Part shown: positions 1 through 64,000 of the stretch, one piece after another
Position numbering within the stretch: position 1 is the stretch's first letter
How the letters are laid out: every line of letters starts with the position of its first letter
From: Effusibacillus dendaii
GTDB lineage: Bacteria; Bacillota; Bacilli; Tumebacillales; Effusibacillaceae
Reading direction: 5' to 3'
Length of the DNA stretch: 64,000 nt
NCBI RefSeq assembly: GCF_015097055.1
Contig: NZ_AP023366.1
Coordinates: forward strand, 3,127,001-3,191,000
Program-made: the position numbers and the translations under genes
The notes under the pieces: generated by a model
Told to the model about the DNA's origin: nothing
The model's database searches: none
Seen by the model: the letters and a program-made list of their open reading frames with translations, nothing else

Positions 1-595
1 AGACGGTCGCGACATCTTCTTTGGTCATAGTAATTGCACCGCCTTCCAGGAATTGAGCGGCTCCCGCAAACAGAACGACAACATCCGGTTGCCGATCCAA
101 CGCCGACTCCACTTCCGGACACCATACGGTATCGCCCGCAAAATAAACAGCAGGCTCCTTCTCTGCGGAGAGAATATAGCCGGATACAGGGCCCATTTTT
201 TGCCCGATTTCACCGAGTCCGTGGCGCCCGCCTGTGCGAATGATACGGATATTTTCCCGGATTGTCTCATGTTCAATAGGGACAACGTTTGAGAAACCGT
301 ATTTTTGGATGTACGAAACATCTTCCGGTTGACAGAAAAATGGGATTTCGCGCGGCAACAGATTGGCCGCCGCATCATCAAAATGGTCGCGGTGACTGTG
401 CGTCAATAAAATGGCATCCGGTGAAGTCAGCTCCTCGACAGCACACGGCAAATCAATCAGCGGATTCGCTTTCTGGTTGGACGTGTTGGGTGTTGCCGAC
501 ATAGCGCCTGCCGGGCTGAACATCGGGTCAATCAGTATCGTTTTGGAACCGAATTGCAGCAGTAAGGTCGCGTGACGAATCAATCGGATTTTCAA
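1..595 (-). CDS. MBL-fold metal-dependent hydrolase (UlaG/YtkL-like), 3' end outside window
   Basis: Cytoplasmic metallo-beta-lactamase-fold hydrolase; the substrate cannot be told from the sequence. The reading frame on the minus strand shows an early RHATLLLQFGSKTILIDPMF stretch, typical of the UlaG-like branch, and then the metal-binding signature LTHSHRDHFDDAA (HxHxDH). Further in, the PDVVVLFAGAAQF segment runs off the left window edge, so about 198 codons are visible and the C-terminus is missing. I chose the TTG at 595 because an AGGGGGG ribosome-binding site lies just upstream and the conserved N-terminal strand begins there; no in-frame ATG fits. It is divergent from the Nudix gene with under 90 bases between the starts. 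The fold is certain; the function is not. Confidence 0.8.
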   Translation of the reverse strand, partial: MKIRLIRHATLLLQFGSKTILIDPMFSPAGAMSATPNTSNQKANPLIDLPCAVEELTSPDAILLTHSHRDHFDDAAANLLPREIPFFCQPEDVSYIQKYGFSNVVPIEHETIRENIRIIRTGGRHGLGEIGQKMGPVSGYILSAEKEPAVYFAGDTVWCPEVESALDRQPDVVVLFAGAAQFLEGGAITMTKEDVATV

Positions 596-683
596 TGGGA
601 TGCCCCCCTGTTTTATAGGGAATGCATTTTTGGTTTTCACAAATCGCCCCGTCTGCTACCATAAAGACAAGGGGGCATGCAAC

Positions 684-1367
684 GTGAACGAAACGATCAA
701 ACAGGCGGCGACGATGATTCTTATCCGGAACGGCGAAAACGGCCAGGGTATCGAAGTATATATGACGCAGCGCCCGGATACGATGAAATTTTTGCCTGGT
801 TTTTATGTATTTCCGGGCGGCGTCATGCAGCCGGAAGATCGGGATGATCAGATTCATCGACTCTGCGTCAAACAGCGGTTGGAAGTGGATTTGTCCTATG
901 CGGTGACCGCCATCCGCGAATGTTTTGAAGAAGTCGGTTATTTACTGGCTGATTTTGTTCCTCATCAAGAGACGAGGCCTCTTTCTGAAATACGCACACG
1001 CTTGGAAGCAGGCCAACTCCAGTTTCGCGAGTGGGTGGTCGAAAAGCAGATTCATTTGCAGACCGATAAAATTCGTTATTACGGGCATCGTATCACCCCT
1101 CGCACCGTGTCGCCCCGGCGGTTTGATACCCGTTATTTTTTGACCGTTCTTCCCCGCAGCATCGAACTGATTCCCTCCGAAAAAGAAGTGGCGCGGGCCG
1201 CTTGGATGGATCCACTCTACGCCCTGCAACAGGCGGAAAAAGGTATCTTTAAAATGGTGTTTCCGACAAAAGACGCATTGACCGATCTGGCGCGTTTCGA
1301 CAGCGCATACGATGCGTTCCAAAACGGTCAAGGTGTCGGCACTCCGCGCCCGCACGAACTGGCCTAA
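684..1367 (+). CDS. NUDIX hydrolase (NUDT7/NUDT19-like)
   Basis: Nudix enzyme expected to cleave a nucleoside diphosphate linked to another moiety. The split Nudix signature is visible: FYVFPGGV near residue 45, then, after an insertion, AIRECFEEVGYLL near residues 76-88, carrying the REXXEEXG core. An insertion between GG and REXXEE is characteristic of the coenzyme A/ADP-sugar-like NUDT7/NUDT19 group, but the exact substrate is inference. I chose the GTG at 684 over an upstream in-frame start at 600 because AAGGGGG lies about 8 bases before it and the conserved ATMILIRNG strand starts about nine residues in. The protein is 227 aa, somewhat short for NUDT19 relatives. It stands alone, divergent from the MBL hydrolase. 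Confidence 0.82.
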   Translation: MNETIKQAATMILIRNGENGQGIEVYMTQRPDTMKFLPGFYVFPGGVMQPEDRDDQIHRLCVKQRLEVDLSYAVTAIRECFEEVGYLLADFVPHQETRPLSEIRTRLEAGQLQFREWVVEKQIHLQTDKIRYYGHRITPRTVSPRRFDTRYFLTVLPRSIELIPSEKEVARAAWMDPLYALQQAEKGIFKMVFPTKDALTDLARFDSAYDAFQNGQGVGTPRPHELA

Positions 1368-1479
1368 ACGGGTTGTATTCTGCCGCTGACAGGTGTTTGA
1401 ACATTGCTGTCGCATCAAATGGCTTCCAAGTGATAAAACGATTATGGACGCAGTTGACAGGCTGTTGCTTGGGTGTCTT

Positions 1480-2307
1480 TCAGACTGTCCGATACGAGCC
1501 GTCTTCCGTTTTGGCAATTTTATTTTCGCGCATGAGTTTTTCCAGATGTCCCAGTACGGTTCGTTCTGCTACCCACAGCACGCTTGGATGGACTTGCCCC
1601 GCATAAATGGCTTGCACCAGTTCGGCTGCGTTTCGCGGCTGTTCCGCCAATAAACGTAAAACCTGCTGTTCGCGCTCCAGGCGGCGTTGGATGAAAAATT
1701 CAATTTTGGCCATCGTGTCATGAACCCATTCACCGTGACCGGGAGCAATCAAGGCGGGTTTCAACTCCAAAAAGCGGTGCAGCGTTTGCAGGTAATCGGT
1801 CAAATCGCCGTCGGGCGGTCCAATCCAGGTGGTGCCTTCCGCTACAATGTTGTCGCCGGTGACCAACAGTTTTTCCGTTTCCAGCCAGAGGCTCAGATGA
1901 CCGCGCGTGTGGCCGGGCGTATGCAAAACTTGCAGTTGTTTGCTGCCGACTGTGATCATGTCGCCTTCCTGATATGTAATCTGTACGGTGTAAGGCGAAA
2001 TTTGTTTTTCGACCGCTTCTTTTTCAAGTGCATGACAGGCGATCGGACATTGGTAAAAATCGGCCAGCGCTTTCGCCCCCGGACTGTGGTCCTGGTGATA
2101 GTGGGTGAGCAGGATGCCGGTTACTTTGGGATTGCCAAGCTTTGTTACATAATCGATAATTTCCTTGGCGGCTGCTGGATTTTCGTATCCTCCGTCAATA
2201 ATCAGCGCTTCGCCTTGATCCGCAATGATGTACACATTCGTCGTGGTAGCCGGATACAGTGTGGGGGTCGAGACAGGTAAACGGTGCATCAAACCGGTTT
2301 CACTCAT
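1480..2307 (-). CDS. MBL-fold hydrolase with C-terminal winged helix (LACTB2-like)
   Basis: A 275-aa metallo-beta-lactamase-fold hydrolase of the LACTB2/glyoxalase-II-like branch. The N-terminal half carries TNVYII, then LLTHYHQDHSPG (HxHxDH) near residue 85, HTPGHTRGH near 150 and GDN near 170, with APGHGEW later. These are the expected di-zinc ligands. The last 70 residues (AERTVLGHLEKLMRENKI) look like the winged-helix tail found in LACTB2 relatives. Members include endoribonucleases and thioesterase-like enzymes, so the substrate is open. It ends convergently about 110 bases from the Nudix gene. Confidence 0.85.
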   Translation of the reverse strand: MSETGLMHRLPVSTPTLYPATTTNVYIIADQGEALIIDGGYENPAAAKEIIDYVTKLGNPKVTGILLTHYHQDHSPGAKALADFYQCPIACHALEKEAVEKQISPYTVQITYQEGDMITVGSKQLQVLHTPGHTRGHLSLWLETEKLLVTGDNIVAEGTTWIGPPDGDLTDYLQTLHRFLELKPALIAPGHGEWVHDTMAKIEFFIQRRLEREQQVLRLLAEQPRNAAELVQAIYAGQVHPSVLWVAERTVLGHLEKLMRENKIAKTEDGSYRTV

Positions 2308-2394
2308 GGCGGAATCCCCTTTTTACAGAATTTTAATTTGCCCGCTCAGAAACAATAAAAATGCAAATAGAGTGTAAGGCTTGCCTATGCAAGA

Positions 2395-2421
2395 GGCTTG
2401 GCGAAGCCAAGTTTACTTTAT
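2395..2421 (+). repeat. Dispersed hairpin repeat, copy A
   Basis: A 27-base core reading GGCTTGGCGAAGCCAAG then TTTACTTTAT. It forms a small stem (GGCTTGG/CCAAG) and recurs on the same strand at 58351-58377 and 62871-62898 with few differences. Here it lies just upstream of the HAD-IIA gene. Its nature (MITE-like, small RNA or recombination scar) is unknown. Confidence 0.6.
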
Positions 2422-2447
2422 TATAAATCACAAAAAGGAGTCAGAAA

Positions 2448-3323
2448 ATGACTGAATCAATACAATCCCTATTGGCTTGCGACGGTTTTCTGATCGACCT
2501 GGACGGAACGATATACCGAGGCAATGAACTGCTGCCTGGCGCCAAGGAGTTTATCGCGTGGTTGGAGCGGATCGGCAAGCCCTATCTGTTTGTGACAAAT
2601 AACTCGTCTCGCACAAACGAACAGTTTGCGCAAAAACTGCAACAGATGGGTATTTCGGCGGGGCCGGAGCATCTGTTTACATCCAGCCAGGCAACCGCTA
2701 TGTATATCCGTGAACAGGCGGCAGCCGATCAACCGTCTGTCTATATTATCGGTGAAGAAGGGTTGTACACCGCTCTGCGGGAAGTCGGCTGCCGAATCGT
2801 GAATCGCATGGATGATGCCGAGACGGTTGCCGATACAGGGCTTGCCGATCGCGAAGACGAGGCTCTTAGGCTGGCGCGACCCGATTTTGTCGTAGTCGGA
2901 ATCGATCGGCAGTTTACCTATCAAAAATTAATGACCGCCAGCCTCGCTATCCAAAATGGGGCGATTTTTCTGGCGACCAATGCGGACAAACGGCTGCCGA
3001 CGGAACGGGGTCTGCTGCCGGGAGCCGGTTCGCTTTGCCAAGCGCTGTCCGCCGCATCCGGTCAGGAACCGGTTTGGATCGGCAAACCGGAAGTCCGCAT
3101 GATGCGGTACAGTCTGCAACGGATTGGCACACAACCGGAACGGACCGTGATGATTGGCGACAATCTGGAAACTGATATCCGGGCTGGCCGACAGGCCGGA
3201 TTGAAAACATTGCTCGTTTTGAGTGGGTATTCCTCGCGAGAGGATGCGGAACAAGCAGAGTATCCACCTGACTTTGTGATGAATGACCTGACCGATTTTT
3301 TACGGATTATTGCTGAGGAATGA
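2448..3323 (+). CDS. HAD-IIA family phosphatase (NagD/p-nitrophenylphosphatase-like)
   Basis: A 291-aa haloacid dehalogenase-superfamily hydrolase of subclass IIA. Motif I is DLDGTIYRG near residue 17, with the two aspartates for phosphoryl transfer. Motif II is FVTNNSSRT near residue 48. The IIA cap lies in the middle, motif III Lys is in WIGKPEVRM, and motif IV is MIGDNLETDIRAGRQAG near residue 236. These proteins dephosphorylate small phosphometabolites; NagD-type members act on nucleotides or sugar phosphates. The start follows AAAAAGGAG by about 7 bases. It is probably monocistronic and ends about 165 bases before nrdR. Confidence 0.9.
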   Translation: MTESIQSLLACDGFLIDLDGTIYRGNELLPGAKEFIAWLERIGKPYLFVTNNSSRTNEQFAQKLQQMGISAGPEHLFTSSQATAMYIREQAAADQPSVYIIGEEGLYTALREVGCRIVNRMDDAETVADTGLADREDEALRLARPDFVVVGIDRQFTYQKLMTASLAIQNGAIFLATNADKRLPTERGLLPGAGSLCQALSAASGQEPVWIGKPEVRMMRYSLQRIGTQPERTVMIGDNLETDIRAGRQAGLKTLLVLSGYSSREDAEQAEYPPDFVMNDLTDFLRIIAEE

Positions 3324-3361
3324 GTCGAAAGACCTGTTTTTGCCGATAGGAAAAGAGCCCC

Positions 3362-3425
3362 TTGACCCTCCTATATATGGTGTATATAATTTGTTTGAGA
3401 CAGCGAAGCACACTAGATGTAGTGT
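3362..3425 (+). promoter_or_regulatory. nrdR-nrdJ promoter with two NrdR boxes
   Basis: TTGACC at 3362-3367 and TATAAT at 3385-3390 are separated by 17 bases. The first NrdR-box-like 16-mer, CTCCTATATATGGTGT (3368-3383), fills the spacer. The second, ACACTAGATGTAGTGT (3410-3425), is a perfect palindrome just downstream of the expected start site. The boxes start 42 bases apart, about four helical turns, as expected for cooperative NrdR binding. The assignment rests on the known NrdR consensus ACACWATATATWGTGT. Confidence 0.85.
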
Positions 3426-3490
3426 AGGTTACATAAACCCACTTCGTCAAACGAGCGGTTTCGGCAACAATCGAGCCAAGGAGGACCGTG

Positions 3491-3973
3491 ATGCGGTGTC
3501 CATATTGTTACCATAATGATTCGCGTGTGCTGGAATCGCGCGCCAGCGAAGATCATGCGTCAATCCGCAGGAGGCGTGAATGCCCGGCCTGTCTGAAACG
3601 TTTTACTACGTACGAAAAAGTCGAAATGGCTCCGCTGTTAATCATCAAAAAGGACAACCGACGGGAAGAATTCTCGCGGGAAAAGCTGCTTCGCGGCATT
3701 CTCAAGGCGTGCGAAAAAAGGCCTATCGCGATGGAATCGATTGAGCAGGCGGTCGATGCGATCGAGCGGGAAATCCGCTCCGAATACGACAAGGAAGTGC
3801 CGGCTGAACGAATCGGGGAAAAAGTGATGGAAAAACTACGCGCCATAGATGCGGTGGCCTATGTCCGTTTTGCAAGCGTATACAGACAATTTCGCGATGT
3901 CGAGACATTTGCGCAGGAAATTTTACATCTGCTGGACAGCGAAAAAATAGGAGGCAAAAAACATGAAAACTGA
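3491..3973 (+). CDS. nrdR: Transcriptional repressor NrdR
   Basis: NrdR is the ATP/dATP-sensing repressor of ribonucleotide reductase genes. The protein (160 aa) begins MRCPYCYHNDSRVLESR with the first CxxC of the zinc ribbon and has CPACLKRFTTYEKVE as the second. An ATP-cone domain follows (LLIIKKDNRREEFSREKL). I chose the ATG at 3491 over the GTG at 3488 because NrdR proteins start MxCPxC and AAGGAGG ends five bases before it. It overlaps nrdJ by 11 bases, so the two are translationally coupled. Two NrdR boxes in the promoter indicate autoregulation. Confidence 0.97.
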   Translation: MRCPYCYHNDSRVLESRASEDHASIRRRRECPACLKRFTTYEKVEMAPLLIIKKDNRREEFSREKLLRGILKACEKRPIAMESIEQAVDAIEREIRSEYDKEVPAERIGEKVMEKLRAIDAVAYVRFASVYRQFRDVETFAQEILHLLDSEKIGGKKHEN

Positions 3974-6900
3974 GATGAACAGTATGTTGCCGTTTACTGC
4001 GGAAGACTTTCTTTCCCCAACAGGTGAGCGAATTGTAGCAGACCGCTATCTGCTGAAAGACGTAAAGAAAGAAACGCTGCAGATTGGCAGTCTGGTCGTC
4101 GCTGTTATTGATAAGAAGCGGGCCCTGCATGAATTGGCAAGAGTTGTTTCATTAAAGCCGGAGCAGCGTCTTGCTACAGTAGAACTGCGTGATGGATATC
4201 AGGTGGAACTTCCCTATGATCATATCGATGTTTTGAAAGAAACCGCTCCCCGCCAAATGTGGCAACGTATCGCGAAAGGGGCGGCAGCTGTAACGAAAGA
4301 TCCGGCCAAGTGGGAAGAAAAATTTTATCAACTGCAAAGCGGGTGGAAATACGTACCGGGCGGCCGCATCAACGCTTCGATGGGTACCGGCATCAAAACC
4401 ACCAGCTATAACTGTTTTGTGATTCCGAACGTTGGACCGACCCCCCGTGACTATGCCAATTCGTTCGGGCAGACATTGGAAATCCAGGCCCGTTCCGGCG
4501 GTGTCGGCATGAATCTGTCACAGGTACCGCCACAGGGAACGCTGGTGCCTGTAACGGATCGGCCGCGCACCCGCGAATTGCAGCTGGTGTTGGACGTTTG
4601 GCATGCCGATTTGCTTGACTTCCTGGCAGAAGAGTACAAGCACAGCACGAAAGTGGTCCGCATCAACAGCCAGTTTTTGCGGGCGGTGGAAGAAGGAAAC
4701 GACTGGACATTCTATTTCCCCGATTTTGAAACGGAAGGATATGACCAAAATTGGACAGGCAGTCTGCAGGACTGGCTCGACAAAGGGTTGCCTGTCAAAC
4801 AGGGTGAAACGTACCCGGCCGCCGAACTGTATGAGAAGATATTATCGAGCGGCGTTCTTGTTATGCAGGATGTACTGGGCGTAACGCTGATTCCAGGCGA
4901 TCAGCGGGGTACGATCGCTTCTACGTTGGCAGACATGTGGGAAGCGATGATGGACGGTAAGCGCGTTTCGATTATCCTCTCTTCGCTGCGTCCCCGTTAC
5001 AGCTATGTGCGCGGTGTAAACGGCCGCAGTTCCGGTGCGTACACATGGGGCCAACTGTTTGATAAAGGCAACCAAGTATTTGGCGATGGATTTGGACCGG
5101 TCGGTGTGGGTGAGATCATGAGTGTCGGCTGTCAGTTGACGCTGCAGGGCGGATCGCGGCGCGGCGCATTGATGCTGATTCTGAATGATAAGCATGCGGA
5201 TGTTCGCAAGTTCATTTCCTGTAAACAAGTCGATGGCGTGATTACTGGCGCCAACATTTCGGTAGGTATTTCGGAAGAGTTTATGGCAGCCAAACAAAAT
5301 GGAGAAAAATGGGCGATTGGTTATCCAAAACTGAGCGAAATGATGCAGTTTAACGGCAATTTCCAGGAATGGGAAGCAGCAGGCCATAAACTGGAGATCG
5401 CGCAGGAAATTCCGGCTGAGGAACTATGGGACGAAATCATGGAATCCGCCTGGAAATCGGCAGAACCGGGTGTGGTGTTCCTGGGGCGTTATAATTATAT
5501 GTCCAATTCCCACTATTTTAATCCCATTATCGCCACCAATCCGTGCGGCGAACAGGGTCTCCCGGCATTCGGCATCTGTAACCTGGGGGCCGTAGTGCTC
5601 AGTCAATTCACAAACGGATTCGACCGGTCGAAGCAAAAGACCGATTTTAAAAACAAAAAACAGGCAGACTATATCTATAGCCAATTGCGGAAACATTTTT
5701 CGCAGGACAAAGCGGAATTTTTGCTGAACCACATCCGGTGGGAAGAGCTGGAGGAAGCGACACGCGTCGGTTTACGGTTCCAGGATGCGATTATCGACGC
5801 TACCTACTATCCGTTTGAAGAAAACCGCAAAAACCAAATGAACGAGCGACGTGTGGGACTTGGCATCATGGGTCTGCACGATCTGATGATCCACTGCGGC
5901 ATCCGATACGGTTCAGAAGAATCGACGAAGTTGTGCGACGTGTTAATGGGCATGATGGCCGAATGGTGTTATCTTGAATCTGTGGAACTGGCGAAGGAAA
6001 ATGGACCATTCCCGGCATTTGACGCAAAGAAATTCCTGCAGTCCGGTTACATGCAGTTGATGTCTGCTGAAAAACCGCACGTGACAGAAGCAATCGCCAA
6101 ACACGGTGTGCGCAATGTAACGACGATGACGATTGCGCCGACCGGCACGACAGGCACCATGGTGGGTTGTTCGACCGGCTGTGAACCATATTACGCCTGG
6201 TCCTACTTCCGCAATTCGAGACTCGGTATGTTTGAGGAAAATGCGGAGATCGTAGATGAATTTTTGAAGCAGCATCCGGGTGCGGAACTGCCTGATTACT
6301 TTGTGACGGCGATGGATCTGACGCCGGAAGAACATGTGCGCGTACAGGCGGCACTGCAGAAATGGATCGATTCGTCCATCTCGAAAACGTGCAACGCGCC
6401 GAACAATTATACGGTGGAAGACACGAAGAAATTGTACGATCTGGCATATGAGCTGGGGTGCAAAGGCGTGACCATCTATCGGGACGGTTCCCGTTCCGAG
6501 CAGGTATTGTCGTTGAAAGACGAGCCGGACAAAGCGAAAGAAACGGTTGCCCAGGAATTGGTTGAGGAAGGGAAGTCGAACCCGGTTGTTGCCCAAGCTT
6601 CCGTCGATTTGTTTACCGCATCAGGCGATCAAGAGAGGGCGTATGTGCCGAAGTCCCGTCCGGATGTGCTGTATGGAGCTACTTACCGGAAGGAAACGCC
6701 GCTCGGTACCGCCTATATTACGATTAATGACGATCCGGAAACGCAAACGGCGAATGAGATTTTTGTAAACATCGGAAAAGCCGGTTCGGACGTCTATGCG
6801 TCAAACGAAGCGTTGGGACGAGCCATCACCTTGTACCTGCGGGATTCGCAAAATCCGGACAAAGAGGCCGTGCTGGTCAAGCATTTCTCCGGCATTGGCG

Positions 6901-7166
6901 GATCAAACGCGGTCGGCTTCGGTGACCGCCGCATCACATCAGTTCCGGACGCGATTGCCAAAGCGCTGATCGAGCATTCGGAAACATTCCCGCTGCGCCG
7001 CCTGAATCATCTGGAAACGGCTGCCTCCGTGCAACTGCCAACAGAACGGGTGTCTCTGCGAGAGTTCACGGTTGGCAAAGACCTTTGCCCGAACTGCCAC
7101 CAGCATTCACTGGTTCGCCACGGCGGCTGCCACGAATGTGAAGCGTGCGGATACAGTAAGTGTTAG
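3963..7166 (+). CDS. nrdJ: Adenosylcobalamin-dependent ribonucleotide reductase (class II)
   Basis: A 1067-aa class II RNR that converts ribonucleotides to deoxyribonucleotides using coenzyme B12 instead of oxygen or a second subunit. Class hallmarks visible are the N-terminal substrate cysteine region (TTSYNCFVIPN), the active-site loop ATNPCGEQGLPAFGICNLGA (Cys-Glu-Cys catalytic residues), and the phosphate-binding APTGTTGTM. The tail carries CPNCHQHS and CHECEACGYSKC, a zinc-ribbon-like Cys tail that probably takes part in re-reduction. Between about 880 and 1000 lies the linker/YKRETPLGTAYITI-type domain seen in long NrdJ forms. It is cotranscribed with nrdR. This gene implies the cell makes or imports cobalamin. 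Confidence 0.97.
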   Translation: MKTEMNSMLPFTAEDFLSPTGERIVADRYLLKDVKKETLQIGSLVVAVIDKKRALHELARVVSLKPEQRLATVELRDGYQVELPYDHIDVLKETAPRQMWQRIAKGAAAVTKDPAKWEEKFYQLQSGWKYVPGGRINASMGTGIKTTSYNCFVIPNVGPTPRDYANSFGQTLEIQARSGGVGMNLSQVPPQGTLVPVTDRPRTRELQLVLDVWHADLLDFLAEEYKHSTKVVRINSQFLRAVEEGNDWTFYFPDFETEGYDQNWTGSLQDWLDKGLPVKQGETYPAAELYEKILSSGVLVMQDVLGVTLIPGDQRGTIASTLADMWEAMMDGKRVSIILSSLRPRYSYVRGVNGRSSGAYTWGQLFDKGNQVFGDGFGPVGVGEIMSVGCQLTLQGGSRRGALMLILNDKHADVRKFISCKQVDGVITGANISVGISEEFMAAKQNGEKWAIGYPKLSEMMQFNGNFQEWEAAGHKLEIAQEIPAEELWDEIMESAWKSAEPGVVFLGRYNYMSNSHYFNPIIATNPCGEQGLPAFGICNLGAVVLSQFTNGFDRSKQKTDFKNKKQADYIYSQLRKHFSQDKAEFLLNHIRWEELEEATRVGLRFQDAIIDATYYPFEENRKNQMNERRVGLGIMGLHDLMIHCGIRYGSEESTKLCDVLMGMMAEWCYLESVELAKENGPFPAFDAKKFLQSGYMQLMSAEKPHVTEAIAKHGVRNVTTMTIAPTGTTGTMVGCSTGCEPYYAWSYFRNSRLGMFEENAEIVDEFLKQHPGAELPDYFVTAMDLTPEEHVRVQAALQKWIDSSISKTCNAPNNYTVEDTKKLYDLAYELGCKGVTIYRDGSRSEQVLSLKDEPDKAKETVAQELVEEGKSNPVVAQASVDLFTASGDQERAYVPKSRPDVLYGATYRKETPLGTAYITINDDPETQTANEIFVNIGKAGSDVYASNEALGRAITLYLRDSQNPDKEAVLVKHFSGIGGSNAVGFGDRRITSVPDAIAKALIEHSETFPLRRLNHLETAASVQLPTERVSLREFTVGKDLCPNCHQHSLVRHGGCHECEACGYSKC

Positions 7167-7227
7167 GGCGAACTAGAATTACCTGAATCAGTAAATCCTT
7201 TGTGATTTTTCATAATTAGTGAGAAAG

Positions 7228-7284
7228 AGACCTTGATATTCATTGTTTTGCATATTTATGCAAATGGATATCTTGGTCTTTTTT
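7228..7284 (+). terminator. Rho-independent terminator after nrdJ
   Basis: A long imperfect stem: AGACCTTGATAT on the left pairs with ATATCTTGGTCT on the right around a GCATATTTATGC apical hairpin. It is followed by TTTTTT. It lies about 60 bases after the nrdJ stop. Confidence 0.8.
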
Positions 7285-7586
7285 ACGGATGAATTTTTGA
7301 CTTTCAGCTAACAGATCAAAACTTTCTGCAAACAAACTCCAATCTTATAGAGTTCCCTGTCAGTATTCGAGAAGAAATTAGCCGGATATGGAGTAAGGAG
7401 TAAAAGGAGCAATTTACCTTTGCGGTGACGTTTATACATTGTAAGGCCAAAATCGTCTCACGTATGATTTTGGCCAAATTGGAGAACCGGTTTTGGTTGG
7501 TACCCGATAGTCTTCTTTATTCAACAGGCCGTTTGTTAGAGTTAGAATGTTTATTTACAGAGGCGTGAAAGATTATTATGGTACAA
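7285..7586. other. Non-coding stretch with one perfect hairpin
   Basis: No convincing gene. It contains a perfect 10-bp inverted repeat, GGCCAAAATC and GATTTTGGCC, at 7445-7475 with an 11-base loop and no U-tract on either side. It may be an operator or part of a transcript from the small peptide gene that ends here; I see no further signal. Confidence 0.4.
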
Positions 7587-7736
7587 CTACCAAACTTTGC
7601 CTCGGCCGTATACTCCGTATCTTCCGTAGGCAGATCCTACGTCGGCGCCGTAACCAGGTACAAGTAGGAAAAACAGAACAAAGATAATAAGGAATACGAC
7701 CGCCCAACGGGTATATCCACCGAATACACCGTACAC
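7587..7736 (-). CDS. YjcZ-family small sporulation membrane peptide
   Basis: A 49-aa peptide with the YjcZ layout: a GVFGGYTRW start, one hydrophobic helix (residues 11-26, rich in V, F, L and I), then a Gly/Tyr-rich tail with YG repeats. YjcZ-type peptides are common in Bacillus-group spore formers and many are sporulation-expressed; their function is not established. The open frame extends upstream, but I start at the GTG at 7736 because a run of seven G lies 8 bases before it and the family motif begins there. The upstream extension has no family character. Confidence 0.72.
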   Translation of the reverse strand: MYGVFGGYTRWAVVFLIIFVLFFLLVPGYGADVGSAYGRYGVYGRGKVW

Positions 7737-8222
7737 TACGCCATCCCCCCCTTGCAGTTGTCGTTTATAAACTATACGCAGGGGAAGTTTTGCGAAACGG
7801 CTATTATCTAACTTTTTCCAGAAACTACTTGGGGCCGCAATTGACGAGTTAAAAGTGATGACGGCAGATAAACCGGGTAGGGCGAAAGGGGAACCAGTAT
7901 TTTTTCTGCTACCGTTTGTCACGCTGTTTGGATTGGGTGGACTCCGCTTTCACCACCGTTTCGTTTGTGTTCCCTATCATAAACGGGAAAAACAAAAATT
8001 TGGGACTCGGCAAACGTCTACGAAACAAGATATCCTAAAGATTGTGCAAACCTGGAAATTACCGCAGTAACAGGTTGTTCGAAGTAAATAAAGTTGTAGA
8101 CCAAGGCTGTTAGACTCAGTATATATACAATCGAACAGGAGGGGGTTAGCCGCCCCCTCCTGTTCGATTCTTTGTAAACGAATGATCACATTTAATAATC
8201 AAAAATTGTTGCGGAGCGGGTC
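7737..8222. other. Gap before the kinase; no supported gene
   Basis: Open frames here have no recognisable motifs, and the strongest of them (7855-8070, plus) has no ribosome-binding site. The one clear structure is the bidirectional terminator at 8129-8169. The kinase that follows lacks its usual N-terminus, so this stretch may be foreign or rearranged sequence joined to the truncated gene. Confidence 0.4.
8129..8169. terminator. Strong bidirectional terminator hairpin
   Basis: AATCGAACAGGAGGGG pairs perfectly with CCCCTCCTGTTCGATT over 16 bp with a short loop. It lies about 50 bases upstream of the histidine kinase. No obvious gene ends next to it on the plus strand. Confidence 0.75.
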
Positions 8223-10277
8223 GTGCAAGAAGTTGACGCTTTGCTGGTTCGGGTGGAAGCCGCGTTGCGGGAGGCCGAATTTGACCAGGCTTTGCAGCAG
8301 ACAGAAGATGCGGCGATAACCCGGATTTACCGAATCTTGGGGGAATTGCCGATGGCGGATGAAGCCGTGGTGTTGGACGCGGCCGGTTCCGTAAAGCTGG
8401 GGGCGAACCGTTTCAAAATAATGGACGATCTGGCCCGGCCGGATTGGCAAGATCCCGCTATCATTTCCCGGCTGCGAGAGGGAAGTGTGTACTACAGTCC
8501 GGTTCTGTTGGCGAATAACGGAATTCCTTCCGTCAAAGTCGTTGTTCCGTATTTTTCACCGGACAGGCGGATGTTTTGGGGCGGAATCGGGGTGCAGATC
8601 CGCCTGCGCAGTTTGTTTGAACTCGTCGGATCAAGGCATGCGGGAAAGCAGGAAGAGGTGTTTTTGGTCGATCAATCCGGCACTCTGATCGCCCACGACG
8701 ATTTTACGAAAGTCCTGCAACAAACGGATGTCGCCAAAAGTTTTACCGTCCGGCATTTTCTGGAGGATGGAAACCCGGGCGGACTGCCTTCCCCCAACCG
8801 CTACCAGAATTACGCGGGACAGGAAGTGCTGGGCGTATACAGCAAGCTTGCCAGAACCGGGTGGGCGGCTGTCGTCGAACAACCGGTTTCGGCGGCGTTT
8901 GCCTCCATTTATTCATTGCTTGGCAAACTGGCCTGGTTCCTGTTCTTTATTGTAGCGGGCGCCGTTTTGCTGAGCGTTTTTTTCGGTTTATTCTTCACAA
9001 AGCCGATTGAACAATTAGAAAAAACGGTTCGCCAAGTGGGGCGCGGGGTACTGGATATTCGCATCTCTACAAGGCGGAAGGACGAACTGGGAAGTTTGAT
9101 GACGGCGTTTAATCAAATGACCGCCCACTTGCGGATGCAATCGGAAAAACTGCTGCAGGAAAAAGAGCAGCTGGATGCGGTTGTGAACGGGATTGGAGCG
9201 GGATTGGCGCTGGTTTATCCGGATTGCCGGGTGGCCTGGATGAATCCTCTTCTGGAAAAATGGGTCCGATTCGACCGGAACAATCAGTTGTTCACCTGCC
9301 ATCAAATGTTCGTTAACTCGCCAAATCCTTGCTCCGGTTGCCCGATAATTTTGCAGCGGGATACTCGCGAACTGTGGGACCAGCAGATTACCATTTTGTC
9401 GCAACAAGGGGAACAAAAGGTGTTGCGGCATCAAATTTACCATCTGGAACATGTTCGGCCGGGAGATCCCGAATATCTGATTGTCGTGGAAGATATCACA
9501 GAACAGCGGCGCATGGAAGAGATGCTCATGCAGGCCGACAAGTTGTCCGCACTGGGACTGATGGCTTCCGGCTTTGTTCACGAGATCAACAATCCTCTGG
9601 CGACGATTCAGGCCTATGCCGAAGATCTGGAGGACCGGCTGCGGAGCGAGAGGGACGGATTGACTTCCGAAGACGTTGCAAGATATTTGAGGATCATTCG
9701 CGACAATATTTCACGTTCCAAGAAGGTTACACAACACATGCTGAATTTTTCCCGCAAGTCGGAGTGGAAACAGGAGTATATTCACGTCCCGTCCGTATTG
9801 GAGGAAAGCCTGTCCTTGTTTGCCCATGCCTTCGCAAAAAAGCGGGTGCGGCTTGAGAAAGAATGGGAAACCGACCTGCCAAGGGTGAAAGGCGATTCGC
9901 TGCAATTGATGCAAGTTATTGTGAATTTGTTGAACAATTCTCTTGATGCTGTATCCGACAATGGAATCATCAAGCTGACAGTCGGTTTTGCAAACAGTCG
10001 CTTGCAAATTCGCCTCTGTGACAATGGGACGGGTATCCCAAAAGAATATCTGAACAAAGTGTTTGACCCGTTTTTTACCACAAAGAAAGTGGGGAAGGGA
10101 ACGGGGCTGGGGTTGTCGATCTGTTACGGAATCATTACTCGCATGGGCGGAGTCATTTTGCTCAACAGTGTGGAAGGGCAGGGAACCGAAGCGGTGATCG
10201 ATTTGCCCGTTATCGATTCAAAAGGGGGAGCAACCGGAGATGGAGTGGCAGAACATCAGGCTATTGATTGTGGATGA
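8223..10277 (+). CDS. Sensor histidine kinase (dCache-like/HAMP/PAS/HisKA), N-terminally shortened
   Basis: A 684-aa NtrB-type kinase. An extracellular-type sensor region fills residues 1-235 (FGGIGVQIRLRSLFELVG; VFLVDQSGTLIAH is a Cache motif). One membrane helix follows (about 238-262), then HAMP, a PAS-like segment with four cysteines (FTCHQMF and NPCSGCPII), and HisKA with the phospho-site FVHEINNPLATIQ. The ATPase has NLLNNSLDA, DNGTGIP and GKGTGLGLS. A double-Cache kinase normally has a first membrane helix before the sensor; here the frame begins mid-helix and an in-frame stop lies 25 bases upstream of the GTG. The GTG follows a weak GGAGCGGG site. The gene overlaps the next one by 38 bases. 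It probably signals to that regulator. Confidence 0.88.
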   Translation: MQEVDALLVRVEAALREAEFDQALQQTEDAAITRIYRILGELPMADEAVVLDAAGSVKLGANRFKIMDDLARPDWQDPAIISRLREGSVYYSPVLLANNGIPSVKVVVPYFSPDRRMFWGGIGVQIRLRSLFELVGSRHAGKQEEVFLVDQSGTLIAHDDFTKVLQQTDVAKSFTVRHFLEDGNPGGLPSPNRYQNYAGQEVLGVYSKLARTGWAAVVEQPVSAAFASIYSLLGKLAWFLFFIVAGAVLLSVFFGLFFTKPIEQLEKTVRQVGRGVLDIRISTRRKDELGSLMTAFNQMTAHLRMQSEKLLQEKEQLDAVVNGIGAGLALVYPDCRVAWMNPLLEKWVRFDRNNQLFTCHQMFVNSPNPCSGCPIILQRDTRELWDQQITILSQQGEQKVLRHQIYHLEHVRPGDPEYLIVVEDITEQRRMEEMLMQADKLSALGLMASGFVHEINNPLATIQAYAEDLEDRLRSERDGLTSEDVARYLRIIRDNISRSKKVTQHMLNFSRKSEWKQEYIHVPSVLEESLSLFAHAFAKKRVRLEKEWETDLPRVKGDSLQLMQVIVNLLNNSLDAVSDNGIIKLTVGFANSRLQIRLCDNGTGIPKEYLNKVFDPFFTTKKVGKGTGLGLSICYGIITRMGGVILLNSVEGQGTEAVIDLPVIDSKGGATGDGVAEHQAIDCG

Positions 10278-11598
10278 TGAAACAGATTTGCTGGATCTTC
10301 TCCTGCAACGCTTGCAAAGAAAAGGGTGTACCGTCAGCGGTGCGGCTTCCTCGGAAGAAGCGTTGCGCCTGCTCGACGCAGCCTCTTTTGACGTTGGAAT
10401 TTACGACATCAATTTGCCGGGGGTAGATGGCATTCAACTGCTCAGGGAAACCAAACACAAAAACCCTGACATGGAAGTCATCATGTTGACCGGTCACGGT
10501 ACGGTGGACACCGCGATCGAAGCGATGAAGCTCGGGGCGTATGATTATCTGCGCAAACCGTACTCGCTCCCCGAACTGGAGGCGGTTTTGGCCAAAGCCG
10601 CCGAAAAGAATCGGCTGCGGGAAACAAACCGGGGGCTGAAGCAGGTCCTGCTGTCCGAAACCGGCCAGTTTGCCATTGTCGGACAAAGCCCGGCTATGCA
10701 AAATCTGTTGGATTTGACGCGACGCGTGGCGGACAGCGGAATTCTCATTTTAATTGAGGGGGAAAGCGGCACAGGCAAGGAATTGATTGCCAAAGCGCTG
10801 CACTTTTGGAGCGGCAGACGGGAACATCCTTTTATTGCCGTCAATTCCGCAGCCATTCCCGAAAGTTTGCTGGAGTCGGAACTGTTTGGACATGTGAAAG
10901 GCGCGTTTACCGGAGCGGTATCCGACAAACAAGGGTTGGTCGAGCTGGCGGATCGGGGGACATTGTTTTTGGACGAGATCGGCGAGATGCCGCTGGCTTT
11001 TCAGGCCAAACTGTTACGGTTTCTGGAGAGCCAGGAATTTCGGAGAGTAGGGGATTCCCGGCTGCGCAGGGTAGACGTAAGGGTAGTTGTGGCAACCAAC
11101 CGGATTTTGGAGACAGAAGTCGCAAAAGGAAATTTCCGGGAGGATTTGTTCTACAGGCTGAATGTGATGAAATTGACGTTACCGCCTTTATGCGAGCGTA
11201 TGGAGGATATTCCGTTGCTGATTGATCATTTTCTTGCCAAGTCCCGGAAAGGGCAAAACGTGGCAATTTCCGCAGATGCACGGAAGGCTCTTTGCAGATA
11301 CCGGTTTCCCGGAAATGTGCGAGAGCTGTTCCATATGTTGGAACGCGGGATGGTTTTGGCGAAAGGCGGAGTGATCGAGACACGCGACCTCTTGATTCCG
11401 GAAGAGAGCATTGGAAAATCCTCTCTTGTGGACACCGATCAACTGATTTCCCTGCCTGAACTGGAAAAACAGCATATTCTGCGCGTGTTGAATGCATGCA
11501 AAGGGAACAAGACACAGGCGGCCAAGATATTGGATATCAGTGTGCGGAACTTGTACCGGAAACTGGAAGAGTACGGGATGCTCAATGTGACATTTTGA
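10240..11598 (+). CDS. NtrC-family sigma-54 response regulator
   Basis: A 452-aa activator. The receiver domain (residues 1-120) has LIVDDE and the phospho-acceptor in YDINLPGVDG, with MLTGHG and RKPY completing the switch. The AAA+ core has Walker A GESGTGKE, the sigma-54 contact loop GAFTGA (in FGHVKGAFTGAVSDKQG), Walker B LFLDEIGEMP and the R-finger region FREDLFYRLNV. The C-terminal Fis-type helix-turn-helix is NKTQAAKILDISVRNLYRKL. It activates transcription only from RpoN promoters. It overlaps the kinase and is followed within about 60 bases by a -24/-12 promoter, which gives a likely target. Confidence 0.95.
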   Translation: MEWQNIRLLIVDDETDLLDLLLQRLQRKGCTVSGAASSEEALRLLDAASFDVGIYDINLPGVDGIQLLRETKHKNPDMEVIMLTGHGTVDTAIEAMKLGAYDYLRKPYSLPELEAVLAKAAEKNRLRETNRGLKQVLLSETGQFAIVGQSPAMQNLLDLTRRVADSGILILIEGESGTGKELIAKALHFWSGRREHPFIAVNSAAIPESLLESELFGHVKGAFTGAVSDKQGLVELADRGTLFLDEIGEMPLAFQAKLLRFLESQEFRRVGDSRLRRVDVRVVVATNRILETEVAKGNFREDLFYRLNVMKLTLPPLCERMEDIPLLIDHFLAKSRKGQNVAISADARKALCRYRFPGNVRELFHMLERGMVLAKGGVIETRDLLIPEESIGKSSLVDTDQLISLPELEKQHILRVLNACKGNKTQAAKILDISVRNLYRKLEEYGMLNVTF

Positions 11599-11610
11599 CA
11601 GGGTTCAAAC

Positions 11611-11650
11611 GGCGGCACCGGACAGCAACATCCGGTTTGCGGCCTTTTTT
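11611..11650 (+). terminator. Probable terminator after the sigma-54 regulator
   Basis: ACCGGA at 11617 pairs with TCCGGT at 11631, flanked by imperfect GC pairing (GGC/GCC) and followed by TTTTTT. It separates the two-component operon from the sigma-54 promoter immediately downstream. Confidence 0.65.
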
Positions 11651-11651
11651 G

Positions 11652-11668
11652 TTGGCATGATTTTTGCT
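11652..11668 (+). promoter_or_regulatory. Sigma-54 (RpoN) -24/-12 promoter of the cytochrome gene
   Basis: TTGGCATGATTTTTGCT matches the RpoN consensus TGGCAC-N5-TTGC. The invariant GG (11654-11655) and GC (11666-11667) are separated by exactly 10 bases. The predicted start site near 11679 leaves a short leader before the GGGAGGGAG ribosome-binding site and the ATG at 11696. Confidence 0.85.
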
Positions 11669-11695
11669 TAACATCTGTTTTGGGAGGGAGTTATT

Positions 11696-12610
11696 ATGAA
11701 AACGCCAAAATGGAAAAAAAGAGTATGGACAGGTATTGTGCTTGCAGGTGTTGTGATCGTTGCGGCGGCATGTTCCGCAGACAAGCCGGTTGCATCCAAC
11801 ACGCCTGCCGAAACGCCGAAGGAAACGAAAGCGACACAACCCAAAGTGCCGAGCATGAACGATGTGCCGCAGGGTCCGGAGGGAGAGGCTATTAAATTAG
11901 GCTATAAGCTGATGAATGAAACCAATACCGCGTTGAAGGAATACGTGGGGAACCAGATGGCTTGCTCAAGCTGTCATGGCACCGGCGGAACCGACTCGAC
12001 GGCAAGCCTGGTCGGGGTGACGGCGGTCTATCCGAAATACATTTCCCGGGCTGGCAAAGTGCTGACGATTGAAGACCGGATCAACGGCTGCTTCCAGAGA
12101 AGCATGAACGGGAAGCCGCTGCCGTATGACAGCGATCAAATGCGGGCTATGGTCGCGTACTTGTCCTACATCTCGCAAGGAGTTCCCACAGGTGTAAAAG
12201 AAAGGCCCTGGGCACCGGAAATCAACATGAAAAATCCGCCGAAAGCAAATGCGGCAGACGGAGAGAAATTGTACAAACAAGCTTGCGCAGCATGCCACGG
12301 TGCTAACGGAGAAGGAACCGGTCCGCTTTCGGGGCCGCCGCTTTGGGGCAAAGATTCCTTTAACATTGGGGCAGGTATGGGCAGGCAGTGGAAGGCGGCA
12401 GCCTTCATCCAACGCAACATGCCGCTGGGCGAAATGGGTGGCATTAAACAAGGGACTTTAACCGATCAGCAGGCAGCCGATTTGGCCGCTTACATTTTAT
12501 CGCAGGAACGGCCTGATTTTTCGTTAAAAGCTAACGACTGGCCCAACGGAGACGCGCCGGCAGACGTGCCCTACGAAACCAAGGCTAAGCAGGCGAAGGC
12601 TGGTCAATGA
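11696..12610 (+). CDS. Dihaem c-type cytochrome lipoprotein, TsdA-like thiosulfate dehydrogenase
   Basis: A 304-aa exported cytochrome. The signal peptide ends in a lipobox with Cys at residue 26 (VAAACSADK), so it is probably membrane-anchored on the outside. Haem-binding motifs are CSSCH (90-94) and CAACH (197-201). Between them, INGCFQRSMNGKPLP (Cys122) and DSDQMRAMVAYL match the TsdA pattern, where this Cys is the unusual axial ligand of the catalytic haem. TsdA joins two thiosulfates into tetrathionate and can work in reverse. The gene follows a sigma-54 regulator and its own RpoN promoter, and lies just before a persulfide regulon. Substrate assignment is by motif; another COG3258-type dihaem function is possible. 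Confidence 0.82.
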   Translation: MKTPKWKKRVWTGIVLAGVVIVAAACSADKPVASNTPAETPKETKATQPKVPSMNDVPQGPEGEAIKLGYKLMNETNTALKEYVGNQMACSSCHGTGGTDSTASLVGVTAVYPKYISRAGKVLTIEDRINGCFQRSMNGKPLPYDSDQMRAMVAYLSYISQGVPTGVKERPWAPEINMKNPPKANAADGEKLYKQACAACHGANGEGTGPLSGPPLWGKDSFNIGAGMGRQWKAAAFIQRNMPLGEMGGIKQGTLTDQQAADLAAYILSQERPDFSLKANDWPNGDAPADVPYETKAKQAKAGQ

Positions 12611-12662
12611 ACTTTTGCCAGATGCCATTCCCCAACTGATCATATTTGTTAAAACCCGCTTT

Positions 12663-12681
12663 ATACCTACCAGGATATAAT
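12663..12681 (+). promoter_or_regulatory. CstR-like operator overlapping a -10 box
   Basis: ATACCTACCAGGATAT (12663-12678) is a weaker version of the ATACCC-N4-GGGTAT operator found three more times downstream. It overlaps TATAAT at 12676-12681. It would control the now broken CoA-disulfide reductase gene. Confidence 0.6.
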
Positions 12682-12715
12682 CGGTGTAAAGATTATTGAC
12701 AGGGAGGGAATCGGG

Positions 12716-13369
12716 ATGGGAGACAAACAAACGATTGTCGTTATTGGCGGGGTTGTCGCCGGAGCCAGCGCGGCTGCCAAAGCGAGGCGCGAAGATGAAC
12801 AGGCGGCCATTCATACGAAAAAGGGGACTATGTATCCTTTGCAAACTGTGGCCTGCCTTATTACGTGGGTGATGAAATCACCGAAAAATTAGCTCTGCTG
12901 CTGCATACCCCTGACTCTTTGAAAAAGTGGTTCAACCTTGATGTGTTTTGTCCGCCACAAAGTGTTGGAGATCAAGCCGGAGAACTATTTTGTGTCGGTT
13001 AAAAATCTCGACAGCGGCGAAGTCTTTGTTCAGCCTTATGACAAGTTGATCATAGCCACGGGAGCCAGGCCAATCGTGCCGCCGCTGGAAGGGATCAGCG
13101 CACGCAACGTGCAGTTGTTGCGAACCGTGCCGGACGCCGAACAGTTGAAGCATTTACTCGTATCCGGCAAAGCGAAAAAAGCGGTGGTTATCGGAGGCGG
13201 TTTCATCGGACTGGAGGCGGTGGAGAATCTCCGGAGGCAGGGAGTGGCGGTTACGCTGGTGGAGAAAACGGATCAGGTCATGCCGCCGTTGGACCGGGAA
13301 ATGACGGTGGACATCGAAAAAGAATTGCGACAGATGGGCGTCCGGGTCATCTTGGGCAACGGTATTTAA
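12716..13369 (+). pseudogene. CoA-disulfide reductase / NADH oxidase-like flavoprotein, frameshifted and truncated
   Basis: The start has VVIGGVVAGASAAAKARR, the FAD-binding Rossmann motif of the CoA-disulfide reductase family. The frame then slips; the next family segment (FANCGLPYYVGDEITEK, with the catalytic Cys) reads in another frame, and a second shift near 12950 leads into the frame with IATGARPIVPPLEG and AVVIGGGFIGLEAVENL (NAD-binding). The gene stops at LGNGI about 215 codons along, where about 440 are expected, so the C-terminal half is absent. In other bacilli such enzymes sit in persulfide regulons, and here the CstR-like operator is still in front. At least two frameshifts plus the deletion make it non-functional, unless the shifts are read errors. 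Confidence 0.82.
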
Positions 13370-13390
13370 CAACCAGCATCAGTTTAAGGT

Positions 13391-13743
13391 TTAACTCGCT
13401 GCCTGCCGCCTAAACAGCGTGATATAGTAAGCCTTGCCGAACGAGGATATCAACATGTTCGGGTACATTCCGGCAAATCCGGCAGCCATGAGGGTACCGA
13501 TCGTAGCCGAGATCGTTGCGAACGCCGCTGTCCTCTTTTTCTGTCGCATCAAAAGAGGTGTAAGCAGGATTGACAGCATGGAGAGAACGGGGATCAGCCA
13601 GAGCGCAGGCTGTCTGACATAGTTTTCCCGTAAGGATTTAAGAGCGTAAGCAGGCTTCCGGTATACCCTTCGTTCGTGAAGGGAAGCCCGCGAAACAGAT
13701 TAGCAAATGCCACGCCCAGGAGCACAGCCACAGAAGGAACGTT
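13391..13743 (-). pseudogene. Cytochrome bd oxidase subunit II (cydB) remnant
   Basis: On the minus strand one frame reads LLGVAFANLFRGLPFTNEGY and continues to LLTLLNPYG; a shifted frame gives NYVRQPALWLIPVLSMLSIL and then FAGMYPNMLISSFGK before a stop. These match successive parts of CydB (quinol oxidase subunit II), with the helices between them deleted. Only about 115 codons of about 340 remain. It lies head-to-head against the truncated flavoprotein remnant, so this is a deletion junction. No start codon or ribosome-binding site is left. Confidence 0.7.
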
Positions 13744-13894
13744 TGAAAGTTCAAAAATTGTTGATGCAGGACACCACGCTGGCGGAATTGCGGAAGTTGT
13801 GTCCGGAAGCGAAGCGACTGGCTGGAAATCGCAAAGAAATACAATTTGTTCGGTCTGTACTGATTGCCGCGATTGGCGAGAAAAGGGGTTGGAT

Positions 13895-13924
13895 TTGCGG
13901 ACTTTATACCCAACAGGGTATAAT
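13895..13924 (+). promoter_or_regulatory. cstR promoter with CstR operator
   Basis: The perfect half-site palindrome ATACCCAACAGGGTAT (13906-13921) overlaps TATAAT at 13919-13924; a TTGCGG -35 candidate lies at 13895-13900. This is the layout expected of an autorepressed persulfide-sensor gene. Confidence 0.8.
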
Positions 13925-13964
13925 GAAGGATACAAACCACAAGCCAAACAGGGGGTGATACAGC

Positions 13965-14225
13965 ATGGAATACAATGGCGCGATGAAAAACCGCCTCCGC
14001 CGGATTGAAGGACAAGTCCGGGGAGTTTTGAGTATGATGGAACAAGAAAAGGACTGCCGCGATGTGGTGACCCAATTGACTGCCATCCGTACCGCTGTCG
14101 ATCGTGCAATCGGTCTTGTGGTAGCCGGGAACCTGGAAGCCTGTATCCGGGACGAACTGGAAAAAGGAAACGACCCGGACAAGGTCATTAAAGAAGCGGT
14201 CGAACTGCTGGTCAAAAGCCGCTAG
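13965..14225 (+). CDS. cstR: CstR-type persulfide-sensing repressor (CsoR/RcnR family), copy 1
   Basis: An 86-aa all-helical DUF156-family repressor. The opening MKNRLRRIEGQVRGVLSMM is the DNA-contact helix of the family. Cysteines lie in EKDCRDVV (residue 31) and NLEACIRDEL (residue 60). The copper sensor CsoR has His in an HLxxC motif; here the residue is Asn (NLEAC), which is the pattern of the sulfane-sulfur sensor CstR, where the two Cys form a di-, tri- or tetrasulfide bridge and release DNA. An operator is in its own promoter. The downstream methyltransferase is likely in the same transcript. A close paralogue lies at 20131. Confidence 0.9.
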   Translation: MEYNGAMKNRLRRIEGQVRGVLSMMEQEKDCRDVVTQLTAIRTAVDRAIGLVVAGNLEACIRDELEKGNDPDKVIKEAVELLVKSR

Positions 14226-14243
14226 CGGATAAGGAGGGATAAG

Positions 14244-14804
14244 ATGGCGCACCGGTTTGATCCGAAAAAAGCGCATAAACTGGATAATCCGGCGCGGCGT
14301 AAACTGCTGCCGCCGGAAGAAATTCTGGCCCCACTTGCGATCGGTGGGCGGGATGATGTCGCGGATATCGGTGTAGGGCTGGGCTATTTTGCGATTCCGG
14401 CTGCCAAAATGACAAGGGGTACTGTCTATGGAGTGGACGTGGAGCCGCAGATGCTTGGCCTTCTTAAAACAAAAGCCGCAGAGGCCGGTGTTGTGAATAT
14501 TGAACCGATCCTAAGCGACGCGGAAAATATTAGCCTGCCCGATGCGAGCGTCGATAAGGTTTTCTGTTCGCTTGTTCTGCATGAACTGGCGAATTTGGAA
14601 AAAGGGTTGGCGGAAATCAGGAGAATTCTCCGCCCGGGCGGAAAGCTGCTCGTGCTTGAGTGGGAAAAGAAAGAGACGGAATCCGGACCGCCTGTCGAGG
14701 AACGGATCGATGCAATGGATCTGGAGACCGGAATTCAAGCGTTCGGGTTTCTGACCCGGGTGATTCGTCCGAATCCAAATCACTACATCATTCTCGGGGA
14801 ATAG
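14244..14804 (+). CDS. Class I SAM-dependent methyltransferase
   Basis: A 186-aa methyltransferase of the UbiE/Methyltransf_11 type. The SAM-binding motif I is VADIGVGLGYFAIPAA, an acidic strand-2 end follows in VYGVDVEPQML, and motif post-I/II is in DKVFCSLVLHEL. The proline/aromatic NPNHYIILGE tail ends the protein. The acceptor substrate is unknown. It starts 18 bases after cstR with an AAGGAGGG site, so it is under the persulfide repressor. A detoxifying role (thiol or sulfide methylation) is possible but not shown. A strong terminator follows. Confidence 0.82.
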   Translation: MAHRFDPKKAHKLDNPARRKLLPPEEILAPLAIGGRDDVADIGVGLGYFAIPAAKMTRGTVYGVDVEPQMLGLLKTKAAEAGVVNIEPILSDAENISLPDASVDKVFCSLVLHELANLEKGLAEIRRILRPGGKLLVLEWEKKETESGPPVEERIDAMDLETGIQAFGFLTRVIRPNPNHYIILGE

Positions 14805-14818
14805 GATCAAATTCGTCG

Positions 14819-14859
14819 AAAGCCAAACCCTCACCGGAAAGCGGTGAGGGTTTGGCTTT
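14819..14859 (+). terminator. Terminator after the cstR-methyltransferase unit
   Basis: A perfect 18-bp stem, AAAGCCAAACCCTCACCG with its exact complement, around the 5-base loop GAAAG. It is followed by a short repeat of TTTGGC but no long U-tract. It also lies just beyond the stop of the convergent small gene. Confidence 0.75.
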
Positions 14860-14879
14860 GGCTTTGGCGGCATGGACAT

Positions 14880-15050
14880 CTATTTAGCAGAATGGTATTC
14901 AATTTCCACTTCAAGATGTGGATGAGTTTCTATTTTGTATTGACCGTCGGGACAAGCTCTGGAGTGATAATGACCGCGATCATAAGATACCATTTTTTTA
15001 TGACAATAGGGGCAAACCTCACGAATCCAGGAAATAAATTTGTTAAGCAC
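14880..15050 (-). CDS. Small Cys/His-rich protein, possible zinc ribbon
   Basis: A 56-aa protein on the minus strand, starting at GTG (15050) behind an AGGAGGG site 7 bases away. It has VCPYCHKK near residue 13, then DRGHYHSRACPDG, and a His/Glu-rich tail. The three Cys plus several His suggest metal binding, but the second knuckle has only one Cys. I do not recognise a family. It is divergent from the operator-controlled rhodanese operon and shares that intergenic region, so it could be coregulated. Confidence 0.65.
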   Translation of the reverse strand: MLNKFISWIREVCPYCHKKMVSYDRGHYHSRACPDGQYKIETHPHLEVEIEYHSAK

Positions 15051-15151
15051 AATTCTACCCTCCTATTAATCCAATAAGATTACTTGGATATTATTCTACC
15101 ACATTTCAAAACAAAATTCATCGATTGGCCGATGATAATTATTATTTGGTG

Positions 15152-15196
15152 TTGACAAATATTTTATAAGCATTATAATAATACCCAGTAGGGTAT
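15152..15196 (+). promoter_or_regulatory. CstR-controlled promoter of the rhodanese gene
   Basis: TTGACA (15152-15157) and TATAAT (15174-15179) are 16 bases apart. The operator ATACCCAGTAGGGTAT (15181-15196) starts 1 base after the -10, where a bound repressor would cover the start site. Confidence 0.85.
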
Positions 15197-15226
15197 ATAT
15201 CCCGTATCGTATCAAGGAAAGAAGGG

Positions 15227-15619
15227 ATGCGTGTGGTTTGGTTGCAGTATCTTATTTTTGCAGTCGTGGTTCTGTTACTCATTAAGAAATTCTTGCCGGT
15301 TAAAGGTTTAGAAAATCTCACCCCCAGAGAACTTGAACAACTGTTAGAATCTCCAAAGGGAAGCCAATTTATTGATGTGAGAGAAAAACATGAATTTACT
15401 GGGGGACACATAAAAGGTTTTAAAAATATACCTCTAAGTGAATTCAGCAAAAGGGTGCAAGAAATGGATCGCAACAGTCGGGTGGTATTAACCTGTCAAA
15501 GCGGTATGAGAAGTCGCAGAGCTGCAAGTATTTTAAAGAAAAATGGTTTCCAATCAATCAGCCATCTTAAATCCGGGGTTTCCGGTTGGCATAGCAGTTT
15601 TGTAAAAGGGAACAAATAA
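15227..15619 (+). CDS. Membrane-anchored rhodanese
   Basis: A 130-aa single-domain sulfurtransferase. An N-terminal hydrophobic helix (VVWLQYLIFAVVVLLLI, residues 3-19) anchors it, then the rhodanese fold has FIDVREKHEFTGGHI and the active-site loop CQSGMRSRR near residue 88, whose Cys carries the persulfide. Rhodaneses move sulfane sulfur between thiols. The start is set by GGAAAGAAGGG. It is the first gene after a CstR operator and is followed by its own terminator, so it is expressed separately from the next rhodanese. Confidence 0.88.
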   Translation: MRVVWLQYLIFAVVVLLLIKKFLPVKGLENLTPRELEQLLESPKGSQFIDVREKHEFTGGHIKGFKNIPLSEFSKRVQEMDRNSRVVLTCQSGMRSRRAASILKKNGFQSISHLKSGVSGWHSSFVKGNK

Positions 15620-15655
15620 AAGGAGACAGGAACATGCATGAGCCTTCTCCTTTTT
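15618..15655 (+). terminator. Terminator after the membrane rhodanese
   Basis: AAAAGGAGA pairs with TCTCCTTTT, with a partly paired interior around ATGCAT and ending in TTTTT. The stem overlaps the end of the rhodanese gene by two bases. Confidence 0.75.
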
Positions 15656-15669
15656 AAATAAACTAATAA

Positions 15670-15685
15670 ATACCCGGTTGGGTAT
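15670..15685 (+). promoter_or_regulatory. CstR operator of the main persulfide operon
   Basis: ATACCCGGTTGGGTAT, 20 bases upstream of the second rhodanese start codon. It matches the other operators in both half-sites. A -10-like TAATAA lies just before it; the -35 is unclear. Confidence 0.75.
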
Positions 15686-15705
15686 TAAGGGGGTCAATTC
15701 CTGCA

Positions 15706-16026
15706 ATGTTTCGAACAAGTCCCAGGATCATAAACATCATTCCTTTGGATGTAAAGGAAAAGCTAAAAAAAGGAGAAAAGGTAAACATCATCGATGTTCG
15801 TGAGAACGAGGAAGTCGCTCAAGGGAAAATTCCCGGTGCCAAGCATATTCGACTTTCGGAAATTCCTTCACGATTACATGAGATCGATCCAAATGTTGAG
15901 ACGATTATGGTATGCCGAAGCGGAAACCGCAGCGCAAAAGCTTGTGAATTTCTTATGAATCAAGGATATCGCAATGTGAAAAATATGATGGGCGGTATGA
16001 ACGCCTGGGAAGGCGATGTTGAATAA
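15706..16026 (+). CDS. Cytoplasmic rhodanese
   Basis: A 106-aa single-domain rhodanese. IIDVRENEEVAQGKIPGAKH leads to the active-site loop CRSGNRSAK near residue 70; unlike the upstream paralogue it has no membrane helix. It opens the main CstR operon, whose genes continue to about 20.05 kb on the same strand with short gaps. Its likely role is persulfide transfer to the TusA and dioxygenase proteins downstream. Confidence 0.9.
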   Translation: MFRTSPRIINIIPLDVKEKLKKGEKVNIIDVRENEEVAQGKIPGAKHIRLSEIPSRLHEIDPNVETIMVCRSGNRSAKACEFLMNQGYRNVKNMMGGMNAWEGDVE

Positions 16027-16074
16027 CGTCCCAAAAATTTTCTCAAATAAAAATGATAAGGAGAGATTTGTATT

Positions 16075-16470
16075 ATGGCACGTCGTGTGGCAATTATTGC
16101 ATCAAACGGTGGATTGGATTCTGCGTACAAAGTATTAAACATTGCAACTGCAGCAGCGGCAACAGATGCAGAGGTGGCCATTTTCTTTACTTTTGAAGCG
16201 CTTGCTATTATTCACAAGGACTCTGCCGCCATGCTTACCATGGGACCTGGCAAAGAGCATTACATGGAAGGATTTAAGCGTGCAAACGTACCTTCCATTC
16301 AAGAACTGTTGCAGATTGCAATGGAAAGCGGAGTCAAGATGATCGCTTGTCAAATGACAATGGACGTAACAGGTATGACCAAAGACATGTTTATCGAAGG
16401 GGTTGAGGTAGGAGGCGCCGTTACATTCTTGGACTTTGCATATGACGCGGATGCAACTGTAACATTCTAA
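16075..16470 (+). CDS. DsrE-family sulfur-relay protein
   Basis: A 131-aa DsrE/DsrF-like protein. The N-terminus (VAIIASNGGLDSAYKVLN) and FFTFEAL strand fit the DsrE fold, and Cys in MIACQMTMDVTG near residue 92 is at the position used for sulfur binding in DsrE2-type proteins. Members carry sulfane sulfur in relay pathways. It lies in the same order as the B. subtilis yrk operon, whose yrkE is a DsrE-like gene. It probably hands sulfur to TusA. A good GGAGAG site precedes the ATG. Confidence 0.85.
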   Translation: MARRVAIIASNGGLDSAYKVLNIATAAAATDAEVAIFFTFEALAIIHKDSAAMLTMGPGKEHYMEGFKRANVPSIQELLQIAMESGVKMIACQMTMDVTGMTKDMFIEGVEVGGAVTFLDFAYDADATVTF

Positions 16471-16527
16471 TGCGCCACGGGGAGCTTAACTGCCTCTACA
16501 CCCTTCTTGGAGAGGGGGATCAAGGGC

Positions 16528-17310
16528 TTGACGACCGGATTGTTTATTACGTTGTTCGTTCTGGGGTTTATCGGTTCGTTTTTATCAGGAATGTTGGGGA
16601 TAGGGGGAGCGATTATCAATTACCCCATGCTGCTATACATTCCGGCAGCGTTAGGGGTAGGGAGTTTTACGGCTCATGAGGTTTCCGGCATTCTTGCGGT
16701 ACAAGTGTTTTTCGCTACTCTTTCAGGCGTATTGGCGCTTAGGAAAGAAAAACTGATTAATTTCAAGCTTGTGACATACATGGGGATTTCCATCATTGTG
16801 GGAAGCTTTTTGGGGGGCTACGGGGGAAAATTCCTTTCCGGTCATGCAATCAATCTGGTTTATGCAGTGCTGGCCACGATTGCTGCAGTCATGATGTTTA
16901 TTCCAAAGAAAGGGATGGAAGATGAATCAGTTGAAGAGCTGCAATTTAACCGAATTGTGGCAATCATTTCGGCATTTGCAGTAGGGGCTGCCTCCGGGAT
17001 TGTGGGGGCTGGAGGAGCCTTCCTTCTAGTGCCGATCATGCTGGTGATCCTTAAAATTCCGACTCGTGTAACAATTGCCTCCTCGCTCGCCGTAACCTTT
17101 ATTTCATCAATTGGTTCCATGGTGGGAAAACTGATGGCAGGCCATATTCCGTTTTGGTCTACAGTTGTTATCGTTGTTGCCAGTGTTTTGGCAGCGCCGC
17201 TCGGAGCGAAATTGAGCAAACGGGTCAATACAAAAATCCTTAAGGTGATCTTGTCGCTACTGATTGTAGCGACAACCGTAAAAATATGGATTGATATTCT
17301 GTTCAGCTAA
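16528..17310 (+). CDS. yrkJ: TauE/SafE-type sulfite/sulfonate exporter
   Basis: A 260-aa membrane protein of the TauE/SafE family with about eight hydrophobic segments. The family repeats are recognisable: FLSGMLGIGGAIINYPML near the N-terminus and its counterpart AASGIVGAGGAFLLVPIML near residue 160. In persulfide operons such permeases export sulfite made by the dioxygenase; that role is inferred. I chose the TTG at 16528 because AGAGGGGG lies 9 bases upstream; an in-frame TTG at 16507 lacks a site. It matches yrkJ of the B. subtilis yrk operon in length and context. Confidence 0.82.
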   Translation: MTTGLFITLFVLGFIGSFLSGMLGIGGAIINYPMLLYIPAALGVGSFTAHEVSGILAVQVFFATLSGVLALRKEKLINFKLVTYMGISIIVGSFLGGYGGKFLSGHAINLVYAVLATIAAVMMFIPKKGMEDESVEELQFNRIVAIISAFAVGAASGIVGAGGAFLLVPIMLVILKIPTRVTIASSLAVTFISSIGSMVGKLMAGHIPFWSTVVIVVASVLAAPLGAKLSKRVNTKILKVILSLLIVATTVKIWIDILFS

Positions 17311-17327
17311 AGAAAGGAGTAAGCATT

Positions 17328-17900
17328 GTGAGCACCATTGCAGTTGACAAAAGCATAGATTGTAAAGGTTTGTCTTGTCCGATGCCGATTGTAAGAACCA
17401 AGAAGGCAATGGAAGAAATTCTTCCCGGACAGGTGTTGGAAGTCGAGGCTACAGACCCTGGTTCTGTGTCAGATGTTAAAAGCTGGGCGGAAAGAACCGG
17501 ACATCAGTTCATTGGAACGGAACAACACGAAGAAGTATTTAAGCACTATATCCGAAAATCGGACCCGAGTGAAGTGAAACCGGAACGGAATCACCCTCAT
17601 GTAGTTACGAATGAGGAACTTCAGCAAAAGTTGGGGGAAAACCCCGTTATTATAGACGTTCGCGAACCTGCCGAGTACGCTTTCGGGCATATCCCGGGAG
17701 CCAGATCCATCCCGTTTGGTCGGCTTGAGGAAACAATAGAAGAGTTAAGAGCTCTTGGTGAGACAGAAATTCATGTAATTTGCCGTACGGGAACTCGAAG
17801 TGACGTAGCTTGTCAAATTCTTACGGAAAAAGGCTTTCAGAACGTAAAAAACGTAATGCCTGGCATGTCACAATGGAGCGGTCCGATAAATAAAAAATAA
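17328..17900 (+). CDS. yrkF: TusA-rhodanese fusion sulfurtransferase
   Basis: A 190-aa two-domain protein. The TusA domain (residues 1-75) has DCKGLSCPMPIVRTKKA with the sulfur-carrier Cys17. The rhodanese domain (about 92-190) has VIIDVREPAEYAFGHIPGAR and the active-site loop CRTGTRSD with Cys142. The two persulfide sites in one chain allow direct transfer. The arrangement is that of B. subtilis YrkF; staphylococcal CstA has an extra rhodanese. It starts 17 bases after the TauE gene with AAAGGAG. Confidence 0.92.
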   Translation: MSTIAVDKSIDCKGLSCPMPIVRTKKAMEEILPGQVLEVEATDPGSVSDVKSWAERTGHQFIGTEQHEEVFKHYIRKSDPSEVKPERNHPHVVTNEELQQKLGENPVIIDVREPAEYAFGHIPGARSIPFGRLEETIEELRALGETEIHVICRTGTRSDVACQILTEKGFQNVKNVMPGMSQWSGPINKK

Positions 17901-17922
17901 CCACGGAAAGGGTGACGAAAAC

Positions 17923-19056
17923 ATGGCAGTAAAAACCATAACTGCGAAAGAACTTCACAGCAGAATAAATGGAGGAAATCCCGTATTTATTCTGGATGTA
18001 AGAAACCCGGATGAATATAACGACTGGAAAATCGAAGGGAAAGAACTTAAATCGATAAACATTCCCTACTTTGATTTCTTGGATGAGGATGAAAAAAACT
18101 ATAAGCACCTGCCCAAGGATACTGAAATTGCAGTGGTTTGCGCAAAAGGCGGTGCAGCCTTGATGGTCGCGGAAATTCTTGATGAAAAAGGCTACGACGT
18201 AAGCTACCTGGAAGAAGGGATGCTCGAATGGAGCCGTTTCTATCATCCGGTAACGATTCATGTAGGGGAAGACATGAAGTTGATTCAAGTAAATCGTTTG
18301 GCAAAGGGATGCTTGTCCTACATGGTAATTTCTAAAGGGAACGCCATGATTGTAGACCCTAACCGTCACATCAATGAGTATCTGGAACTGGCGGAAAGGG
18401 AGAATGCAAAAATCATGCATATTATGGATACGCATCTCCATGCTGACCATATCTCCGGAGGTCAGGAACTGGCGGAACAAACAGGGGCTACTTACTATAT
18501 TTCGTCCAGTGAGATGCAGGGAAGCGATATCCCTTATGAACCACTGGAAAGTCATAAAGAAATCAAGTTTGGAGATGTGCAAGTGAAAGTTTTGGCGATT
18601 CCAACCCCCGGTCATACACCGGGAAGCGTGTCCTTCTTGGTAAACGACAAATTTCTTCTGTCAGGGGATACCATTTTTGTAGGTGGGCTGGGAAGACCTG
18701 ACCTCGGAGGAAAAGCTCGGGAATGGGCTCAATCGTTGTACGATACAGTGTTCCAAACGATTGCTGGATTGTCGGATGACACGATGGTTCTCCCAACGCA
18801 CTATGCGGATATCAAAGAAATTAATGAAGGCGGCTTTGTCGGGGCAACGCTGGGAGAAATTCGCCAAAGCAATGAAATCATGCGTACAGAAGACCGTGAA
18901 GAGTTTACGGAAAAAGTGGCTGGTACAGCGGGAGCGGCTACACCGCCTAATTACGAGGAGATAGTAGAAATAAACCGTGGAACTGTGGAGGTTACAGCCG
19001 ATAAAGCAACGGAGTTGGAAATTGGACCAAATCGTTGTGCTGTTCACCATAGCTAA
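17923..19056 (+). CDS. yrkH: Rhodanese-persulfide dioxygenase fusion (ETHE1-type MBL)
   Basis: A 377-aa fusion. Residues 1-105 form a rhodanese domain with FILDVRNPDEYNDW and active Cys73 in CAKGGAALM. The MBL dioxygenase follows: MDTHLHADHISGG (HxHxDH from residue 171), PTPGHTPGSVSF, SGDTIFVGGLGRPDL and LPTHYAD, which provide the mononuclear-iron ligands of ETHE1-type enzymes. It oxidises glutathione, bacillithiol or CoA persulfide to sulfite, with the rhodanese probably presenting or removing sulfur. The order here, rhodanese then dioxygenase, is the reverse of staphylococcal CstB. It is the counterpart of yrkH. Confidence 0.9.
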   Translation: MAVKTITAKELHSRINGGNPVFILDVRNPDEYNDWKIEGKELKSINIPYFDFLDEDEKNYKHLPKDTEIAVVCAKGGAALMVAEILDEKGYDVSYLEEGMLEWSRFYHPVTIHVGEDMKLIQVNRLAKGCLSYMVISKGNAMIVDPNRHINEYLELAERENAKIMHIMDTHLHADHISGGQELAEQTGATYYISSSEMQGSDIPYEPLESHKEIKFGDVQVKVLAIPTPGHTPGSVSFLVNDKFLLSGDTIFVGGLGRPDLGGKAREWAQSLYDTVFQTIAGLSDDTMVLPTHYADIKEINEGGFVGATLGEIRQSNEIMRTEDREEFTEKVAGTAGAATPPNYEEIVEINRGTVEVTADKATELEIGPNRCAVHHS

Positions 19057-19077
19057 TAAAGAAAATAGGAGGAGGTT

Positions 19078-19317
19078 TTGAAAAAGATGAACACGGATGT
19101 TTTTGTAGATGCAAAAGGGCTGTCCTGTCCGATGCCGATTGTAAAAGCCAAAAAAGCTATTGATGCGCTTCAGCCGGGACAAATTATGGAGTTGGAAGCA
19201 ACTGACAAAGGATCAGTCAATGATTTTCAGAGCTGGGTGAAACAAACCAAGCATGAAATGATCAAGATGGAAGAAGACAACGGAGTCTATCGGTTTTTTG
19301 TAAAAAAAGGACAATAA
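19078..19317 (+). CDS. yrkI: TusA-family sulfur carrier
   Basis: A 76-79-aa TusA domain. DAKGLSCPMPIVKAKKAI holds the carrier Cys, and LEATDKGSVNDFQSW is almost the same as in the TusA half of the gene two positions upstream, so the two probably arose by duplication. Two starts are possible: TTG at 19078, with a 5-base spacing from the first AGGAGG, or ATG at 19087, at 11 bases. It is the counterpart of yrkI and carries sulfane sulfur on a cysteine. Confidence 0.9.
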   Translation: MKKMNTDVFVDAKGLSCPMPIVKAKKAIDALQPGQIMELEATDKGSVNDFQSWVKQTKHEMIKMEEDNGVYRFFVKKGQ

Positions 19318-19330
19318 TGAGGTGATTGGG

Positions 19331-19714
19331 ATGTTCCATTATACAGTGGAAACCAGTAAGAGTGTGGAGGATGCTGTGCAAGCGGTGGAGGAGAGCTTAA
19401 AGAAGTACAAGTTCGGCGTGCTGTGGCATTTTAACATCACCTCCAAGCTTCAGGAAAAAGGCGTTGATTTTACGCAACCGTATCGGGTGCTTGAAGTGTG
19501 CAACCCTGTGGAAGCGGCAAGAGTATTGTCACAGAACGGGTTAATGGGATATTTCCTTCCCTGCAAAGTTGTTGTCTACGAAGAGAACGGAAAAACCAAA
19601 ATTGGCCTTCCGAAGCCTACCGTTCTGGTGGATGTTGTCAATGACCCCGGCCTGAAGGAAATTGCTCAAGAAGTGGAAAATACGTTAATTCAAGCCATTA
19701 ACGACGCCAAATAA
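19331..19714 (+). CDS. DUF302 domain protein
   Basis: A 127-aa protein with the DUF302 pattern: MFHYTVETSKSVEDAVQAVE, KKYKFGVLWHFN, YRVLEVCNPVEAARVLSQNG and GYFLPCKVVVYEENGKTKIG. Its two conserved Cys (VCNP and LPCK) are present. DUF302 genes often accompany sulfur-oxidation and thiol-stress loci; the biochemical role is not known. I start at the ATG at 19331 because the family begins there and AGGTGA precedes it. It is in the persulfide operon, 36 bases before the UGA-containing thioredoxin. Confidence 0.88.
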   Translation: MFHYTVETSKSVEDAVQAVEESLKKYKFGVLWHFNITSKLQEKGVDFTQPYRVLEVCNPVEAARVLSQNGLMGYFLPCKVVVYEENGKTKIGLPKPTVLVDVVNDPGLKEIAQEVENTLIQAINDAK

Positions 19715-19750
19715 TTAAGATGTCAAATAACAAGATAAGGTGGGATTGAC

Positions 19751-20053
19751 ATGGAATCTGTAAATGAATCCAAATTTGACCAACTGCTTCAATCTGACCG
19801 GCCTACACTCGCTTTCTTCACCGCAGATTGGTGACCTTATTGCAAACGACTGGCTCCGGTCGTAGAAAAGCTTGAAAGTCAATATCCAGAAGTTCATTTT
19901 GTTTATGTGGATTCGGATGATCAACCGAGTCTCCCGCAAAGATATGGAGTTTTGGGTTTACCGACATTAATTCTTTTCAAACAAGGGAACCCCCAAAATC
20001 CACTGGTTGGATTTCAGCCGGAGGCTGCTATTAAGTCATATCTTGAAGGATAA
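19751..20053 (+). CDS. Thioredoxin-family protein with in-frame UGA at the first catalytic position (candidate selenoprotein)
   Basis: The frame encodes 100 residues if UGA at 19832-19834 is read through. It starts at ATG 19751 behind AAGGTGGG and ends at TAA 20051. Around the UGA the protein reads FFTADW-U-PYCKRLAPVVEKLE, i.e. the thioredoxin W-C-x-x-C site with Sec as residue 28 and Cys as residue 31. Downstream are VYVDSDDQP, GVLGLPTLILFKQG with the conserved cis-Pro (LPT), and VGFQPE. Everything after the UGA is well conserved, so this is not a decayed gene. A hairpin with G in its loop lies 18 bases after the UGA. It is the last gene of the CstR operon and would reduce disulfides or persulfides. 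A plain Cys-to-stop mutation is the alternative. Confidence 0.85.
19846..19863 (+). promoter_or_regulatory. Candidate bacterial SECIS hairpin in the thioredoxin gene
   Basis: ACGACT pairs with GGTCGT (6 bp, one G-U) around the loop GGCTCC. The first loop base, a G, is 18 nt after the UGA, inside the 16-37 nt range known for bacterial SECIS elements, which need a G among the first loop bases. It is inside the coding frame, as in bacteria generally. Confidence 0.6.
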
Positions 20054-20086
20054 CAGTTGACGCCCGGCATTGGGCGTCTTGTTATC
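20049..20086 (+). terminator. Terminator of the persulfide operon
   Basis: GATAAC pairs with GTTATC and GACGCCC with GGGCGTC around GGCATT, giving a two-part stem overlapping the thioredoxin stop codon. It lacks a long U-tract but clearly closes the operon. Confidence 0.65.
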
Positions 20087-20130
20087 TATTTGGAGGGGGG
20101 ATTTGGGGACATTAAAGGAGAGTGAGATCA

Positions 20131-20391
20131 ATGCAGTACGACGATGCAATTAAAAACCGGCTTCGCCGAATTGAAGGCCAAATAAGAGGCGTTTACACAA
20201 TGATGGATTCGGAAAAAGAGTGCAAAGATGTTGTGACGCAACTACAAGCGATTCGATCTGCTGTTGATCGTACAATTGGACTGTTGGTAGCAAGCAATTT
20301 AGAATCATGTATTCGTATGGAACTAAAAAAAGGCAACCAGCCAGATAATGTAATAAGAGAAGCAGTCGATTTACTGGTTAAGAGTCGCTAA
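20131..20391 (+). CDS. cstR: CstR-type persulfide-sensing repressor, copy 2
   Basis: An 86-aa paralogue of the protein at 13965, with the same length and ending in VDLLVKSR. The DNA-contact opening KNRLRRIEGQIRGVYTMM is kept, as are Cys31 (EKECKDVV) and Cys60 in NLESCIRMEL; Asn again replaces the His of copper sensors. I chose the ATG at 20131 over a GTG at 20122 because AAAGGAG is 10 bases before it. No obvious ATACCC/GGGTAT operator is upstream, so it may not repress itself. It could form heteromers with copy 1 or sense a different sulfur or selenium species. Confidence 0.88.
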   Translation: MQYDDAIKNRLRRIEGQIRGVYTMMDSEKECKDVVTQLQAIRSAVDRTIGLLVASNLESCIRMELKKGNQPDNVIREAVDLLVKSR

Positions 20392-20700
20392 AAGACAATG
20401 ATTCACCGAGTTGTTGACTCGGCTAAATGGAAAGGAAAAAATATGAAACGATTTTGGAAAAGTTTGTGACTATCACAAAAAATACTGCTCTTGTTAGGAG
20501 TCGGTTATAGTGCTTTTTGGATTACTCAGCAGTTGTTGCAACGATAAATGATGTAATGCATACATCATACACTGCTTTCCGGAATCCCATTAAACGGTTT
20601 TTGCAGTGTGACATGGTGCAGACCTTTGGATTTCCAACGTGTATGAACATGAACAGGCCTAAGTGACATAGTAGTGATGGATTACGGGAGGCGCACGCTA
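20392..20700. other. Gap with a hairpin and a UGA-containing micro-ORF
   Basis: CCGAGT/ACTCGG (20407-20423) forms a 6-bp hairpin after cstR copy 2. The micro-ORF at 20443-20547 is listed separately. From 20548 to 20700 I see no gene and no clear promoter. Confidence 0.4.
20443..20547 (+). CDS. Possible 34-residue membrane peptide with in-frame UGA
   Basis: ATG at 20443 follows AAAGGA by 8 bases. The frame reads MKRFWKSL-UGA-LSQKILLLLG and continues through a hydrophobic stretch to LLQR and TAA at 20545. If UGA (20467-20469) is Sec, residue 9 sits just before a single membrane helix. A weak hairpin follows, with loop TGTTA about 23 nt after the UGA. It sits between two stronger selenoprotein candidates. 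It may equally be a short unrelated frame or a remnant; no family is recognised. Confidence 0.3.
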
Positions 20701-21171
20701 ATGCTGGAGGTTCAGATTCCAGGACGGGGACTGTTTCATTTTTCTCATGTTTTTATTGATTTCAACGGAACTATTGCTACTGATGGCATCATTTCTGAAC
20801 CGCTGAAACCATTACTTTCTGAATTGTCGGAAATCTTGGAGATTATTATTGTCACTGCAGATAATAATGGAACGGTCCAGAATCAGTGTAAGGGGTTGCC
20901 AGTCAAGGTGCGGATCGTTTCCGCTAGCGAACAAGATGAACAAAAGGCTCGGATAATGCAGGAAACGCAAAGAGATCACACAATTGCTATCGGTAACGGC
21001 GTTGTCGACGTAAAAATGTTCAATGCCGCTGATGTGGCGATTTGTGTACTTGCCGACGAAGGCTGTTCACCAAAGGCACTCTTGGCAAGCGACATTGTAG
21101 TCAGGGATATGCGAAATGCACTTGAACTATTGACCCATCCGCATCGATTGGTAGCTTCCCTGCGAAATTGA
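20701..21171 (+). CDS. HAD-family hydrolase (soluble P-type ATPase-like)
   Basis: A 156-aa capless HAD protein. Motif I is FIDFNGTIATDG (nucleophile Asp), motif II is IIIVTADNNG, and motif IV is AIGNGVVDVKMFNAADVAICV followed by ASDIVVRDMRNAL, which closely resembles the hinge end of P-type ATPase P domains. It probably hydrolyses a small phosphate or acts as a regulator; the substrate is unknown. The ATG at 20701 follows ACGGGAGG. It is in the sulfur/selenium island but has no direct sulfur motif. Confidence 0.82.
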   Translation: MLEVQIPGRGLFHFSHVFIDFNGTIATDGIISEPLKPLLSELSEILEIIIVTADNNGTVQNQCKGLPVKVRIVSASEQDEQKARIMQETQRDHTIAIGNGVVDVKMFNAADVAICVLADEGCSPKALLASDIVVRDMRNALELLTHPHRLVASLRN

Positions 21172-21217
21172 ATTTGAAATCCACAGAAGATGAATCAAAC
21201 AGGAGGTACGAGGAAGG

Positions 21218-21886
21218 ATGCAACGCGAACAAGTGAACCAAGCAAAACAACAACTCATAGCAGCGGCCGAAAAGTTATCTTCCGCCGGAGTGATGTTTCG
21301 AGGAGAGCATGCAAACCTGTCTGCTCGTGTAGGGGATGACTCTATGGTAATGACTCGAGGTGGGAATATTAGTCACCTTACGATGGACAGCTTTGCTGTA
21401 GTCCGGCTCGATGAAACCGTGGTGGAAGGAGAAGTGGATCCAGTTACAGCGGAAGTGATTCATATGCATGCTGCCGTATACCGTGCAAAGGCAACAGTGG
21501 GAGCGGTCATTCACAACCACGCGCCAAACGTAACGGTGTTTGCAGTAGCAAAAGAACCTCTTCCTGTTGCGTATGAGCCCCTGCTTCGTTTTGGCGTAAC
21601 TGAACCGATTCCGGTGGTATCCTGGGCTCCAAGAGGTTCGCAAGAATCTGTTTCGAGGATTGTCGATATTGTAACCGACCGCCCGGGTGTGCCGGCCGTA
21701 ATGCTGGCAAATCATGGAGTTCTTGCCTTTGGGAAGGATCCAGTACAAACAGCGCAACTGATTGCGACACTGGATGAAGCAGCGGAGCTTATCCTAAAGG
21801 CTCGACTGATTGGCGGAGAGAAGCCTCTTCCGGATCAGGCGCTTGAACAGGTAAGAACACGTATGGAGCAATTTTCTTCTCGTTGA
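21218..21886 (+). CDS. Class II aldolase/adducin-family protein
   Basis: A 222-aa class II aldolase fold. The substrate loop EHANLSARVGDDSMVMTRGG, the zinc ligands in VIHMHAAVY and VIHNHAPNV, and the third His in LANHGVLAFG are all present. The family includes fuculose- and methylthioribulose-type phosphate lyases and dehydratases, so a role in methionine salvage or sugar-phosphate cleavage is possible but unproven. A strong AGGAGG site precedes it. Gene order places it between the HAD protein and the HesB-like selenoprotein, with a similar strand and short gaps. Confidence 0.85.
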   Translation: MQREQVNQAKQQLIAAAEKLSSAGVMFRGEHANLSARVGDDSMVMTRGGNISHLTMDSFAVVRLDETVVEGEVDPVTAEVIHMHAAVYRAKATVGAVIHNHAPNVTVFAVAKEPLPVAYEPLLRFGVTEPIPVVSWAPRGSQESVSRIVDIVTDRPGVPAVMLANHGVLAFGKDPVQTAQLIATLDEAAELILKARLIGGEKPLPDQALEQVRTRMEQFSSR

Positions 21887-21949
21887 GGATAACACGCACG
21901 ACTATCGGGGCGACATGAGTGAAGGCACTAAAGAAAGGAAGGACACCCA

Positions 21950-22243
21950 ATGCTGCATGTTTCAGATGACGCTATTTCAAAACTCAAGGAATTGCTTAAT
22001 TTTCCAAAAGCCAGCATGATTCGGTTATATATTGCGGGAGTTGGCTGAGGGGGGCCGTCTTACGGAATGGCTCCGGAGGAGTCAACAGATGAACATGACC
22101 AGACAGTTGAAATTGATGGAATTCGATTTGTTTATAATTCTGGATTATCCCCTTACATGGAAGGATTAAACATTAATTATAAGAGCTCTTGGCTAGGTAA
22201 AGGATTTGAAATCAACAGAAATGATAGGTCCGGTAATTGTTGA
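21950..22243 (+). CDS. HesB/IscA-like protein with in-frame UGA (candidate selenoprotein)
   Basis: With UGA at 22046-22048 read through, the frame gives 97 residues (ATG 21950 behind AGGAAGGA, TGA stop 22241). Around it: IRLYIAGVG-U-GGPSYGMAP, Sec at residue 33. Selenocysteine-containing HesB-like proteins with a G-U-G motif are a known family; the second part VEIDGIRFVYNSGLSPYMEG and INYKSSWLGKGFEI is typical of them. Cys97 at the end is the other likely metal or thiol ligand. The fold is IscA-like, possibly binding an iron-sulfur cluster or acting in thiol redox. A CGGA/TCCG hairpin begins 15 nt after the UGA. It is in the same island as the Sec thioredoxin. Confidence 0.88.
22063..22075 (+). 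promoter_or_regulatory. Candidate bacterial SECIS hairpin in the HesB-like gene
   Basis: CGGA pairs with TCCG around loop ATGGC; the loop GG is 21-22 nt after the UGA. The stem is short, and an alternative CCGT/ACGG hairpin (22055-22065) overlaps it, so the exact fold is unsure. Confidence 0.4.
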
Positions 22244-22304
22244 TGGGATATTTAATGTAAGATAGGAGCACCTTTTTAGGCGTTCCTTCCGACAAAGTGA
22301 TAGG

Positions 22305-23666
22305 TTAGGGTTTTACTATTTGGAACATTCGACTGGCAATGGACTCTGCTTGAGGAAAGGACAGGCCTAATTTCCAGCCTCCCATACCTTTTATATTATA
22401 TTTTGTAATCAAACGATATTTTTTAACGATGCTTCGGGCGTCTTCAAACCATACTACGTGTTTTCCGCCGGAAGCATCTGTATAGTAAAAATAAGGAGAT
22501 TCACTCTCCTTGTCATATTGTATGGGGGATCCGTGATCCATTGCCAGTTCGATGGCCTGGCTCTGTGCGTAGGACTTTCCGGACGTTTTACCGTTTGGTG
22601 AAAGGGTCCAATCATATGCATACATGGGTATACCTAGGAACAGCTTTTGTTTAGGAACTCTGGTTACGGCATAGTTAAGTGTTGCGCGAACTTGCCGAAT
22701 CGGTGCAATTGGACCTGCAGGTCCTCCCAACCAATGCCAATCATAAGTCATGAGGAAAAAATAGTCCACTACTTTACCCAAGGCAGCATAATCGTAACCT
22801 GCCAGATAGCTGGGGGTCTGATCTCCTTGTTTTGCGGGCACAGCGATAGACAATGTAAAATGGTTACGTTTCAATTTCTGAGCGAGCTCGTTCATGAATT
22901 GATTAAAAAACTCCCGATCCTGAGGGTATAATTGTTCAAAATCAATATTAACCCCTTTATAGCCTTGGGTCCGCAGCAAGATATCGATGTTTTGAATCAG
23001 CTTTCGTCTAAGTTTCGGTGTTTTTAACAGACGATGGGCCAGCTCAGGGTCGAATCCTTTTTGAGTCAAGTTGGTCACTACGGCAACCGGTTCCGAATGT
23101 TGCTTCCAGCTTTCCTTAATTGCTGTTGTTGCATACAAAGGGCTTAATGTTCCGTTATGGTCTGGATGGTATTCAAATATGCCAATTTGAGTGACCAGTG
23201 GACTATACTGACGTAAAAGCCATAAATCAGAAAGCTTGTTCTTTGGAACCATATAGGCTCCAGTCATAATACTCGTTTTTTGCGGTTGGGGGACCACAAT
23301 TTTAGTCCCAGTCCAGGTGTTCAAAGGGTTTTGAACATTATTGACTCTGATAATCTCTTCTTGAGAAATTCCGTGTCGTTCAGCTATCTTCCAAATGGAA
23401 TCACCGGCAGCAAGGATGTATTCATTGCCGGAAAGAATTAATGATTGTCCGGGAACGATCCGCTCGCCAGAGAGTCCATTTGTTGTCTTGATCGCAGCCA
23501 CAGACTGGTGATACACGTTGGCAATTTTGGTTAACGTGTCCCCGGTTTTAACCTCATAAATCACAAAGGAATCGGGGGCTCGATTTGCGTAGACAGGCAG
23601 TCCATCAGATGAGAAGCAAATAATGGATAAGATCAACAGGAGTATTTTTTGATAAATAGGCTTCAA
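22305..23666 (-). CDS. LysM-GH18 spore-germination-type glycosyl hydrolase (YaaH/SleL-like)
   Basis: A 453-aa exported protein. A signal peptide covers residues 1-27, then two LysM modules (YEVKTGDTLTKIANVYHQSV; YILAAGDSIWKIAERHGISQ) bind peptidoglycan. The rest is a GH18 catalytic domain: KGVNIDFEQL holds the catalytic DxE pair, FFLMTYDWHW and GIPMYAYDW line the cleft. Relatives cleave N-acetylglucosaminyl bonds of the spore cortex during germination. It is convergent with the HesB-like gene. A frameshifted paralogue lies at 38943-40265. Confidence 0.92.
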   Translation of the reverse strand: MKPIYQKILLLILSIICFSSDGLPVYANRAPDSFVIYEVKTGDTLTKIANVYHQSVAAIKTTNGLSGERIVPGQSLILSGNEYILAAGDSIWKIAERHGISQEEIIRVNNVQNPLNTWTGTKIVVPQPQKTSIMTGAYMVPKNKLSDLWLLRQYSPLVTQIGIFEYHPDHNGTLSPLYATTAIKESWKQHSEPVAVVTNLTQKGFDPELAHRLLKTPKLRRKLIQNIDILLRTQGYKGVNIDFEQLYPQDREFFNQFMNELAQKLKRNHFTLSIAVPAKQGDQTPSYLAGYDYAALGKVVDYFFLMTYDWHWLGGPAGPIAPIRQVRATLNYAVTRVPKQKLFLGIPMYAYDWTLSPNGKTSGKSYAQSQAIELAMDHGSPIQYDKESESPYFYYTDASGGKHVVWFEDARSIVKKYRLITKYNIKGMGGWKLGLSFPQAESIASRMFQIVKP

Positions 23667-23689
23667 CTATGTTCCCCCCAGGATCAAAG

Positions 23690-23990
23690 GTTCCTGAATA
23701 ATTTATCCAATTGTTCTTCAAAAAAATCACACATTTTTGTCGTAATCCTTGCTCTAGGGATTCTCGCAGGGATTGTAAATTCACAAAAGGGTAAAAAAGA
23801 CATGGCTTCTGGAAGTCCTGAAACCGACACAAATCAATCAGAGATTGCCGTTTTGCCGCGACCAGGCTAATAGGGCTCCTGATTTTGTTTTGAACGATCT
23901 GGATGGAAAGCAGGTAAAGATAAGCGAGTTAAAAGGGGAAAAGCTGCTGCTGAATTTCTGGGTTTCATGGTGTCCGCCGTGTAAAGCGGG
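23690..23990 (+). pseudogene. TlpA/ResA-type thioredoxin, frameshifted 5' fragment
   Basis: A signal-anchor (HIFVVILALGILAGIV) and linker in one frame give way near 23866 to the TlpA body in another: APDFVLNDLDGKQVKISELK and the active site FWVSWCPPCK. Directly after CPPCKAG the sequence turns into a membrane protein. The first frame has no good start codon. So a single-base slip and a deletion removed the second half. An intact paralogue lies at 27688. Confidence 0.75.
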
Positions 23991-24512
23991 ATTTTTGACC
24001 CTTTCCTCAAAGTGGATCGGATTGTTTGCGGGAATCGGTTTGTCTTCATGGATTGGAAGCGGAGTTGGAATGCTTTATTTCGTAATTCGAATCTTTCAAT
24101 ACCGGATTCCATTGATGACCCTGCTTGATATTGTAGTTCCGCCATTTCTGTTAGGCGTGAGCGCATATTCAATAATCGTGGCAGACTACGGATCAGAACC
24201 GATTTGATTTGGGGAACGATAATGGAAGGGGAAAAGTTTCATCCTGTCAAACTCTATAGGGCAATATTTTTTGCAGTCAGCGGAGGTATCCTTTTGTCAA
24301 AAATACGTTTGCAATCTTGTGGAAGCAGAGGTTCACTAGGGTTACTGGCATTTGGGACAGGGGGCCTACTAATTTCATTGGGTGAGTATAATCAGTATCT
24401 CTGGCTTTATTTGGCTCCCATGCAGTGGGCGTACCTTATTATTGCTGTTGTGGGGATTTTTTTGTTTATGAGACAGCTACGTGAGGCGACATTAAATCGG
24501 GGTGAAAAATGA
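23991..24512 (+). pseudogene. Prolipoprotein diacylglyceryl transferase (Lgt)-like remnant
   Basis: WIGLFAGIGLSSWIGSGVG and LLDIVVPPFLLGVSAYSII read as Lgt-like membrane segments. After a frameshift near 24190 the next frame carries PTDLIWGT and FHPVKLYRA, matching the Lgt region PTD..WG and HPxxLYE, then more helices to NRGEK. About 170 codons remain and the N-terminus is replaced by the TlpA fragment. The final stop overlaps the next start (ATGA), so the remnant may still be cotranscribed with the two-component system. Confidence 0.62.
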
Positions 24513-25186
24513 CAATAAAAGCGCTCTTAGTGGAAGATGAAGAAAACTTTCGGCAAATGCTTCAAGTTTATTTACAAGCGAATGGAATATCGGTTATAGA
24601 AGCCGAAAATGGCTCACAGGCGAAAGAAATTTTGGCGCAAGGGAATTTTGACGTGATTATCCTCGACATTATGATGCCCGTTATGGACGGATTTGCTTTT
24701 TTGGAGCAGTATACAGGTACAATTCCGATACTGGTCATTTCCGCCAAGTCGCAAACAGAAGACAAACTGCGTGGATTCCAATTCGGAATTGACGATTATT
24801 TAACAAAGCCTTTTGATTTGAGAGAACTGGTTGCACGTATCCAGGTTCTTGTAAGACGCTCAAATGGGAACATGGAAATGGAGCGGCCGATGGGCACTTT
24901 CCTTCTTGATCGTGATACCTGGAAATTGATCGTTCAAGGAAAGGAAATGATCCTAACCCCAAAAGAATTTGAAATTCTTGATATCCTGTTTCACCGTCCC
25001 GAACGTGTATTTACCCGCGACGAGCTATTAATTCAGGTATGGGGAAATGAACACGATGGAGATGAGCGGGTGGTTGATACACATGTCAAAAATATCAGGG
25101 AAAAATTTAGGAAGGCACATATCACGTTTTCCCCGATCGAAACAGTATGGGGGGTGGGATACCGGTTCGGAGGCAGCGAGAAATGA
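24509..25186 (+). CDS. OmpR-family response regulator
   Basis: A 225-aa regulator. The receiver has LLVEDEENF, phospho-Asp in VIILDIMMPVMDG and LTKPFD. The winged helix has ILTPKEFEILDILFHRP, DELLIQVWG and VVDTHVKNIREKF before GVGYRF. It overlaps the kinase by an ATGA. The genes that follow (zinc-ribbon membrane protein, CcdA, ResA) suggest it may control thiol-redox or cytochrome c maturation functions; no operator was identified. Confidence 0.93.
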   Translation: MTIKALLVEDEENFRQMLQVYLQANGISVIEAENGSQAKEILAQGNFDVIILDIMMPVMDGFAFLEQYTGTIPILVISAKSQTEDKLRGFQFGIDDYLTKPFDLRELVARIQVLVRRSNGNMEMERPMGTFLLDRDTWKLIVQGKEMILTPKEFEILDILFHRPERVFTRDELLIQVWGNEHDGDERVVDTHVKNIREKFRKAHITFSPIETVWGVGYRFGGSEK

Positions 25187-26601
25187 AAAAAGAGATCCGA
25201 GGAAAAATTTTGTTGATTTTAGTGGTCCTGTTGGCTGTGGTGATTCTCTCTCTTGCGATTACATTTTCTCATCTGTTCACGACGGTATTTACGAGTCAAC
25301 GACTAGAAAACTTAAGTAACAGTGCGGAACAATACGCCAGGATAATCGAGCAAACACCCCACTTTCATCCTCCGTCAGAAAAGGCACTTCAACTGGGAGA
25401 ATCACAAAGCTTAATGGTGATCGATTCTTCCGGAAACGTAAGGTATCAAACAGGTGACATGAGACTACTCGAAAAGGGGAAATCCATTCCCGGTCAGGAA
25501 AAAGTTTTGCAAGGACAACGCCTGCTTATTAAAACCGTTCTTTCTGCCTCAAATGAATCAGTGTTTTTGGCAGGGATTCCTCTGGGGGCTCCTGTTCGCG
25601 GGGCGGTTTTTTTACTAGAGCCGGCTGCGACGGGAGATCAGGTGATTCAAACGTTAAATAAAGTATTGGGATTTGGGGTTGTCGGTGCCCTGCTGGTTGC
25701 ATTAGGAGCTGCCTTGATTGTTTCGGAACGAATGGCTCGTCCGTTAATACAAATGCAAGAGGTTGCCTCAGCAATTATGAGGGGCGATTTTTCACAAAAA
25801 GCAAAGGTTTCCGGAACGGATGAACTATCCACACTGGGCAGTTCTCTGAATCAGCTGGCTGCTCACTTGAAAATACTGCAGGAATCGCGTGCAGAGTTTC
25901 TGAGTAACGTTTCCCACGAAATCCGCACTCCACTGAGTTATATTCAAGGATATACGCAAATTGTGAGAGAAGGACTAGCCGCATCGGAAGAAGAAAGGCA
26001 GAAATACCTTGATATTATTCAGGATGAGATAGGGAGGCTGCAGGGGATTTTAAATGACCTAATGAGCCCTGTCAGATTTGAGGAAGCCAAATTGGAAATT
26101 CGTCCAACCCCCGTAGAACTCGTTCCTCTAATAAAAAAGACGTTGCACACTTTGGAACCATTTGCAAATCAAAAACAGATGGTTTTGACGTATCATGGAA
26201 CACCACACCTTCCTCAGGTGTATGTCGATAAGGATCGTATAGAACAGGTATTGCTTAACCTGGTGCATAATGCGGTTCAGTATTCTGACGTGGGTTGTCG
26301 AGTTGATATAAAAACACGGTTTTCCGAAGAACAGGTATTTGTATCTATAGAAGATAATGGTCCGGGTATTCCGCAACAAGAGCTTTCGTTAATATGGGAA
26401 AGGTTTTATAGAGTGGAAAAATCAAGAAATCGTGCGTTGGGAGGAACTGGGTTAGGTCTACCTATATCGAAACAGATTATCGAAGCCCATAACGGGCAAA
26501 TTCAAATGACCAGTCAGCCGGGAGAAGGGACACTGGTATCATTTGTGCTCCCCAGGTATCGTCCCGATAGGACAGACAGTCAAACGGAGGAACGCCTATG
26601 A
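25183..26601 (+). CDS. Sensor histidine kinase (HAMP-HisKA)
   Basis: A 472-aa kinase with two membrane helices (residues 6-28 and about 165-185) around an extracellular sensor domain. HAMP (LIVSERMARPLIQM) is followed by HisKA with FLSNVSHEIRTPLSYIQGY, and the ATPase has NLVHNAVQYS, EDNGPGIP and GGTGLGLPIS. I start at ATG 25183 rather than an upstream in-frame ATG at 25147, because GGAGG lies 8 bases before it and the first membrane helix begins there. It is coupled to the regulator and, at its end, to the zinc-ribbon gene. Confidence 0.92.
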   Translation: MKKEIRGKILLILVVLLAVVILSLAITFSHLFTTVFTSQRLENLSNSAEQYARIIEQTPHFHPPSEKALQLGESQSLMVIDSSGNVRYQTGDMRLLEKGKSIPGQEKVLQGQRLLIKTVLSASNESVFLAGIPLGAPVRGAVFLLEPAATGDQVIQTLNKVLGFGVVGALLVALGAALIVSERMARPLIQMQEVASAIMRGDFSQKAKVSGTDELSTLGSSLNQLAAHLKILQESRAEFLSNVSHEIRTPLSYIQGYTQIVREGLAASEEERQKYLDIIQDEIGRLQGILNDLMSPVRFEEAKLEIRPTPVELVPLIKKTLHTLEPFANQKQMVLTYHGTPHLPQVYVDKDRIEQVLLNLVHNAVQYSDVGCRVDIKTRFSEEQVFVSIEDNGPGIPQQELSLIWERFYRVEKSRNRALGGTGLGLPISKQIIEAHNGQIQMTSQPGEGTLVSFVLPRYRPDRTDSQTEERL

Positions 26602-26909
26602 GGAGATGGATCAGTCTTGCCGGTGTCCTGTTTATAGTTGCAGGTGCGGTTTGTTTAAGTATCACCGCTAATGGGCCGTGGGGGTTTTCGTTAAATGGGA
26701 AGTTTTGTTGGATCCCACCTTTCATTCGGATTCTCACTATATTAGCAATCGCAACCTTGTTTGGGCTTGCTGGCCGAACAATATATACATTCATGCAAAG
26801 AAAAAAAAGAACATGCCCAAATTGCGGGACGAAAGCATTGGAATATTGGACTATGTGTCATCAGTGCGGGGAAGTACTAGGAAATCACAAAAAAAACACA
26901 AATCTTTAG
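26598..26909 (+). CDS. Membrane protein with C-terminal zinc ribbon
   Basis: A 103-aa protein starting in an ATGA overlap with the kinase. Two hydrophobic helices (residues 5-24 and 43-65) are followed by RKKRTCPNCGTKALEYWTMC and HQCG, a four-Cys zinc ribbon. I do not recognise a specific family. Its coupling to the kinase suggests it is part of the signalling unit, perhaps as an accessory sensor. Confidence 0.75.
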   Translation: MRRWISLAGVLFIVAGAVCLSITANGPWGFSLNGKFCWIPPFIRILTILAIATLFGLAGRTIYTFMQRKKRTCPNCGTKALEYWTMCHQCGEVLGNHKKNTNL

Positions 26910-26949
26910 GCTATAGTAAGGGCGACCATTAATATGAAAGGGGAAAAAC

Positions 26950-27663
26950 ATGTCGACTCCTACTATTTATTTGGCTTTTGTCGCTGGATTGTTGTCATTT
27001 GTGTCACCGTGCTGCTTGCCTCTTTATCCGTCCTATATATCATACATTACCGGCGTATCGTTTGACGAAATGAAATCAGCAGAAAACCGCAAAAAAATAC
27101 GAAAAAAGGCTTTGCTTCATTCTGTTTTCTTTGTTGTTGGGTTTTCCATCATTTTTATGGCCTTAGGAATGTCCGCCAGCGCGATAGGACAATTGTTTGT
27201 GATTTACAAGAATGAGGTCCGACAGGTCGGTGGGATCTTGGTGATTCTTATGGGGTTGTTTCTTGCCGGTGTGATCAAGGCTGATTTTTTATACCGGCAG
27301 AAAAAATGGGTCATCCGTTCAAAACCGGCCGGGTATCTTGGTTCCGTACTGGTTGGAATAAGCTTTGCGGCGGGCTGGACGCCTTGTGTCGGTCCAATCC
27401 TGGCATCCGTACTTGTGTTGGCCGCAACCAATCCCTCGAGCGGAATGATATTAATGTTCTTTTATGCATTGGGATTTGGCCTTCCATTTTTAATACTCGC
27501 GTATACACTCGGGTCTTTGCGGTGGATACTCCGATATTCGGATAAAATCAGTCGAATCGGAGGTTGGCTGATGGTCGCCATGGGCATTTTACTCTTTACC
27601 AATTGGATCAGCCGATTAACTGTATGGTTAATAGGATTGTTCGGCGGTTTTGTAGGATTTTAG
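26950..27663 (+). CDS. ccdA: CcdA-type thiol-disulfide transporter
   Basis: A 237-aa membrane protein of the CcdA/DsbD family with six predicted helices. The redox cysteines are in FVSPCCLPLYPSY near residue 24 and GWTPCVGPILA near residue 139. CcdA carries electrons from cytoplasmic thioredoxin across the membrane to extracytoplasmic thioredoxins for cytochrome c maturation and spore development. It is followed immediately by a ResA-like protein, its usual partner. The cell's TsdA-like cytochrome needs such a pathway. Confidence 0.93.
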   Translation: MSTPTIYLAFVAGLLSFVSPCCLPLYPSYISYITGVSFDEMKSAENRKKIRKKALLHSVFFVVGFSIIFMALGMSASAIGQLFVIYKNEVRQVGGILVILMGLFLAGVIKADFLYRQKKWVIRSKPAGYLGSVLVGISFAAGWTPCVGPILASVLVLAATNPSSGMILMFFYALGFGLPFLILAYTLGSLRWILRYSDKISRIGGWLMVAMGILLFTNWISRLTVWLIGLFGGFVGF

Positions 27664-27687
27664 AATTATGAGGAGTGTTGGACGATT

Positions 27688-28281
27688 ATGAGTAGAAAAA
27701 CAACATTGATCGTTAGTGCTGCAGGAATTCTTGTAGTGGCGGCCGGGATACTTTTTGCAAACAGTACCGGAAAAACGGAAGTCGGTGCGGGCAAGTCAAC
27801 TGGTGCGAATGCCGTGGAAAATAAACACACACAAAAACAAAATGCCGCACCGGTTGTGGGATTTCATGCTCCCGATTTTACATTGACAGACTTTGAGGGG
27901 AAAAAAGCGACTCTTAGCGAACTCAAGGGAAAACCCGTATTTGTGAATTTCTGGGCGTCTTGGTGTCCTCCCTGTAAAGCGGAGATGCCTGATTTAGTGA
28001 AAATGGCAAAGAAATATGAAGGGAAAGTGAGCTTTTACGGGGTTAATTTAACGGTGAATGACGAACCGGAAAACGCGAAGTCCTTTCTTCAATCATTTGG
28101 AGTACCCTATCCCAACTTAATGGATACAGATGGAACAGTCGCAAAGCTCTATCAAGTACAGGGGATCCCGACCTCGTTTCTGATTGACGCAAACGGGAAA
28201 ATTGTGTACACGGCTCCCGGGGCTATGAACGAGCAACAGCTGGATTCGCTGCTTCAAAGAGTAACAGCTTCAAACAATTAA
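27688..28281 (+). CDS. TlpA/ResA-like membrane-anchored thioredoxin
   Basis: A 197-aa extracytoplasmic thioredoxin. The N-terminal helix (residues 6-24) anchors it. HAPDFTLTDFEGKKATLSEL is the AhpC-TSA/TlpA opening, FWASWCPPCKAEMPDL holds the CxxC, and VQGIPTSFLID has the cis-Pro. It likely reduces apocytochrome c haem-site disulfides using electrons from the upstream CcdA. The two genes are 24 bases apart. Confidence 0.92.
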   Translation: MSRKTTLIVSAAGILVVAAGILFANSTGKTEVGAGKSTGANAVENKHTQKQNAAPVVGFHAPDFTLTDFEGKKATLSELKGKPVFVNFWASWCPPCKAEMPDLVKMAKKYEGKVSFYGVNLTVNDEPENAKSFLQSFGVPYPNLMDTDGTVAKLYQVQGIPTSFLIDANGKIVYTAPGAMNEQQLDSLLQRVTASNN

Positions 28282-28314
28282 TTCTTCAAATAACTAATTA
28301 AGGGGAGAAGCGTT

Positions 28315-28953
28315 ATGAACCAGAGAGTGAACAAACTCATTTTATTTACCTTTTCTGCTTGTCCTACAGGGAGAAGTATGGGTACCGTTTTGCGGGAATT
28401 AGCATTATCTCATCCGCAGATCAAAGTGGAAACCAAATACATCGATGTTATGATAGAGGAAACCAATTTGTTTCGAATAAAAGAGAATCCAACCACGCTG
28501 TTTATAAACGATAAAGGGCATGAACTGTATCGTGTGGAAGGTTTTAAAGAAACAAATGAAATGACGCAAATCATTGATCGGATAAACAGTGGGGAGATCT
28601 TCTTACAAACTCAATACGAAGAGAATTCCACTACGATTGAAAAATATGAAATTTTTCTGTATCAAAATCAGGAATTGGTACCATGTGAAGTCTCATATGA
28701 AAACAAATCATCTGTAAAAGCACCTCGCATCACAGCAATCCAACAGCTTATAAAAGCGAATTTGGAGGGTTTTTACAATCCCTTTCCACCAGGTACACGT
28801 TTGGAGTTGATTGAGTTTCATGGCAGTCTCGCCAGAGTATTTTTAAAAATTCCTGAACAGGTGAAGGATTTGAATGAGAGTTTGATGAAAGAAGCACTGC
28901 GGAAAACGCTTCAAAAGTTTGGGGTGTCAGACGTCGAATTAGAATTGAAGTGA
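28315..28953 (+). CDS. Thioredoxin-like/GerMN-like two-domain protein
   Basis: A 212-aa protein. The first 95 residues resemble a thioredoxin fold: LILFTFSACPTGRSMGTVLR sits where CxxC should be, but has Cys-Pro-Thr-Gly, and ENPTTLFINDKGHELYRVEG carries the cis-Pro strand. Residues 110-212 resemble GerMN (ITAIQQLIKANLEGF; PFPPGTRLELIEFHGSLARV). GerMN domains occur in GerM, a spore cortex/germination protein. There is no signal peptide. The combination is unfamiliar to me. It follows ccdA and the TlpA gene and probably belongs to the same operon. Confidence 0.6.
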   Translation: MNQRVNKLILFTFSACPTGRSMGTVLRELALSHPQIKVETKYIDVMIEETNLFRIKENPTTLFINDKGHELYRVEGFKETNEMTQIIDRINSGEIFLQTQYEENSTTIEKYEIFLYQNQELVPCEVSYENKSSVKAPRITAIQQLIKANLEGFYNPFPPGTRLELIEFHGSLARVFLKIPEQVKDLNESLMKEALRKTLQKFGVSDVELELK

Positions 28954-29024
28954 GAAAATGGTTTCAAATAAGGAGTTTGTCCATGCAAACTCCTTCTTCT
29001 ATGCCATTCTTGCGTTGCGAAGGT

Positions 29025-29474
29025 TTACGTGTTGTCACAACATAGCTTGGTATAAAAGTACAAAAACCATACAGCGTGGTTTTGCTCGTCAGCTGCTGCA
29101 CGACGAAAACTCTCTTTAATGTAACTATCATGGGCTTTATCCGCGACAGTTAAATAAAAATCGACGGTTTCCTGTTCATCTTCCAGCGCAAATTGCAATC
29201 CATTTTTATAATCGGTTGGACATTTCTCAATGATGTGCGGGTATACTTGCCTGCCCGTTAAAGTTATATAAAGCTGTGAGAATACTTGAAAGTGCCGAAT
29301 CTCGTCCTGTCGGATTTCAAGAATCCGGTCTCTTTCTACGACATTTTTGGCCATTCGGGCTAACTGTTCGTAACAAGCTATTGCGTTGTATTGTCCATTG
29401 ATAGCTTTAACAATATCACTGAGCAGACTTTGGTCAGGTTCGTACGGCGCGTAATGATAAAAATAAGGATACAT
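29025..29474 (-). CDS. Ferritin-like domain protein (spore-associated YhjR type)
   Basis: A 149-aa four-helix protein. Two copies of the di-iron signature appear: QYNAIACYEQLARM with EIRQDEIRHFQVF, and DEQETVDFYLTVAD with AADEQNHAVWF. The pattern E...ExxH twice is that of ferritin-like and rubrerythrin-type domains. The Tyr/His-rich N-terminus (YPYFYHYAPYEPDQ) resembles spore-coat-associated ferritin-like proteins. It may store or detoxify metal or peroxide. It is convergent with the preceding gene. Confidence 0.78.
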   Translation of the reverse strand: MYPYFYHYAPYEPDQSLLSDIVKAINGQYNAIACYEQLARMAKNVVERDRILEIRQDEIRHFQVFSQLYITLTGRQVYPHIIEKCPTDYKNGLQFALEDEQETVDFYLTVADKAHDSYIKESFRRAAADEQNHAVWFLYFYTKLCCDNT

Positions 29475-29514
29475 GGTGGGTACACACTCCCTTACTTTTA
29501 GCGATTTCTATATT

Positions 29515-29757
29515 TTATGTCGGTATTTTGGGTAGGTACCTAGTACAATACATTTTAATTGGCAGTCCTGCGCCGTAACCAGATACGGTGACTGGGTTAC
29601 CATTGAGATGTTTGGATGGGTTGTAGATGTCACGGGTGGGCACAACGTCAATGGCATAAGGCGACAGATACAAAGAATATGTTAAATACCTGAGTAAAAA
29701 ATCATTCCAACCAGCATAGTTGATGTATGATTCAGATTTTGTTTCATAGTTATGAAA
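29515..29757 (-). pseudogene. Truncated gene fragment, unrecognised
   Basis: An 80-codon open frame with no start codon (an in-frame stop lies at its upstream edge). Its reading, SPYAIDVVPTRDIYNPSKHL and VTVSGYGAGLPIKMY, looks protein-like but I cannot place it. It is probably the C-terminus of a lost gene. Confidence 0.35.
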
Positions 29758-30238
29758 TCAAATGATATCGCATGGAAGACTGCAAGTGGGCTTAGATTAA
29801 GGACGCTTCCCTGATCCCGAAACCGGTACAGAAGCCGTATCCTCGAATTTATACTACTTGTCTCAGCTGGGTTGTTGCCTAACTTTTCATGTTATGCAAA
29901 GATTCTCGAAGACATGTATGATCATAAAAAATATAAATTTTAATATAAATCAGAATATTTAAATATAATAATACGGAAATGGTCCAAAAATGGAGAAATG
30001 GTAGGTGGTTGAATGGATCGGTACACGCAGCCATTCCAGTTATCCATAGTTGCTCCTCACTTTTTCTGAACCACAACGTACGCAATCTATACACTACTTT
30101 ACGAAAATTCGGACTAATTGTATGCATGGCGTGTCAGATGTACGACGTAATTCTGTAGGAAAGCATTGATATAACACCGCAATAAGCAGCCTGGATTGCT
30201 GGCGGATAAACAAATCCAATTGTAAGGGGGATGCGGGA
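29758..30238. other. Gap without supported genes
   Basis: AT-rich in 29900-29970. No open frame here has a ribosome-binding site or family motif. The last 40 bases carry the GGGGGATGCGGGAG site of the next gene. Confidence 0.4.
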
Positions 30239-31492
30239 GTGAAATTCGTCTCTTTCAATCTAATGCCGTATCGGGAGCTGCCGGCGGATTTTGAGGGAAA
30301 ATACCCAAGCGTATGGGTCACGCCGCCAAAAACATTATTTGATCCGGTGAAGGGTCATCGCATGTATCATGATTATCTGGATGAGCTGGAATTCAGTATT
30401 GACCTGGGCTATGATGCGGTCGGGGTAAATGAGCATCACAGCAACGCCTACGGTATGATGCCGTCGCCAAATCTAATGGCGTCCATCCTTTCCCGAAAGG
30501 TTCGCCGCAGTGACAAAACCAGTTTGATGGTGCTTGGAAACAGCCTTGCCGCTTATAATCCTCCCATTCGGGTCGCGGAGGAATTCGCCATGTTAGATGT
30601 GCTGTCCGGTGGAAAATTCATTGCCGGTTTTCCCGTCGGCACTTCGATGGACGGAAACTATGCGTACGGGATAAACCCTGCGGAGCTTCGTGAGCGGTAC
30701 TATGAAGCACATGATCTGATTATGAAGACATGGAACAGCGATGACCTAATTATGTGGAACGGCAAATACAACCAGTTCCGTTATATCAACCCATGGCCGC
30801 GGACGGCGCAGCGTCCCCATCCGCCTGTTTGGATTCCAGGTGGTGGCAGTGTTGAAACATACGATTTTTCCATCAAACATAACTACTCCTTCTCCTATCT
30901 CAGCTATTTCGGACACAAATACGCGAAAAAGGTTATGGGACCTTTCTGGCAGCGAAATGATGAACTTGGCGCGGATCGAAATCCTTATAAGGCCGGTTAC
31001 GCCCAGATCATCTGCGTATCGGAAACGGATGAACGGGCGCAAACCGATTACGAAGAACATGTCCGTTATTTCTTCAATAAATGTCTGCACATCGATCCCC
31101 GCATTGCGGAAGCGCCTGGGTACCGTACCGTGAAGAGTCTGAGAGCAGGACTGCGGTCGCAGTTTGATGGAACCCAAAAAAGTGCCGCACAAATGCTAAA
31201 AGACGGAATGGGATGGAAAGAGCTTATCGAGGAAGGGTTTATTGTTGCCGGTTCCCCTGCCAGCGTTCGAGACCAACTGGCTGAGGGGGCAAAGGACCTC
31301 CGGGTTGGCAACATTATGTGTCTCCTCCATATTGGTTCGATGCCTCACTGGCTGGCAATCAAAAATCTGCAATTGTTCGCGGAAGAAGTGATGCCCCATT
31401 TAAGAGAAATTTACAGCGAATGGGATCACAGCCACTATTGGCCGACTGGTTTTGCGGAAGAAGAACAATCGGGTTCCGTCGCTCAAGTTTAA
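30239..31492 (+). CDS. LLM-class flavin-dependent monooxygenase
   Basis: A 417-aa bacterial luciferase-like oxidoreductase. The N-terminus (MKFVSFNLMPYRELP) and VGVNEHHSNAYGMMPSPNLM are typical, as is SLAAYNPPIRVAEEFAMLDV. It uses reduced flavin and oxygen on an unknown substrate. The GTG start follows AGGGGGATGCGGGAG. The alpha/beta hydrolase that follows after 28 bases suggests a two-step degradation or modification, for example oxygenation followed by ester or ring cleavage. Confidence 0.9.
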   Translation: MKFVSFNLMPYRELPADFEGKYPSVWVTPPKTLFDPVKGHRMYHDYLDELEFSIDLGYDAVGVNEHHSNAYGMMPSPNLMASILSRKVRRSDKTSLMVLGNSLAAYNPPIRVAEEFAMLDVLSGGKFIAGFPVGTSMDGNYAYGINPAELRERYYEAHDLIMKTWNSDDLIMWNGKYNQFRYINPWPRTAQRPHPPVWIPGGGSVETYDFSIKHNYSFSYLSYFGHKYAKKVMGPFWQRNDELGADRNPYKAGYAQIICVSETDERAQTDYEEHVRYFFNKCLHIDPRIAEAPGYRTVKSLRAGLRSQFDGTQKSAAQMLKDGMGWKELIEEGFIVAGSPASVRDQLAEGAKDLRVGNIMCLLHIGSMPHWLAIKNLQLFAEEVMPHLREIYSEWDHSHYWPTGFAEEEQSGSVAQV

Positions 31493-31520
31493 ATCATTTT
31501 CCAGTTTAGGGGGGAATACA

Positions 31521-32330
31521 ATGGCAAGCCCGATCGATGAAATCTACCAGGTGAACGATCATGTGACATTCGGCGTAAAAATCGCCGGTCAAGGAGAACC
31601 GTTGGTGTTTCTGCATGGAGCGGGAGGTTTGACGTGGGACCCGTTTTTAGATGAATTATCAAATCATTATACGGTATATGCGCCGCACCTGCCGGGAACG
31701 GCGACGTCAACAGGACTTGAGAATATAACAAATCTTTGGGATCTGATTCTTTGTTACTATGATCTGTTTGATAAACTCGGCCTTGAATCGGCCAACGTAG
31801 TGGGTCATTCGCTGGGTGGAATGATTGCATCCGAACTGGCCGCAACTGATCAGAGCCGGGTGAGTCGATTAATCACGATTGCTCCGGCAGGATTGTTTAT
31901 GGCAGATCACCCTATCCCTGATATCTTCGCCATGCTTCCGGAGGAAATGGTACCGCTTGTGGTGGCTGATCCGAGCTCTCCTGCTGCCGAAATGCTGCGA
32001 TACGTTCCGGAAGATTTGGATGAAAGACTGGAGCTTATGATTCATCAAATTCAAAATATGCAGGCAGCTGCCAAATTTTTGTGGCCGATTCCTGACAAGG
32101 GTTTAAAGTCCCGAATCCACCGTATCAAGTCTCCTACTCTAATAATTTGGGGAAGAGAGGATCGTTTGATTCCGCTCGTTTATGCAGAAGAATTTCATAA
32201 CCGCATCCAAGGGTCGGAATTAAAAATCATCGACAACGCATCCCACCTGGTGACCCTCGAACAGACGGCTGAGGCGATATCCTGTATTCGGGATTTCCTT
32301 ACAACCCACCAGGCTTCGTATAACAAATAA
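31521..32330 (+). CDS. Alpha/beta-fold hydrolase
   Basis: A 269-aa hydrolase. The oxyanion region is VFLHGAGGLTWDPF, the nucleophile elbow is VVGHSLGGMIASELA (Ser near residue 99), the acid is in LIIWGREDRLIPL and the catalytic His in IIDNASHLVTLEQ. I start at ATG 31521 because GGGGGG sits before it; the frame extends further into the upstream gene. It pairs with the luciferase-type monooxygenase. Confidence 0.9.
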   Translation: MASPIDEIYQVNDHVTFGVKIAGQGEPLVFLHGAGGLTWDPFLDELSNHYTVYAPHLPGTATSTGLENITNLWDLILCYYDLFDKLGLESANVVGHSLGGMIASELAATDQSRVSRLITIAPAGLFMADHPIPDIFAMLPEEMVPLVVADPSSPAAEMLRYVPEDLDERLELMIHQIQNMQAAAKFLWPIPDKGLKSRIHRIKSPTLIIWGREDRLIPLVYAEEFHNRIQGSELKIIDNASHLVTLEQTAEAISCIRDFLTTHQASYNK

Positions 32331-32535
32331 GACCGATAGCAATCTAAACAAATTATTGATAAATTTCACGATCGAAAGGACACGCGAATGTTCCAATCTG
32401 CCTGTCCTTTTCTCATGTGCAACGAATAGAGAGTATTCGGGAAAGAAGATTAACAAATTTGTTGGTTTTTCCCGTATGATAGAGACATAAAAATGGAGAA
32501 GGTCTCCCAGCGTCAGAAATAAAGTAGGTGCCCTC

Positions 32536-33784
32536 ATGCAATTGCAAACCCGCTATATGCATATGCCCAGGGAAGCCGTTGAAGTAAAGAGCGTGTTGAT
32601 TCTCGGGATGTGTTTGCTGTATATGATATCGTTTTTTGTGCACATCCGCTTGTTTACTTTGCTTCTTTGTCTTCTGTCAGTAACCGTCTTTCTGCTCAGT
32701 TTGTCTGACGCCAAACCGGTGCCCCGCTTTTTTAGTATTTGTATGTTTGTCGTCGGAGTGCTCCTGAATTTCGTAAAAGGCAATGGGATCGTGGGAACGG
32801 TTAACGGAATTTTGACCAATTTACCGCTTTTGTGGTTGGTTCTGTTAGTGCCTTTAGTCTCGATTCCGTTGAAAATGGCCGGATACTTCTCGTCGATCCA
32901 TTTTTTTCTGAAATAATGGATTGCGGATGCGAGAAAAATGTTTGGCAGCATGTCGTTGTTTGTGTTCACTCTGGGGCCTATTTTAAATCTGGGATCGATT
33001 CGTGTCCTGCATGACATGATCAAAGATCTCAAATTAGCTCCGGTGCTGGTGGCGAAATCAAATTTGGCAGGTTTTTCGACCGTGATTTTATGGTCGCCCT
33101 ATTTTGCTTCTGTCGCCCTTGTCCTTTATTATCTCAATGTCCCGGTTTCCCATTATATTCCGCTGGGACTTACCCTGGCGGTTGTTCAATTGGTGATCGG
33201 TAACCTGTTGTTTGGCCTGTGGTTTCGGAAAAAAGGCATGCTGCAACGCGGGGTGCGCTCCCTCGAAGCCGAATATCAGGATACCGCGTTGCATCGAAAA
33301 AAGCTCCGCCATTTGGGCGGCTTTCTGGTGTTGTTGGTAGGGTTGATTTTTCTGTTGGAACATGTAACGAAATGGCCGATGATGTATCTGGTCAGTCTGA
33401 TTTCGATTTTCTATCCGGTCCTCTGGTTGACCGGGAAACAGGAGTGGAAGGAAGCGGCACCGCATTTTCAGGACTTCAAAATCTCGACGGTCCGTACGAT
33501 GAACAATGAAATTGTGCTTTTTATTAGCGCCGGTCTGTTCGGCAAAGCGATGGCAGGCACTACATTTGCCGCTGGCATCAAATCGTTCCTCAATCTGGTG
33601 GCAACTGCATCATTTGTGTATTTGATTGTTGCGGTGATAGCGATCATTCTGGTTTTAACGTTTGTTGGAGTTCATCAAATGTTTTGTCGAACATAACGCG
33701 ATTACGGTCGGACTTCGATGGCACGGGATTTATTTGCGTACTATGCTGATCGCCGGTTCTCTATTTGTTTATCTCATTCATTAG
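32536..33784 (+). pseudogene. Multi-pass membrane permease, two frameshifts
   Basis: The first part (about 126 codons from ATG 32536) has four hydrophobic helices and stops at about 32916. The second part resumes in another frame at about 32938 with FTLGPILNLGSIRVLHDM and continues through six more helices. A third frame, after a one-base slip in ATGTTTTGTCG near 33680, carries EHNAITVGLRWHG and ends at TAG 33784. The total would be about 410 aa. I do not recognise the family with certainty. Either the gene is broken or the sequence has two indels. Confidence 0.65.
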
Positions 33785-33799
33785 ATAAGGAGCAGGAAG

Positions 33800-34777
33800 A
33801 TGAAACCTAAAGTAGTCGCTTATAAAAAGATTCCAAAGGAAATTGAAGAGTTTATTGCAGAAACGTGTGAAATCACATTTTGCGGCAATTTGAACGATGA
33901 AAACCGAGCTGATTTTCTGGAAAAAATACAGGAGGCGGCAGGATTAATCGGAAGCGGTTTAAAAGTGGACAAGGAACTGTTGGATCAGATGCCCGCATTA
34001 AAAATCGTCAGCAACATGTCTGTCGGGTACGACAATCTGGATGTTCAGGAACTCACAAAGCGTCATATACTGGCAACCAATACGCCCGATGTTTTGAACG
34101 AGACAACGGCCGATACGATATTTGGCTTGCTTTTGGCAACGGCAAGAAGATTTCCGGAACTGCATAATTATGTAAAGGATGGGCGTTGGAAGGAAATCAT
34201 CGGCGAGGATTTGTTTGGAGTTGATGTTCATCACAAAGTGCTCGGCATTATTGGCATGGGGCGGATTGGTACCGTGATTGCCAAGCGTGCCCATTTGGGC
34301 TTCGGCATGGAAATTTTATATCATAACCGGAGCCGCCATCAGGAAGCGGAGCATCAATACGGGGCTACATATTGCAGTCTTGACGAGTTGCTGCAGAAAT
34401 CTGATTTCGTCTGTCTGATGACACCGCTTACTCCTCACACGGAGCATTTGATCGGGGAAAGAGAGTTTCGGTTGATGAAAAAAACGGCCATTTTCATTAA
34501 CGGGTCACGCGGGAAAACGGTTAACGAGCAGGACTTGGTACGTGCGCTGGAAAACCGGGAGATTCTGGCGGCCGGACTGGATGTTTTTCAAAAAGAACCA
34601 ATCGATCCGGATCACCCGCTTTTAAAGCTGGAGAATGTGGTGCTGCTTCCGCATGTCGGGTCGGCCACCTACGAGACCCGTTTCGCTATGGCGAAACTGG
34701 CCGCTGAAAATCTGGTCAAAGGACTGCAAGGCGAACATCCGCCGAGTCTGATTAATCCTGAGGTGTTGGGGAAATAG
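33800..34777 (+). CDS. D-2-hydroxyacid dehydrogenase (glyoxylate/hydroxypyruvate reductase type)
   Basis: A 325-aa NAD(P)-dependent dehydrogenase. The Rossmann motif is VLGIIGMGRIGTVIAKRA. Catalytic Arg lies in INGSRGKTVNEQDLV, Glu in LDVFQKEPI, and His in LLPHVGSATYETR. The N-terminal catalytic domain includes NMSVGYDNLDV, typical of glyoxylate reductases. It interconverts a 2-keto acid and its D-hydroxy acid. It follows the broken permease by 15 bases with AAGGAGCAGGAAG, so the pair may have formed an operon. Confidence 0.93.
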   Translation: MKPKVVAYKKIPKEIEEFIAETCEITFCGNLNDENRADFLEKIQEAAGLIGSGLKVDKELLDQMPALKIVSNMSVGYDNLDVQELTKRHILATNTPDVLNETTADTIFGLLLATARRFPELHNYVKDGRWKEIIGEDLFGVDVHHKVLGIIGMGRIGTVIAKRAHLGFGMEILYHNRSRHQEAEHQYGATYCSLDELLQKSDFVCLMTPLTPHTEHLIGEREFRLMKKTAIFINGSRGKTVNEQDLVRALENREILAAGLDVFQKEPIDPDHPLLKLENVVLLPHVGSATYETRFAMAKLAAENLVKGLQGEHPPSLINPEVLGK

Positions 34778-34796
34778 GGAGATCAAATGGTGTTTC

Positions 34797-34837
34797 ATTT
34801 CGCCGTGTTCCATAGTAGGGCACGGCGAAATTTTTTT
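34797..34837 (+). terminator. Terminator after the D-hydroxyacid dehydrogenase
   Basis: ATTTCGCCGTG pairs with CACGGCGAAAT, 11 bp, followed by TTTTTTT. A second inverted repeat, AAAATTTCACT/AGTGGAATTTT, lies about 4 bases further on. Confidence 0.88.
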
Positions 34838-34951
34838 CGTAAAATTTCACTCAGTGGAATTTTGCGTCGCTTACATTGACGCCTTACTTTTGCCATCCCT
34901 ATAATTACCGTAGATAGAATTTATAAAAAATTCAGAAAAGAGGTGTTTTTG

Positions 34952-36160
34952 ATGTCCATGCCGGGTTTAAGTACGGGAACGATTGCGGCTCGACTTAATC
35001 GGATGCCTATCACTCGATTGCACTTTCGAATGATTGTAGCATTGTCTTTGATTTTCTTGTTCGAACTTGGCGATTTGAACACGTTTAGTTACGCCACGCC
35101 AGGGTTAATCAAATACTGGAATCTGTCTGTAAGTTCGGTAGGTGTAATCGTGTCTGCATCGTTTTTCGGCATGTTTCTTGGGGCTTGGCTTGGTGGTTGG
35201 TTCTCAGACTTGGTAGGCCGCCGCAAGGCATTGATATGGTCCACTGCGTTTTATTCTATCATGTCACTTGTAAACGCTTTTACAACAGATACAACAGAAT
35301 TAGCCACTGTAAGATTTCTGACCGGAATTGGAATGCAGGCCATGTCTGTGACCGGACTCACCTACATCAGTGAAATGTTTCCCAAGGATGTTCGAGGGAG
35401 ATATTTACCGGAATCGCCCCGATGGTTGGAAATTAAAGGCCGCAGTCAGGAAGCTGAGAAAATACTCAATGATTTGGAAACCGAAGTGGAAACGTACCTG
35501 GGGCGCTCATTACCCGAAATGAGAGATTTCGAACCTGTCCAGCAATCTGCAAAGGTACCTGTAGCGGAACTGTTTAGTAAAGAATTGCGAAAACGGACGA
35601 TTGTTCTTTCACTCGCATGGATTTTCGTTATTTTAGGCTTTTATGGTTTCTCCGCCTGGGTTCCGACGCTGTTGGTACAACACGGATACTCTGTCGTAAA
35701 AAGCTTGAATTACTCGTTCATTATCAGTCTTGGCGCTGTCCCGGGAGCGCTTCTCGCCTGGCCGATTACCGATCGGTTCGGGCGCAAGCAAAGCTTATTT
35801 GTAATCATGTTTATCGTGGCCTTCTGTGTCATCATGTACGGATTGGCTTTCAATGAAACAACCGTCATCATATTCGGTTTCCTCACCGCTATGCTTCTTC
35901 AAACCCAGACCGCGCTGTTGTATTCCTACTCTCCAGAGATTTTCCCAACCAGAATACGTTCCGTAGGTACAGGATTTACCGGAGGACTGGGGCGACTGGG
36001 TAATGTGGCCGGCGGTTTATTGGTAGCCGCAATTTTCAATGCGTTTGGTTATGCGGCGGTATTCATCTATGTGGCGGCAGCATTTCTTATGGGTGGTTTT
36101 CTGATCGGTATATTTGGTGAACGAACGGCGAAGCGGGCACTCGAGACTATTTCAAAATGA
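34952..36160 (+). CDS. MFS transporter with internal deletion
   Basis: A 402-aa sugar-porter-like major facilitator. The N-terminal half has the DFGRRKA-like loop FSDLVGRRKALIWS and TGIGMQAMSVTGLTYISEMF. Directly after FPKDVRGRY the frame jumps to LPESPRWLEIKGR, which in the family comes about 50 residues later; TM5 and TM6 are therefore missing while the frame is kept. The C-terminal half is complete. The start is the ATG at 34952 behind AGAGGTG. With ten helices left it is probably inactive, unless the deletion is an assembly artefact. Confidence 0.8.
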   Translation: MSMPGLSTGTIAARLNRMPITRLHFRMIVALSLIFLFELGDLNTFSYATPGLIKYWNLSVSSVGVIVSASFFGMFLGAWLGGWFSDLVGRRKALIWSTAFYSIMSLVNAFTTDTTELATVRFLTGIGMQAMSVTGLTYISEMFPKDVRGRYLPESPRWLEIKGRSQEAEKILNDLETEVETYLGRSLPEMRDFEPVQQSAKVPVAELFSKELRKRTIVLSLAWIFVILGFYGFSAWVPTLLVQHGYSVVKSLNYSFIISLGAVPGALLAWPITDRFGRKQSLFVIMFIVAFCVIMYGLAFNETTVIIFGFLTAMLLQTQTALLYSYSPEIFPTRIRSVGTGFTGGLGRLGNVAGGLLVAAIFNAFGYAAVFIYVAAAFLMGGFLIGIFGERTAKRALETISK

Positions 36161-36181
36161 AACTAATTTATAGAGAGGAAG

Positions 36182-37258
36182 ATGTCAGTGGCTTGTGAGA
36201 CAATGCAGCTCGCGGAATATATCGTGGCAGGCAGCCGCGGGTTGTTAAATGATTCTGCTGTTTTGAACATGGCGCAGGAAGCGCTGCTGGATGGTGCATA
36301 CTCTCATGTCATCGAACTTGATGATATCGAGAGAACGGCATATTTGCATCCCGGAATAGCGCCGATCAGTGCAGCTTTAGCGGCTTATTCGATCAATCCC
36401 GCGGTCTCGGAAGAAGATTTTTTGCGGGCGATTGTGGTCGGATATGAAGTTGGGATTCGTGTCGGGCGTGCCGTTAATCCTTCACATTATCGTTTATGGC
36501 ATACGTCGGGGACGGCGGGTGCATTCGCAGCCGCAGCGGCCTCGGCGGTGATACTGGGGCTTACTGTTGAACAGACGGCATGGGCACTTGGAAACGCAGG
36601 CACTGAAGCCGCTGGCTTGTGGCAATTTAACCCCGACGGTGCACTGACCAAACCTTATCATATCGGAATGGCTGCGGTTCACGGACTTTTGGCGGCCATG
36701 GCGGCTCAAGAGGGTCTCACAGGGGCCCATCGGATTCTTGAAGGGGATCAGGGGTTTTTAGCGGCAATGTCAACTGATCCAAGGCCGGAAGCTTTGGTGG
36801 AAGGGCTTGGTGATGCTTCACCGGCGATTTGGGGAATATCCCGAAAAAGATGGGCATCCTGCCGATTTACGCATCCGCCGATTGACGCCGTACTGGAAGC
36901 TCGGAAAGAGGGGGCTGCTGAAACGTTTGAGCGTGCGGTTGTGGAAACATTTGACACGGCCATCCGGGTGGCGGGACACCGTGATCCCAAAACGCCCCAG
37001 GAAGCGAAGTTCAGCATTGCTTACTGCTGCGCATTGGCATGGATAAAAGGTGGTGCCGCAGTAGACGGATTCAATGCTGAACAAAACCGTTCCGATCCGT
37101 TTTTTGAAGAGGTGTTTTCTCGAATCGAGGTCATAGAGAACTCCAGATATTCAGCATTAATGCCTCAATTCATGCCGGCAAGCATAATCACTAATCCAAG
37201 GGCTGGAGGTTCCTGTCACCCAATGCCACATTTATACTGTTACCCATTACGGATTTAA
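36182..37258 (+). pseudogene. MmgE/PrpD-family protein, C-terminally damaged
   Basis: A 358-aa open frame matching the MmgE/PrpD fold (2-methylcitrate dehydratase-like): AYSHVIELDDIERTAYLHPG and PSHYRLWHTSGTAGAFAAA, then CRFTHPPIDAVLEA and QEAKFSIAYCCALA. The family is about 450 aa: the first 70-80 residues are missing, and the end (TNPRAGGSCHPMPHL) no longer matches, which suggests a frameshift near 37190. It starts near GAGAGGAAG. It follows the MFS gene by 21 bases and would have worked on an organic acid. It is probably a decayed gene. Confidence 0.65.
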
Positions 37259-37411
37259 GCTTGGGCGATAGCACCGAGTATTACAGCGCACCATTTACGT
37301 GTACTACTTGTACTCAATTGTACGGGAGATTACATTTTTATTTTCATTTTTATCGTAAAGTTATTTTAAAGACTATCGCTAAAAAGGTTTGGGAATTAAA
37401 GTCGGGGACAA

Positions 37412-37449
37412 GTGGATAGTGTCGAAGTCAAAATGTACATACTATCCAC
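37412..37449. promoter_or_regulatory. Inverted repeat upstream of the azoreductase
   Basis: GTGGATAGT (37412-37420) and ACTATCCAC (37441-37449) form a perfect 9-bp inverted repeat 20 bases apart, 45 bases before the start codon. It fits an operator for a quinone- or azo-responsive repressor of the MhqR/YodB kind, though the match is to geometry and not to a known consensus. Confidence 0.45.
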
Positions 37450-37493
37450 ATTCCAATACTAAACTTATGAACTCAGAAAGGAATGTACTTTTT

Positions 37494-38129
37494 ATGGCAA
37501 CTGTTCTCTACATTACAGCTCATCCTCATGACGAAACGCAATCTTACAGCATGGCGGTCGGGAAAGCTTTTATCGAATCGTACCGCGAAGCGAATCCGAA
37601 CGATGAAGTGATTTATTTGGATCTTTACAAACAAAATATCCCTTACATAGACACAGATGTATTCAGTGGCTGGGGAAAACTTCGTTCTGGCAGTGATTTT
37701 AACCAACTGTCCGACAGCGAAAAGGCAAAGGTCGGTCGCCTGGCTGAGTTGACAGATCAATTTGTTGCCGCAGACAAGTATGTGTTTGTAACTCCTATGT
37801 GGAACTTTTCTTTTCCGCCTGTGATGAAAGCCTATATCGATTCGCTTTGCACCGCAGGAAAAACGTTTAAATATACGGAACAAGGTGCTGTAGGCCTCTT
37901 GACGGACAAAAAAGCGTTGCACATCCAAGCGCGAGGCGGTATTTATTCAGAAGGTCCAGCAGCGGAAATGGAAATGGGACATCGGTACCTTGGAGTTATA
38001 ATGCAATTTTTTGGCATTCCTTCATTTGAAGGGCTGTTCATTGAAGGCCATAACCAATTCCCGGAGCGTGCCCAGGAAATTAAAGAAGAAGCGATAGCCC
38101 GCGCACGTCAACTGGCGAAAACCTTTTAA
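37494..38129 (+). CDS. azoR: FMN-dependent NADH-azoreductase
   Basis: A 211-aa flavodoxin-fold enzyme. [20 protein letters not shown] binds FMN phosphate, [20 protein letters not shown] is the family signature, and [11 protein letters not shown] is the second FMN loop. It reduces azo compounds and quinones with NADH. ATG 37494 follows AGAAAGGAATG. The divergent inverted repeat upstream may be its operator. It ends about 65 bases from the convergent cdaS. Confidence 0.92.
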
Positions 38130-38195
38130 AAAGAAACCGAATTTGGAGATAAAAGAAGAGGGCGTGATTGCCCCCTTTTTTATCTCTGCAAGTTG

Positions 38196-38819
38196 CTATT
38201 CAACTGAATGGATCGGGTACAGTCTTCCATTTAAAGCGAAAGACGCTTTTCCGGTCTCTTCGGAAACAACCAGCACGAGGGCATCGCTCCGTTCCGTCAG
38301 ACCGATGGCAGCACGATGACGAGTTCCGAGTTTTTTCTCTCCAATTCTCGCATTTGAGAGAGGAAGAACGTTAGCTGCTGAAACGATCTGATTGGATTGA
38401 ATCAATACAGCTCCATCATGCAACGGGCTCCCTGTAAAAAAAATCGATTCCAACAAGGGGGATGTTAATGCTGCACCAATGGGCGTTCCCGGAGTAAGCA
38501 AATTGGCAAGTGAATCCTCCCGTTGTATCACGATTAAAGCACCTTGTCGCCGTTCCGAAAGGTTCTTTACAGTCACCGATAAGTCAATAAATTTATCCGT
38601 ATAGGGAGACAAATAACACATTAAGTAAAATGACGCGGCTTGAGATTCGACCCACGCGAAGCGTTCCTTAATTTGTTCAAAAGTACCAAGCAGACAGTAG
38701 TCTTCATTATCCATGGATTGTATGCTTTGGTTCATTTTTTGCACAATTTGTCTCAAATTTTCTTTCACCTGCAGTTTCATCGGAGAAAAGTCACAGTCTT
38801 GCTGCTCCATATGGTACAC
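38196..38819 (-). CDS. cdaS: Sporulation-type diadenylate cyclase CdaS
   Basis: A 207-aa diadenylate cyclase, the same length as B. subtilis CdaS. The catalytic DGA motif is in GSPLHDGAVLIQ, and the RHR motif in LGTRHRAAIGLTE. An N-terminal helical region (residues 1-60) replaces the membrane helices of CdaA and controls oligomerisation. It makes c-di-AMP from two ATP, in the forespore in Bacillus. Its upstream region (38820-38940) has no clear regulatory motif. Confidence 0.93.
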   Translation of the reverse strand: MYHMEQQDCDFSPMKLQVKENLRQIVQKMNQSIQSMDNEDYCLLGTFEQIKERFAWVESQAASFYLMCYLSPYTDKFIDLSVTVKNLSERRQGALIVIQREDSLANLLTPGTPIGAALTSPLLESIFFTGSPLHDGAVLIQSNQIVSAANVLPLSNARIGEKKLGTRHRAAIGLTERSDALVLVVSEETGKASFALNGRLYPIHSVE

Positions 38820-38942
38820 CTCATTTCGGTATCCCTTTGCTTTTTAATGTAGCCATACAAAGCGAACACCATTCTTCTACGTTCCCTGTTGTAAACCATA
38901 TCTAAAAAGGCGGCGATTTGTATCGCCACCCGGTTCGTCAGA

Positions 38943-40265
38943 TTAGCGGATATTGAACTCTTCAAGCAAAATTTTGTCTGTTTGGGGTGTCGTCAATCCC
39001 AAATGCCAACATCCCATCCCTGCCAGTCCAAATTCTTTGACCAGACGAAACTTGGCCAGGAGACTGCGGGGATCTTCAAACCATACCTCATGCAAAGCCC
39101 CTTGATCATCTATATAACGGAACCATGGTGAGGCCGCTGTTTCATCAAAATGGACTTCACTTTTATGTGAAATATACAATGAAATCGCTTGTAGAGTGGA
39201 GTACGCTGTGTCCGTTCTCTTATTTCTCGAAATCGTCCAGTCATACGCGTACTGTGGTATTCCAAGCATAAGTTTTGATTTTGGCACAACAGATACCGCA
39301 TAATTTACTGTGGACCTTACTCTGTTTATGGGGGCAATCGGACCGGAAAGACCGCCAAGCCAGTGCCAATCGTAAGTCATCAAAAACATCTTGTCCACGT
39401 ATTTCCCAAACGTTTTGTAATCATAACCAGCCGCATAGGATGGATTCTGATCTCCTTCTTTGGGAGGTACAGCGATAAGAACTTGCATTCCTGATGGATG
39501 AAGTTCCTGGGTTGCTTCTTTTATAAATTGATTTAGATGGTTACGGTCTTTCGGGTGAATCCGTTCAAAATCAATCACTACACCTTTGTAATCATGGTTG
39601 TGTAAAAGTGAATGGATATTGTTAATGAATCGTTTGCGCACCTTTGCACTGCTCATTAAATGATGAATAAGATCAGGATCAAATCCCTTTTCACTTAAGT
39701 TGGTAATGGTTGCATAGGGGGGTAAATTTTTTCCAGGGCAATTGTGTGCGCTTGATTTTCTAGAAGATTGCTTAAATTTCCTTGATAATCTGGGCGATAT
39801 CGAATAGAAACAAACTTGAAAGCGCATTTTTATAATTGTTTGGCATGAATTCATTGTTTGCTTTATCTTTTGGGACAAAATAGGTTCCGGTCCAAACGTC
39901 CATTTTCGGCAGACGAGGTATATTCAACTTTTGCCCAGGAACAAGAACGGCACTTTTTAAATCATTGTAACTCATTATCGATTCCTCTGTGGTTGCATGG
40001 CGTTTCCCGATTTCCAAAAGGCTTTCCCCGGGTTGAACAATATAAGTAGAACCGGGAAGCAAGAGAGCTTGTCCCACCACAAGGTGTGCATCTTTGTTAA
40101 CCCATTTAATTTGGCGATTTCCTCAAGTGGAAACTTATATTGCTTAGAAATCTTTTCTAAACTGTCTCCGTAACGAACAGCATGAATCACTTGGGCATGA
40201 GCAACCAGAGGAGAAATCAAAATCAGAATCATAGTTCCGAATATGGCGGTTAATTTCCTAATCAT
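38943..40265 (-). pseudogene. LysM-GH18 hydrolase, frameshifted paralogue
   Basis: The minus strand starts with a signal peptide and LysM (VIHAVRYGDSLEKISKQYKF), changes frame near 40090, carries a second LysM (YIVQPGESLLEIGKRHATTE) and VWTGTYFVPKD, and changes frame again near 39800 before the GH18 body (DYKGVVIDFERI, FLMTYDWHWLGG, GIPQYAYDW). The order and spacing match the intact gene at 22305-23666. Two shifts in the N-terminal half and the short, altered linker make it non-functional. Confidence 0.85.
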
Positions 40266-40316
40266 TGTGCATCCTCCTGTTTAACCCTGCAGGTAAGTGA
40301 ATTTGCTTCCGGCTAC

Positions 40317-40589
40317 CTACAGTTGATGGGTTTGTGCGATAACCTCGCCCAGATCTTTATGCAATTTTTCAATCTCATTACGATTTAACAGAATTGGAAG
40401 CATGCCAGAGGTTATCACCATAGAGTCTTCGCCGCTATTTTTCAGTTTAGTCAGCTGCTCATACATCTCGTGTAGTTGTTCTTCGTTCCAGACAGAATAT
40501 GTGGGAGTATTTCTGATCGTCTTTATGATGAATTCTTTTCTATCCGGACTTATTTCTCCGGAGAGAAAATCGCCATTATAAGATCCCAT
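40317..40589 (-). CDS. Small hypothetical protein
   Basis: A 90-aa protein. It starts at MGSYNGDFLSGEISPDRKEF behind AGAAGGGA and ends in a helical stretch (EIEKLHKDLGEVIAQTHQ). It is soluble, charged and without Cys or membrane helices. No family is recognised. It lies beside a LysM-GH18 pseudogene, both on the minus strand, so it may be sporulation-related. Confidence 0.6.
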   Translation of the reverse strand: MGSYNGDFLSGEISPDRKEFIIKTIRNTPTYSVWNEEQLHEMYEQLTKLKNSGEDSMVITSGMLPILLNRNEIEKLHKDLGEVIAQTHQL

Positions 40590-40734
40590 TGTAAAAATAT
40601 CCCTTCTATAACAAATTTTCTTCGGGAATATCTTCTCCTTACCCTATGGAAAAAATTCTTCAAAATAGCGGAGCTTATCCCTGTCCCTATAATGTTAAAA
40701 TAAGTTGCAGGATCGGAAAAAAGGAGATATCACT

Positions 40735-41592
40735 ATGAATCATAAATCCTTTACACAGCGCGGTATTGATCGGGTTTGGGATGTGGTAGCTAGACCTGGA
40801 GGAGGCCCCCATATCCGTGTCGGTCAGGTTTTGGAACCGGGACATTGGAAAGAATTTGATCCTTTCCTGTTTATGGCGGAAGACTGGTTTCAGCAAGGAA
40901 CTTTTGATTTTCATCCCCATCGGGGGATAGAGACGGTAACTTTTGTTATCGAAGGAAAGCTGAGGCACGAAGACAATCATGGGGGATACGGCGTATTGGA
41001 ACCGGGAGATGTGCAATGGATGACGGCAGGTCGAGGGATCATTCACTCAGAGGATCCCTTGCCGGGAGAAACGGTACATAGCTTGCAGCTTTGGGTCAAT
41101 CTTCCCCGTGATCAGAAAATGACGGAGCCCCGTTATCAGGACCTGCGATCAGCAGAAATGCCGGTACGTCATGAAGAAGGGGCGCTTGTCCGTGTCTTTT
41201 CCGGTTCGTCGGCAGATATTACAGCCAATACGCTCAATCATGTACCGGTCACTTATGTGGAGTTGGTTTTACAAGCGGGCGCAACCGTAACTCAAGACAT
41301 ACCTGGAAGCTATAATGGATTTATCTATGTGCTTGAGGGGAGCGGTTACTTCGGTGTACATCATACACGAGGAGAAGAAAGCCAGGTTCTATGGCTGGGG
41401 TCTGTTAACGGTGCAGAGGAGAGTGAAATCACTATCCGGGCAGAGAAACCGTTACGAGCCATACTTGCAGCAGGACGGCCTCTTGGTGAACCTGTAGTCG
41501 CATATGGTCCATTCGTGATGAATTCAGAAGAAGAAATCAGACAAGCTTTTCACGATTACCATGCAGGAAAATTCGGCCCCGAAAGAAATTAA
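40735..41592 (+). CDS. Pirin-family bicupin protein
   Basis: A 285-aa pirin. The iron ligands are in FDFHPHRGIETVTFVIEG and VQWMTAGRGIIHSE with another Glu in the same loop. LQLWVNLP and the C-terminal cupin (ITANTLNHVPVTYVELVL) follow. Bacterial pirins include quercetin dioxygenases and metabolic regulators. ATG 40735 follows AAAGGAGAT. It stands alone between two minus-strand genes. Confidence 0.92.
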   Translation: MNHKSFTQRGIDRVWDVVARPGGGPHIRVGQVLEPGHWKEFDPFLFMAEDWFQQGTFDFHPHRGIETVTFVIEGKLRHEDNHGGYGVLEPGDVQWMTAGRGIIHSEDPLPGETVHSLQLWVNLPRDQKMTEPRYQDLRSAEMPVRHEEGALVRVFSGSSADITANTLNHVPVTYVELVLQAGATVTQDIPGSYNGFIYVLEGSGYFGVHHTRGEESQVLWLGSVNGAEESEITIRAEKPLRAILAAGRPLGEPVVAYGPFVMNSEEEIRQAFHDYHAGKFGPERN

Positions 41593-41632
41593 GGGTTAGA
41601 AAAGAGAAGGGGGAGTCGATAAATTCGACTCC

Positions 41633-42199
41633 CTATGCTTTCAGCACATCATGGTCCACATATCGTTCCCCGTTCATCTCACTGATGATATTAATAGCCA
41701 CTTTAGCGCCGTCACCTGACGTTATGATGGTGTGCATCGATACCCCTGCTACAGTTCCGGCTGCCCAGATTCCTGGAATGCCTGTTTTCCCTTGAGCATC
41801 GACTTCAATAATGCTCTTGATCCTTGGTTCTGTCCCCGGAACGATTTTAAGTCCGATTTTCTCGGCCAGTTGAACCGACATCCCCGTGGCGAAGATCACA
41901 TATGTAGTTTCAAACGATTTGCCGCTTTCTGTAACAACGGTATGCTTGCCGTTTTCCGTACGAATATCTGACACTACGTCTTCAATAAATTCTGCGCCAA
42001 ACTTGGCAGCCTGTTTTTTGCCAATTTCAATCATGTCAGGACCTGAAATTCCGTCTACCCCATAATGGTTCTCCATCCATGCTCGCTTGGTGACACTTTG
42101 ATTGCTGTCAATGACCAGGGTTTTCTTGCCCGCTTTGCTGGTGAAAAGAGCTGCACTTCCACCGGTAGGTCCGGCTCCGATAACGATCACATCGTACAT
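41633..42199 (-). CDS. FAD-dependent oxidoreductase (thioredoxin-reductase-like, short form)
   Basis: A 188-aa flavoprotein with one nucleotide-binding fold: VIVIGAGPTGGSAALFTSKAG at the start, TYVIFATGMS in the middle, and GIWAAGTVAGVSMHTIITSGDGA binding FAD at the end. The whole NADPH domain, including the CxxC of thioredoxin reductases, is absent, so it cannot work like a classical TrxR. Such short proteins are sometimes called thioredoxin reductase-like. Its start at 42199 follows a good AAGGAGG site on the minus strand. Confidence 0.85.
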   Translation of the reverse strand: MYDVIVIGAGPTGGSAALFTSKAGKKTLVIDSNQSVTKRAWMENHYGVDGISGPDMIEIGKKQAAKFGAEFIEDVVSDIRTENGKHTVVTESGKSFETTYVIFATGMSVQLAEKIGLKIVPGTEPRIKSIIEVDAQGKTGIPGIWAAGTVAGVSMHTIITSGDGAKVAINIISEMNGERYVDHDVLKA

Positions 42200-42299
42200 A
42201 TTGAAAACCTCCTTTAAAAAAGTTATTCCAATATATTATTCACTATAAATAAGTAAGTTATGTATGTAAAGTGATTTCTGTTACAGGAGCAAACCAAAG

Positions 42300-43600
42300 C
42301 GCTTCCATTTCGATGAAAATACCGTGAAGATGGAGTCAGTTCCTTTTTCATCAAATTTTCATCTTGTTCCTATATCATGGTTGCGTGAGTTCCAAACTTG
42401 CTCTTTGAACACTCCTTCCAACTACGGAATTGCTGTTGAGGTAGCGGATTCTTGGGTAATCACACCTTCTGGTGTGAAATTGACCAAGCGACCCCTGCCG
42501 TTCCGACAGTTGAGTTGGCCTCAGCCAACAAACGCAATCCTTCTTGCAAAATGTTTTGACTGGCATTGTGGTAACGATCATGCAGAGTACCACATTTCGG
42601 GCAGGTCCACTCACGCAACTTAAGATTCTTCACGTCTTTATTGCGATAACCGCAGGCAGGTGTCGAACACAGTTGGCTCGATGGGAAGTTTTTGGCCACT
42701 GCTGTAATGGTTCTTCCATACCAGTTCGCCTTGTATTCCAGCATCCTGCGGCAGGTGGCCCATGCCGTTTCGGATATTGCTTTTGCCAACTTATGATTCT
42801 TGACCATGTGGGACACTTGCAGATCTTCCAAGCAGATCGTTTGGTCCTGCCTGCAGTTGGCGATTTTCTCATGGATCAAAGCCACTTTTCGTTTGGCTTG
42901 ATACCAGTGTGTTCCGCTTTTTGTGCGTCTTGCCAAAATGCGTTGCCAACTGGCGAGTTGCTTCTCATATTTACGCAGGTGCTTTGGATTGGGAACCACT
43001 TGTCCGTTGGAGCAAACGGCAAACTCTTTGATGCCAAGGTCAACCCCGATGGATGCATCTGTTTGCGGAAGTGGTTGAATGTCGACTTCACAGAGGAGGG
43101 AAACAACGTATTTGCCTGTCCGATTTCTCCGTACCGCAACCGAAAGGATGCGACCTTCAACTTCTCTTGACTTGGCAAATCGAACCCAACCCAGTTTGGG
43201 TAATTTCAGCTTGTTTCCCACGACGGCAATGTTGTTGTTGGTAGATTTGGTGGTATACGATTGTACGGGGGTTTTGCGGCTCTTGAAGCGAGGGGGTTCG
43301 TTTTGATTGCGAAAAAAGCGATCGAACGCATCTGCCAGATTGCGAACAGCCGATTGCAACGCAGTGCTGTCCACTTCCTTGAGCCAAGCAAAGTCTTGCT
43401 TTAAAACAGGAAGCTGTATTGCACAAGTGTGGTAGGATAAGCCTACTCCTGTTTCTTTATAAGCGTCGTTCCACTGTGCAAGGAAGTGGTTAAAAACATT
43501 TCCATCATTATAGCACGTATGTTCGTACGTTAGAATTAAAAGAAAAAGTCGATTCATCCCCCGCCTGTAGAGGTAGGAGTCTTCTCGACTTATATGATAA
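42300..43600 (-). mobile_element. IS200/IS605-type element with tnpB only (approximate limits)
   Basis: The tnpB-like gene is flanked on its 3' side by a perfect hairpin, TCACACC-TTCT-GGTGTGA (42460-42477), overlapping the stop codon, where IS605-group elements carry their subterminal structures and the guide RNA. On the 5' side is a conserved-looking leader with AAGACTCCTACCTCTAC and a promoter (GCTATAATG). No tnpA is present. True ends were not determined. Confidence 0.5.
42460..43557 (-). CDS. tnpB: TnpB RNA-guided nuclease homologue, 5'-altered, with substituted RuvC-III acid
   Basis: The frame of 365 codons carries TnpB hallmarks: [33 protein letters not shown], Ruv[13 protein letters not shown], Ruv[14 protein letters not shown], the zinc knuckles CSTPACG and CPKCG, and the RuvC-III motif [11 protein letters not shown]. 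The usual last motif is HDRDxNAA, so Tyr replaces the second Asp, which supplies the third catalytic acid. The first 20-25 residues (before [15 protein letters not shown]) do not look like the normal N-terminus and no convincing start is present; that part is the promoter region read as protein. Likely an inactive, 5'-truncated copy; a nuclease-dead repressor role is possible but unsupported. Confidence 0.85.
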
Positions 43601-43615
43601 AAGGAGATTGCCGTA

Positions 43616-44218
43616 ATGAATTATGATATATTGATATCTTTTATTCATCAGTTTGGATATGCGGCGCTGTTTTTTTCTCTTTGGTTGGGAATAGTTGGAA
43701 TGCCCGTCCCAGATGAAGTGATCGTCATGACCGGAGGTATGGTATCCGCACTGCACATTCTTAAGCCGCTGCCTGCCTTGTTTCTCACATACTCAGGTGT
43801 GGTATCAGGGTTGACGCTCGGGTATGTGGTGGGAAAGAAGGCGGGAGTTCCTGCTTTAAATCGCTTGATTCAAAAGAAAAAGGCAGAGAAATTTTTAACA
43901 AAATCTCATGAAATAGTCGCTCGTTTTGGAAGTTACGCACTCTGCGTGAGTTATTTTTTTCCTGTGGTGCGTCACTTGATTCCCTATTTGGTGGGCATTA
44001 GCAACATGCCGTTTCCACGATATGCCTTGTTTTCGTATATAACGGGATTGATTTGGACTTCTATGTTTTTTACGCTTGGGTACTTTATGGGCGATCATGT
44101 AGAACAAATTGGATCTGCTGTTCATACGTATGGATGGTATATCCTGGTCGGCAGTACTGTTTTAGGTCTTGTCTACTGGCTCGCTCATCGGATACGAATT
44201 CGATTCTTAGCAGATTGA
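43616..44218 (+). CDS. DedA-family membrane protein
   Basis: A 200-aa protein with about five hydrophobic segments. [14 protein letters not shown] has the glycine-rich acidic motif and [20 protein letters not shown] is the conserved re-entrant segment with the functional Arg. DedA proteins are lipid flippases/undecaprenyl-phosphate or proton-linked transporters; the substrate here is unassigned. It starts after AAAGGAG and follows the tnpB promoter region by about 60 bases. Confidence 0.9.
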
Positions 44219-44381
44219 AGTCAAAATTTTGACTAAAGGATGCTTGAGTCCATCTTCTGTTTAGAAAGAAGAAAGTAGAAACTTGGTAAAACGACCCCAA
44301 AAAAGAAAATCTCTCCTCCGAATAGATTTGATAGAAACGCAAATTAATAGACAACCATCTAATTTACGGAGGGAAATTACC

Positions 44382-45782
44382 ATGAAAATGCGTAAAACGG
44401 CAATTGGATTAACAGCGTTTTCACTAATCGCAAGTTTGAGTGCAGTACCGGCCCTTGCTGAGAAGGATGACCATGGACAACACGATAACGGTAAGCATCT
44501 CGGATGGTATAAACAACAGTATTCTGTCAGTTTTGATGATATTGATGGAGATTTCTCCTGGGCCAAGGATGCCATTCAACAACTGGCAAAAGAAGGAATT
44601 GTACACGGAGTAGACGCCAAACATTTCCAACCGAACGGTCAATTGACTCGAGCTCAATTTGCGGCGCTTGTCAGCAATTATTTTTCGCTGCAACCGGCAA
44701 ATTCCAATCAAGAAGACTTTCAGGATGTACATGTCGGGGATTGGTATTTCAAGGCGGTGGAGGCTTCCAAAGACTATATGACTATGTTTACGAATGTCAG
44801 CGGTGGCTATGATTTCAAACCCAATCTGCCGATCAATCGTGCAGAAGCGGCGGTAACTCTTGTACAGGTGTTGTTGAAACAAAATGCCATTCAGCTTGTA
44901 TCCGCGGATCAAGCGAATCAAATTTTAAGCGGTTATACGGATGCAAATCTGATCCCGCAACAACTTCGGATTCATGTGGCAACAGCCATTCAGGCAGGTT
45001 TGATGAAGGGTATCGGAGCGAATCGTTTTGATCCTTTGACTACTTTAAATCGAGCTCAGGCTGCTGCATTATTATATCGTTTGCAGAACCAGCTTCAGAT
45101 ACCGCCGATCGACAGCAACGGGAATCCGGTCACTGAGGTGCCGCCGGGAACTCCAAGTTCAAATCCCGGAAGCACAAATGGAACACTTACCGTAACGTAT
45201 CAGTCACCGTCCTATGTCGTGTCCATTGGGAACCCGATTTATGTGAGCAGCAGCCAGTTTGGATCCGTCTATTTAATTCCGAACAACTATACAGCGCCCA
45301 ATAGTGTAAGTTCTTTGGATGATTTTGTTAACGCAAATCTTGGATCGAAAACGAGCGTCACACAAGCAAATACATCTGTTGCGTTGAGTACTGCGAATCT
45401 TGCTGGTGGATACTATTCCATTTATGCTGCTGATCTGTATGGAAACATTACAAAATTGAACAATACGGTTCAGTTGGTGTCTTCCCAATCGGCTGCTATA
45501 TCAAGCGTACAGTTACAATCCAATACGACCGATTCTTCTGGGGCCGTTCATTTAACGCTTAATATCCAAACGACCAATGTCAGCAATAACACACAAGCGG
45601 TAGCAGAATTGGTTACCAGCGGAGGGTCTTCCTTGAATCCTTCCCTCACTGCACAGACGACCATCTATAACAATTCCGGGACTGTTACGTTGGATATCCC
45701 CGCTGGCCTGCAGTCCGGAAATTATAAAGTGAAGGTGACAGTCGGAAATTCCATCAATCAAAGCGTAAATTTTACAAAATAA
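44382..45782 (+). CDS. Surface protein with three S-layer homology domains
   Basis: A 466-aa exported protein. After the signal peptide (residues 1-26) come three SLH modules: WAKDAIQQLAKEGIVHG, YDFKPNLPINRAEAAVTLVQ and VATAIQAGLMKGIGANRFDP, which bind pyruvylated cell-wall polymer. A Pro-rich hinge (NGNPVTEVPPGTPSSNPG) leads to a Ser/Thr-rich C-terminal half of beta strands that looks like bacterial Ig-like domains. The ATG at 44382 follows CGGAGGG. Function is structural or adhesive. Confidence 0.88.
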   Translation: MKMRKTAIGLTAFSLIASLSAVPALAEKDDHGQHDNGKHLGWYKQQYSVSFDDIDGDFSWAKDAIQQLAKEGIVHGVDAKHFQPNGQLTRAQFAALVSNYFSLQPANSNQEDFQDVHVGDWYFKAVEASKDYMTMFTNVSGGYDFKPNLPINRAEAAVTLVQVLLKQNAIQLVSADQANQILSGYTDANLIPQQLRIHVATAIQAGLMKGIGANRFDPLTTLNRAQAAALLYRLQNQLQIPPIDSNGNPVTEVPPGTPSSNPGSTNGTLTVTYQSPSYVVSIGNPIYVSSSQFGSVYLIPNNYTAPNSVSSLDDFVNANLGSKTSVTQANTSVALSTANLAGGYYSIYAADLYGNITKLNNTVQLVSSQSAAISSVQLQSNTTDSSGAVHLTLNIQTTNVSNNTQAVAELVTSGGSSLNPSLTAQTTIYNNSGTVTLDIPAGLQSGNYKVKVTVGNSINQSVNFTK

Positions 45783-45807
45783 GAGGATAAGAACTGTCAA
45801 GACATGT

Positions 45808-45832
45808 GGCTGCCAAACGGCAGCTGTTTTTG
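45808..45832 (+). terminator. Terminator after the SLH gene
   Basis: GCTGCC-AAAC-GGCAGC, a 6-bp stem with tetraloop, followed by TGTTTTTG. Confidence 0.8.
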
Positions 45833-45896
45833 TATGGAGCAGAAACTGGAAGTAATCGTTATAAGTTAAGAGTATATGTTCAAAAGGGGTACTACG

Positions 45897-46313
45897 ATGA
45901 AGACTGCTGAAGCGAAAGTGAAAGCGATACTCCTCGCTGATGATCCTGAATCGTTTGTAACGCGCCGCATTCCGGAAGTGAGTCTGGAATTTGGAGGGAT
46001 TCCGGGTGACCGCCATTTTGGAATCACAGCACCTTCAGATTCACGTCAACCTATGTATCCCAGACAGAAATCCTCAACCGACGCCAGATTACAATCCTAT
46101 CTGAAGAAGAATGTGAAATTGTAGCGGAGCAATTGGGGATTGAACGGGTGTTGCCCGAATGGTTAGGCGCCAATATGTTATTTGGCCAAAGAATTTGTTC
46201 GTGCCGCATACAAGCGACGAGGGATTGTGTGTGCAGTTGAGCGTCCGGGGAAAATCCGGGAAGGAGATCACGTGCGGATCCTTATCAATGATTTTAGTAA
46301 CCCGATGCAATAA
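45897..46313 (+). pseudogene. MOSC-domain protein, frameshifted
   Basis: It opens with EAKVKAILLADDPESFVTRR and LEFGGIPGDRHFGIT, the MOSC beta-strand signature. After QPMYPR the frame slips; QITILSEEECEIVAEQLGIE and VLPEWLGANMLF continue in another frame, then a third frame carries AVERPGKIREGDHVRILIND to the stop at 46313. Two slips in 140 codons. MOSC proteins bind sulfur carried on a Cys for molybdenum-cofactor chemistry; the conserved Cys lies in the last segment (GIVCAVERPG). Confidence 0.8.
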
Positions 46314-46555
46314 AGACAATGAGAAAGGTAAGATTAACGATTGACAGGAACCAACCCGGTTGATGCAGAAGATATGTTCAAGAGGCTGTTACCGACGTAC
46401 GAATCCTCGGGGTGGTAGTTACAGGGACACCCGAAAGACTAAGAGCTTTAAAAGGACAAAGCTACGTAAAGACGGCGCCACTTGGGGCGATGTGGAGAAA
46501 TATTAAAAACACGACACCCGGCATTTTGGGCTGTGACAAGGGAGGGGTATTCGAC
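46314..46555 (+). other. Remnant DNA between the MOSC pseudogene and the terminator
   Basis: A short frame here reads ILGVVVTGTPERLRALKGQS and VKTAPLGAMWRNI, which looks protein-like but lacks a start and is cut on both sides. I cannot place it. Confidence 0.3.
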
Positions 46556-46587
46556 AAAAAGCTTGAGCGTGTTAGCTCAAGCTTTTT
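46556..46587. terminator. Bidirectional terminator
   Basis: AAAAAGCTTGAGC pairs perfectly with GCTCAAGCTTTTT around GTGTTA. It serves both the plus-strand remnant and the minus-strand glycosyltransferase scar. Confidence 0.88.
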
Positions 46588-46708
46588 GCATGACGAAATT
46601 ATAGGTTTCTTGCAACCCGGTAACTATATCATATGCGGGACGCCACCCCAACTGATGATAGGCTTTTTTGTTCTCCATCTCCCTAGAAGTCCGGTGAGAA
46701 ATACCGGT
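46577..46708 (-). pseudogene. NAD-dependent epimerase C-terminal fragment
   Basis: A 43-codon frame on the minus strand reads SREMENKKAYHQLGWRPAYD then IVTGLQETYNFV and a stop. KAxxxLGWxP followed by GLxxTY is the usual C-terminus of nucleotide-sugar epimerase/dehydratases. No start is present. It lies in a different frame from the glycosyltransferase fragment it overlaps. Confidence 0.55.
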
Positions 46709-47036
46709 TTACCATGTGGCATGGCCTTTCCAGGTTGGGATCGGTTCCAGTTCCAGATTCCGAAGCGAAATGAGCGGAACAGACCCTGTGAAAATAATGT
46801 GCCGCCGGAAGTCACATCGGTGACGTTGTGTACCAAATAACGCAAATAGTCTTCCTGCCCTTTGCTTTTCTTGTATAACCGGGCTTTTAACAAATAGAAC
46901 CCTGTCAAATCAGGGTGTTGCGCTAGGATTTCCACGACATGTCCCAGTCTTCCCAAACCGCTTCGCAAAGTATCTACATAAGTGGATACCCCTCCAATAT
47001 GCGGAAGGGGCCAATAGGTTGCTACCAATATTCTCA
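46624..47036 (-). pseudogene. GT4-type glycosyltransferase, N-terminal fragment
   Basis: Starting at TTG 47036 behind AAGGGGG, the protein reads LRILVATYWPLPHIGGVSTY, VDTLRSGLGRLGHVVEIL and AQHPD: the donor-loop opening of GT4 glycosyltransferases. After about 85 residues the match is lost, and the 3' end runs over the epimerase fragment in another frame. Most of the enzyme (about 280 residues) is deleted. Confidence 0.65.
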
Positions 47037-47255
47037 ATAAACAATCCCCCTTGCTTTTTTCATGGTGCAAAAGAACATGGCTTATAGCTTTCACTATATT
47101 CGGTTTCAGGTATTTTGTTATCGGCGGGTGAACATGTTTTCGGTTCTCATAACGTATTGCATTCGTTCTTCAGCAAGAACTATTATTAAAGGTAACCATA
47201 GTTCATCCCCCGGCGATCTGGTTGCTGAGTCGGGAAAAGTGAGTGATTTCGAAGC
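47037..47255. other. Intergenic region
   Basis: Divergent region between the glycosyltransferase fragment and the FetA-like gene. No operator or terminator recognised. Confidence 0.3.
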
Positions 47256-47999
47256 ATGCGGCATGCGGTTTGTTTTACACATGTAAACAAATATTTCCCA
47301 AACCGGGAAGGCGGAGTCCCTGTTCTTGCGGATATAAGCGGGGAGGTTCCGACAGGAGCCATTCTTACTCTTGTAGGACCTTCCGGATCCGGAAAAAGTA
47401 CGTTGTTGTCGCTTTGCAATCTGCTGCTGACCCCGGATGACGGTGAGATTCGAATCCATGGCAAGGAAGTGCGGGAATGGGACATTCCAGTGCTTCGCAG
47501 CCAGGTCGGCATGGTGTTTCAAACGCCGACGATGCTTCCGGGAACGGTTCGCGACAATCTGGAGGTTGGCGCCCATCTGCACGGTCTTGAACTGGAAAAA
47601 CCGGAGCAATTTCTGTTGCGTGTAGGCCTTCCTGAAGAAATCATGTCGCAAAACGCCCAAGACCTGTCGGGAGGTCAAAAACAGCGGTTGTCACTTGCCC
47701 GCACCCTGGTCAATCGGCCATCCGTCTTGTTGTTGGACGAGATTACATCTGCGCTTGACATCACATCTGCACGAGAGGTGGAGGAGTTGGTTCTTCAAGT
47801 CAATCGGGAGCAGAAAACCACAATTTTGTGGGTGACGCATGATTTGATGCAGGCCCGAAAAGTAGGCGATTTGACCTGGCTTTTGGTTGACGGAAAAATA
47901 GTCGAAGCGGCGGATACGGCCACATTTTTTGCTGAGCCAAGGGAAGAACTCACCCGCCGGTTTTTAAAGGGAGAATTGTCAGGGAGGGGAACCCGGTGA
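47256..47999 (+). CDS. fetA: ABC transporter ATPase, FetA-type
   Basis: A 247-aa ABC ATPase: Walker A LVGPSGSGKST, Q-loop VFQTPTMLPGTV, signature LSGGQKQRLSLA, Walker B LLLDEITSALD and switch His in VTHDLM. The short size and pairing with a UPF0014 permease fit the FetAB (YbbL/YbbM) iron-export system that limits oxidative stress. The ribosome-binding site at ATG 47256 is weak. The stop overlaps the next GTG. Confidence 0.85.
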   Translation: MRHAVCFTHVNKYFPNREGGVPVLADISGEVPTGAILTLVGPSGSGKSTLLSLCNLLLTPDDGEIRIHGKEVREWDIPVLRSQVGMVFQTPTMLPGTVRDNLEVGAHLHGLELEKPEQFLLRVGLPEEIMSQNAQDLSGGQKQRLSLARTLVNRPSVLLLDEITSALDITSAREVEELVLQVNREQKTTILWVTHDLMQARKVGDLTWLLVDGKIVEAADTATFFAEPREELTRRFLKGELSGRGTR

Positions 48000-48754
48000 G
48001 CCTTGTTGCGTTGTCTTTGAGCTTAGGATTTATCGTTCTTGCATTGCTTCTCTCCCTATGGTTGAAACTTGGGTTGGAACGGGATCTGGTGATCGCCACT
48101 TTTCGTTCCGCTATACAGCTTCTGATTGTGGGTTATGTGCTAAAAGCGGTTTTTGCATTGCAAGATCCGATTTTTAATCTGATCATGGTCATGCTGATGA
48201 TTGGAGTTGCTACCCAAAATGTGGTAAAGCGGGGGAAAGGGCTGCGGGGGATCACCTGGCGGATATTGGCCGCACTCTCCTTGTCAGAAGCTGTCATTCA
48301 AGGCTTCCTGATTGTATTTCATATTGTTCCGCCGACACCGCAATACGTGATTCCAATCAGCGGCATGATAGTAGGAAACTCGATGATTGTTGCGGGGCTG
48401 CTTCTCAATCGTTTGCAGTCGGAAGTGGCAACGCGCAAGCAGGAGATTTTGCTTTTGCTATCGTTGGGCGGGACTCCCAAACAGTCGATTCGCCACGTTC
48501 TTAAGGAAGCGCTCCGCGCAAGCATGATTCCAACGATCGACAGCTCGAAAACGATCGGATTGGTACAATTGCCGGGCATGATGACAGGGCAGATCATCGC
48601 GGGCGCGGATCCGATTCAGGCTGTCAGATACCAGTTGCTGATCGTGTTTTCCTTGTTGGCGGCTGCGGCGCTAACCAGCATTATCCTGGGGTTTCTGGCA
48701 TCCCCCTGTTTGTTTAATGAACATCAACAGCTCGTTGTGGGCAGTTCGAACTGA
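47996..48754 (+). CDS. fetB: ABC transporter permease, FetB/YbbM (UPF0014) family
   Basis: A 252-aa membrane protein with about seven helices. LGLERDLVIATFRSAIQLLI, PISGMIVGNSMIVAGLLLNR and MIPTIDSSKTIGLVQLPGMM are UPF0014 hallmarks. It forms the membrane part of the FetAB exporter. It starts at GTG 47996, overlapping fetA by four bases behind GGGAGGGGA. Confidence 0.92.
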   Translation: MSLVALSLSLGFIVLALLLSLWLKLGLERDLVIATFRSAIQLLIVGYVLKAVFALQDPIFNLIMVMLMIGVATQNVVKRGKGLRGITWRILAALSLSEAVIQGFLIVFHIVPPTPQYVIPISGMIVGNSMIVAGLLLNRLQSEVATRKQEILLLLSLGGTPKQSIRHVLKEALRASMIPTIDSSKTIGLVQLPGMMTGQIIAGADPIQAVRYQLLIVFSLLAAAALTSIILGFLASPCLFNEHQQLVVGSSN

Positions 48755-48802
48755 AGAAACTTATTATTGTTGGGAATTTATTATTGTTGGGAGGTTGCAA
48801 AA

Positions 48803-49594
48803 ATGGATTTGGGTCTTAAAGACAAAGTGGTTGTGGTGACAGGGGCCAGCTTGGGAATCGGTCTTGCCATAACAAGGGAGTTTTTACGTGAGGGTGCGAA
48901 GGTTGTGGGGGGAAGCCGACGGCCTGACAACTTGGAGAAGCTTGGCCATGCTGAAAATCTGATTCCGGTGTCGGTCGATTTGAGTACGCCTGAGGGACCT
49001 GACTTGATAGTTGATAAGGCAATTGAAGCTTTTGGCAAGATCGACATTTTAATTAACAATGTCGGAATCGCTCCTGCCAGAGAAGGGTTCTTGAGTGTGA
49101 GTGACGAGGATTGGGAGGATGTGCTGGAAACAAACTTTATGAGTATGGTCCGTGCTTCCCGTGCGGCTCTCCCGCACATGATCAAGCAAAAAAGCGGAGT
49201 GATTCTAAACATTTCATCCGAGAGCGGACGCCAACCGGATACTATTTTGGTCGATTACAGCGTATCGAAAGCCGCCATGCTGAGCCTTTCAAAAGCACTT
49301 GCAAACGAGTATGGTCCGATGGGGATCCGTGTGAATGCCGTCTCGCCGGGACCTACAAGGACTCCGCTTTGGGACAATCCGGGAGGTTTCGCCGAAGGGT
49401 TAGCAGCTCAATTTGGAATGGATAAAGAAGAGGCCATCGTACATTTTGCAAGGAATGTGCGTCAACTGCCGCTTGGGAGACTCGGTACTCCGGAAGAAGT
49501 CGCATCTGTGGTCGTCTTCCTTGCTTCCGAACAGGCTGCATTCGTTACCGGGGCGGAGTACACAGTGAACGGCGGCTCACTTCGAGCATTTTAA
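48803..49594 (+). CDS. Short-chain dehydrogenase/reductase (SDR)
   Basis: A 263-aa SDR. TGASLGIGLAI binds the cofactor, NNVGIAPAR follows, the catalytic Ser lies in ILNISSESGRQ, and YSVSKAA holds the Tyr-Lys pair. The PGPTRTPLW loop and VTGAEYTVNGGSL end are typical. It reduces or oxidises an unknown alcohol/ketone. Its leader has a 17-base near-tandem duplication of TTATTATTGTTGGGA (48761-48792), the second copy providing the GGGAGG site. Confidence 0.93.
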   Translation: MDLGLKDKVVVVTGASLGIGLAITREFLREGAKVVGGSRRPDNLEKLGHAENLIPVSVDLSTPEGPDLIVDKAIEAFGKIDILINNVGIAPAREGFLSVSDEDWEDVLETNFMSMVRASRAALPHMIKQKSGVILNISSESGRQPDTILVDYSVSKAAMLSLSKALANEYGPMGIRVNAVSPGPTRTPLWDNPGGFAEGLAAQFGMDKEEAIVHFARNVRQLPLGRLGTPEEVASVVVFLASEQAAFVTGAEYTVNGGSLRAF

Positions 49595-49635
49595 GAAACG
49601 CCACAGGGGTCAGACAATAACCCTTGTGGCGTTTC
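49595..49635. terminator. Bidirectional terminator
   Basis: GAAACGCCACAGGGGT pairs with ACCCTTGTGGCGTTTC around CAGACAATA, one G-T mismatch pair. It lies between the SDR and the convergent ABC operon. Confidence 0.85.
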
Positions 49636-49639
49636 TCCG

Positions 49640-50443
49640 CTAAACTAACATTACACGATCGCTTGCAAATTGTTCTCCCCGAATGCGTTCAAATTCCTTC
49701 AGCAGATCCTGAGAGGTTAAGCCTTTCTTTTGTTCCGAGGGGATATCCAGAATAATCCGACCCTTGTCCATCATAATCAGCCGGTTCCCCAAATCAATCG
49801 CTTGCTGCATGTTATGGGTGACCATCAAAGTCGTCAATCCAGCCTGCTCCACGATTTGTTTTGTTAAATCGGTGATCAGTTGCGCGCGAGCCGGATCAAG
49901 TGCGGCTGTGTGTTCATCCAGCAGCAATACTTTTGGATTGGTAAACGTTGCCATTAACAAACTGAGCGCCTGCCGCTCACCACCTGACAAAAGCCCTACC
50001 TTAGCGGTTAAGCGGTTTTCCAAACCGAGGTTTAACGAACTGAGGTATTGACGAAACAATTCTTTGCGAGTGCGATGCACCCCTTTTCGCAAGGTTCGAC
50101 TTTTATCCCGTGAAAATGCAATGGCCAAATTTTCTTCAATTGTCATCGTGGGAGCGGTCCCGGCCATCGGATCTTGAAAAACGCGGCCAATCAGTGACGA
50201 ACGTCTATGCTCAGATAGCCCGTTGACAACCCGGCCGTTGATTTCAATTGTACCCTCATCCGGTTCAAAGACGCCGGATATCAAATTCATGAGTGTCGAT
50301 TTACCGGCCCCATTACTGCCGATAATGGTAACAAAATCGCCTGGGTTGAGGGATAGATGAATGTCCGAAAGGGCGATTTTCTCGTCTACGGTACCGGGAT
50401 TGAAAATCTTGTTGATTCCTTTAAGAGTCAACACGACTTTCAC
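49640..50443 (-). CDS. ABC ATPase of a TrpXYZ-type uptake system
   Basis: A 267-aa ATPase: Walker A IIGSNGAGKSTLMN, Q-loop VFQDPMAGTAPTMT, signature LLSGGERQALSLL, Walker B LLLDEHTAALD and MVTHNMQQAI. It is the last gene of a minus-strand operon with a permease and a lipoprotein of the ABC_sub_bind (DUF534) type. Such systems import small hydrophobic solutes, and some carry tryptophan. It overlaps the permease by 23 bases. Confidence 0.9.
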   Translation of the reverse strand: MKVVLTLKGINKIFNPGTVDEKIALSDIHLSLNPGDFVTIIGSNGAGKSTLMNLISGVFEPDEGTIEINGRVVNGLSEHRRSSLIGRVFQDPMAGTAPTMTIEENLAIAFSRDKSRTLRKGVHRTRKELFRQYLSSLNLGLENRLTAKVGLLSGGERQALSLLMATFTNPKVLLLDEHTAALDPARAQLITDLTKQIVEQAGLTTLMVTHNMQQAIDLGNRLIMMDKGRIILDIPSEQKKGLTSQDLLKEFERIRGEQFASDRVMLV

Positions 50444-51383
50444 CTCCCATCCCTTGGTTTGTCAAAGCAGATGTGGTTGATCTATGGTTCCGCAGATTTC
50501 GATTGCGTTGTTTCTCTTTCCAATTTCCGATCATTTTTGGCGAGATAAGCGCGACAATCACGATAAGAGCGGTAATCAATTTCATATCGCTCGGATCTAA
50601 CCCGACGCGCAAAGCAAGCGCCACGATAATGCGGTATACGATTGAGCCGCCGATTACGGCAAGGGTTGCGCGGCGAATTGTCGAATGGCCAAAGATAGCC
50701 TCTCCTATAATGACGGATGCAAGTCCAATTACGATCATGCCAATTCCCATATTGACATCGGCAAATCCCTGGTATTGGGCCCATAGCGCGCCGGATAACG
50801 CAACCAGCCCGTTCGAAAGGGCGAGTCCAACGATCTTGGTGTTATCCGTATTGGCGCCAAAACTCCGAATCATCTTTTCGTTATCGCCCGTTGCACGGAC
50901 CGCCAGCCCAATCTCGGTGAACAGGAACCAATCCAACAGCAATTTTACAACGATAGTCAAAACTGCCATCGTGATTAAAGTTGAATAATTCCCCAAAAAA
51001 GAAGAAAGGGAAGTGTTAATTTGTGTGATCAGAGTGTCTTCGCTTAAAAGAGGGACGTTCGCACGTCCCATAATGCGTAAATTGATCGAGTAGAGTGCAA
51101 TCATAGACAGAATTCCGGAAAGGAGGGCGTTGATTTTGCCCTTTGTATGAAGCAATCCGGTAACGCTTCCAACTATACACCCCAGCACCAGCGCTGCACA
51201 TGTGGCAAGCAGCGGTTGATATCCCATCGCAATCATGGTAGCTGCCAGTGCTCCACCTGTTGTGAAGCTCCCGTCCACCGTTAAATCAGGAAAGTCTAAT
51301 ATTCGGAATGTCATGTAAACACCAAGAGCCATTAACGCAAATATGACTCCTGCCTCTAATGAACCAACTAAAGCGGAACCCAT
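50421..51383 (-). CDS. ABC permease of a TrpXYZ-type uptake system
   Basis: A 320-aa permease of the branched-chain amino-acid family with eight to nine helices. MALGVYMTFRILDFPDLTVD and VRATGDNEKMIRSFGAN are typical of the TrpY-like branch, as is ALSGALWAQYQGFADVNMGI. The polar C-terminal tail (residues 289-320) is extra. It lies between the lipoprotein and the ATPase. Confidence 0.9.
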   Translation of the reverse strand: MGSALVGSLEAGVIFALMALGVYMTFRILDFPDLTVDGSFTTGGALAATMIAMGYQPLLATCAALVLGCIVGSVTGLLHTKGKINALLSGILSMIALYSINLRIMGRANVPLLSEDTLITQINTSLSSFLGNYSTLITMAVLTIVVKLLLDWFLFTEIGLAVRATGDNEKMIRSFGANTDNTKIVGLALSNGLVALSGALWAQYQGFADVNMGIGMIVIGLASVIIGEAIFGHSTIRRATLAVIGGSIVYRIIVALALRVGLDPSDMKLITALIVIVALISPKMIGNWKEKQRNRNLRNHRSTTSALTNQGMGGESRVDS

Positions 51384-51417
51384 TATTTTAATCTCTCCTG
51401 CTTTCTAGCCTATGACT

Positions 51418-52431
51418 TTATTCACCAACTATGGTGGCATCCTTTGTCATCGCGTCGGTTAAGGTAATACCTTCGTCAGCGGCTGCCTTTTTGTTAATTA
51501 CGAGACCCAATTTGCTTGGAAATCCTACTGGAATATCAGCCGGTTTTTTGCCGTTTTTCAGAATATCGACAGCCATTTTTCCCGTCTGGTAACCCAAATC
51601 GTAATACTCAAAACCGTATCCGGCAAATCCTCCCCGTTTTACAGAGTCTGATTCGCCGACAAACAATGGAATGTGTTTGTCATTTGCCACCTTTATTACA
51701 GATTCTAACGCAGAAACTACCGTATTGTCTTTGGGAATATATAGTACTTCACAACGACCCACCAGAGAATCGGCTGCCTGCTTTACTTCAGAGCTGTTTG
51801 TGATTGTTGCTTCTACCGGTGTAAGTCCCAGTTCCTGCATGGCCTTTTCCGCATTTTTTACGTTTACTACGGAGTTTTGTTCACCCGAATTGTAAATGAT
51901 GCCTACGTTCTTCGTATTTGGAAAGAAAGATTTAATCGCTTTCATCGTGTTTTTAATGGCGTCAGGATGCGTATCCGAAGTACCTGTAACATTGCCGCCC
52001 GGTTTATCCAAACTTTGCACCAGCTTGGCACCCAGTGGATCTGTGATGGCTGTAAACAGGATCGGAATATCCTTGGTAGCTTTCGCTGCCGCCTGTGCGC
52101 TTGGTGTCGATATCGCCAAAATCAAATCATCTTTATCAGACACAAATTTTTGGGCGATTGTGGTGTTAGTAGTCAGATCATTCTGCGCAAATTGCACATC
52201 CAGCTTTAAATTATTGCCATCCGTATATCCGGCGTCTTTAAGCGCGGCTATAAATCCTTTGCGTGCTGCGTCCAAAGAAGGATGCTCGACAATTTGCGTA
52301 ATGCCGATTTTCACTGTTTTCTTACTGTCGCTTCCAGGGTTATTGTCTGCAGGTTTATTACCGGCAGACGGTGAACCGCAAGCGGTTAAGAGCAGCAAGC
52401 TGCAAGCGATTGGTAAAATTGCTTTTTTCAT
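51418..52431 (-). CDS. ABC substrate-binding lipoprotein (TrpX/DUF534 type)
   Basis: A 337-aa secreted receptor. The lipobox is LLLLTACGS (Cys18). TVKIGITQIVEHPSLDAARK and AISTPSAQAAAKATKDIPIL are the DUF534 signature, with FTAITDPLGAKLV and VGIIYNSGEQNSVVN downstream. It captures a substrate (tryptophan, tyrosine or a related solute) for the permease and ATPase. The leader (52432-52600) shows no obvious T-box. Confidence 0.92.
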   Translation of the reverse strand: MKKAILPIACSLLLLTACGSPSAGNKPADNNPGSDSKKTVKIGITQIVEHPSLDAARKGFIAALKDAGYTDGNNLKLDVQFAQNDLTTNTTIAQKFVSDKDDLILAISTPSAQAAAKATKDIPILFTAITDPLGAKLVQSLDKPGGNVTGTSDTHPDAIKNTMKAIKSFFPNTKNVGIIYNSGEQNSVVNVKNAEKAMQELGLTPVEATITNSSEVKQAADSLVGRCEVLYIPKDNTVVSALESVIKVANDKHIPLFVGESDSVKRGGFAGYGFEYYDLGYQTGKMAVDILKNGKKPADIPVGFPSKLGLVINKKAAADEGITLTDAMTKDATIVGE

Positions 52432-52647
52432 TTGATTTCCCCCTTATTGCTATAAAAAAATATGCATTCTGTTATGTATTCGCTGTTTACTCAAAAATCA
52501 CCTGCCTTATGACAAGAAGCTTTTTTTCACATGTCTCCTTGACGATTCCCGCACTTTTTCCACATGAAAAATTGGGGTGCCTAATAAAGGGCATCCCATT
52601 ACTTCTTACTTATATTTATTGAATTTAAGGGATTTGAAGCTGTTTGA

Positions 52648-52971
52648 CTAGTGCCTATATGATTTCTTATGAGATGACTTCTTACCGGATGACTTGTGCT
52701 TATCGGATGACTTGTGCTTACCGGATGACTTGTGCTTACCGGATGACTTGTGCTTGCCGGATGACTTGTGCTTACCGGATGACTTGTGCTTACCGGATGA
52801 CTTGTGCTTACCGGATGACTTGTGCTTGCCGGATGATTTCTTTTTCATTTTGATTTCGTCGGCAAACATGTCAATCTCAACAGGATCGTTTCTCATATAC
52901 TGATCTGCCAAGCCCATTTCCGCCGCTTGCTGATAAAGTGTGAGTATCTCCTCCTGAGTTATGTTTATCAT
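52648..52971 (-). CDS. CotG-like Ser/Lys/His repeat protein
   Basis: A 107-aa protein. Residues 1-42 (MINITQEEILTLYQQAAEMG; MRNDPVEIDMFADEI) are non-repetitive. After KKK come seven SSGKHK hexapeptides, an SSDKHK, then SSGKKSSHKKSYRH. The tail resembles the HKKSYR repeats of Bacillus CotG. I start at ATG 52971 because GAGGTGGGG precedes it; an upstream in-frame Met lacks such a site. It is divergent from cotH, exactly as cotG is in B. subtilis. The Ser pairs would be phosphorylated by CotH in the coat. Confidence 0.8.
   Translation of the reverse strand: MINITQEEILTLYQQAAEMGLADQYMRNDPVEIDMFADEIKMKKKSSGKHKSSGKHKSSGKHKSSGKHKSSGKHKSSGKHKSSGKHKSSDKHKSSGKKSSHKKSYRH
52687..52830. repeat. 18-bp tandem repeat inside the CotG-like gene
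   Basis: Eight contiguous copies of GGATGACTTGTGCTTACC (18 bp, few substitutions). Each encodes one SSGKHK or variant on the minus strand. Copy number is likely to vary between strains. Confidence 0.9.
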
Positions 52972-53096
52972 TGTAACCCCACCTCTTAAGTTTAGGTGGT
53001 GTATCATATGACAAAAACACTGCTTTTGCTGTAGACATATACATATTTCCCGTGTGATCCATACACTATAGAAATCACTGGAAAGGGGAAAATAGG

Positions 53097-54182
53097 ATGA
53101 CTGCTTTGCCTACCTACTCCTTGTTTATCCACCCAAATGATCTCAGGGATCTCCGTGCCGATATATGGTCTGACGAACTGATTGCAGCGCGTTTGAAGAA
53201 AGGTGAAAAAATATTTCCCGTTGAAATTTGTTACCGTGGTTCTCATATCCGTAAACTTCCCAAAAAGTCCTACCTGATTCAATTTAAAAGTTCACGAAAA
53301 AAGTCTCCCGTACCGGAATTTCACCTGAACGCAGAATATAATGACCCCTCTCTTATTCGAAACAGGCTATCATTCCACTTCTTTAAAAGGATTGGCGCGC
53401 TCGCCCCGGAAGCCTCACACATTTTTTTGAAAGTAAACGGGGAACCGGCAGGCCTATATTTGCAAATCGAATCAGTCGACGAATTTTTTCTTAAAAAAAG
53501 GGGGCTTCCACCTGGCAACATTTATTATGCGATCAACGACAATGCCAATTTTTCACTGATTAGTCCGATTATGAATGAGGTAAAAAGCCGCCTTGAAAAA
53601 GGGTACGAGTTGAAATGCGGGAAGGAAGAAGATTTTGGTTATTTGCGGAAATTGATTTATGTAATCAACTCAACCCCGCAATCTGACTTTCCGAATGAAA
53701 TTGTAAAGCATATTGCCATTGAACCTTATCTTCGCTGGTTGATAGGCGTGGTTTGCACCCAAAATTTTGATGGGTTTATTCAAAATTACGCCCTGTACCG
53801 CAACAGCGAAACGGGGATTTTCGAGATTCTTCCCTGGGATTATGATGCCACCTGGGGACGCGATATTAACGGTGAGTTGATGAGTGCCGACTATATTCCA
53901 ATTACGGGCTATAATACACTAACGGCTCGTATCCTCGATGTTTACGACTTTCGAAAACGGTACCGTGAAATGATAACCGAGATATTGGAAACAGCTTTTA
54001 CAAAAAATGAATTGGAACCTGTGTTGCTTGAATGGTTTGATACGTTGCGCCCCTACCTTAAAATGGATCCTTTCAAAAAAAAGAACGAACTGGATGCATT
54101 TGAGGCTGAATTTGAACTGATTTTGCGCTACATTGAGGACCGCAATCGGTACTTGGTAAAAAACATAGCCAGCCTTAAATAA
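53097..54182 (+). CDS. cotH: Spore coat kinase CotH
   Basis: A 361-aa CotH-family protein kinase. GSHIRKLPKKSYLIQF holds the Lys of the nucleotide site, LNAEYNDPSLIRNRLSF follows, and LPWDYDATWGRD provides the metal-binding Asp residues. In B. subtilis CotH phosphorylates CotB and CotG and controls assembly of the outer coat. Here it sits beside a CotG-like gene and near three CotB-like genes, so the relationship is preserved. It begins behind AAAGGGG. Confidence 0.95.
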   Translation: MTALPTYSLFIHPNDLRDLRADIWSDELIAARLKKGEKIFPVEICYRGSHIRKLPKKSYLIQFKSSRKKSPVPEFHLNAEYNDPSLIRNRLSFHFFKRIGALAPEASHIFLKVNGEPAGLYLQIESVDEFFLKKRGLPPGNIYYAINDNANFSLISPIMNEVKSRLEKGYELKCGKEEDFGYLRKLIYVINSTPQSDFPNEIVKHIAIEPYLRWLIGVVCTQNFDGFIQNYALYRNSETGIFEILPWDYDATWGRDINGELMSADYIPITGYNTLTARILDVYDFRKRYREMITEILETAFTKNELEPVLLEWFDTLRPYLKMDPFKKKNELDAFEAEFELILRYIEDRNRYLVKNIASLK

Positions 54183-54528
54183 AACAAGGTTATTGAACTT
54201 TGGGGATCGATAAGGAAGAATTACTCAGGCGATCCAAAACATTTTTTTGTGTTTTGGACCGCCTTAGTTCGTTTTTTCACAAATCGCATTATACTGTCAC
54301 GACTATTGGATGTTGATAGTTAGACGTTGATAGTTAGATGTTACTTGATAGTAGTGGAATTAATAGAAATTGGGGTAATGGTTTAGGTCATGCTGTTGGC
54401 TTGACACGTATACATGCAGTACGAATCCACTTCAATGCCAAATGTACATCAATGACAAATGAAAGGGGGAGCAAAGAAACTATCTTTACCGTACTTTCCT
54501 AAAAAATAGAAGGGGGGACAGAGAAGAA
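54183..54528. other. Intergenic region with terminator and direct repeat
   Basis: The terminator at 54227-54264 is AGGCG-TCCAAAACA pairing with TGTTTTGGA-CGCCT around T's. At 54312-54339 there are two tandem GTTGATAGTTAGAY units (14 bp). No gene is supported. Confidence 0.5.
54227..54264 (+). terminator. Terminator after cotH
   Basis: TCCAAAACA and TGTTTTGGA with AGGCG/CGCCT below them, separated by T's in the loop. It is AT-rich in the upper stem and about 45 bases after the stop. Confidence 0.65.
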
Positions 54529-55881
54529 GTGCACGAATTAATGATCCCCATTACCGTTCTCTCTTTTTTGTGTACCATCTTGTTTATTTTCACACGTCCT
54601 CAAGTGAATGAGGCGATACCCGCGACAGTGGGAGCTGCGTTTGTCATCCTGAGTGGAAGTGTTACCTTATCTGATTTGGGCAAAATCACTGAAACGATAG
54701 GTGGAGCAGCGATCACGATCATGGCTACAATTGTCATGGCGATTGTTTTAGAAAGTTTTGGGGTCTTTCATTGGGCTGCTGAAAAGTTGGTAGAAAAAGC
54801 GAAAGGATCAGGAATACGTCTTTTCTGGTACGTGAACCTTCTTTGTTTTCTCATGACTCTTTTCGTCAATAATGATGGAAGCATCTTAATTACGACACCT
54901 ATCTTGTTACTTGTACTTCAGCATATGGGCCTGAAAAATCATCAAAAAATACCCTATCTACTTTCAGGTGCTTTAATCGCAACTGCCTCTAGTGCACCCA
55001 TAGGAGTTAGCAATATCGTGAATTTGATTGCCTTAAAAATTATTCACATGGATCTTTATATGCACACGGCGATGATGTTTATTCCCGCTACACTTGGGCT
55101 TGTTCTCCTTGTAATTTTGCTGTTTGTCAAATTTTATCGGGTCTTGCCACATACAGTGCCCAGAACGATAACAGGATTAAGGAGCTTTTCCCCAGCCAAA
55201 GGAAATCACCCACTAAAAGAAGACATATCATCCATTCCAATGGAAAACCGCTTCAAATTTATGCGAAATATCCTGATCTTTGTATTTTGCGTACGAGTCG
55301 GTCTATTCGTAGCCTCCTACTTCCAAATTCCCGTTTCACTATCTGCCGTTTCCGGTTCCCTTGTGCTGCTCACCTGGCGTTGGTATCGTTTGGGGATTTC
55401 TCCTGCTGATATGTTGAAAAAAACACCGTGGTATATCCTTGTGTTTGCCTTCAGTATGTATGTGATTATCTATGGCTTGCATAACATTGGATTGACCCAA
55501 TGGCTGATCCGCTTTCTCCAGCCTATCGCTTCTGGAAGCCTACTGCATGCAAGTATTGTGATGGGGATTCTTGTGTCGATCCTCTCCAATTTATTCAACA
55601 ATCATCCTGCCTTGATGGTTGGAACTATTACCTTGACGAGTATGGGGCTTGATCCACTCACGCTAAAGATCTCTTATCTTGCAAGCGTAATCGGCAGCGA
55701 CGTTGGTTCCCTGTTATTGCCAATCGGAACTCTGGCTACCTTGATGTGGATGCACATAATCAAAAAAGGTAAAGTCAAATTACGTTGGAGTGAATATCTG
55801 AATGTGACTGTGCTCGTTATCCCGGTCACTTTACTGTTCACGTTGGTAATTCTGGCTTATTGGGTTTCTTGGATTTTCTGA
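54529..55881 (+). CDS. ArsB/NhaD-superfamily transporter
   Basis: A 450-aa membrane protein with about 11 helices. NEAIPATVGAAFVILSGSV, LFVNNDGSILITTPILLLV and SNLFNNHPALMVGTITLTSM are ion-transporter superfamily motifs, strongest for the ArsB/YwrK arsenite-efflux-type group. No arsR or arsC is nearby, so the transported ion is uncertain. GTG start at 54529 behind GGGGGGACAGAGAAG. Confidence 0.85.
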   Translation: MHELMIPITVLSFLCTILFIFTRPQVNEAIPATVGAAFVILSGSVTLSDLGKITETIGGAAITIMATIVMAIVLESFGVFHWAAEKLVEKAKGSGIRLFWYVNLLCFLMTLFVNNDGSILITTPILLLVLQHMGLKNHQKIPYLLSGALIATASSAPIGVSNIVNLIALKIIHMDLYMHTAMMFIPATLGLVLLVILLFVKFYRVLPHTVPRTITGLRSFSPAKGNHPLKEDISSIPMENRFKFMRNILIFVFCVRVGLFVASYFQIPVSLSAVSGSLVLLTWRWYRLGISPADMLKKTPWYILVFAFSMYVIIYGLHNIGLTQWLIRFLQPIASGSLLHASIVMGILVSILSNLFNNHPALMVGTITLTSMGLDPLTLKISYLASVIGSDVGSLLLPIGTLATLMWMHIIKKGKVKLRWSEYLNVTVLVIPVTLLFTLVILAYWVSWIF

Positions 55882-55930
55882 GCATATGTATGAGCATATG
55901 TATATTAATGAAAGAGGGGGGAATTTTTAA

Positions 55931-56602
55931 ATGGAATATTTCAAGGATTTTGTTGGGCAATTCGTTAATGTCGAGATTTCTGGTGGAAAATGTTTTAGAG
56001 GAAATTTTATCGATTTTGGATTGGATATTGTTGTCATCTATAACGAAAAACAATTCTTATATATCCCTCTGGTCCACATACAGAATCTCACTCTTAGCTC
56101 AGCGAATGAAAGTGATATTGTCAGTCCGCCAGAAGCACCCATTGACAACCAAGCAGAAAACATTTCATATCGGAAGATCTTGAATAATGCGAAGGGACGG
56201 TTTTTAGAGATTTATGTGACAGGGAATAAAGCAATTCATGGGTATCTAACAAGTGTGATGAACGACTATTTCGTCTTCCATTCGATCGTATATAAGTCAA
56301 TATTTGTTTCCCTTAACCACTTAAAATGGTTAATTCCTTATCATCCGGATGTAACACCATATTCTTTAAACCGCCAGTCGATTCCTTTTAATCCTCCACC
56401 TACCACGCTTTCCCGAACATTTAAGGAACAATGCACAAAATTACAGGGAAACATGGTTGTTTTTGATCTGGGAGATAATCCAAATAAAATCGGACTGCTT
56501 CAGACAGTTAATAACAACAATAATATGCTTGAGTTAATCACAGCAAATGGAGCAAAAGTCTATTGGAATCTTCAGCATCTGAAGACTGTAAATATAGCCT
56601 AA
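55931..56602 (+). CDS. CotB-like LSm-type spore coat protein, copy 1
   Basis: A 223-aa protein with repeated LSm-like segments. FVNVEISGGKCFRGNFIDFG and FLYIPLVHIQNLT form the first; GRFLEIYVTGNKAIHGYLTS the second; LQGNMVVFDLGDNPNKIGLL the third. The same GxxV..YxPxxHI pattern occurs in the two genes on the other strand. B. subtilis CotB carries such a repeated domain. This copy lacks the charged Ser/Lys-rich tail. It follows the ArsB gene by 49 bases. Confidence 0.65.
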   Translation: MEYFKDFVGQFVNVEISGGKCFRGNFIDFGLDIVVIYNEKQFLYIPLVHIQNLTLSSANESDIVSPPEAPIDNQAENISYRKILNNAKGRFLEIYVTGNKAIHGYLTSVMNDYFVFHSIVYKSIFVSLNHLKWLIPYHPDVTPYSLNRQSIPFNPPPTTLSRTFKEQCTKLQGNMVVFDLGDNPNKIGLLQTVNNNNNMLELITANGAKVYWNLQHLKTVNIA

Positions 56603-56704
56603 ATGGGAGGAAATATAGGGCGGGTGATAAAATCCGTATATGTCCCCTAAGGAGCAGCCGCTCTTAAATAGAGTGGCTGCTTTGACTTCGCCTCGTAAGA
56701 TATT

Positions 56705-57631
56705 TTATTCTTCTTCTTCAATGTCATGTGCGAAAGATTTTTTTCTCCAATTTAGCGTTTTGCCACTTCTTTGATTCTTACGTTTCGATCTTTTTTTGAA
56801 AAGCGAAGGCTTAGGGTTCGATTTAACAGGTTCTGCTTTTTGTACAGTTTTTTGTACTATTTTTGGTAATGTTTTGGGTTCCGCTCTGTGTTCCGTTTTG
56901 GGTTCCGCTTTGTGTGCTGCCTTCTGTATTGCACTTTTTAAATTGAATTTCGCAATCGGTTTCAACTCGAACTTGCTTCTGCGAATTGATTCGTGCTTGA
57001 AAGGGAATCGAAATTCAGGAAACGTTTCACGTTGTTCCTGATCTTTTTTAAACAGAACTTTAGGATTGTCTCTGGAAATCCCCTTATCGTTCGAAATCCC
57101 CTTGAAACTGTCCTTTGATTCGGTATTTGTATTTTGTGGGGAATCCGGTTTTCCGTTTTCGTTTTTACTTTCAGTGGTTTTTGTTTTTTCAGTGTCAGAA
57201 TCGGTATTTTCCGTTGATTTTTTATATACCAAAACAGGAGATATGTTTTTAATTTGATTAATAGGATAATAGATCATCTCTTTCATACTCAGCATGATCT
57301 GAATATACTCTTCGTTAACATCCAAGAGCACGCCGCTTTTTGAACTGTCCCCATTTTCAACTCGAACCATACGGTTTTTGAGTGAACCAAGCAGTTCGTA
57401 AAAATTGGTTGGAAACGTCTCGTCTAAAGTCGACTCATCAACGATATGTTCCGTGATATCTGAAGAGAAAGATTTGATGTGTGAAAAAGGATAGTTTATT
57501 AATTGTTTCGATTGGGTATACAACGTTGCGTAGTCAGACTGCACATTCACAAGCAGTCCGACTACCCCTGTATCACCTGTTTGGTCAAACCTGACAGTAT
57601 GACTAAGCCATTTTTCCAGAAGCTTGAACAC
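56705..57631 (-). CDS. CotB-like spore coat protein with charged tail, copy 2
   Basis: A 308-aa protein. Two LSm-like repeats fill residues 1-130: LINYPFSHIKSF and MVRVENGDSSKSGVLLDVNE with MIYYPINQIKNI. The rest is disordered, rich in Lys, Glu, Ser and Thr, with repeats such as HKAEPKTEHRAEPKT, and ends RKNQRSGKTLNWRKKSF. The layout, a globular N-terminus and a phosphorylatable tail, is that of CotB, a CotH substrate. It shares its strand with copy 3. Confidence 0.75.
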   Translation of the reverse strand: MFKLLEKWLSHTVRFDQTGDTGVVGLLVNVQSDYATLYTQSKQLINYPFSHIKSFSSDITEHIVDESTLDETFPTNFYELLGSLKNRMVRVENGDSSKSGVLLDVNEEYIQIMLSMKEMIYYPINQIKNISPVLVYKKSTENTDSDTEKTKTTESKNENGKPDSPQNTNTESKDSFKGISNDKGISRDNPKVLFKKDQEQRETFPEFRFPFKHESIRRSKFELKPIAKFNLKSAIQKAAHKAEPKTEHRAEPKTLPKIVQKTVQKAEPVKSNPKPSLFKKRSKRKNQRSGKTLNWRKKSFAHDIEEEE

Positions 57632-57684
57632 AATCTCACCCTTTCTTTAGCCCCTCGGTCTCCGTTCGCCTCGGATTGATTGTC

Positions 57685-58143
57685 TTATTTTTTCTTTTCT
57701 TCCTGTTTGTGTGAATTGATAATCCAGGTGATCGTCTTAATATGGAAAAGGGGATAGTGAACATAATCTTTCATCTTATGCACGATGGTGACAGAATCAT
57801 CCCGAATGGACATCAAAACCCCCTCTAACGAGTTAGGTCCGGCCTGGTTGATTTTAACGAGTTTGTGTTGCAGATTTTTCAATAATTGATGAAAGTTTTC
57901 CGCTTCAACAAGAACGAGAGGCTTCGAGTCCTCAGTTTCAGTACCCTGATTTGTAATTTCCATTAAAATAGGCTCTGATATGGTTTTAATATGATTTGAA
58001 TTGACATACATGACGCCGTCTTGGGTTTCAATACAAAGATGGTCGGGACGTATTTCAAGTAACTTGCCTTCTAATTGATCGGGACCCCCTCGCTCGATTT
58101 GTATCATCTTTCCACAAGATTTTTCCAGAAAGCGAAAGTCCAT
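57685..58143 (-). CDS. CotB-like LSm-type protein, copy 3
   Basis: A 152-aa protein with two clear repeats: MIQIERGGPDQLEGKLLEIR with MYVNSNHIKTI, and LVKINQAGPNSLEGVLMSIR with VHYPLFHIKTI. The GGPD/AGPN..LEG signature is the CotB N-terminal domain. It has no charged tail. I chose ATG 58143 because AGGGGAGG lies 8 bases upstream. It probably forms an operon with copy 2. Confidence 0.75.
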   Translation of the reverse strand: MDFRFLEKSCGKMIQIERGGPDQLEGKLLEIRPDHLCIETQDGVMYVNSNHIKTISEPILMEITNQGTETEDSKPLVLVEAENFHQLLKNLQHKLVKINQAGPNSLEGVLMSIRDDSVTIVHKMKDYVHYPLFHIKTITWIINSHKQEEKKK

Positions 58144-58478
58144 TATAATTCCTCCCCTTAATATCGTAGGTACACAATCCTTAATATTTCTAGGTGCTAC
58201 CACGATATGAATTGGTGAAAAGTTTAGTGTTGGGCAAAGGTCTAACTTTGTTGTGGACAGCTATTAAATTTAGCTGTTATTCGTGTAATCGATTCGTGAA
58301 AAGCTTGTATTTGGGTTTCACTGAAGCCTGCTTTGGCTCGTCTGCGCTTGGGCTTGGAGCAGCCAAGTTTTCTTTATTTCTGTGCGGATGAGGTATAAAA
58401 TTAAGTAAGATGCAACAACAGTATCGTGGCCCAGAAAGGGGAGAGAGATCAGACAGTATCTAGCAAGGACAATCTGCA
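58144..58478. other. Gap with repeat copy B, upstream of a truncated gene
   Basis: Contains the dispersed hairpin repeat at 58351-58377 (plus strand). No gene is supported; the truncated old yellow enzyme begins about 100 bases later, so the repeat is near a rearrangement junction. Confidence 0.4.
58351..58377 (+). repeat. Dispersed hairpin repeat, copy B
   Basis: GGCTTGGAGCAGCCAAG then TTTTCTTTAT, matching copies A (2395) and C (62871) in the stem and the 3' AAGTTTTCTTTAT. The stretch before it (CTCGTCTGCGC) resembles that of copy C as well. Confidence 0.6.
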
Positions 58479-59144
58479 GTGTCTTTACGGTTGCATTACT
58501 TGCAACCCTATGACATGCCAGAAGAAATGTCGATAGAAGAGATTCAGGAAGTGATACGTCAATATGCGCAGGCTGCGAAAAACGCTATGACTGCTGGTTT
58601 CGATGGAGTAGAGATTCACGGTGCGCACGGCTATTTGATTGACCAGTTCAACTCCGATATCACTAATAAACGAACTGACCGCTACGACGGGGACTTGGTT
58701 CAGCGTCTTACTTTCATGAAAGAAGTATTGGCTGCCGTCATCGATGCGATTGGTGCCGACCGTACCTTGATCCGCTTTTCGGCATTAAAGGTAGGGTATC
58801 CGGACTACATGTGGGGGAATCCTGACGAGGCGATTCGGACATTTATGGAAGCGTTTCGGGAAGTCGGTGTGAAGATGATCCATCCGTCAACGATGAATTT
58901 TACGCAAGTAATCGCTGAAGGAAAGACCTTGCATCAGTTGGTGCGCAGATACTGGAACGGCGCCATCGTGGGTGTTGGGAACCTGGATGCAGATACGGCA
59001 GAGCGTGCATTAAATGAAGGAATTATTGATGTGGCCGCTTTTGGACGGCCATTGATCTCGAACCCTGGTTTCTTGTCCCGGATTGAGAATGGAGAACCGT
59101 TAGTGGAGTATAATCCGAAAGTCCATTTAGGTACACTGGTTTAA
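58479..59144 (+). pseudogene. Old yellow enzyme-family flavoprotein, 5'-truncated
   Basis: A 221-aa open frame holding the C-terminal two thirds of an NADH:flavin oxidoreductase: YAQAAKNAMTAGFDGVEIHG, YLIDQFNSDITNKRTDRYDG, and VGNLDADTAERALNEG then VAAFGRPLISNPG. The first 110-130 residues with the FMN-binding start of the barrel are absent, and the frame begins in a part (PYDMPEEMSIEEI) that normally lies mid-protein. It is likely a pseudogene. Confidence 0.78.
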
Positions 59145-59170
59145 AGCTACATAAACAGGATAATTTAGGA

Positions 59171-59209
59171 TCGCCGCCTTTAAGTAAGGTACGGCGACTT
59201 TTTATTTTT
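59171..59209 (+). terminator. Terminator after the truncated flavoprotein gene
   Basis: TCGCCG...CCTT pairs with AAGG...CGGCGA with a small bulge, followed by TTTTTATTTTT. Confidence 0.75.
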
Positions 59210-59238
59210 GGGGGGCTGCAGATATGCTGAGCGTTTTG

Positions 59239-60144
59239 TTAGTGAATATCTTTCTTTTTAAATCTTCCTCCCTTTACGTCATGGATATTGCCAATCGCAA
59301 GGAAAGCAGAAGGATCGACTTCCTCCACAATGGATTTTAGTTTTGCCTCTTCTAATCGGGTAATCACGCAGAAAATCACTTTCTTGTCATCCCCAGAGTA
59401 GCCGCCTTCACCATTTAAATAGGTGACTCCTCGACCGAGACGTGCTAACAAGGCATCACCTATATCGCTATGCTTATCGCTGATGATCCATACCGATTTG
59501 GATTGATCAATTCCTTCCAAGGTGATGTCAATCATTTTGAACGCAATATAGTAAGCGATGAGGGAATACATCGCTCTGTCCCATCCGAATACAAACCCGG
59601 CGCTGGCAAGAATGAAAATATTTAAAAACATAACTACCTCTCCAACAGAGAAAGGCGTTTTCTTATTCAATAAAATGGCCACGATTTCTGTTCCATCCAA
59701 CGAACCGCCATACCGAATCACTAACCCTACTCCGGTGCCCAATATAATGCCGCCAAATACGGCAGATAGGAGCAGGTCTTGAGTTAAGACAGGCACAGGT
59801 ATCAGTAATGTTGTGCCGACAGACATGACGGCAACGGCAAATAGGGTGGAGATGGCAAATGTTTTGCCAATTTGTTTGTAGCCGATAAACAGGAAGGGTA
59901 AATTGAGGAGAAACAGAAACAGACCTAACTGGGCTCCCGTCAGGTGAGCCAGAATAATCGATATGCCGGTAATGCCGCCATCAATAATGTGATTGGGGAC
60001 CAAAAAAATCTCCAAACCTACTGAAACCAGAACGGCTCCCAAGAACATGAAAAATGCCCGTTTCGCAATTTGGATTTTGTTAAGTTTTTTATGACTGATT
60101 CCCGTTTGAAATTCTGTGCGTACTTCCGTTTGCAGTTCTCCCAT
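59239..60144 (-). CDS. YitT-family membrane protein (DUF161/DUF2179)
   Basis: A 301-aa protein with five to six helices in the N-terminal DUF161 part (EIFLVPNHIIDGGITGISII; TGVGLVIRYGGSLDGTEIVA) and a C-terminal cytosolic DUF2179 domain (VTYLNGEGGYSGDDKKVIFC and AFLAIGNIHDVKGGRFKKK). B. subtilis has several paralogues, some expressed in spores. Function is unknown. It is monocistronic and starts at ATG 60144 behind GGAGGAGC. Confidence 0.92.
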   Translation of the reverse strand: MGELQTEVRTEFQTGISHKKLNKIQIAKRAFFMFLGAVLVSVGLEIFLVPNHIIDGGITGISIILAHLTGAQLGLFLFLLNLPFLFIGYKQIGKTFAISTLFAVAVMSVGTTLLIPVPVLTQDLLLSAVFGGIILGTGVGLVIRYGGSLDGTEIVAILLNKKTPFSVGEVVMFLNIFILASAGFVFGWDRAMYSLIAYYIAFKMIDITLEGIDQSKSVWIISDKHSDIGDALLARLGRGVTYLNGEGGYSGDDKKVIFCVITRLEEAKLKSIVEEVDPSAFLAIGNIHDVKGGRFKKKDIH

Positions 60145-61010
60145 TGCTCCTCCTCATCCATGAAGTTTTAGCAAGTGACTCGGAAAACGCTGGATGCTAT
60201 TTTTCCCGATAACATAAAAAAGAAAGTAACTATAAAAAATACTTTCTCTTAATAAGTATACACTAACCGAAATGAAGTGCCGGGTATGCTGCTGTGAAAA
60301 AATCGGGATTACCTCTCTGAGCCACAGTTTTGTTTGCAAAAAGACGTGTTCTTTCCATTTTATGAAAAGTACGATGAAGTCCACTTTAACCAATAATAAT
60401 AAGTAATTGTATAAAATGTTAGACATTTTGTCGTAATTCCATTTATATTACCCTCTACCAGTCCTTTCCAAAATGTTGATTGACCCATACCTTAATTACC
60501 AAACATTTTTTAGTTGGTACAGACCTCAAATTGGAGGACAGGTAAGAATTTATTTCCATAATTTCTGATATAACCAAATTAATTTGAACAGTTTGAATAA
60601 TTTCGGGGAGGGGCGACGTTTATCGCCATTCAGGCAGAACCGATTCAAACCGAAGGTGTCTTGGAAGTGATCGAACTCTTTTATGAGAAAGGATCGTATG
60701 CGGTCAAAGGTGCCAGTTTGCAGCCGATGGATAGGCTAAAAAATCGTACTAATTCGACATAAACCGATGAAATTATTGGTGAATCGTCACATTTTGACAG
60801 GTTGGGATGGTTGACTCAATCAGTTATTATAAGGCTAAAATAAATTTAAATGGTAAAATTACCCTCAGTAGAATACGCGGTGGAGTTAAACGGTTGGTAC
60901 GTTCTGTTTCAATAAGTCAGCCGCTTATCACGAGGGGACTTTCTATGCAAAGACCAATCAAGGTCTTTTTATGTTTGCTATATTTTTCAACTAAAAGAGG
61001 AGGAACTTTG
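60145..61010. other. Long non-coding stretch with a gene fragment and attenuator-like hairpin
   Basis: A 90-codon minus-strand frame (60154-60426) has no ribosome-binding site or family pattern and is dismissed. A 48-codon fragment at 60616-60762 (IAIQAEPIQTEGVLEVIELF; YEKGSYAVKGAS) looks like part of a real protein but lacks a start. AAAGACC/GGTCTTT (60949-60968), followed by TTT, lies 40 bases before the chemoreceptor and could act as an attenuator. Confidence 0.4.
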
Positions 61011-62708
61011 ATGCGGTTCACAATTCGAACAAAGCTCGCACTAAGCAGTTCCGTTATGGTGTTATTGCTCATTATTACAGGAGTCGCCAGTTATATCGGA
61101 TTTAATCGGGTCGGACAGGAAAACGATGCGATCGTACTTGATACGATCCCGATCGGTGATGCCGCTTCAAACATATTGACAGATCTTATAAACGAGGAAA
61201 CGGGCGTACGCGGTTATCTGGTAACCGGACAGGAAAGTTTTCTGGAACCGTATAATGCGGGAAAAGCCCAACTGCAAAAAGACCTGGATACCATTCGTAA
61301 ACATGAAGCTGCACATCCGATCATGAAAGATTTGATGGAAAATCAGGCACTTCCTCATATTCAACAGATACAAAACTATTTTGAAAGTCAGATTAACCTT
61401 GTAAAAACAGGTAAAATTGAGGAAGCAAGGGCGAAAATCAACGATGGCAAAGTGGAAATGGACAACTTTCGCGATGTATATGCCAAAATCCAGGCGGACG
61501 TTCAGAAACTGACGAACGATGCCTGGAATAACAGTAAAAATCAAACCCAGCAGGCGAAGACGATTATTTTCGTTGTCAGCGGGATTGCTGTTGTTTTCGG
61601 AATCACCTCGATCATCTTCTTATTCGCAACGATTGTCCGTCCGATCGGATTAGTGAACCGGCAATTGAGAGATATTGCGGAAGGAGAAGGGGATCTTACC
61701 AAACAGCTGGAGATCAAGACGAAAGATGAATTGGGCGATCTGGCTGCTTCCTTTAACAAAATGTTGTCGAGTCTTCGCTTTTTGATTCGCCAAGTGGGCG
61801 AAAGTTCAGAGCAAGTGGCTGCTTCCACCGAACAATTGACGGCCAGTGCGGAACAGACAAGTAAAGCGACGGAACAGATCACAGCCATCATTTCGGAAGT
61901 GACAGTCGGAACGGAAACGCAAGCGGTAAATGTGGATCACAGTGTGAAGGCGATGGCCGATCTGTCTGCCGGGATTGAGCAGATTTCGGTCAATGCACAG
62001 CGGGTGGCGGCAACCGCGGAACATGCTTCGAAAGCCTCTACAGAGGGACGGCAATCCATCAAATCTGCGATTGACCAGATGCATCTAATCAGCAATACGG
62101 TTAATAATTTGGCGCAGGTCATCCGAGAGCTGGGTGATCGATCAAAAGAAATCGGAAATATTGTGGAAGTGATTACCGGCATTGCGGAACAGACCAACCT
62201 GTTGGCTTTAAATGCTGCGATTGAGGCGGCAAGAGCCGGTGAACATGGACGCGGATTTGCGGTCGTAGCGGATGAAGTGCGTAAACTGGCGGAACAGTCT
62301 GCTGAGTCGGCTCATCAGATTACCGATTTGATCAGCACCATCCAGGTAGAGACTGGGAAGGCGGTTGATTCTATGGAGTCGACAACGAAAGAAGTGGCGG
62401 TCGGCATAGGAATTGTGAACTCGGCCGAAGAGTCATTCAACCGAATTCAAAATTCTGTTAACGACGTGACAGGACAGATTCAGGAGGTTTCCGCAGCTAC
62501 GCAACAGATGTCACAAAGAGCCACCCAAGTGGTCCGTTCCATCGACCAGATCTCGGAAGTTTCAGAGGCGACTGCGGCAGGCACCCAAAATGTTTCGGCT
62601 GCCGCAGAAGAACAATTGGCATCGATGCAGGAAATTACAGCTTCTGCCGCAGCTCTTGCCAAGATGGCAGGCGAACTGCAGCAGCATGTCAGCAGATTCA
62701 GAGTGTAA
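61011..62708 (+). CDS. Methyl-accepting chemotaxis protein
   Basis: A 565-aa chemoreceptor. A membrane helix (residues 8-28), a CHASE3-like extracellular four-helix domain ([20 protein letters not shown]), a second helix (about 185-210), HAMP ([20 protein letters not shown]) and a long coiled-coil signalling domain. The hairpin tip is [20 protein letters not shown] then [21 protein letters not shown]3 ligands are unknown. ATG 61011 follows AGAGGAGGA; no chemotaxis genes adjoin it. Confidence 0.93.
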
Positions 62709-62729
62709 CAGTAAGCTTGACGATAAGAG

Positions 62730-62764
62730 GCCGCCTGTGCATTTGCGCAGGCGGCTTGCTTTTA
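62730..62764 (+). terminator. Terminator after the chemoreceptor gene
   Basis: GCCGCCTGTGC-ATTT-GCGCAGGCGGC (11 bp with one G-U) followed by TTGCTTTTT, 20 bases after the stop. Confidence 0.9.
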
Positions 62765-62898
62765 GTCGATAGGAATTAATAAACTTTATCCTATCGACAT
62801 AAGTGCAAGAGGGTCCCACCAAAGTGCTTGCCACTTTGGTGGGTGGAACTTTGCTTCCGCCTGCGCCAAAGGCTCGGCGAAAGCCAAGTTTTCTTTAT
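62765..62898 (+). repeat. Triple-hairpin cluster including dispersed repeat copy C
   Basis: Three structures in a row: GTCGATAGGA with TCCTATCGAC (62765-62798, 10 bp perfect); CCCACCAAAGTG with CACTTTGGTGGG (62815-62843, 12 bp perfect, loop CTTGC); and the dispersed repeat GGCTCGGCGAAAGCCAAG plus TTTTCTTTAT (62871-62898). The cluster follows the chemoreceptor terminator. No coding function is seen; 62899-63141 holds nothing else recognisable. Confidence 0.6.
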
Positions 62899-63141
62899 CC
62901 TGTTTCAAAAGATTATTCCGTCAAATTGAGGGATTCACAATCCCCTCCACCCGGATTGGATGGATTGCATCCATCTGGGTCAAAAACCGCATTCGGGGTT
63001 TGTCTGTTTTGGATTCGCCGGATTCCTGGTGTTCTTACTGGATGATGGTCCATCGTTTAGTTGTTTTTGACCACTGCTCAGTAGGGGGATCTGATTTGCG
63101 TGAGGCGGAGGAGTGCTATGTCAGTTCAAAATATCTATTTC

Positions 63142-63186
63142 TTGACAGATAAACAGATTAGGTCGTAAACTTACCCCTATAGGTAT
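63142..63186 (+). promoter_or_regulatory. Promoter with CsoR/CstR-like operator upstream of the efflux adaptor
   Basis: TTGACA at 63142-63147, a weak -10 region near 63166, then TTACCCCTATAGGTAT (63171-63186), a near-palindrome close to the operator of CsoR-family repressors. A second half-match, ATACCCATAGGGGTTT, lies at 63241-63256 just inside the coding region. Confidence 0.55.
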
Positions 63187-63204
63187 ATGGCGGGAGGGAT
63201 TTGT

Positions 63205-64000
63205 GTGGCATTTGCAAAAAAAATTTTTTTGTTCCTCGTAATACCCATAGGGGTTTTTCTGGCCGTTCTGACAGGTGCTTTTTCTTCGAAAATAGCGCCC
63301 GGAATGACAGAGCCGGTAACACAAAAAGTTTCCGGGATCAAGTGGGAGGAAGCGCAGAAAGTTGCTGCCAAAAACGGTGTTACATTGCCGGGGACGATTG
63401 TGGCTGACAAAGAGGCAAAGGTGGCAAGCCGTATTTTGGCATCCGTAAAACAAATCCTGGTTGCCAAAGGGGACCGCGTCAAAAAAGGGGATCCCTTGAT
63501 TTTGCTGGATTCCGCACAAGTAGGCGCTTACTCAAATTTGGCCGAAGCGGCTGTACAGGAAGCGGTTGCAGCCAAGAGTCAAAGTGAGCAGTCGGTCAAA
63601 CAGGCGATGGCGAACGTTCAGTCAGCGGAAGCCAAATTTCAAAATGTAGAGTCCTCTTATCGGCGAATGCTGAATCTTTATCAAAACGGGGCTGTAAGCA
63701 AGCAAGATTTTGAAGACACGCAAATGGCTTATCAACAGGCACAGGCGCAACTGGATCAGGCGCAGGCTGCTTTAAAAGCAGAACAGGCTATGCAGCAGGC
63801 CGTTTCCGCCAAAATGGATCAGGCGCAAGCTTCCTATGGAGCGGCTGTGGACAATTTAAACCAGGCAACCATCACGGCGCCGTTTGATGGAGTTGTCACC
63901 AACAAACTGGTTGAAACGGGAGATATGGCGTCACCTGGCTCCCCGTTGATTGTGATCGAGAAAGAGCCCTATCTGCTGGAGGTCTATGCGGATGAAAGGT
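63205..64000 (+). CDS. Membrane-fusion (HlyD/RND periplasmic adaptor-like) protein, 3' end outside window
   Basis: The first 265 residues of an adaptor. A membrane-anchor (IFLFLVIPIGVFLAVLTGAF) is followed by a biotinyl-lipoyl half (SVKQILVAKGDRVKKGDPLI), a long coiled-coil hairpin rich in Gln and Ala (residues about 110-215) and the second half-motif (ATITAPFDGVVTNKLVETGD). It would link an inner-membrane exporter to the cell surface. GTG 63205 follows GGGAGGGA; an overlapping GTG at 63203 is out of frame. CsoR/CstR-like operators suggest control by metal or persulfide. Confidence 0.88.
   Translation, partial: MAFAKKIFLFLVIPIGVFLAVLTGAFSSKIAPGMTEPVTQKVSGIKWEEAQKVAAKNGVTLPGTIVADKEAKVASRILASVKQILVAKGDRVKKGDPLILLDSAQVGAYSNLAEAAVQEAVAAKSQSEQSVKQAMANVQSAEAKFQNVESSYRRMLNLYQNGAVSKQDFEDTQMAYQQAQAQLDQAQAALKAEQAMQQAVSAKMDQAQASYGAAVDNLNQATITAPFDGVVTNKLVETGDMASPGSPLIVIEKEPYLLEVYADER

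Follow-up and report, generated by a model that had tools for sequence, protein, structure and literature searches.

Within the 64,000 nucleotides of the Effusibacillus dendaii genome analysed here (contig NZ_AP023366.1, positions 3,127,001 to 3,191,000; hereafter the window, in whose numbering all unassigned positions are given), a thioredoxin-like reading frame at the end of a run of sulfur-relay genes is crossed by a UGA codon in its active site. The locus therefore raises two questions: whether the UGA is a stop or a codon for selenocysteine (Sec), and what a Sec thioredoxin would do among such genes. The best explanation, with a probability of roughly 0.62, is a Sec thioredoxin whose UGA is read through SelB and a hairpin, which is encoded in a CstR-type operon and which acts in persulfide reduction.

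The trxU gene and its product

The gene, named trxU here, is located on the forward strand at 19751–20053 and runs for 100 codons from ATG to TAA. Translation and comparison with homologues place its in-frame UGA (19832–19834), the candidate Sec codon, at the first active-site position of a WUPYC motif. With TGA translated as U, the product reads MESVNESKFDQLLQSDRPTLAFFTADWUPYCKRLAPVVEKLESQYPEVHFVYVDSDDQPSLPQRYGVLGLPTLILFKQGNPQNPLVGFQPEAAIKSYLEG and contains this single UGA. With U entered as C, it matches the Pfam Thioredoxin family (PF00085) at 84.2 bits (cut-off 23.5) and misses the cut-off of the canonical TrxA model TIGR01068 (81.4 versus 96.8 bits). The translation and the Pfam match confirm an earlier, sequence-only reading of this DNA, which had described a thioredoxin frame whose sole UGA replaces the first active-site cysteine. 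PF00085 was also matched by all 12 UGA-form members of alignment A2, the 12 of the 20 UGA-form loci (see below) that were scanned. A search of solved structures with the product confirmed the thioredoxin family and nothing beyond it. The named genome contigs, scanned with the trxU protein, gave 21 loci with best-segment identities of at most 53%, and a plasmid search gave 639 records with identities below 60% throughout, the 30 listed ones being trxA/thioredoxin or unannotated. Elsewhere in the window, the reading frame at 23845–24207 has a TlpA/ResA-type thioredoxin-like start (WVSWCPPC) and then diverges; it is possibly a frameshifted gene.

Conservation of the UGA codon

UGA-form thioredoxins were found in 20 genomes of the class, 19 besides the trxU genome itself (G000): G006, G031, G035, G041, G079, G097, G184, G191, G232, G244, G261, G321, G329, G332, G341, G347, G354, G377 and G388. 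Among the 14 genomes of the order, G006, which belongs to another family, carries a homologue with 68% identity and the same UGA. A two-row profile searched against 398 class genomes (E ≤ 1e-20) gave 89 matches, 12 of them with an in-frame stop, which in each case is a single TGA at the trxU UGA codon. In a profile search of 398 genomes of the phylum, TGA was present in one of 50 matches, trxU itself; distant members may have been missed there because the profile was made from the trxU subclade. A DNA pattern around the UGA, which can detect UGA forms only, was found in 14 of 397 class genomes, compared to one match for the reversed-pattern control. Finally, a 12-row profile yielded 113 matches in 370 class genomes (E ≤ 1e-24), with an in-frame stop in 18, TGA at the same codon in each and a TAG in addition in one. 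The 18 TGA matches rank first (E ≤ 7.3e-32) and are followed by a gap to 2.4e-28 and 95 stop-free matches; U was written as C in this profile so that UGA was not itself favoured, though the rows were UGA genes. The three draws of class genomes (398, 397 and 370) overlap.

The active site is A-[DN]-W-U-P-x-C in 16 of the 20 loci and S-N-G-U-G-P-C in G321, G329 and G347. The G079 copy (locus L190, contig C3, 97629–97898, minus strand) has a TAG at the Trp codon, followed by UPAC, with the rest conserved, which points to a broken member or to an error in the sequence. A UGA restricted to this strain, with homologues otherwise decayed, had been named as an outcome that would defeat the selenoprotein proposal; instead, the codon recurs in 19 other genomes, in 18 of which the frame is intact except for the UGA. 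In G002, which is of the same genus as the trxU genome, the operon is conserved and the thioredoxin is reduced to residues 53–100 (L022, 1501–1644), directly after the DUF302 gene, a deletion having taken away the UGA and the hairpin. The gene is dispensable, as the loss of the UGA half in G002 and the second stop in G079 show. No close Cys orthologue of the UGA form was seen in the sample. The best TGA-free matches are TrxA-like; among these, L044 (WCPPC) falls with the TrxA-type rows and L045, a WCPDC paralogue in G006, is distant.

Downstream of the UGA, dN/dS ranges from 0.07 to 0.23 in 18 of the 22 closest pairs, those with an estimable dS (0.213 for G000 and G006), with values that are rough since dS exceeds 1 in several pairs. 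Such purifying selection past the UGA points to translation beyond it. In the phylogenetic tree, 15 UGA rows are split from 68 of 69 Cys rows (mostly WCGPC) with a support of 91/76, a split recovered in 90% of 200 bootstrap trees. The exception, L045, groups with the Sec clade but has a very long branch (2.85). The tree leaves out the L022 remnant and G041, G079, G321, G329 and G347, the last five being outside A2 as well, and many of its forks are open because about 100 columns serve 84 rows. A single origin of the Sec form fits this tree, without being proven by it.

Selenocysteine machinery

The trxU genome, assembled as one contig of 3.45 Mb (98.34% complete), encodes SelB (400.9 bits, above cut-off), a tRNA-Sec (66.4 bits) with the anticodon TCA (UCA in RNA), SelA and, adjoining SelA, a SelD that has its own single in-frame TGA (AGUGCKIG). 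With all four components in place, the second outcome named as fatal to the proposal, a genome devoid of Sec machinery, was not encountered. Both the selA-selD locus and the selB locus are located away from trxU. The selB gene directly follows a thioredoxin-reductase-like reading frame, whose end overlaps the selB start by ATGA (L001, 503–3393); this overlap suggests that the genome expresses its Sec translation and thioredoxin reduction functions together.

The distribution of selA was compared with that of the UGA form in the class sample of 398 genomes rather than in the order sample of 14, which is uninformative since selA is present in 14 of 14. A selA match above the curated cut-off was found in 85 of the 398 genomes, and all 20 UGA-form genomes are among these 85 (hypergeometric P 5.6e-15, with kinship ignored, a value that overstates the case because the UGA-form loci are related). 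This coincidence also bears on the notion that the UGA is read as Trp or Cys through suppression or a change of code. A second small reading frame with an in-frame TGA in the window (20443–20547, described below) is what would speak for it; the trxU TGA replaces the catalytic Cys rather than a Trp, and selA is present in every UGA-form genome, which leaves such decoding barely credible.

The SECIS-type hairpin

Bacterial SECIS (bSECIS) elements, as set out in the accessible text of PMC13188914, have a loop of 3–9 nt with a G in its first two positions, a stem of 4–16 bp, a distance of 16–37 nt from the UGA and an MFE of at most −7.5. A hairpin of this type (ACGACU-GGCUCC-GGUCGU, 19846–19863, forward strand) starts 12 nt after the trxU UGA, and its first loop G is at +18 for a six-nucleotide loop or at +19 for the four-nucleotide loop that results if the inner G-C pair forms. 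The position check, together with hairpins at all 20 UGA-form loci, bears out what had been noted from the trxU sequence, a hairpin 12 nt past the UGA with its loop G in the range required.

The hairpin search covered loops of 3–8 nt and stems of at least 6 pairs, and the MFE limit was not applied as a filter; the printed MFE values of the UGA-form hairpins range from −8.9 to −19.7. With at most two G-U pairs allowed, a hairpin was found in 12 of the first 15 UGA loci, compared to 2.09 expected from synonymous shuffles and to 7 of 69 Cys homologues; with stems of at least 7 pairs, the counts are 10 of 15 and 1 of 69. With at most three G-U pairs, all 20 UGA loci have a hairpin, where synonymous shuffles would give 4.39, as do 15 of 69 Cys homologues; this limit was chosen after the data had been seen, three loci having failed at two. 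The five loci included only in the later test have one or two G-U pairs in their printed hairpins. The 69 Cys loci are a subset of the Cys homologues found.

Two layouts are present. In the first (G000, G006, G031, G035, G041, G341, G377 and G388), a stem of 7–9 pairs carries a four-nucleotide loop at +19; in the second (12 loci), a stem of 6–9 pairs carries a GGU loop at +24. One stem pair of the first layout is G-C in three and A-U in three of six sequences. Covariation is modest relative to shuffles, the observed score being reached in 26 of 500 for alignment A3 and in 133 of 500 for A4; A3 omits G341, whose hairpin letters are identical to those of G377, and both alignments omit G041, G079, G321, G329 and G347. 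Folding energy separates Sec from Cys loci on average only (mean z −1.19 versus −0.15; Mann-Whitney P 0.0004); for single loci p exceeds 0.05 in 13 of 15, and the trxU hairpin by itself is unremarkable (p 0.18). The test was based on geometry because folding energy alone is too weak. Support for the trxU hairpin as a bSECIS element comes from its family and not from its own folding energy.

A true stop at the UGA would make trxU a pseudogene or the source of a 27-residue product. Most genes do treat UGA as a stop, and such decay would suit the G002 remnant and the second stop in G079; this reading is at odds with a UGA kept at the same codon in 20 genomes, with the purifying selection that follows it, with the hairpin and with the coincidence with selA. 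The stop or pseudogene reading is highly improbable and was rejected on the conservation of the UGA, the selection past it and the selA coincidence. By the comparative data, the UGA is most likely decoded as an amino acid and the protein very probably has Sec in place of the key Cys; we consider it nearly certain that trxU encodes a selenoprotein.

The persulfide operon

The genes around trxU are all on the forward strand. A sigma-70 consensus promoter (TTGACA-N16-TATAAT, 15152–15179) matches at 12 of 12 positions and is the only site scoring above 10/12, within a total of 13 promoter-like sites that is not above chance (10.3 in shuffles, sd 3.5). Directly after its −10 box is a CstR-type palindrome (ATACCC-AGTA-GGGTAT, 15181–15196), and similar palindromes precede the second rhodanese gene (ATACCC-GGTT-GGGTAT, 15670–15685) and the first CsoR/CstR-family gene (ATACCC-AACA-GGGTAT, 13906–13921); all three are putative operators. 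The window contains eight palindrome sites with at most two mismatches, a number reached in none of 100 shuffles. Two imperfect operator-like palindromes are found far downstream, 70 bp apart, at 63171–63186 (two mismatches) and 63241–63256 (one mismatch), and are possibly a further target of the two repressors.

The first CsoR/CstR-family repressor gene is located at 13965–14225. It is followed, by domain matches, by genes for a rhodanese with an N-terminal hydrophobic stretch (15227–15619), a single-domain rhodanese (15706–16026), a DsrE-family sulfur carrier (16075–16470), a TauE/SafE-type exporter (16507–17310), a TusA-rhodanese fusion (17328–17900), a protein with rhodanese and metallo-beta-lactamase folds that is probably a CstB-like persulfide dioxygenase (PDO; 17923–19056), TusA (19078–19317) and a DUF302 protein (19322–19714). 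After trxU, an intrinsic-terminator-like hairpin of 8 pairs (20059–20078) is followed by TTGTTATC; the region 13800–20500 has 12 terminator-like sites, compared to a mean of 6.7 (sd 2.8) in shuffles. The second repressor gene (20131–20391; PF02583) lies after this hairpin, and its frame also opens at a GTG at 20122. The positions of promoter, operator and terminator fit the earlier description of a CstR operon that ends in trxU. The features of a CstR-type operon, namely a repressor, operator palindromes and sulfurtransferase and PDO-like genes, are all present at the locus. The repressors belong to family PF02583, with every NCBIfam subgroup model, including the CsoR-family matches of the first copy, below cut-off; from the gene context and from their Cys positions, we take both to be probable CstR proteins and not some other kind of CsoR-family repressor.

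After the second repressor gene is a small reading frame (20443–20547, forward strand; MKRFWKSL-UGA-LSQKILLLLGVGYSAFWITQQLLQR) with an in-frame TGA, for which no convincing relative was seen outside the trxU genome among the loci compared. Its TGA may reflect recoding, a lesion or chance, which are indistinguishable here.

Gene context of the UGA form in other genomes

The surroundings of the 20 loci were searched with the window proteins, the Sel proteins of the trxU genome and a PhnD-like protein as queries; absences carry little weight because region lengths vary from 3 to 20 kb. Within these regions, a cst-type operon surrounds the UGA-form gene in the trxU genome only. Two DsrE genes are located downstream of the homologue in G006, a DUF302 gene and a CstB-like gene are 5 kb from the gene in G244, and a CsoR-family gene is near it in G035. 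WCGPC thioredoxins are also found in such settings, in a cst-type locus of G208 and beside DsrE and TusA-rhodanese genes in G244. At 11 of the 20 loci, neither a cst-type nor a selenium-type neighbour was matched in regions of 3 to 20 kb. One of these, in G354, has an Rrf2-family regulator upstream and a reading frame read as a TauE-like transporter, which was not matched by the window TauE and has a weak NCBIfam match. The persulfide-operon setting thus holds for the trxU locus itself and, with such varied contexts, does not extend to the family as a general trait.

One genus has the gene in a selenium island, about 3–10 kb from selD, selB and selA, in five genomes (G097, G232, G321, G329 and G347). 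A PhnD-like binding protein, SelD and SelB are present in all five islands and SelA in the three regions that are long enough; in the other two genomes, SelA is within about 10 kb by contig position. The PhnD-like protein matches a 'putative selenate ABC transporter' model below cut-off. At L191, L192 and L193, the PhnD-like gene directly precedes the Sec thioredoxin gene. Near L191 (G321), a Sulf_transp membrane protein resembles YedE/TsuA and has a YedE/FdhT match below cut-off, and similar reading frames are found in G329 and G347. CstB-like, TusA and TauE genes are located 5–7 kb from the gene in G347, and G321 and G329 have a TauE.

These islands, with their possible selenate transporter and, in three genomes, the YedE/FdhT-like protein, suggest a role in selenium metabolism, in which the thioredoxin would reduce selenite, selenotrisulfides or selenopersulfides and deliver selenide to SelD; its placement in a persulfide operon would then be due to the overlap of sulfane-sulfur and selenium chemistry. 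Against this, the neighbours of trxU are sulfur-relay genes and the selA-selD and selB loci of its genome are elsewhere; the island is confined to one genus and so may be a single ancestral arrangement, and G347 also has the persulfide-type genes nearby. Selenium metabolism is a rather unlikely primary role. The varied contexts and the thioredoxin domain itself would suit a general Sec thioredoxin that reduces disulfides fast, has no preference for persulfides and is merely co-transcribed. The CstR-type placement within the genus, seen in G000 and in the remnant of G002, and the DsrE neighbours in G006 argue against it, as do the two WCGPC thioredoxin genes that the trxU genome already has, and such a generalist is distinctly unlikely.

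Relation to known thioredoxins and operons

Sec thioredoxins (PF00085, UxxC) are a listed bacterial selenoprotein family, known from Geobacter, Anaeromyxobacter, Carboxydothermus and Treponema among others, according to the portions of PMC13188914, PMC9312934 and PMC1794560 that were available. The trxU clade shares with them the thioredoxin domain and Sec at the N-terminal active-site position. It is set apart, by descriptions rather than by sequences, by its occurrence in Bacilli, its two SECIS layouts and its active sites (WUPxC in 16 of 20, UPAC preceded by a stop in place of Trp in G079, GUGPC in three). PMC7176365 was considered as a Kyrpidia/selenocysteine precedent and dropped; its available text deals with an actinobacterium and its formate dehydrogenases.

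A thioredoxin in a CstR-type cluster has been described before. In the accessible part of PMC9918477, YdfQ is a hypothetical thioredoxin, of a function called unknown, that is encoded in the CstR-like YrkD cluster of Bacillus licheniformis, and thioredoxin is noted to reduce persulfide to H2S. As with trxU, the ydfQ cluster has DsrE, rhodanese, PDO, TusA and TauE; compared by description, it differs in that it adds NreBC, SQR and a second PDO and that YdfQ is not described there as a selenoprotein. The cst/yrk operon (CstR regulon) and the trxU operon likewise share a CsoR-family repressor, rhodanese, TusA, TauE and a CstB-like PDO, whereas the Sec thioredoxin at the end, DUF302 and the second repressor copy distinguish the latter. 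The claim of the sequence-only reading that no case with this context had been described therefore stands for the Sec form and not for the link between thioredoxin and CstR; with YdfQ already described, the novelty lies in the Sec form and in the clade that carries it. In a literature search at the level mostly of titles and abstract openings, with thin coverage of subscription journals, no Sec thioredoxin in a persulfide operon and no mostly WUPxC Sec thioredoxin clade in Bacilli was found.

The nearest experimental parallel to the function proposed for trxU is that of Staphylococcus aureus, where, by the text available of PMC6196236, TrxA, TrxP (WCPDC) and TrxQ reduce the persulfides of CstA-Rhod and PykA, CstA-Rhod is among the persulfide substrates of TrxP, and a trxP trxQ double deletion lags under sulfide stress. 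TrxP resembles trxU in being a small thioredoxin with a WCPxC-type site (WUPYC in trxU) but has Cys at the attacking position; whether it belongs to the cst operon is not stated in that text.

Proposed function

Persulfide reduction is the most likely function of trxU and, we judge, a probable one. As the last gene of its operon, trxU would be expressed when the CstR-type repressor frees the operon for transcription upon build-up of sulfane sulfur, as the promoter, palindromes and terminator suggest. SelB and the Sec-tRNA (UCA), aided by the hairpin, would decode the UGA as Sec at residue 28, a step strongly supported by comparison. The selenolate would then most likely attack the outer persulfide sulfur on the rhodanese, TusA and DsrE proteins of the operon, or alternatively on other persulfidated proteins or small thiols, and sulfide would be released; Cys31 would resolve the Se-S bond and thioredoxin reductase would recharge the protein. 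These last steps are modelled on the thioredoxin mechanism and on persulfide reduction by TrxA, TrxP and TrxQ of S. aureus, and Sec would presumably speed the reaction.

A more speculative proposal, which we regard as improbable, combines both chemistries: an obligate-Sec thioredoxin lineage of Bacilli would cleave both S-S and S-Se bonds on sulfur carriers, and a cell under persulfide stress would thereby clear sulfane sulfur and at the same time free selenide for SelD. If true, the selenium supply of the catalyst would depend on its own activity.

Standard gene calling would terminate genes of the trxU type at the UGA, and a 2006 survey, in the part of PMC1794560 available, tabulates only three selenoproteins among Bacillales. 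The two SECIS layouts within one family provide material for how a SECIS element shifts along a gene. The clade would also serve as a natural test of the preference for Sec in persulfide reduction, with the WCGPC thioredoxin in the related cst-type operon of G208 as the comparison, and it ties the use of Sec to the control of reactive sulfur in Bacilli.
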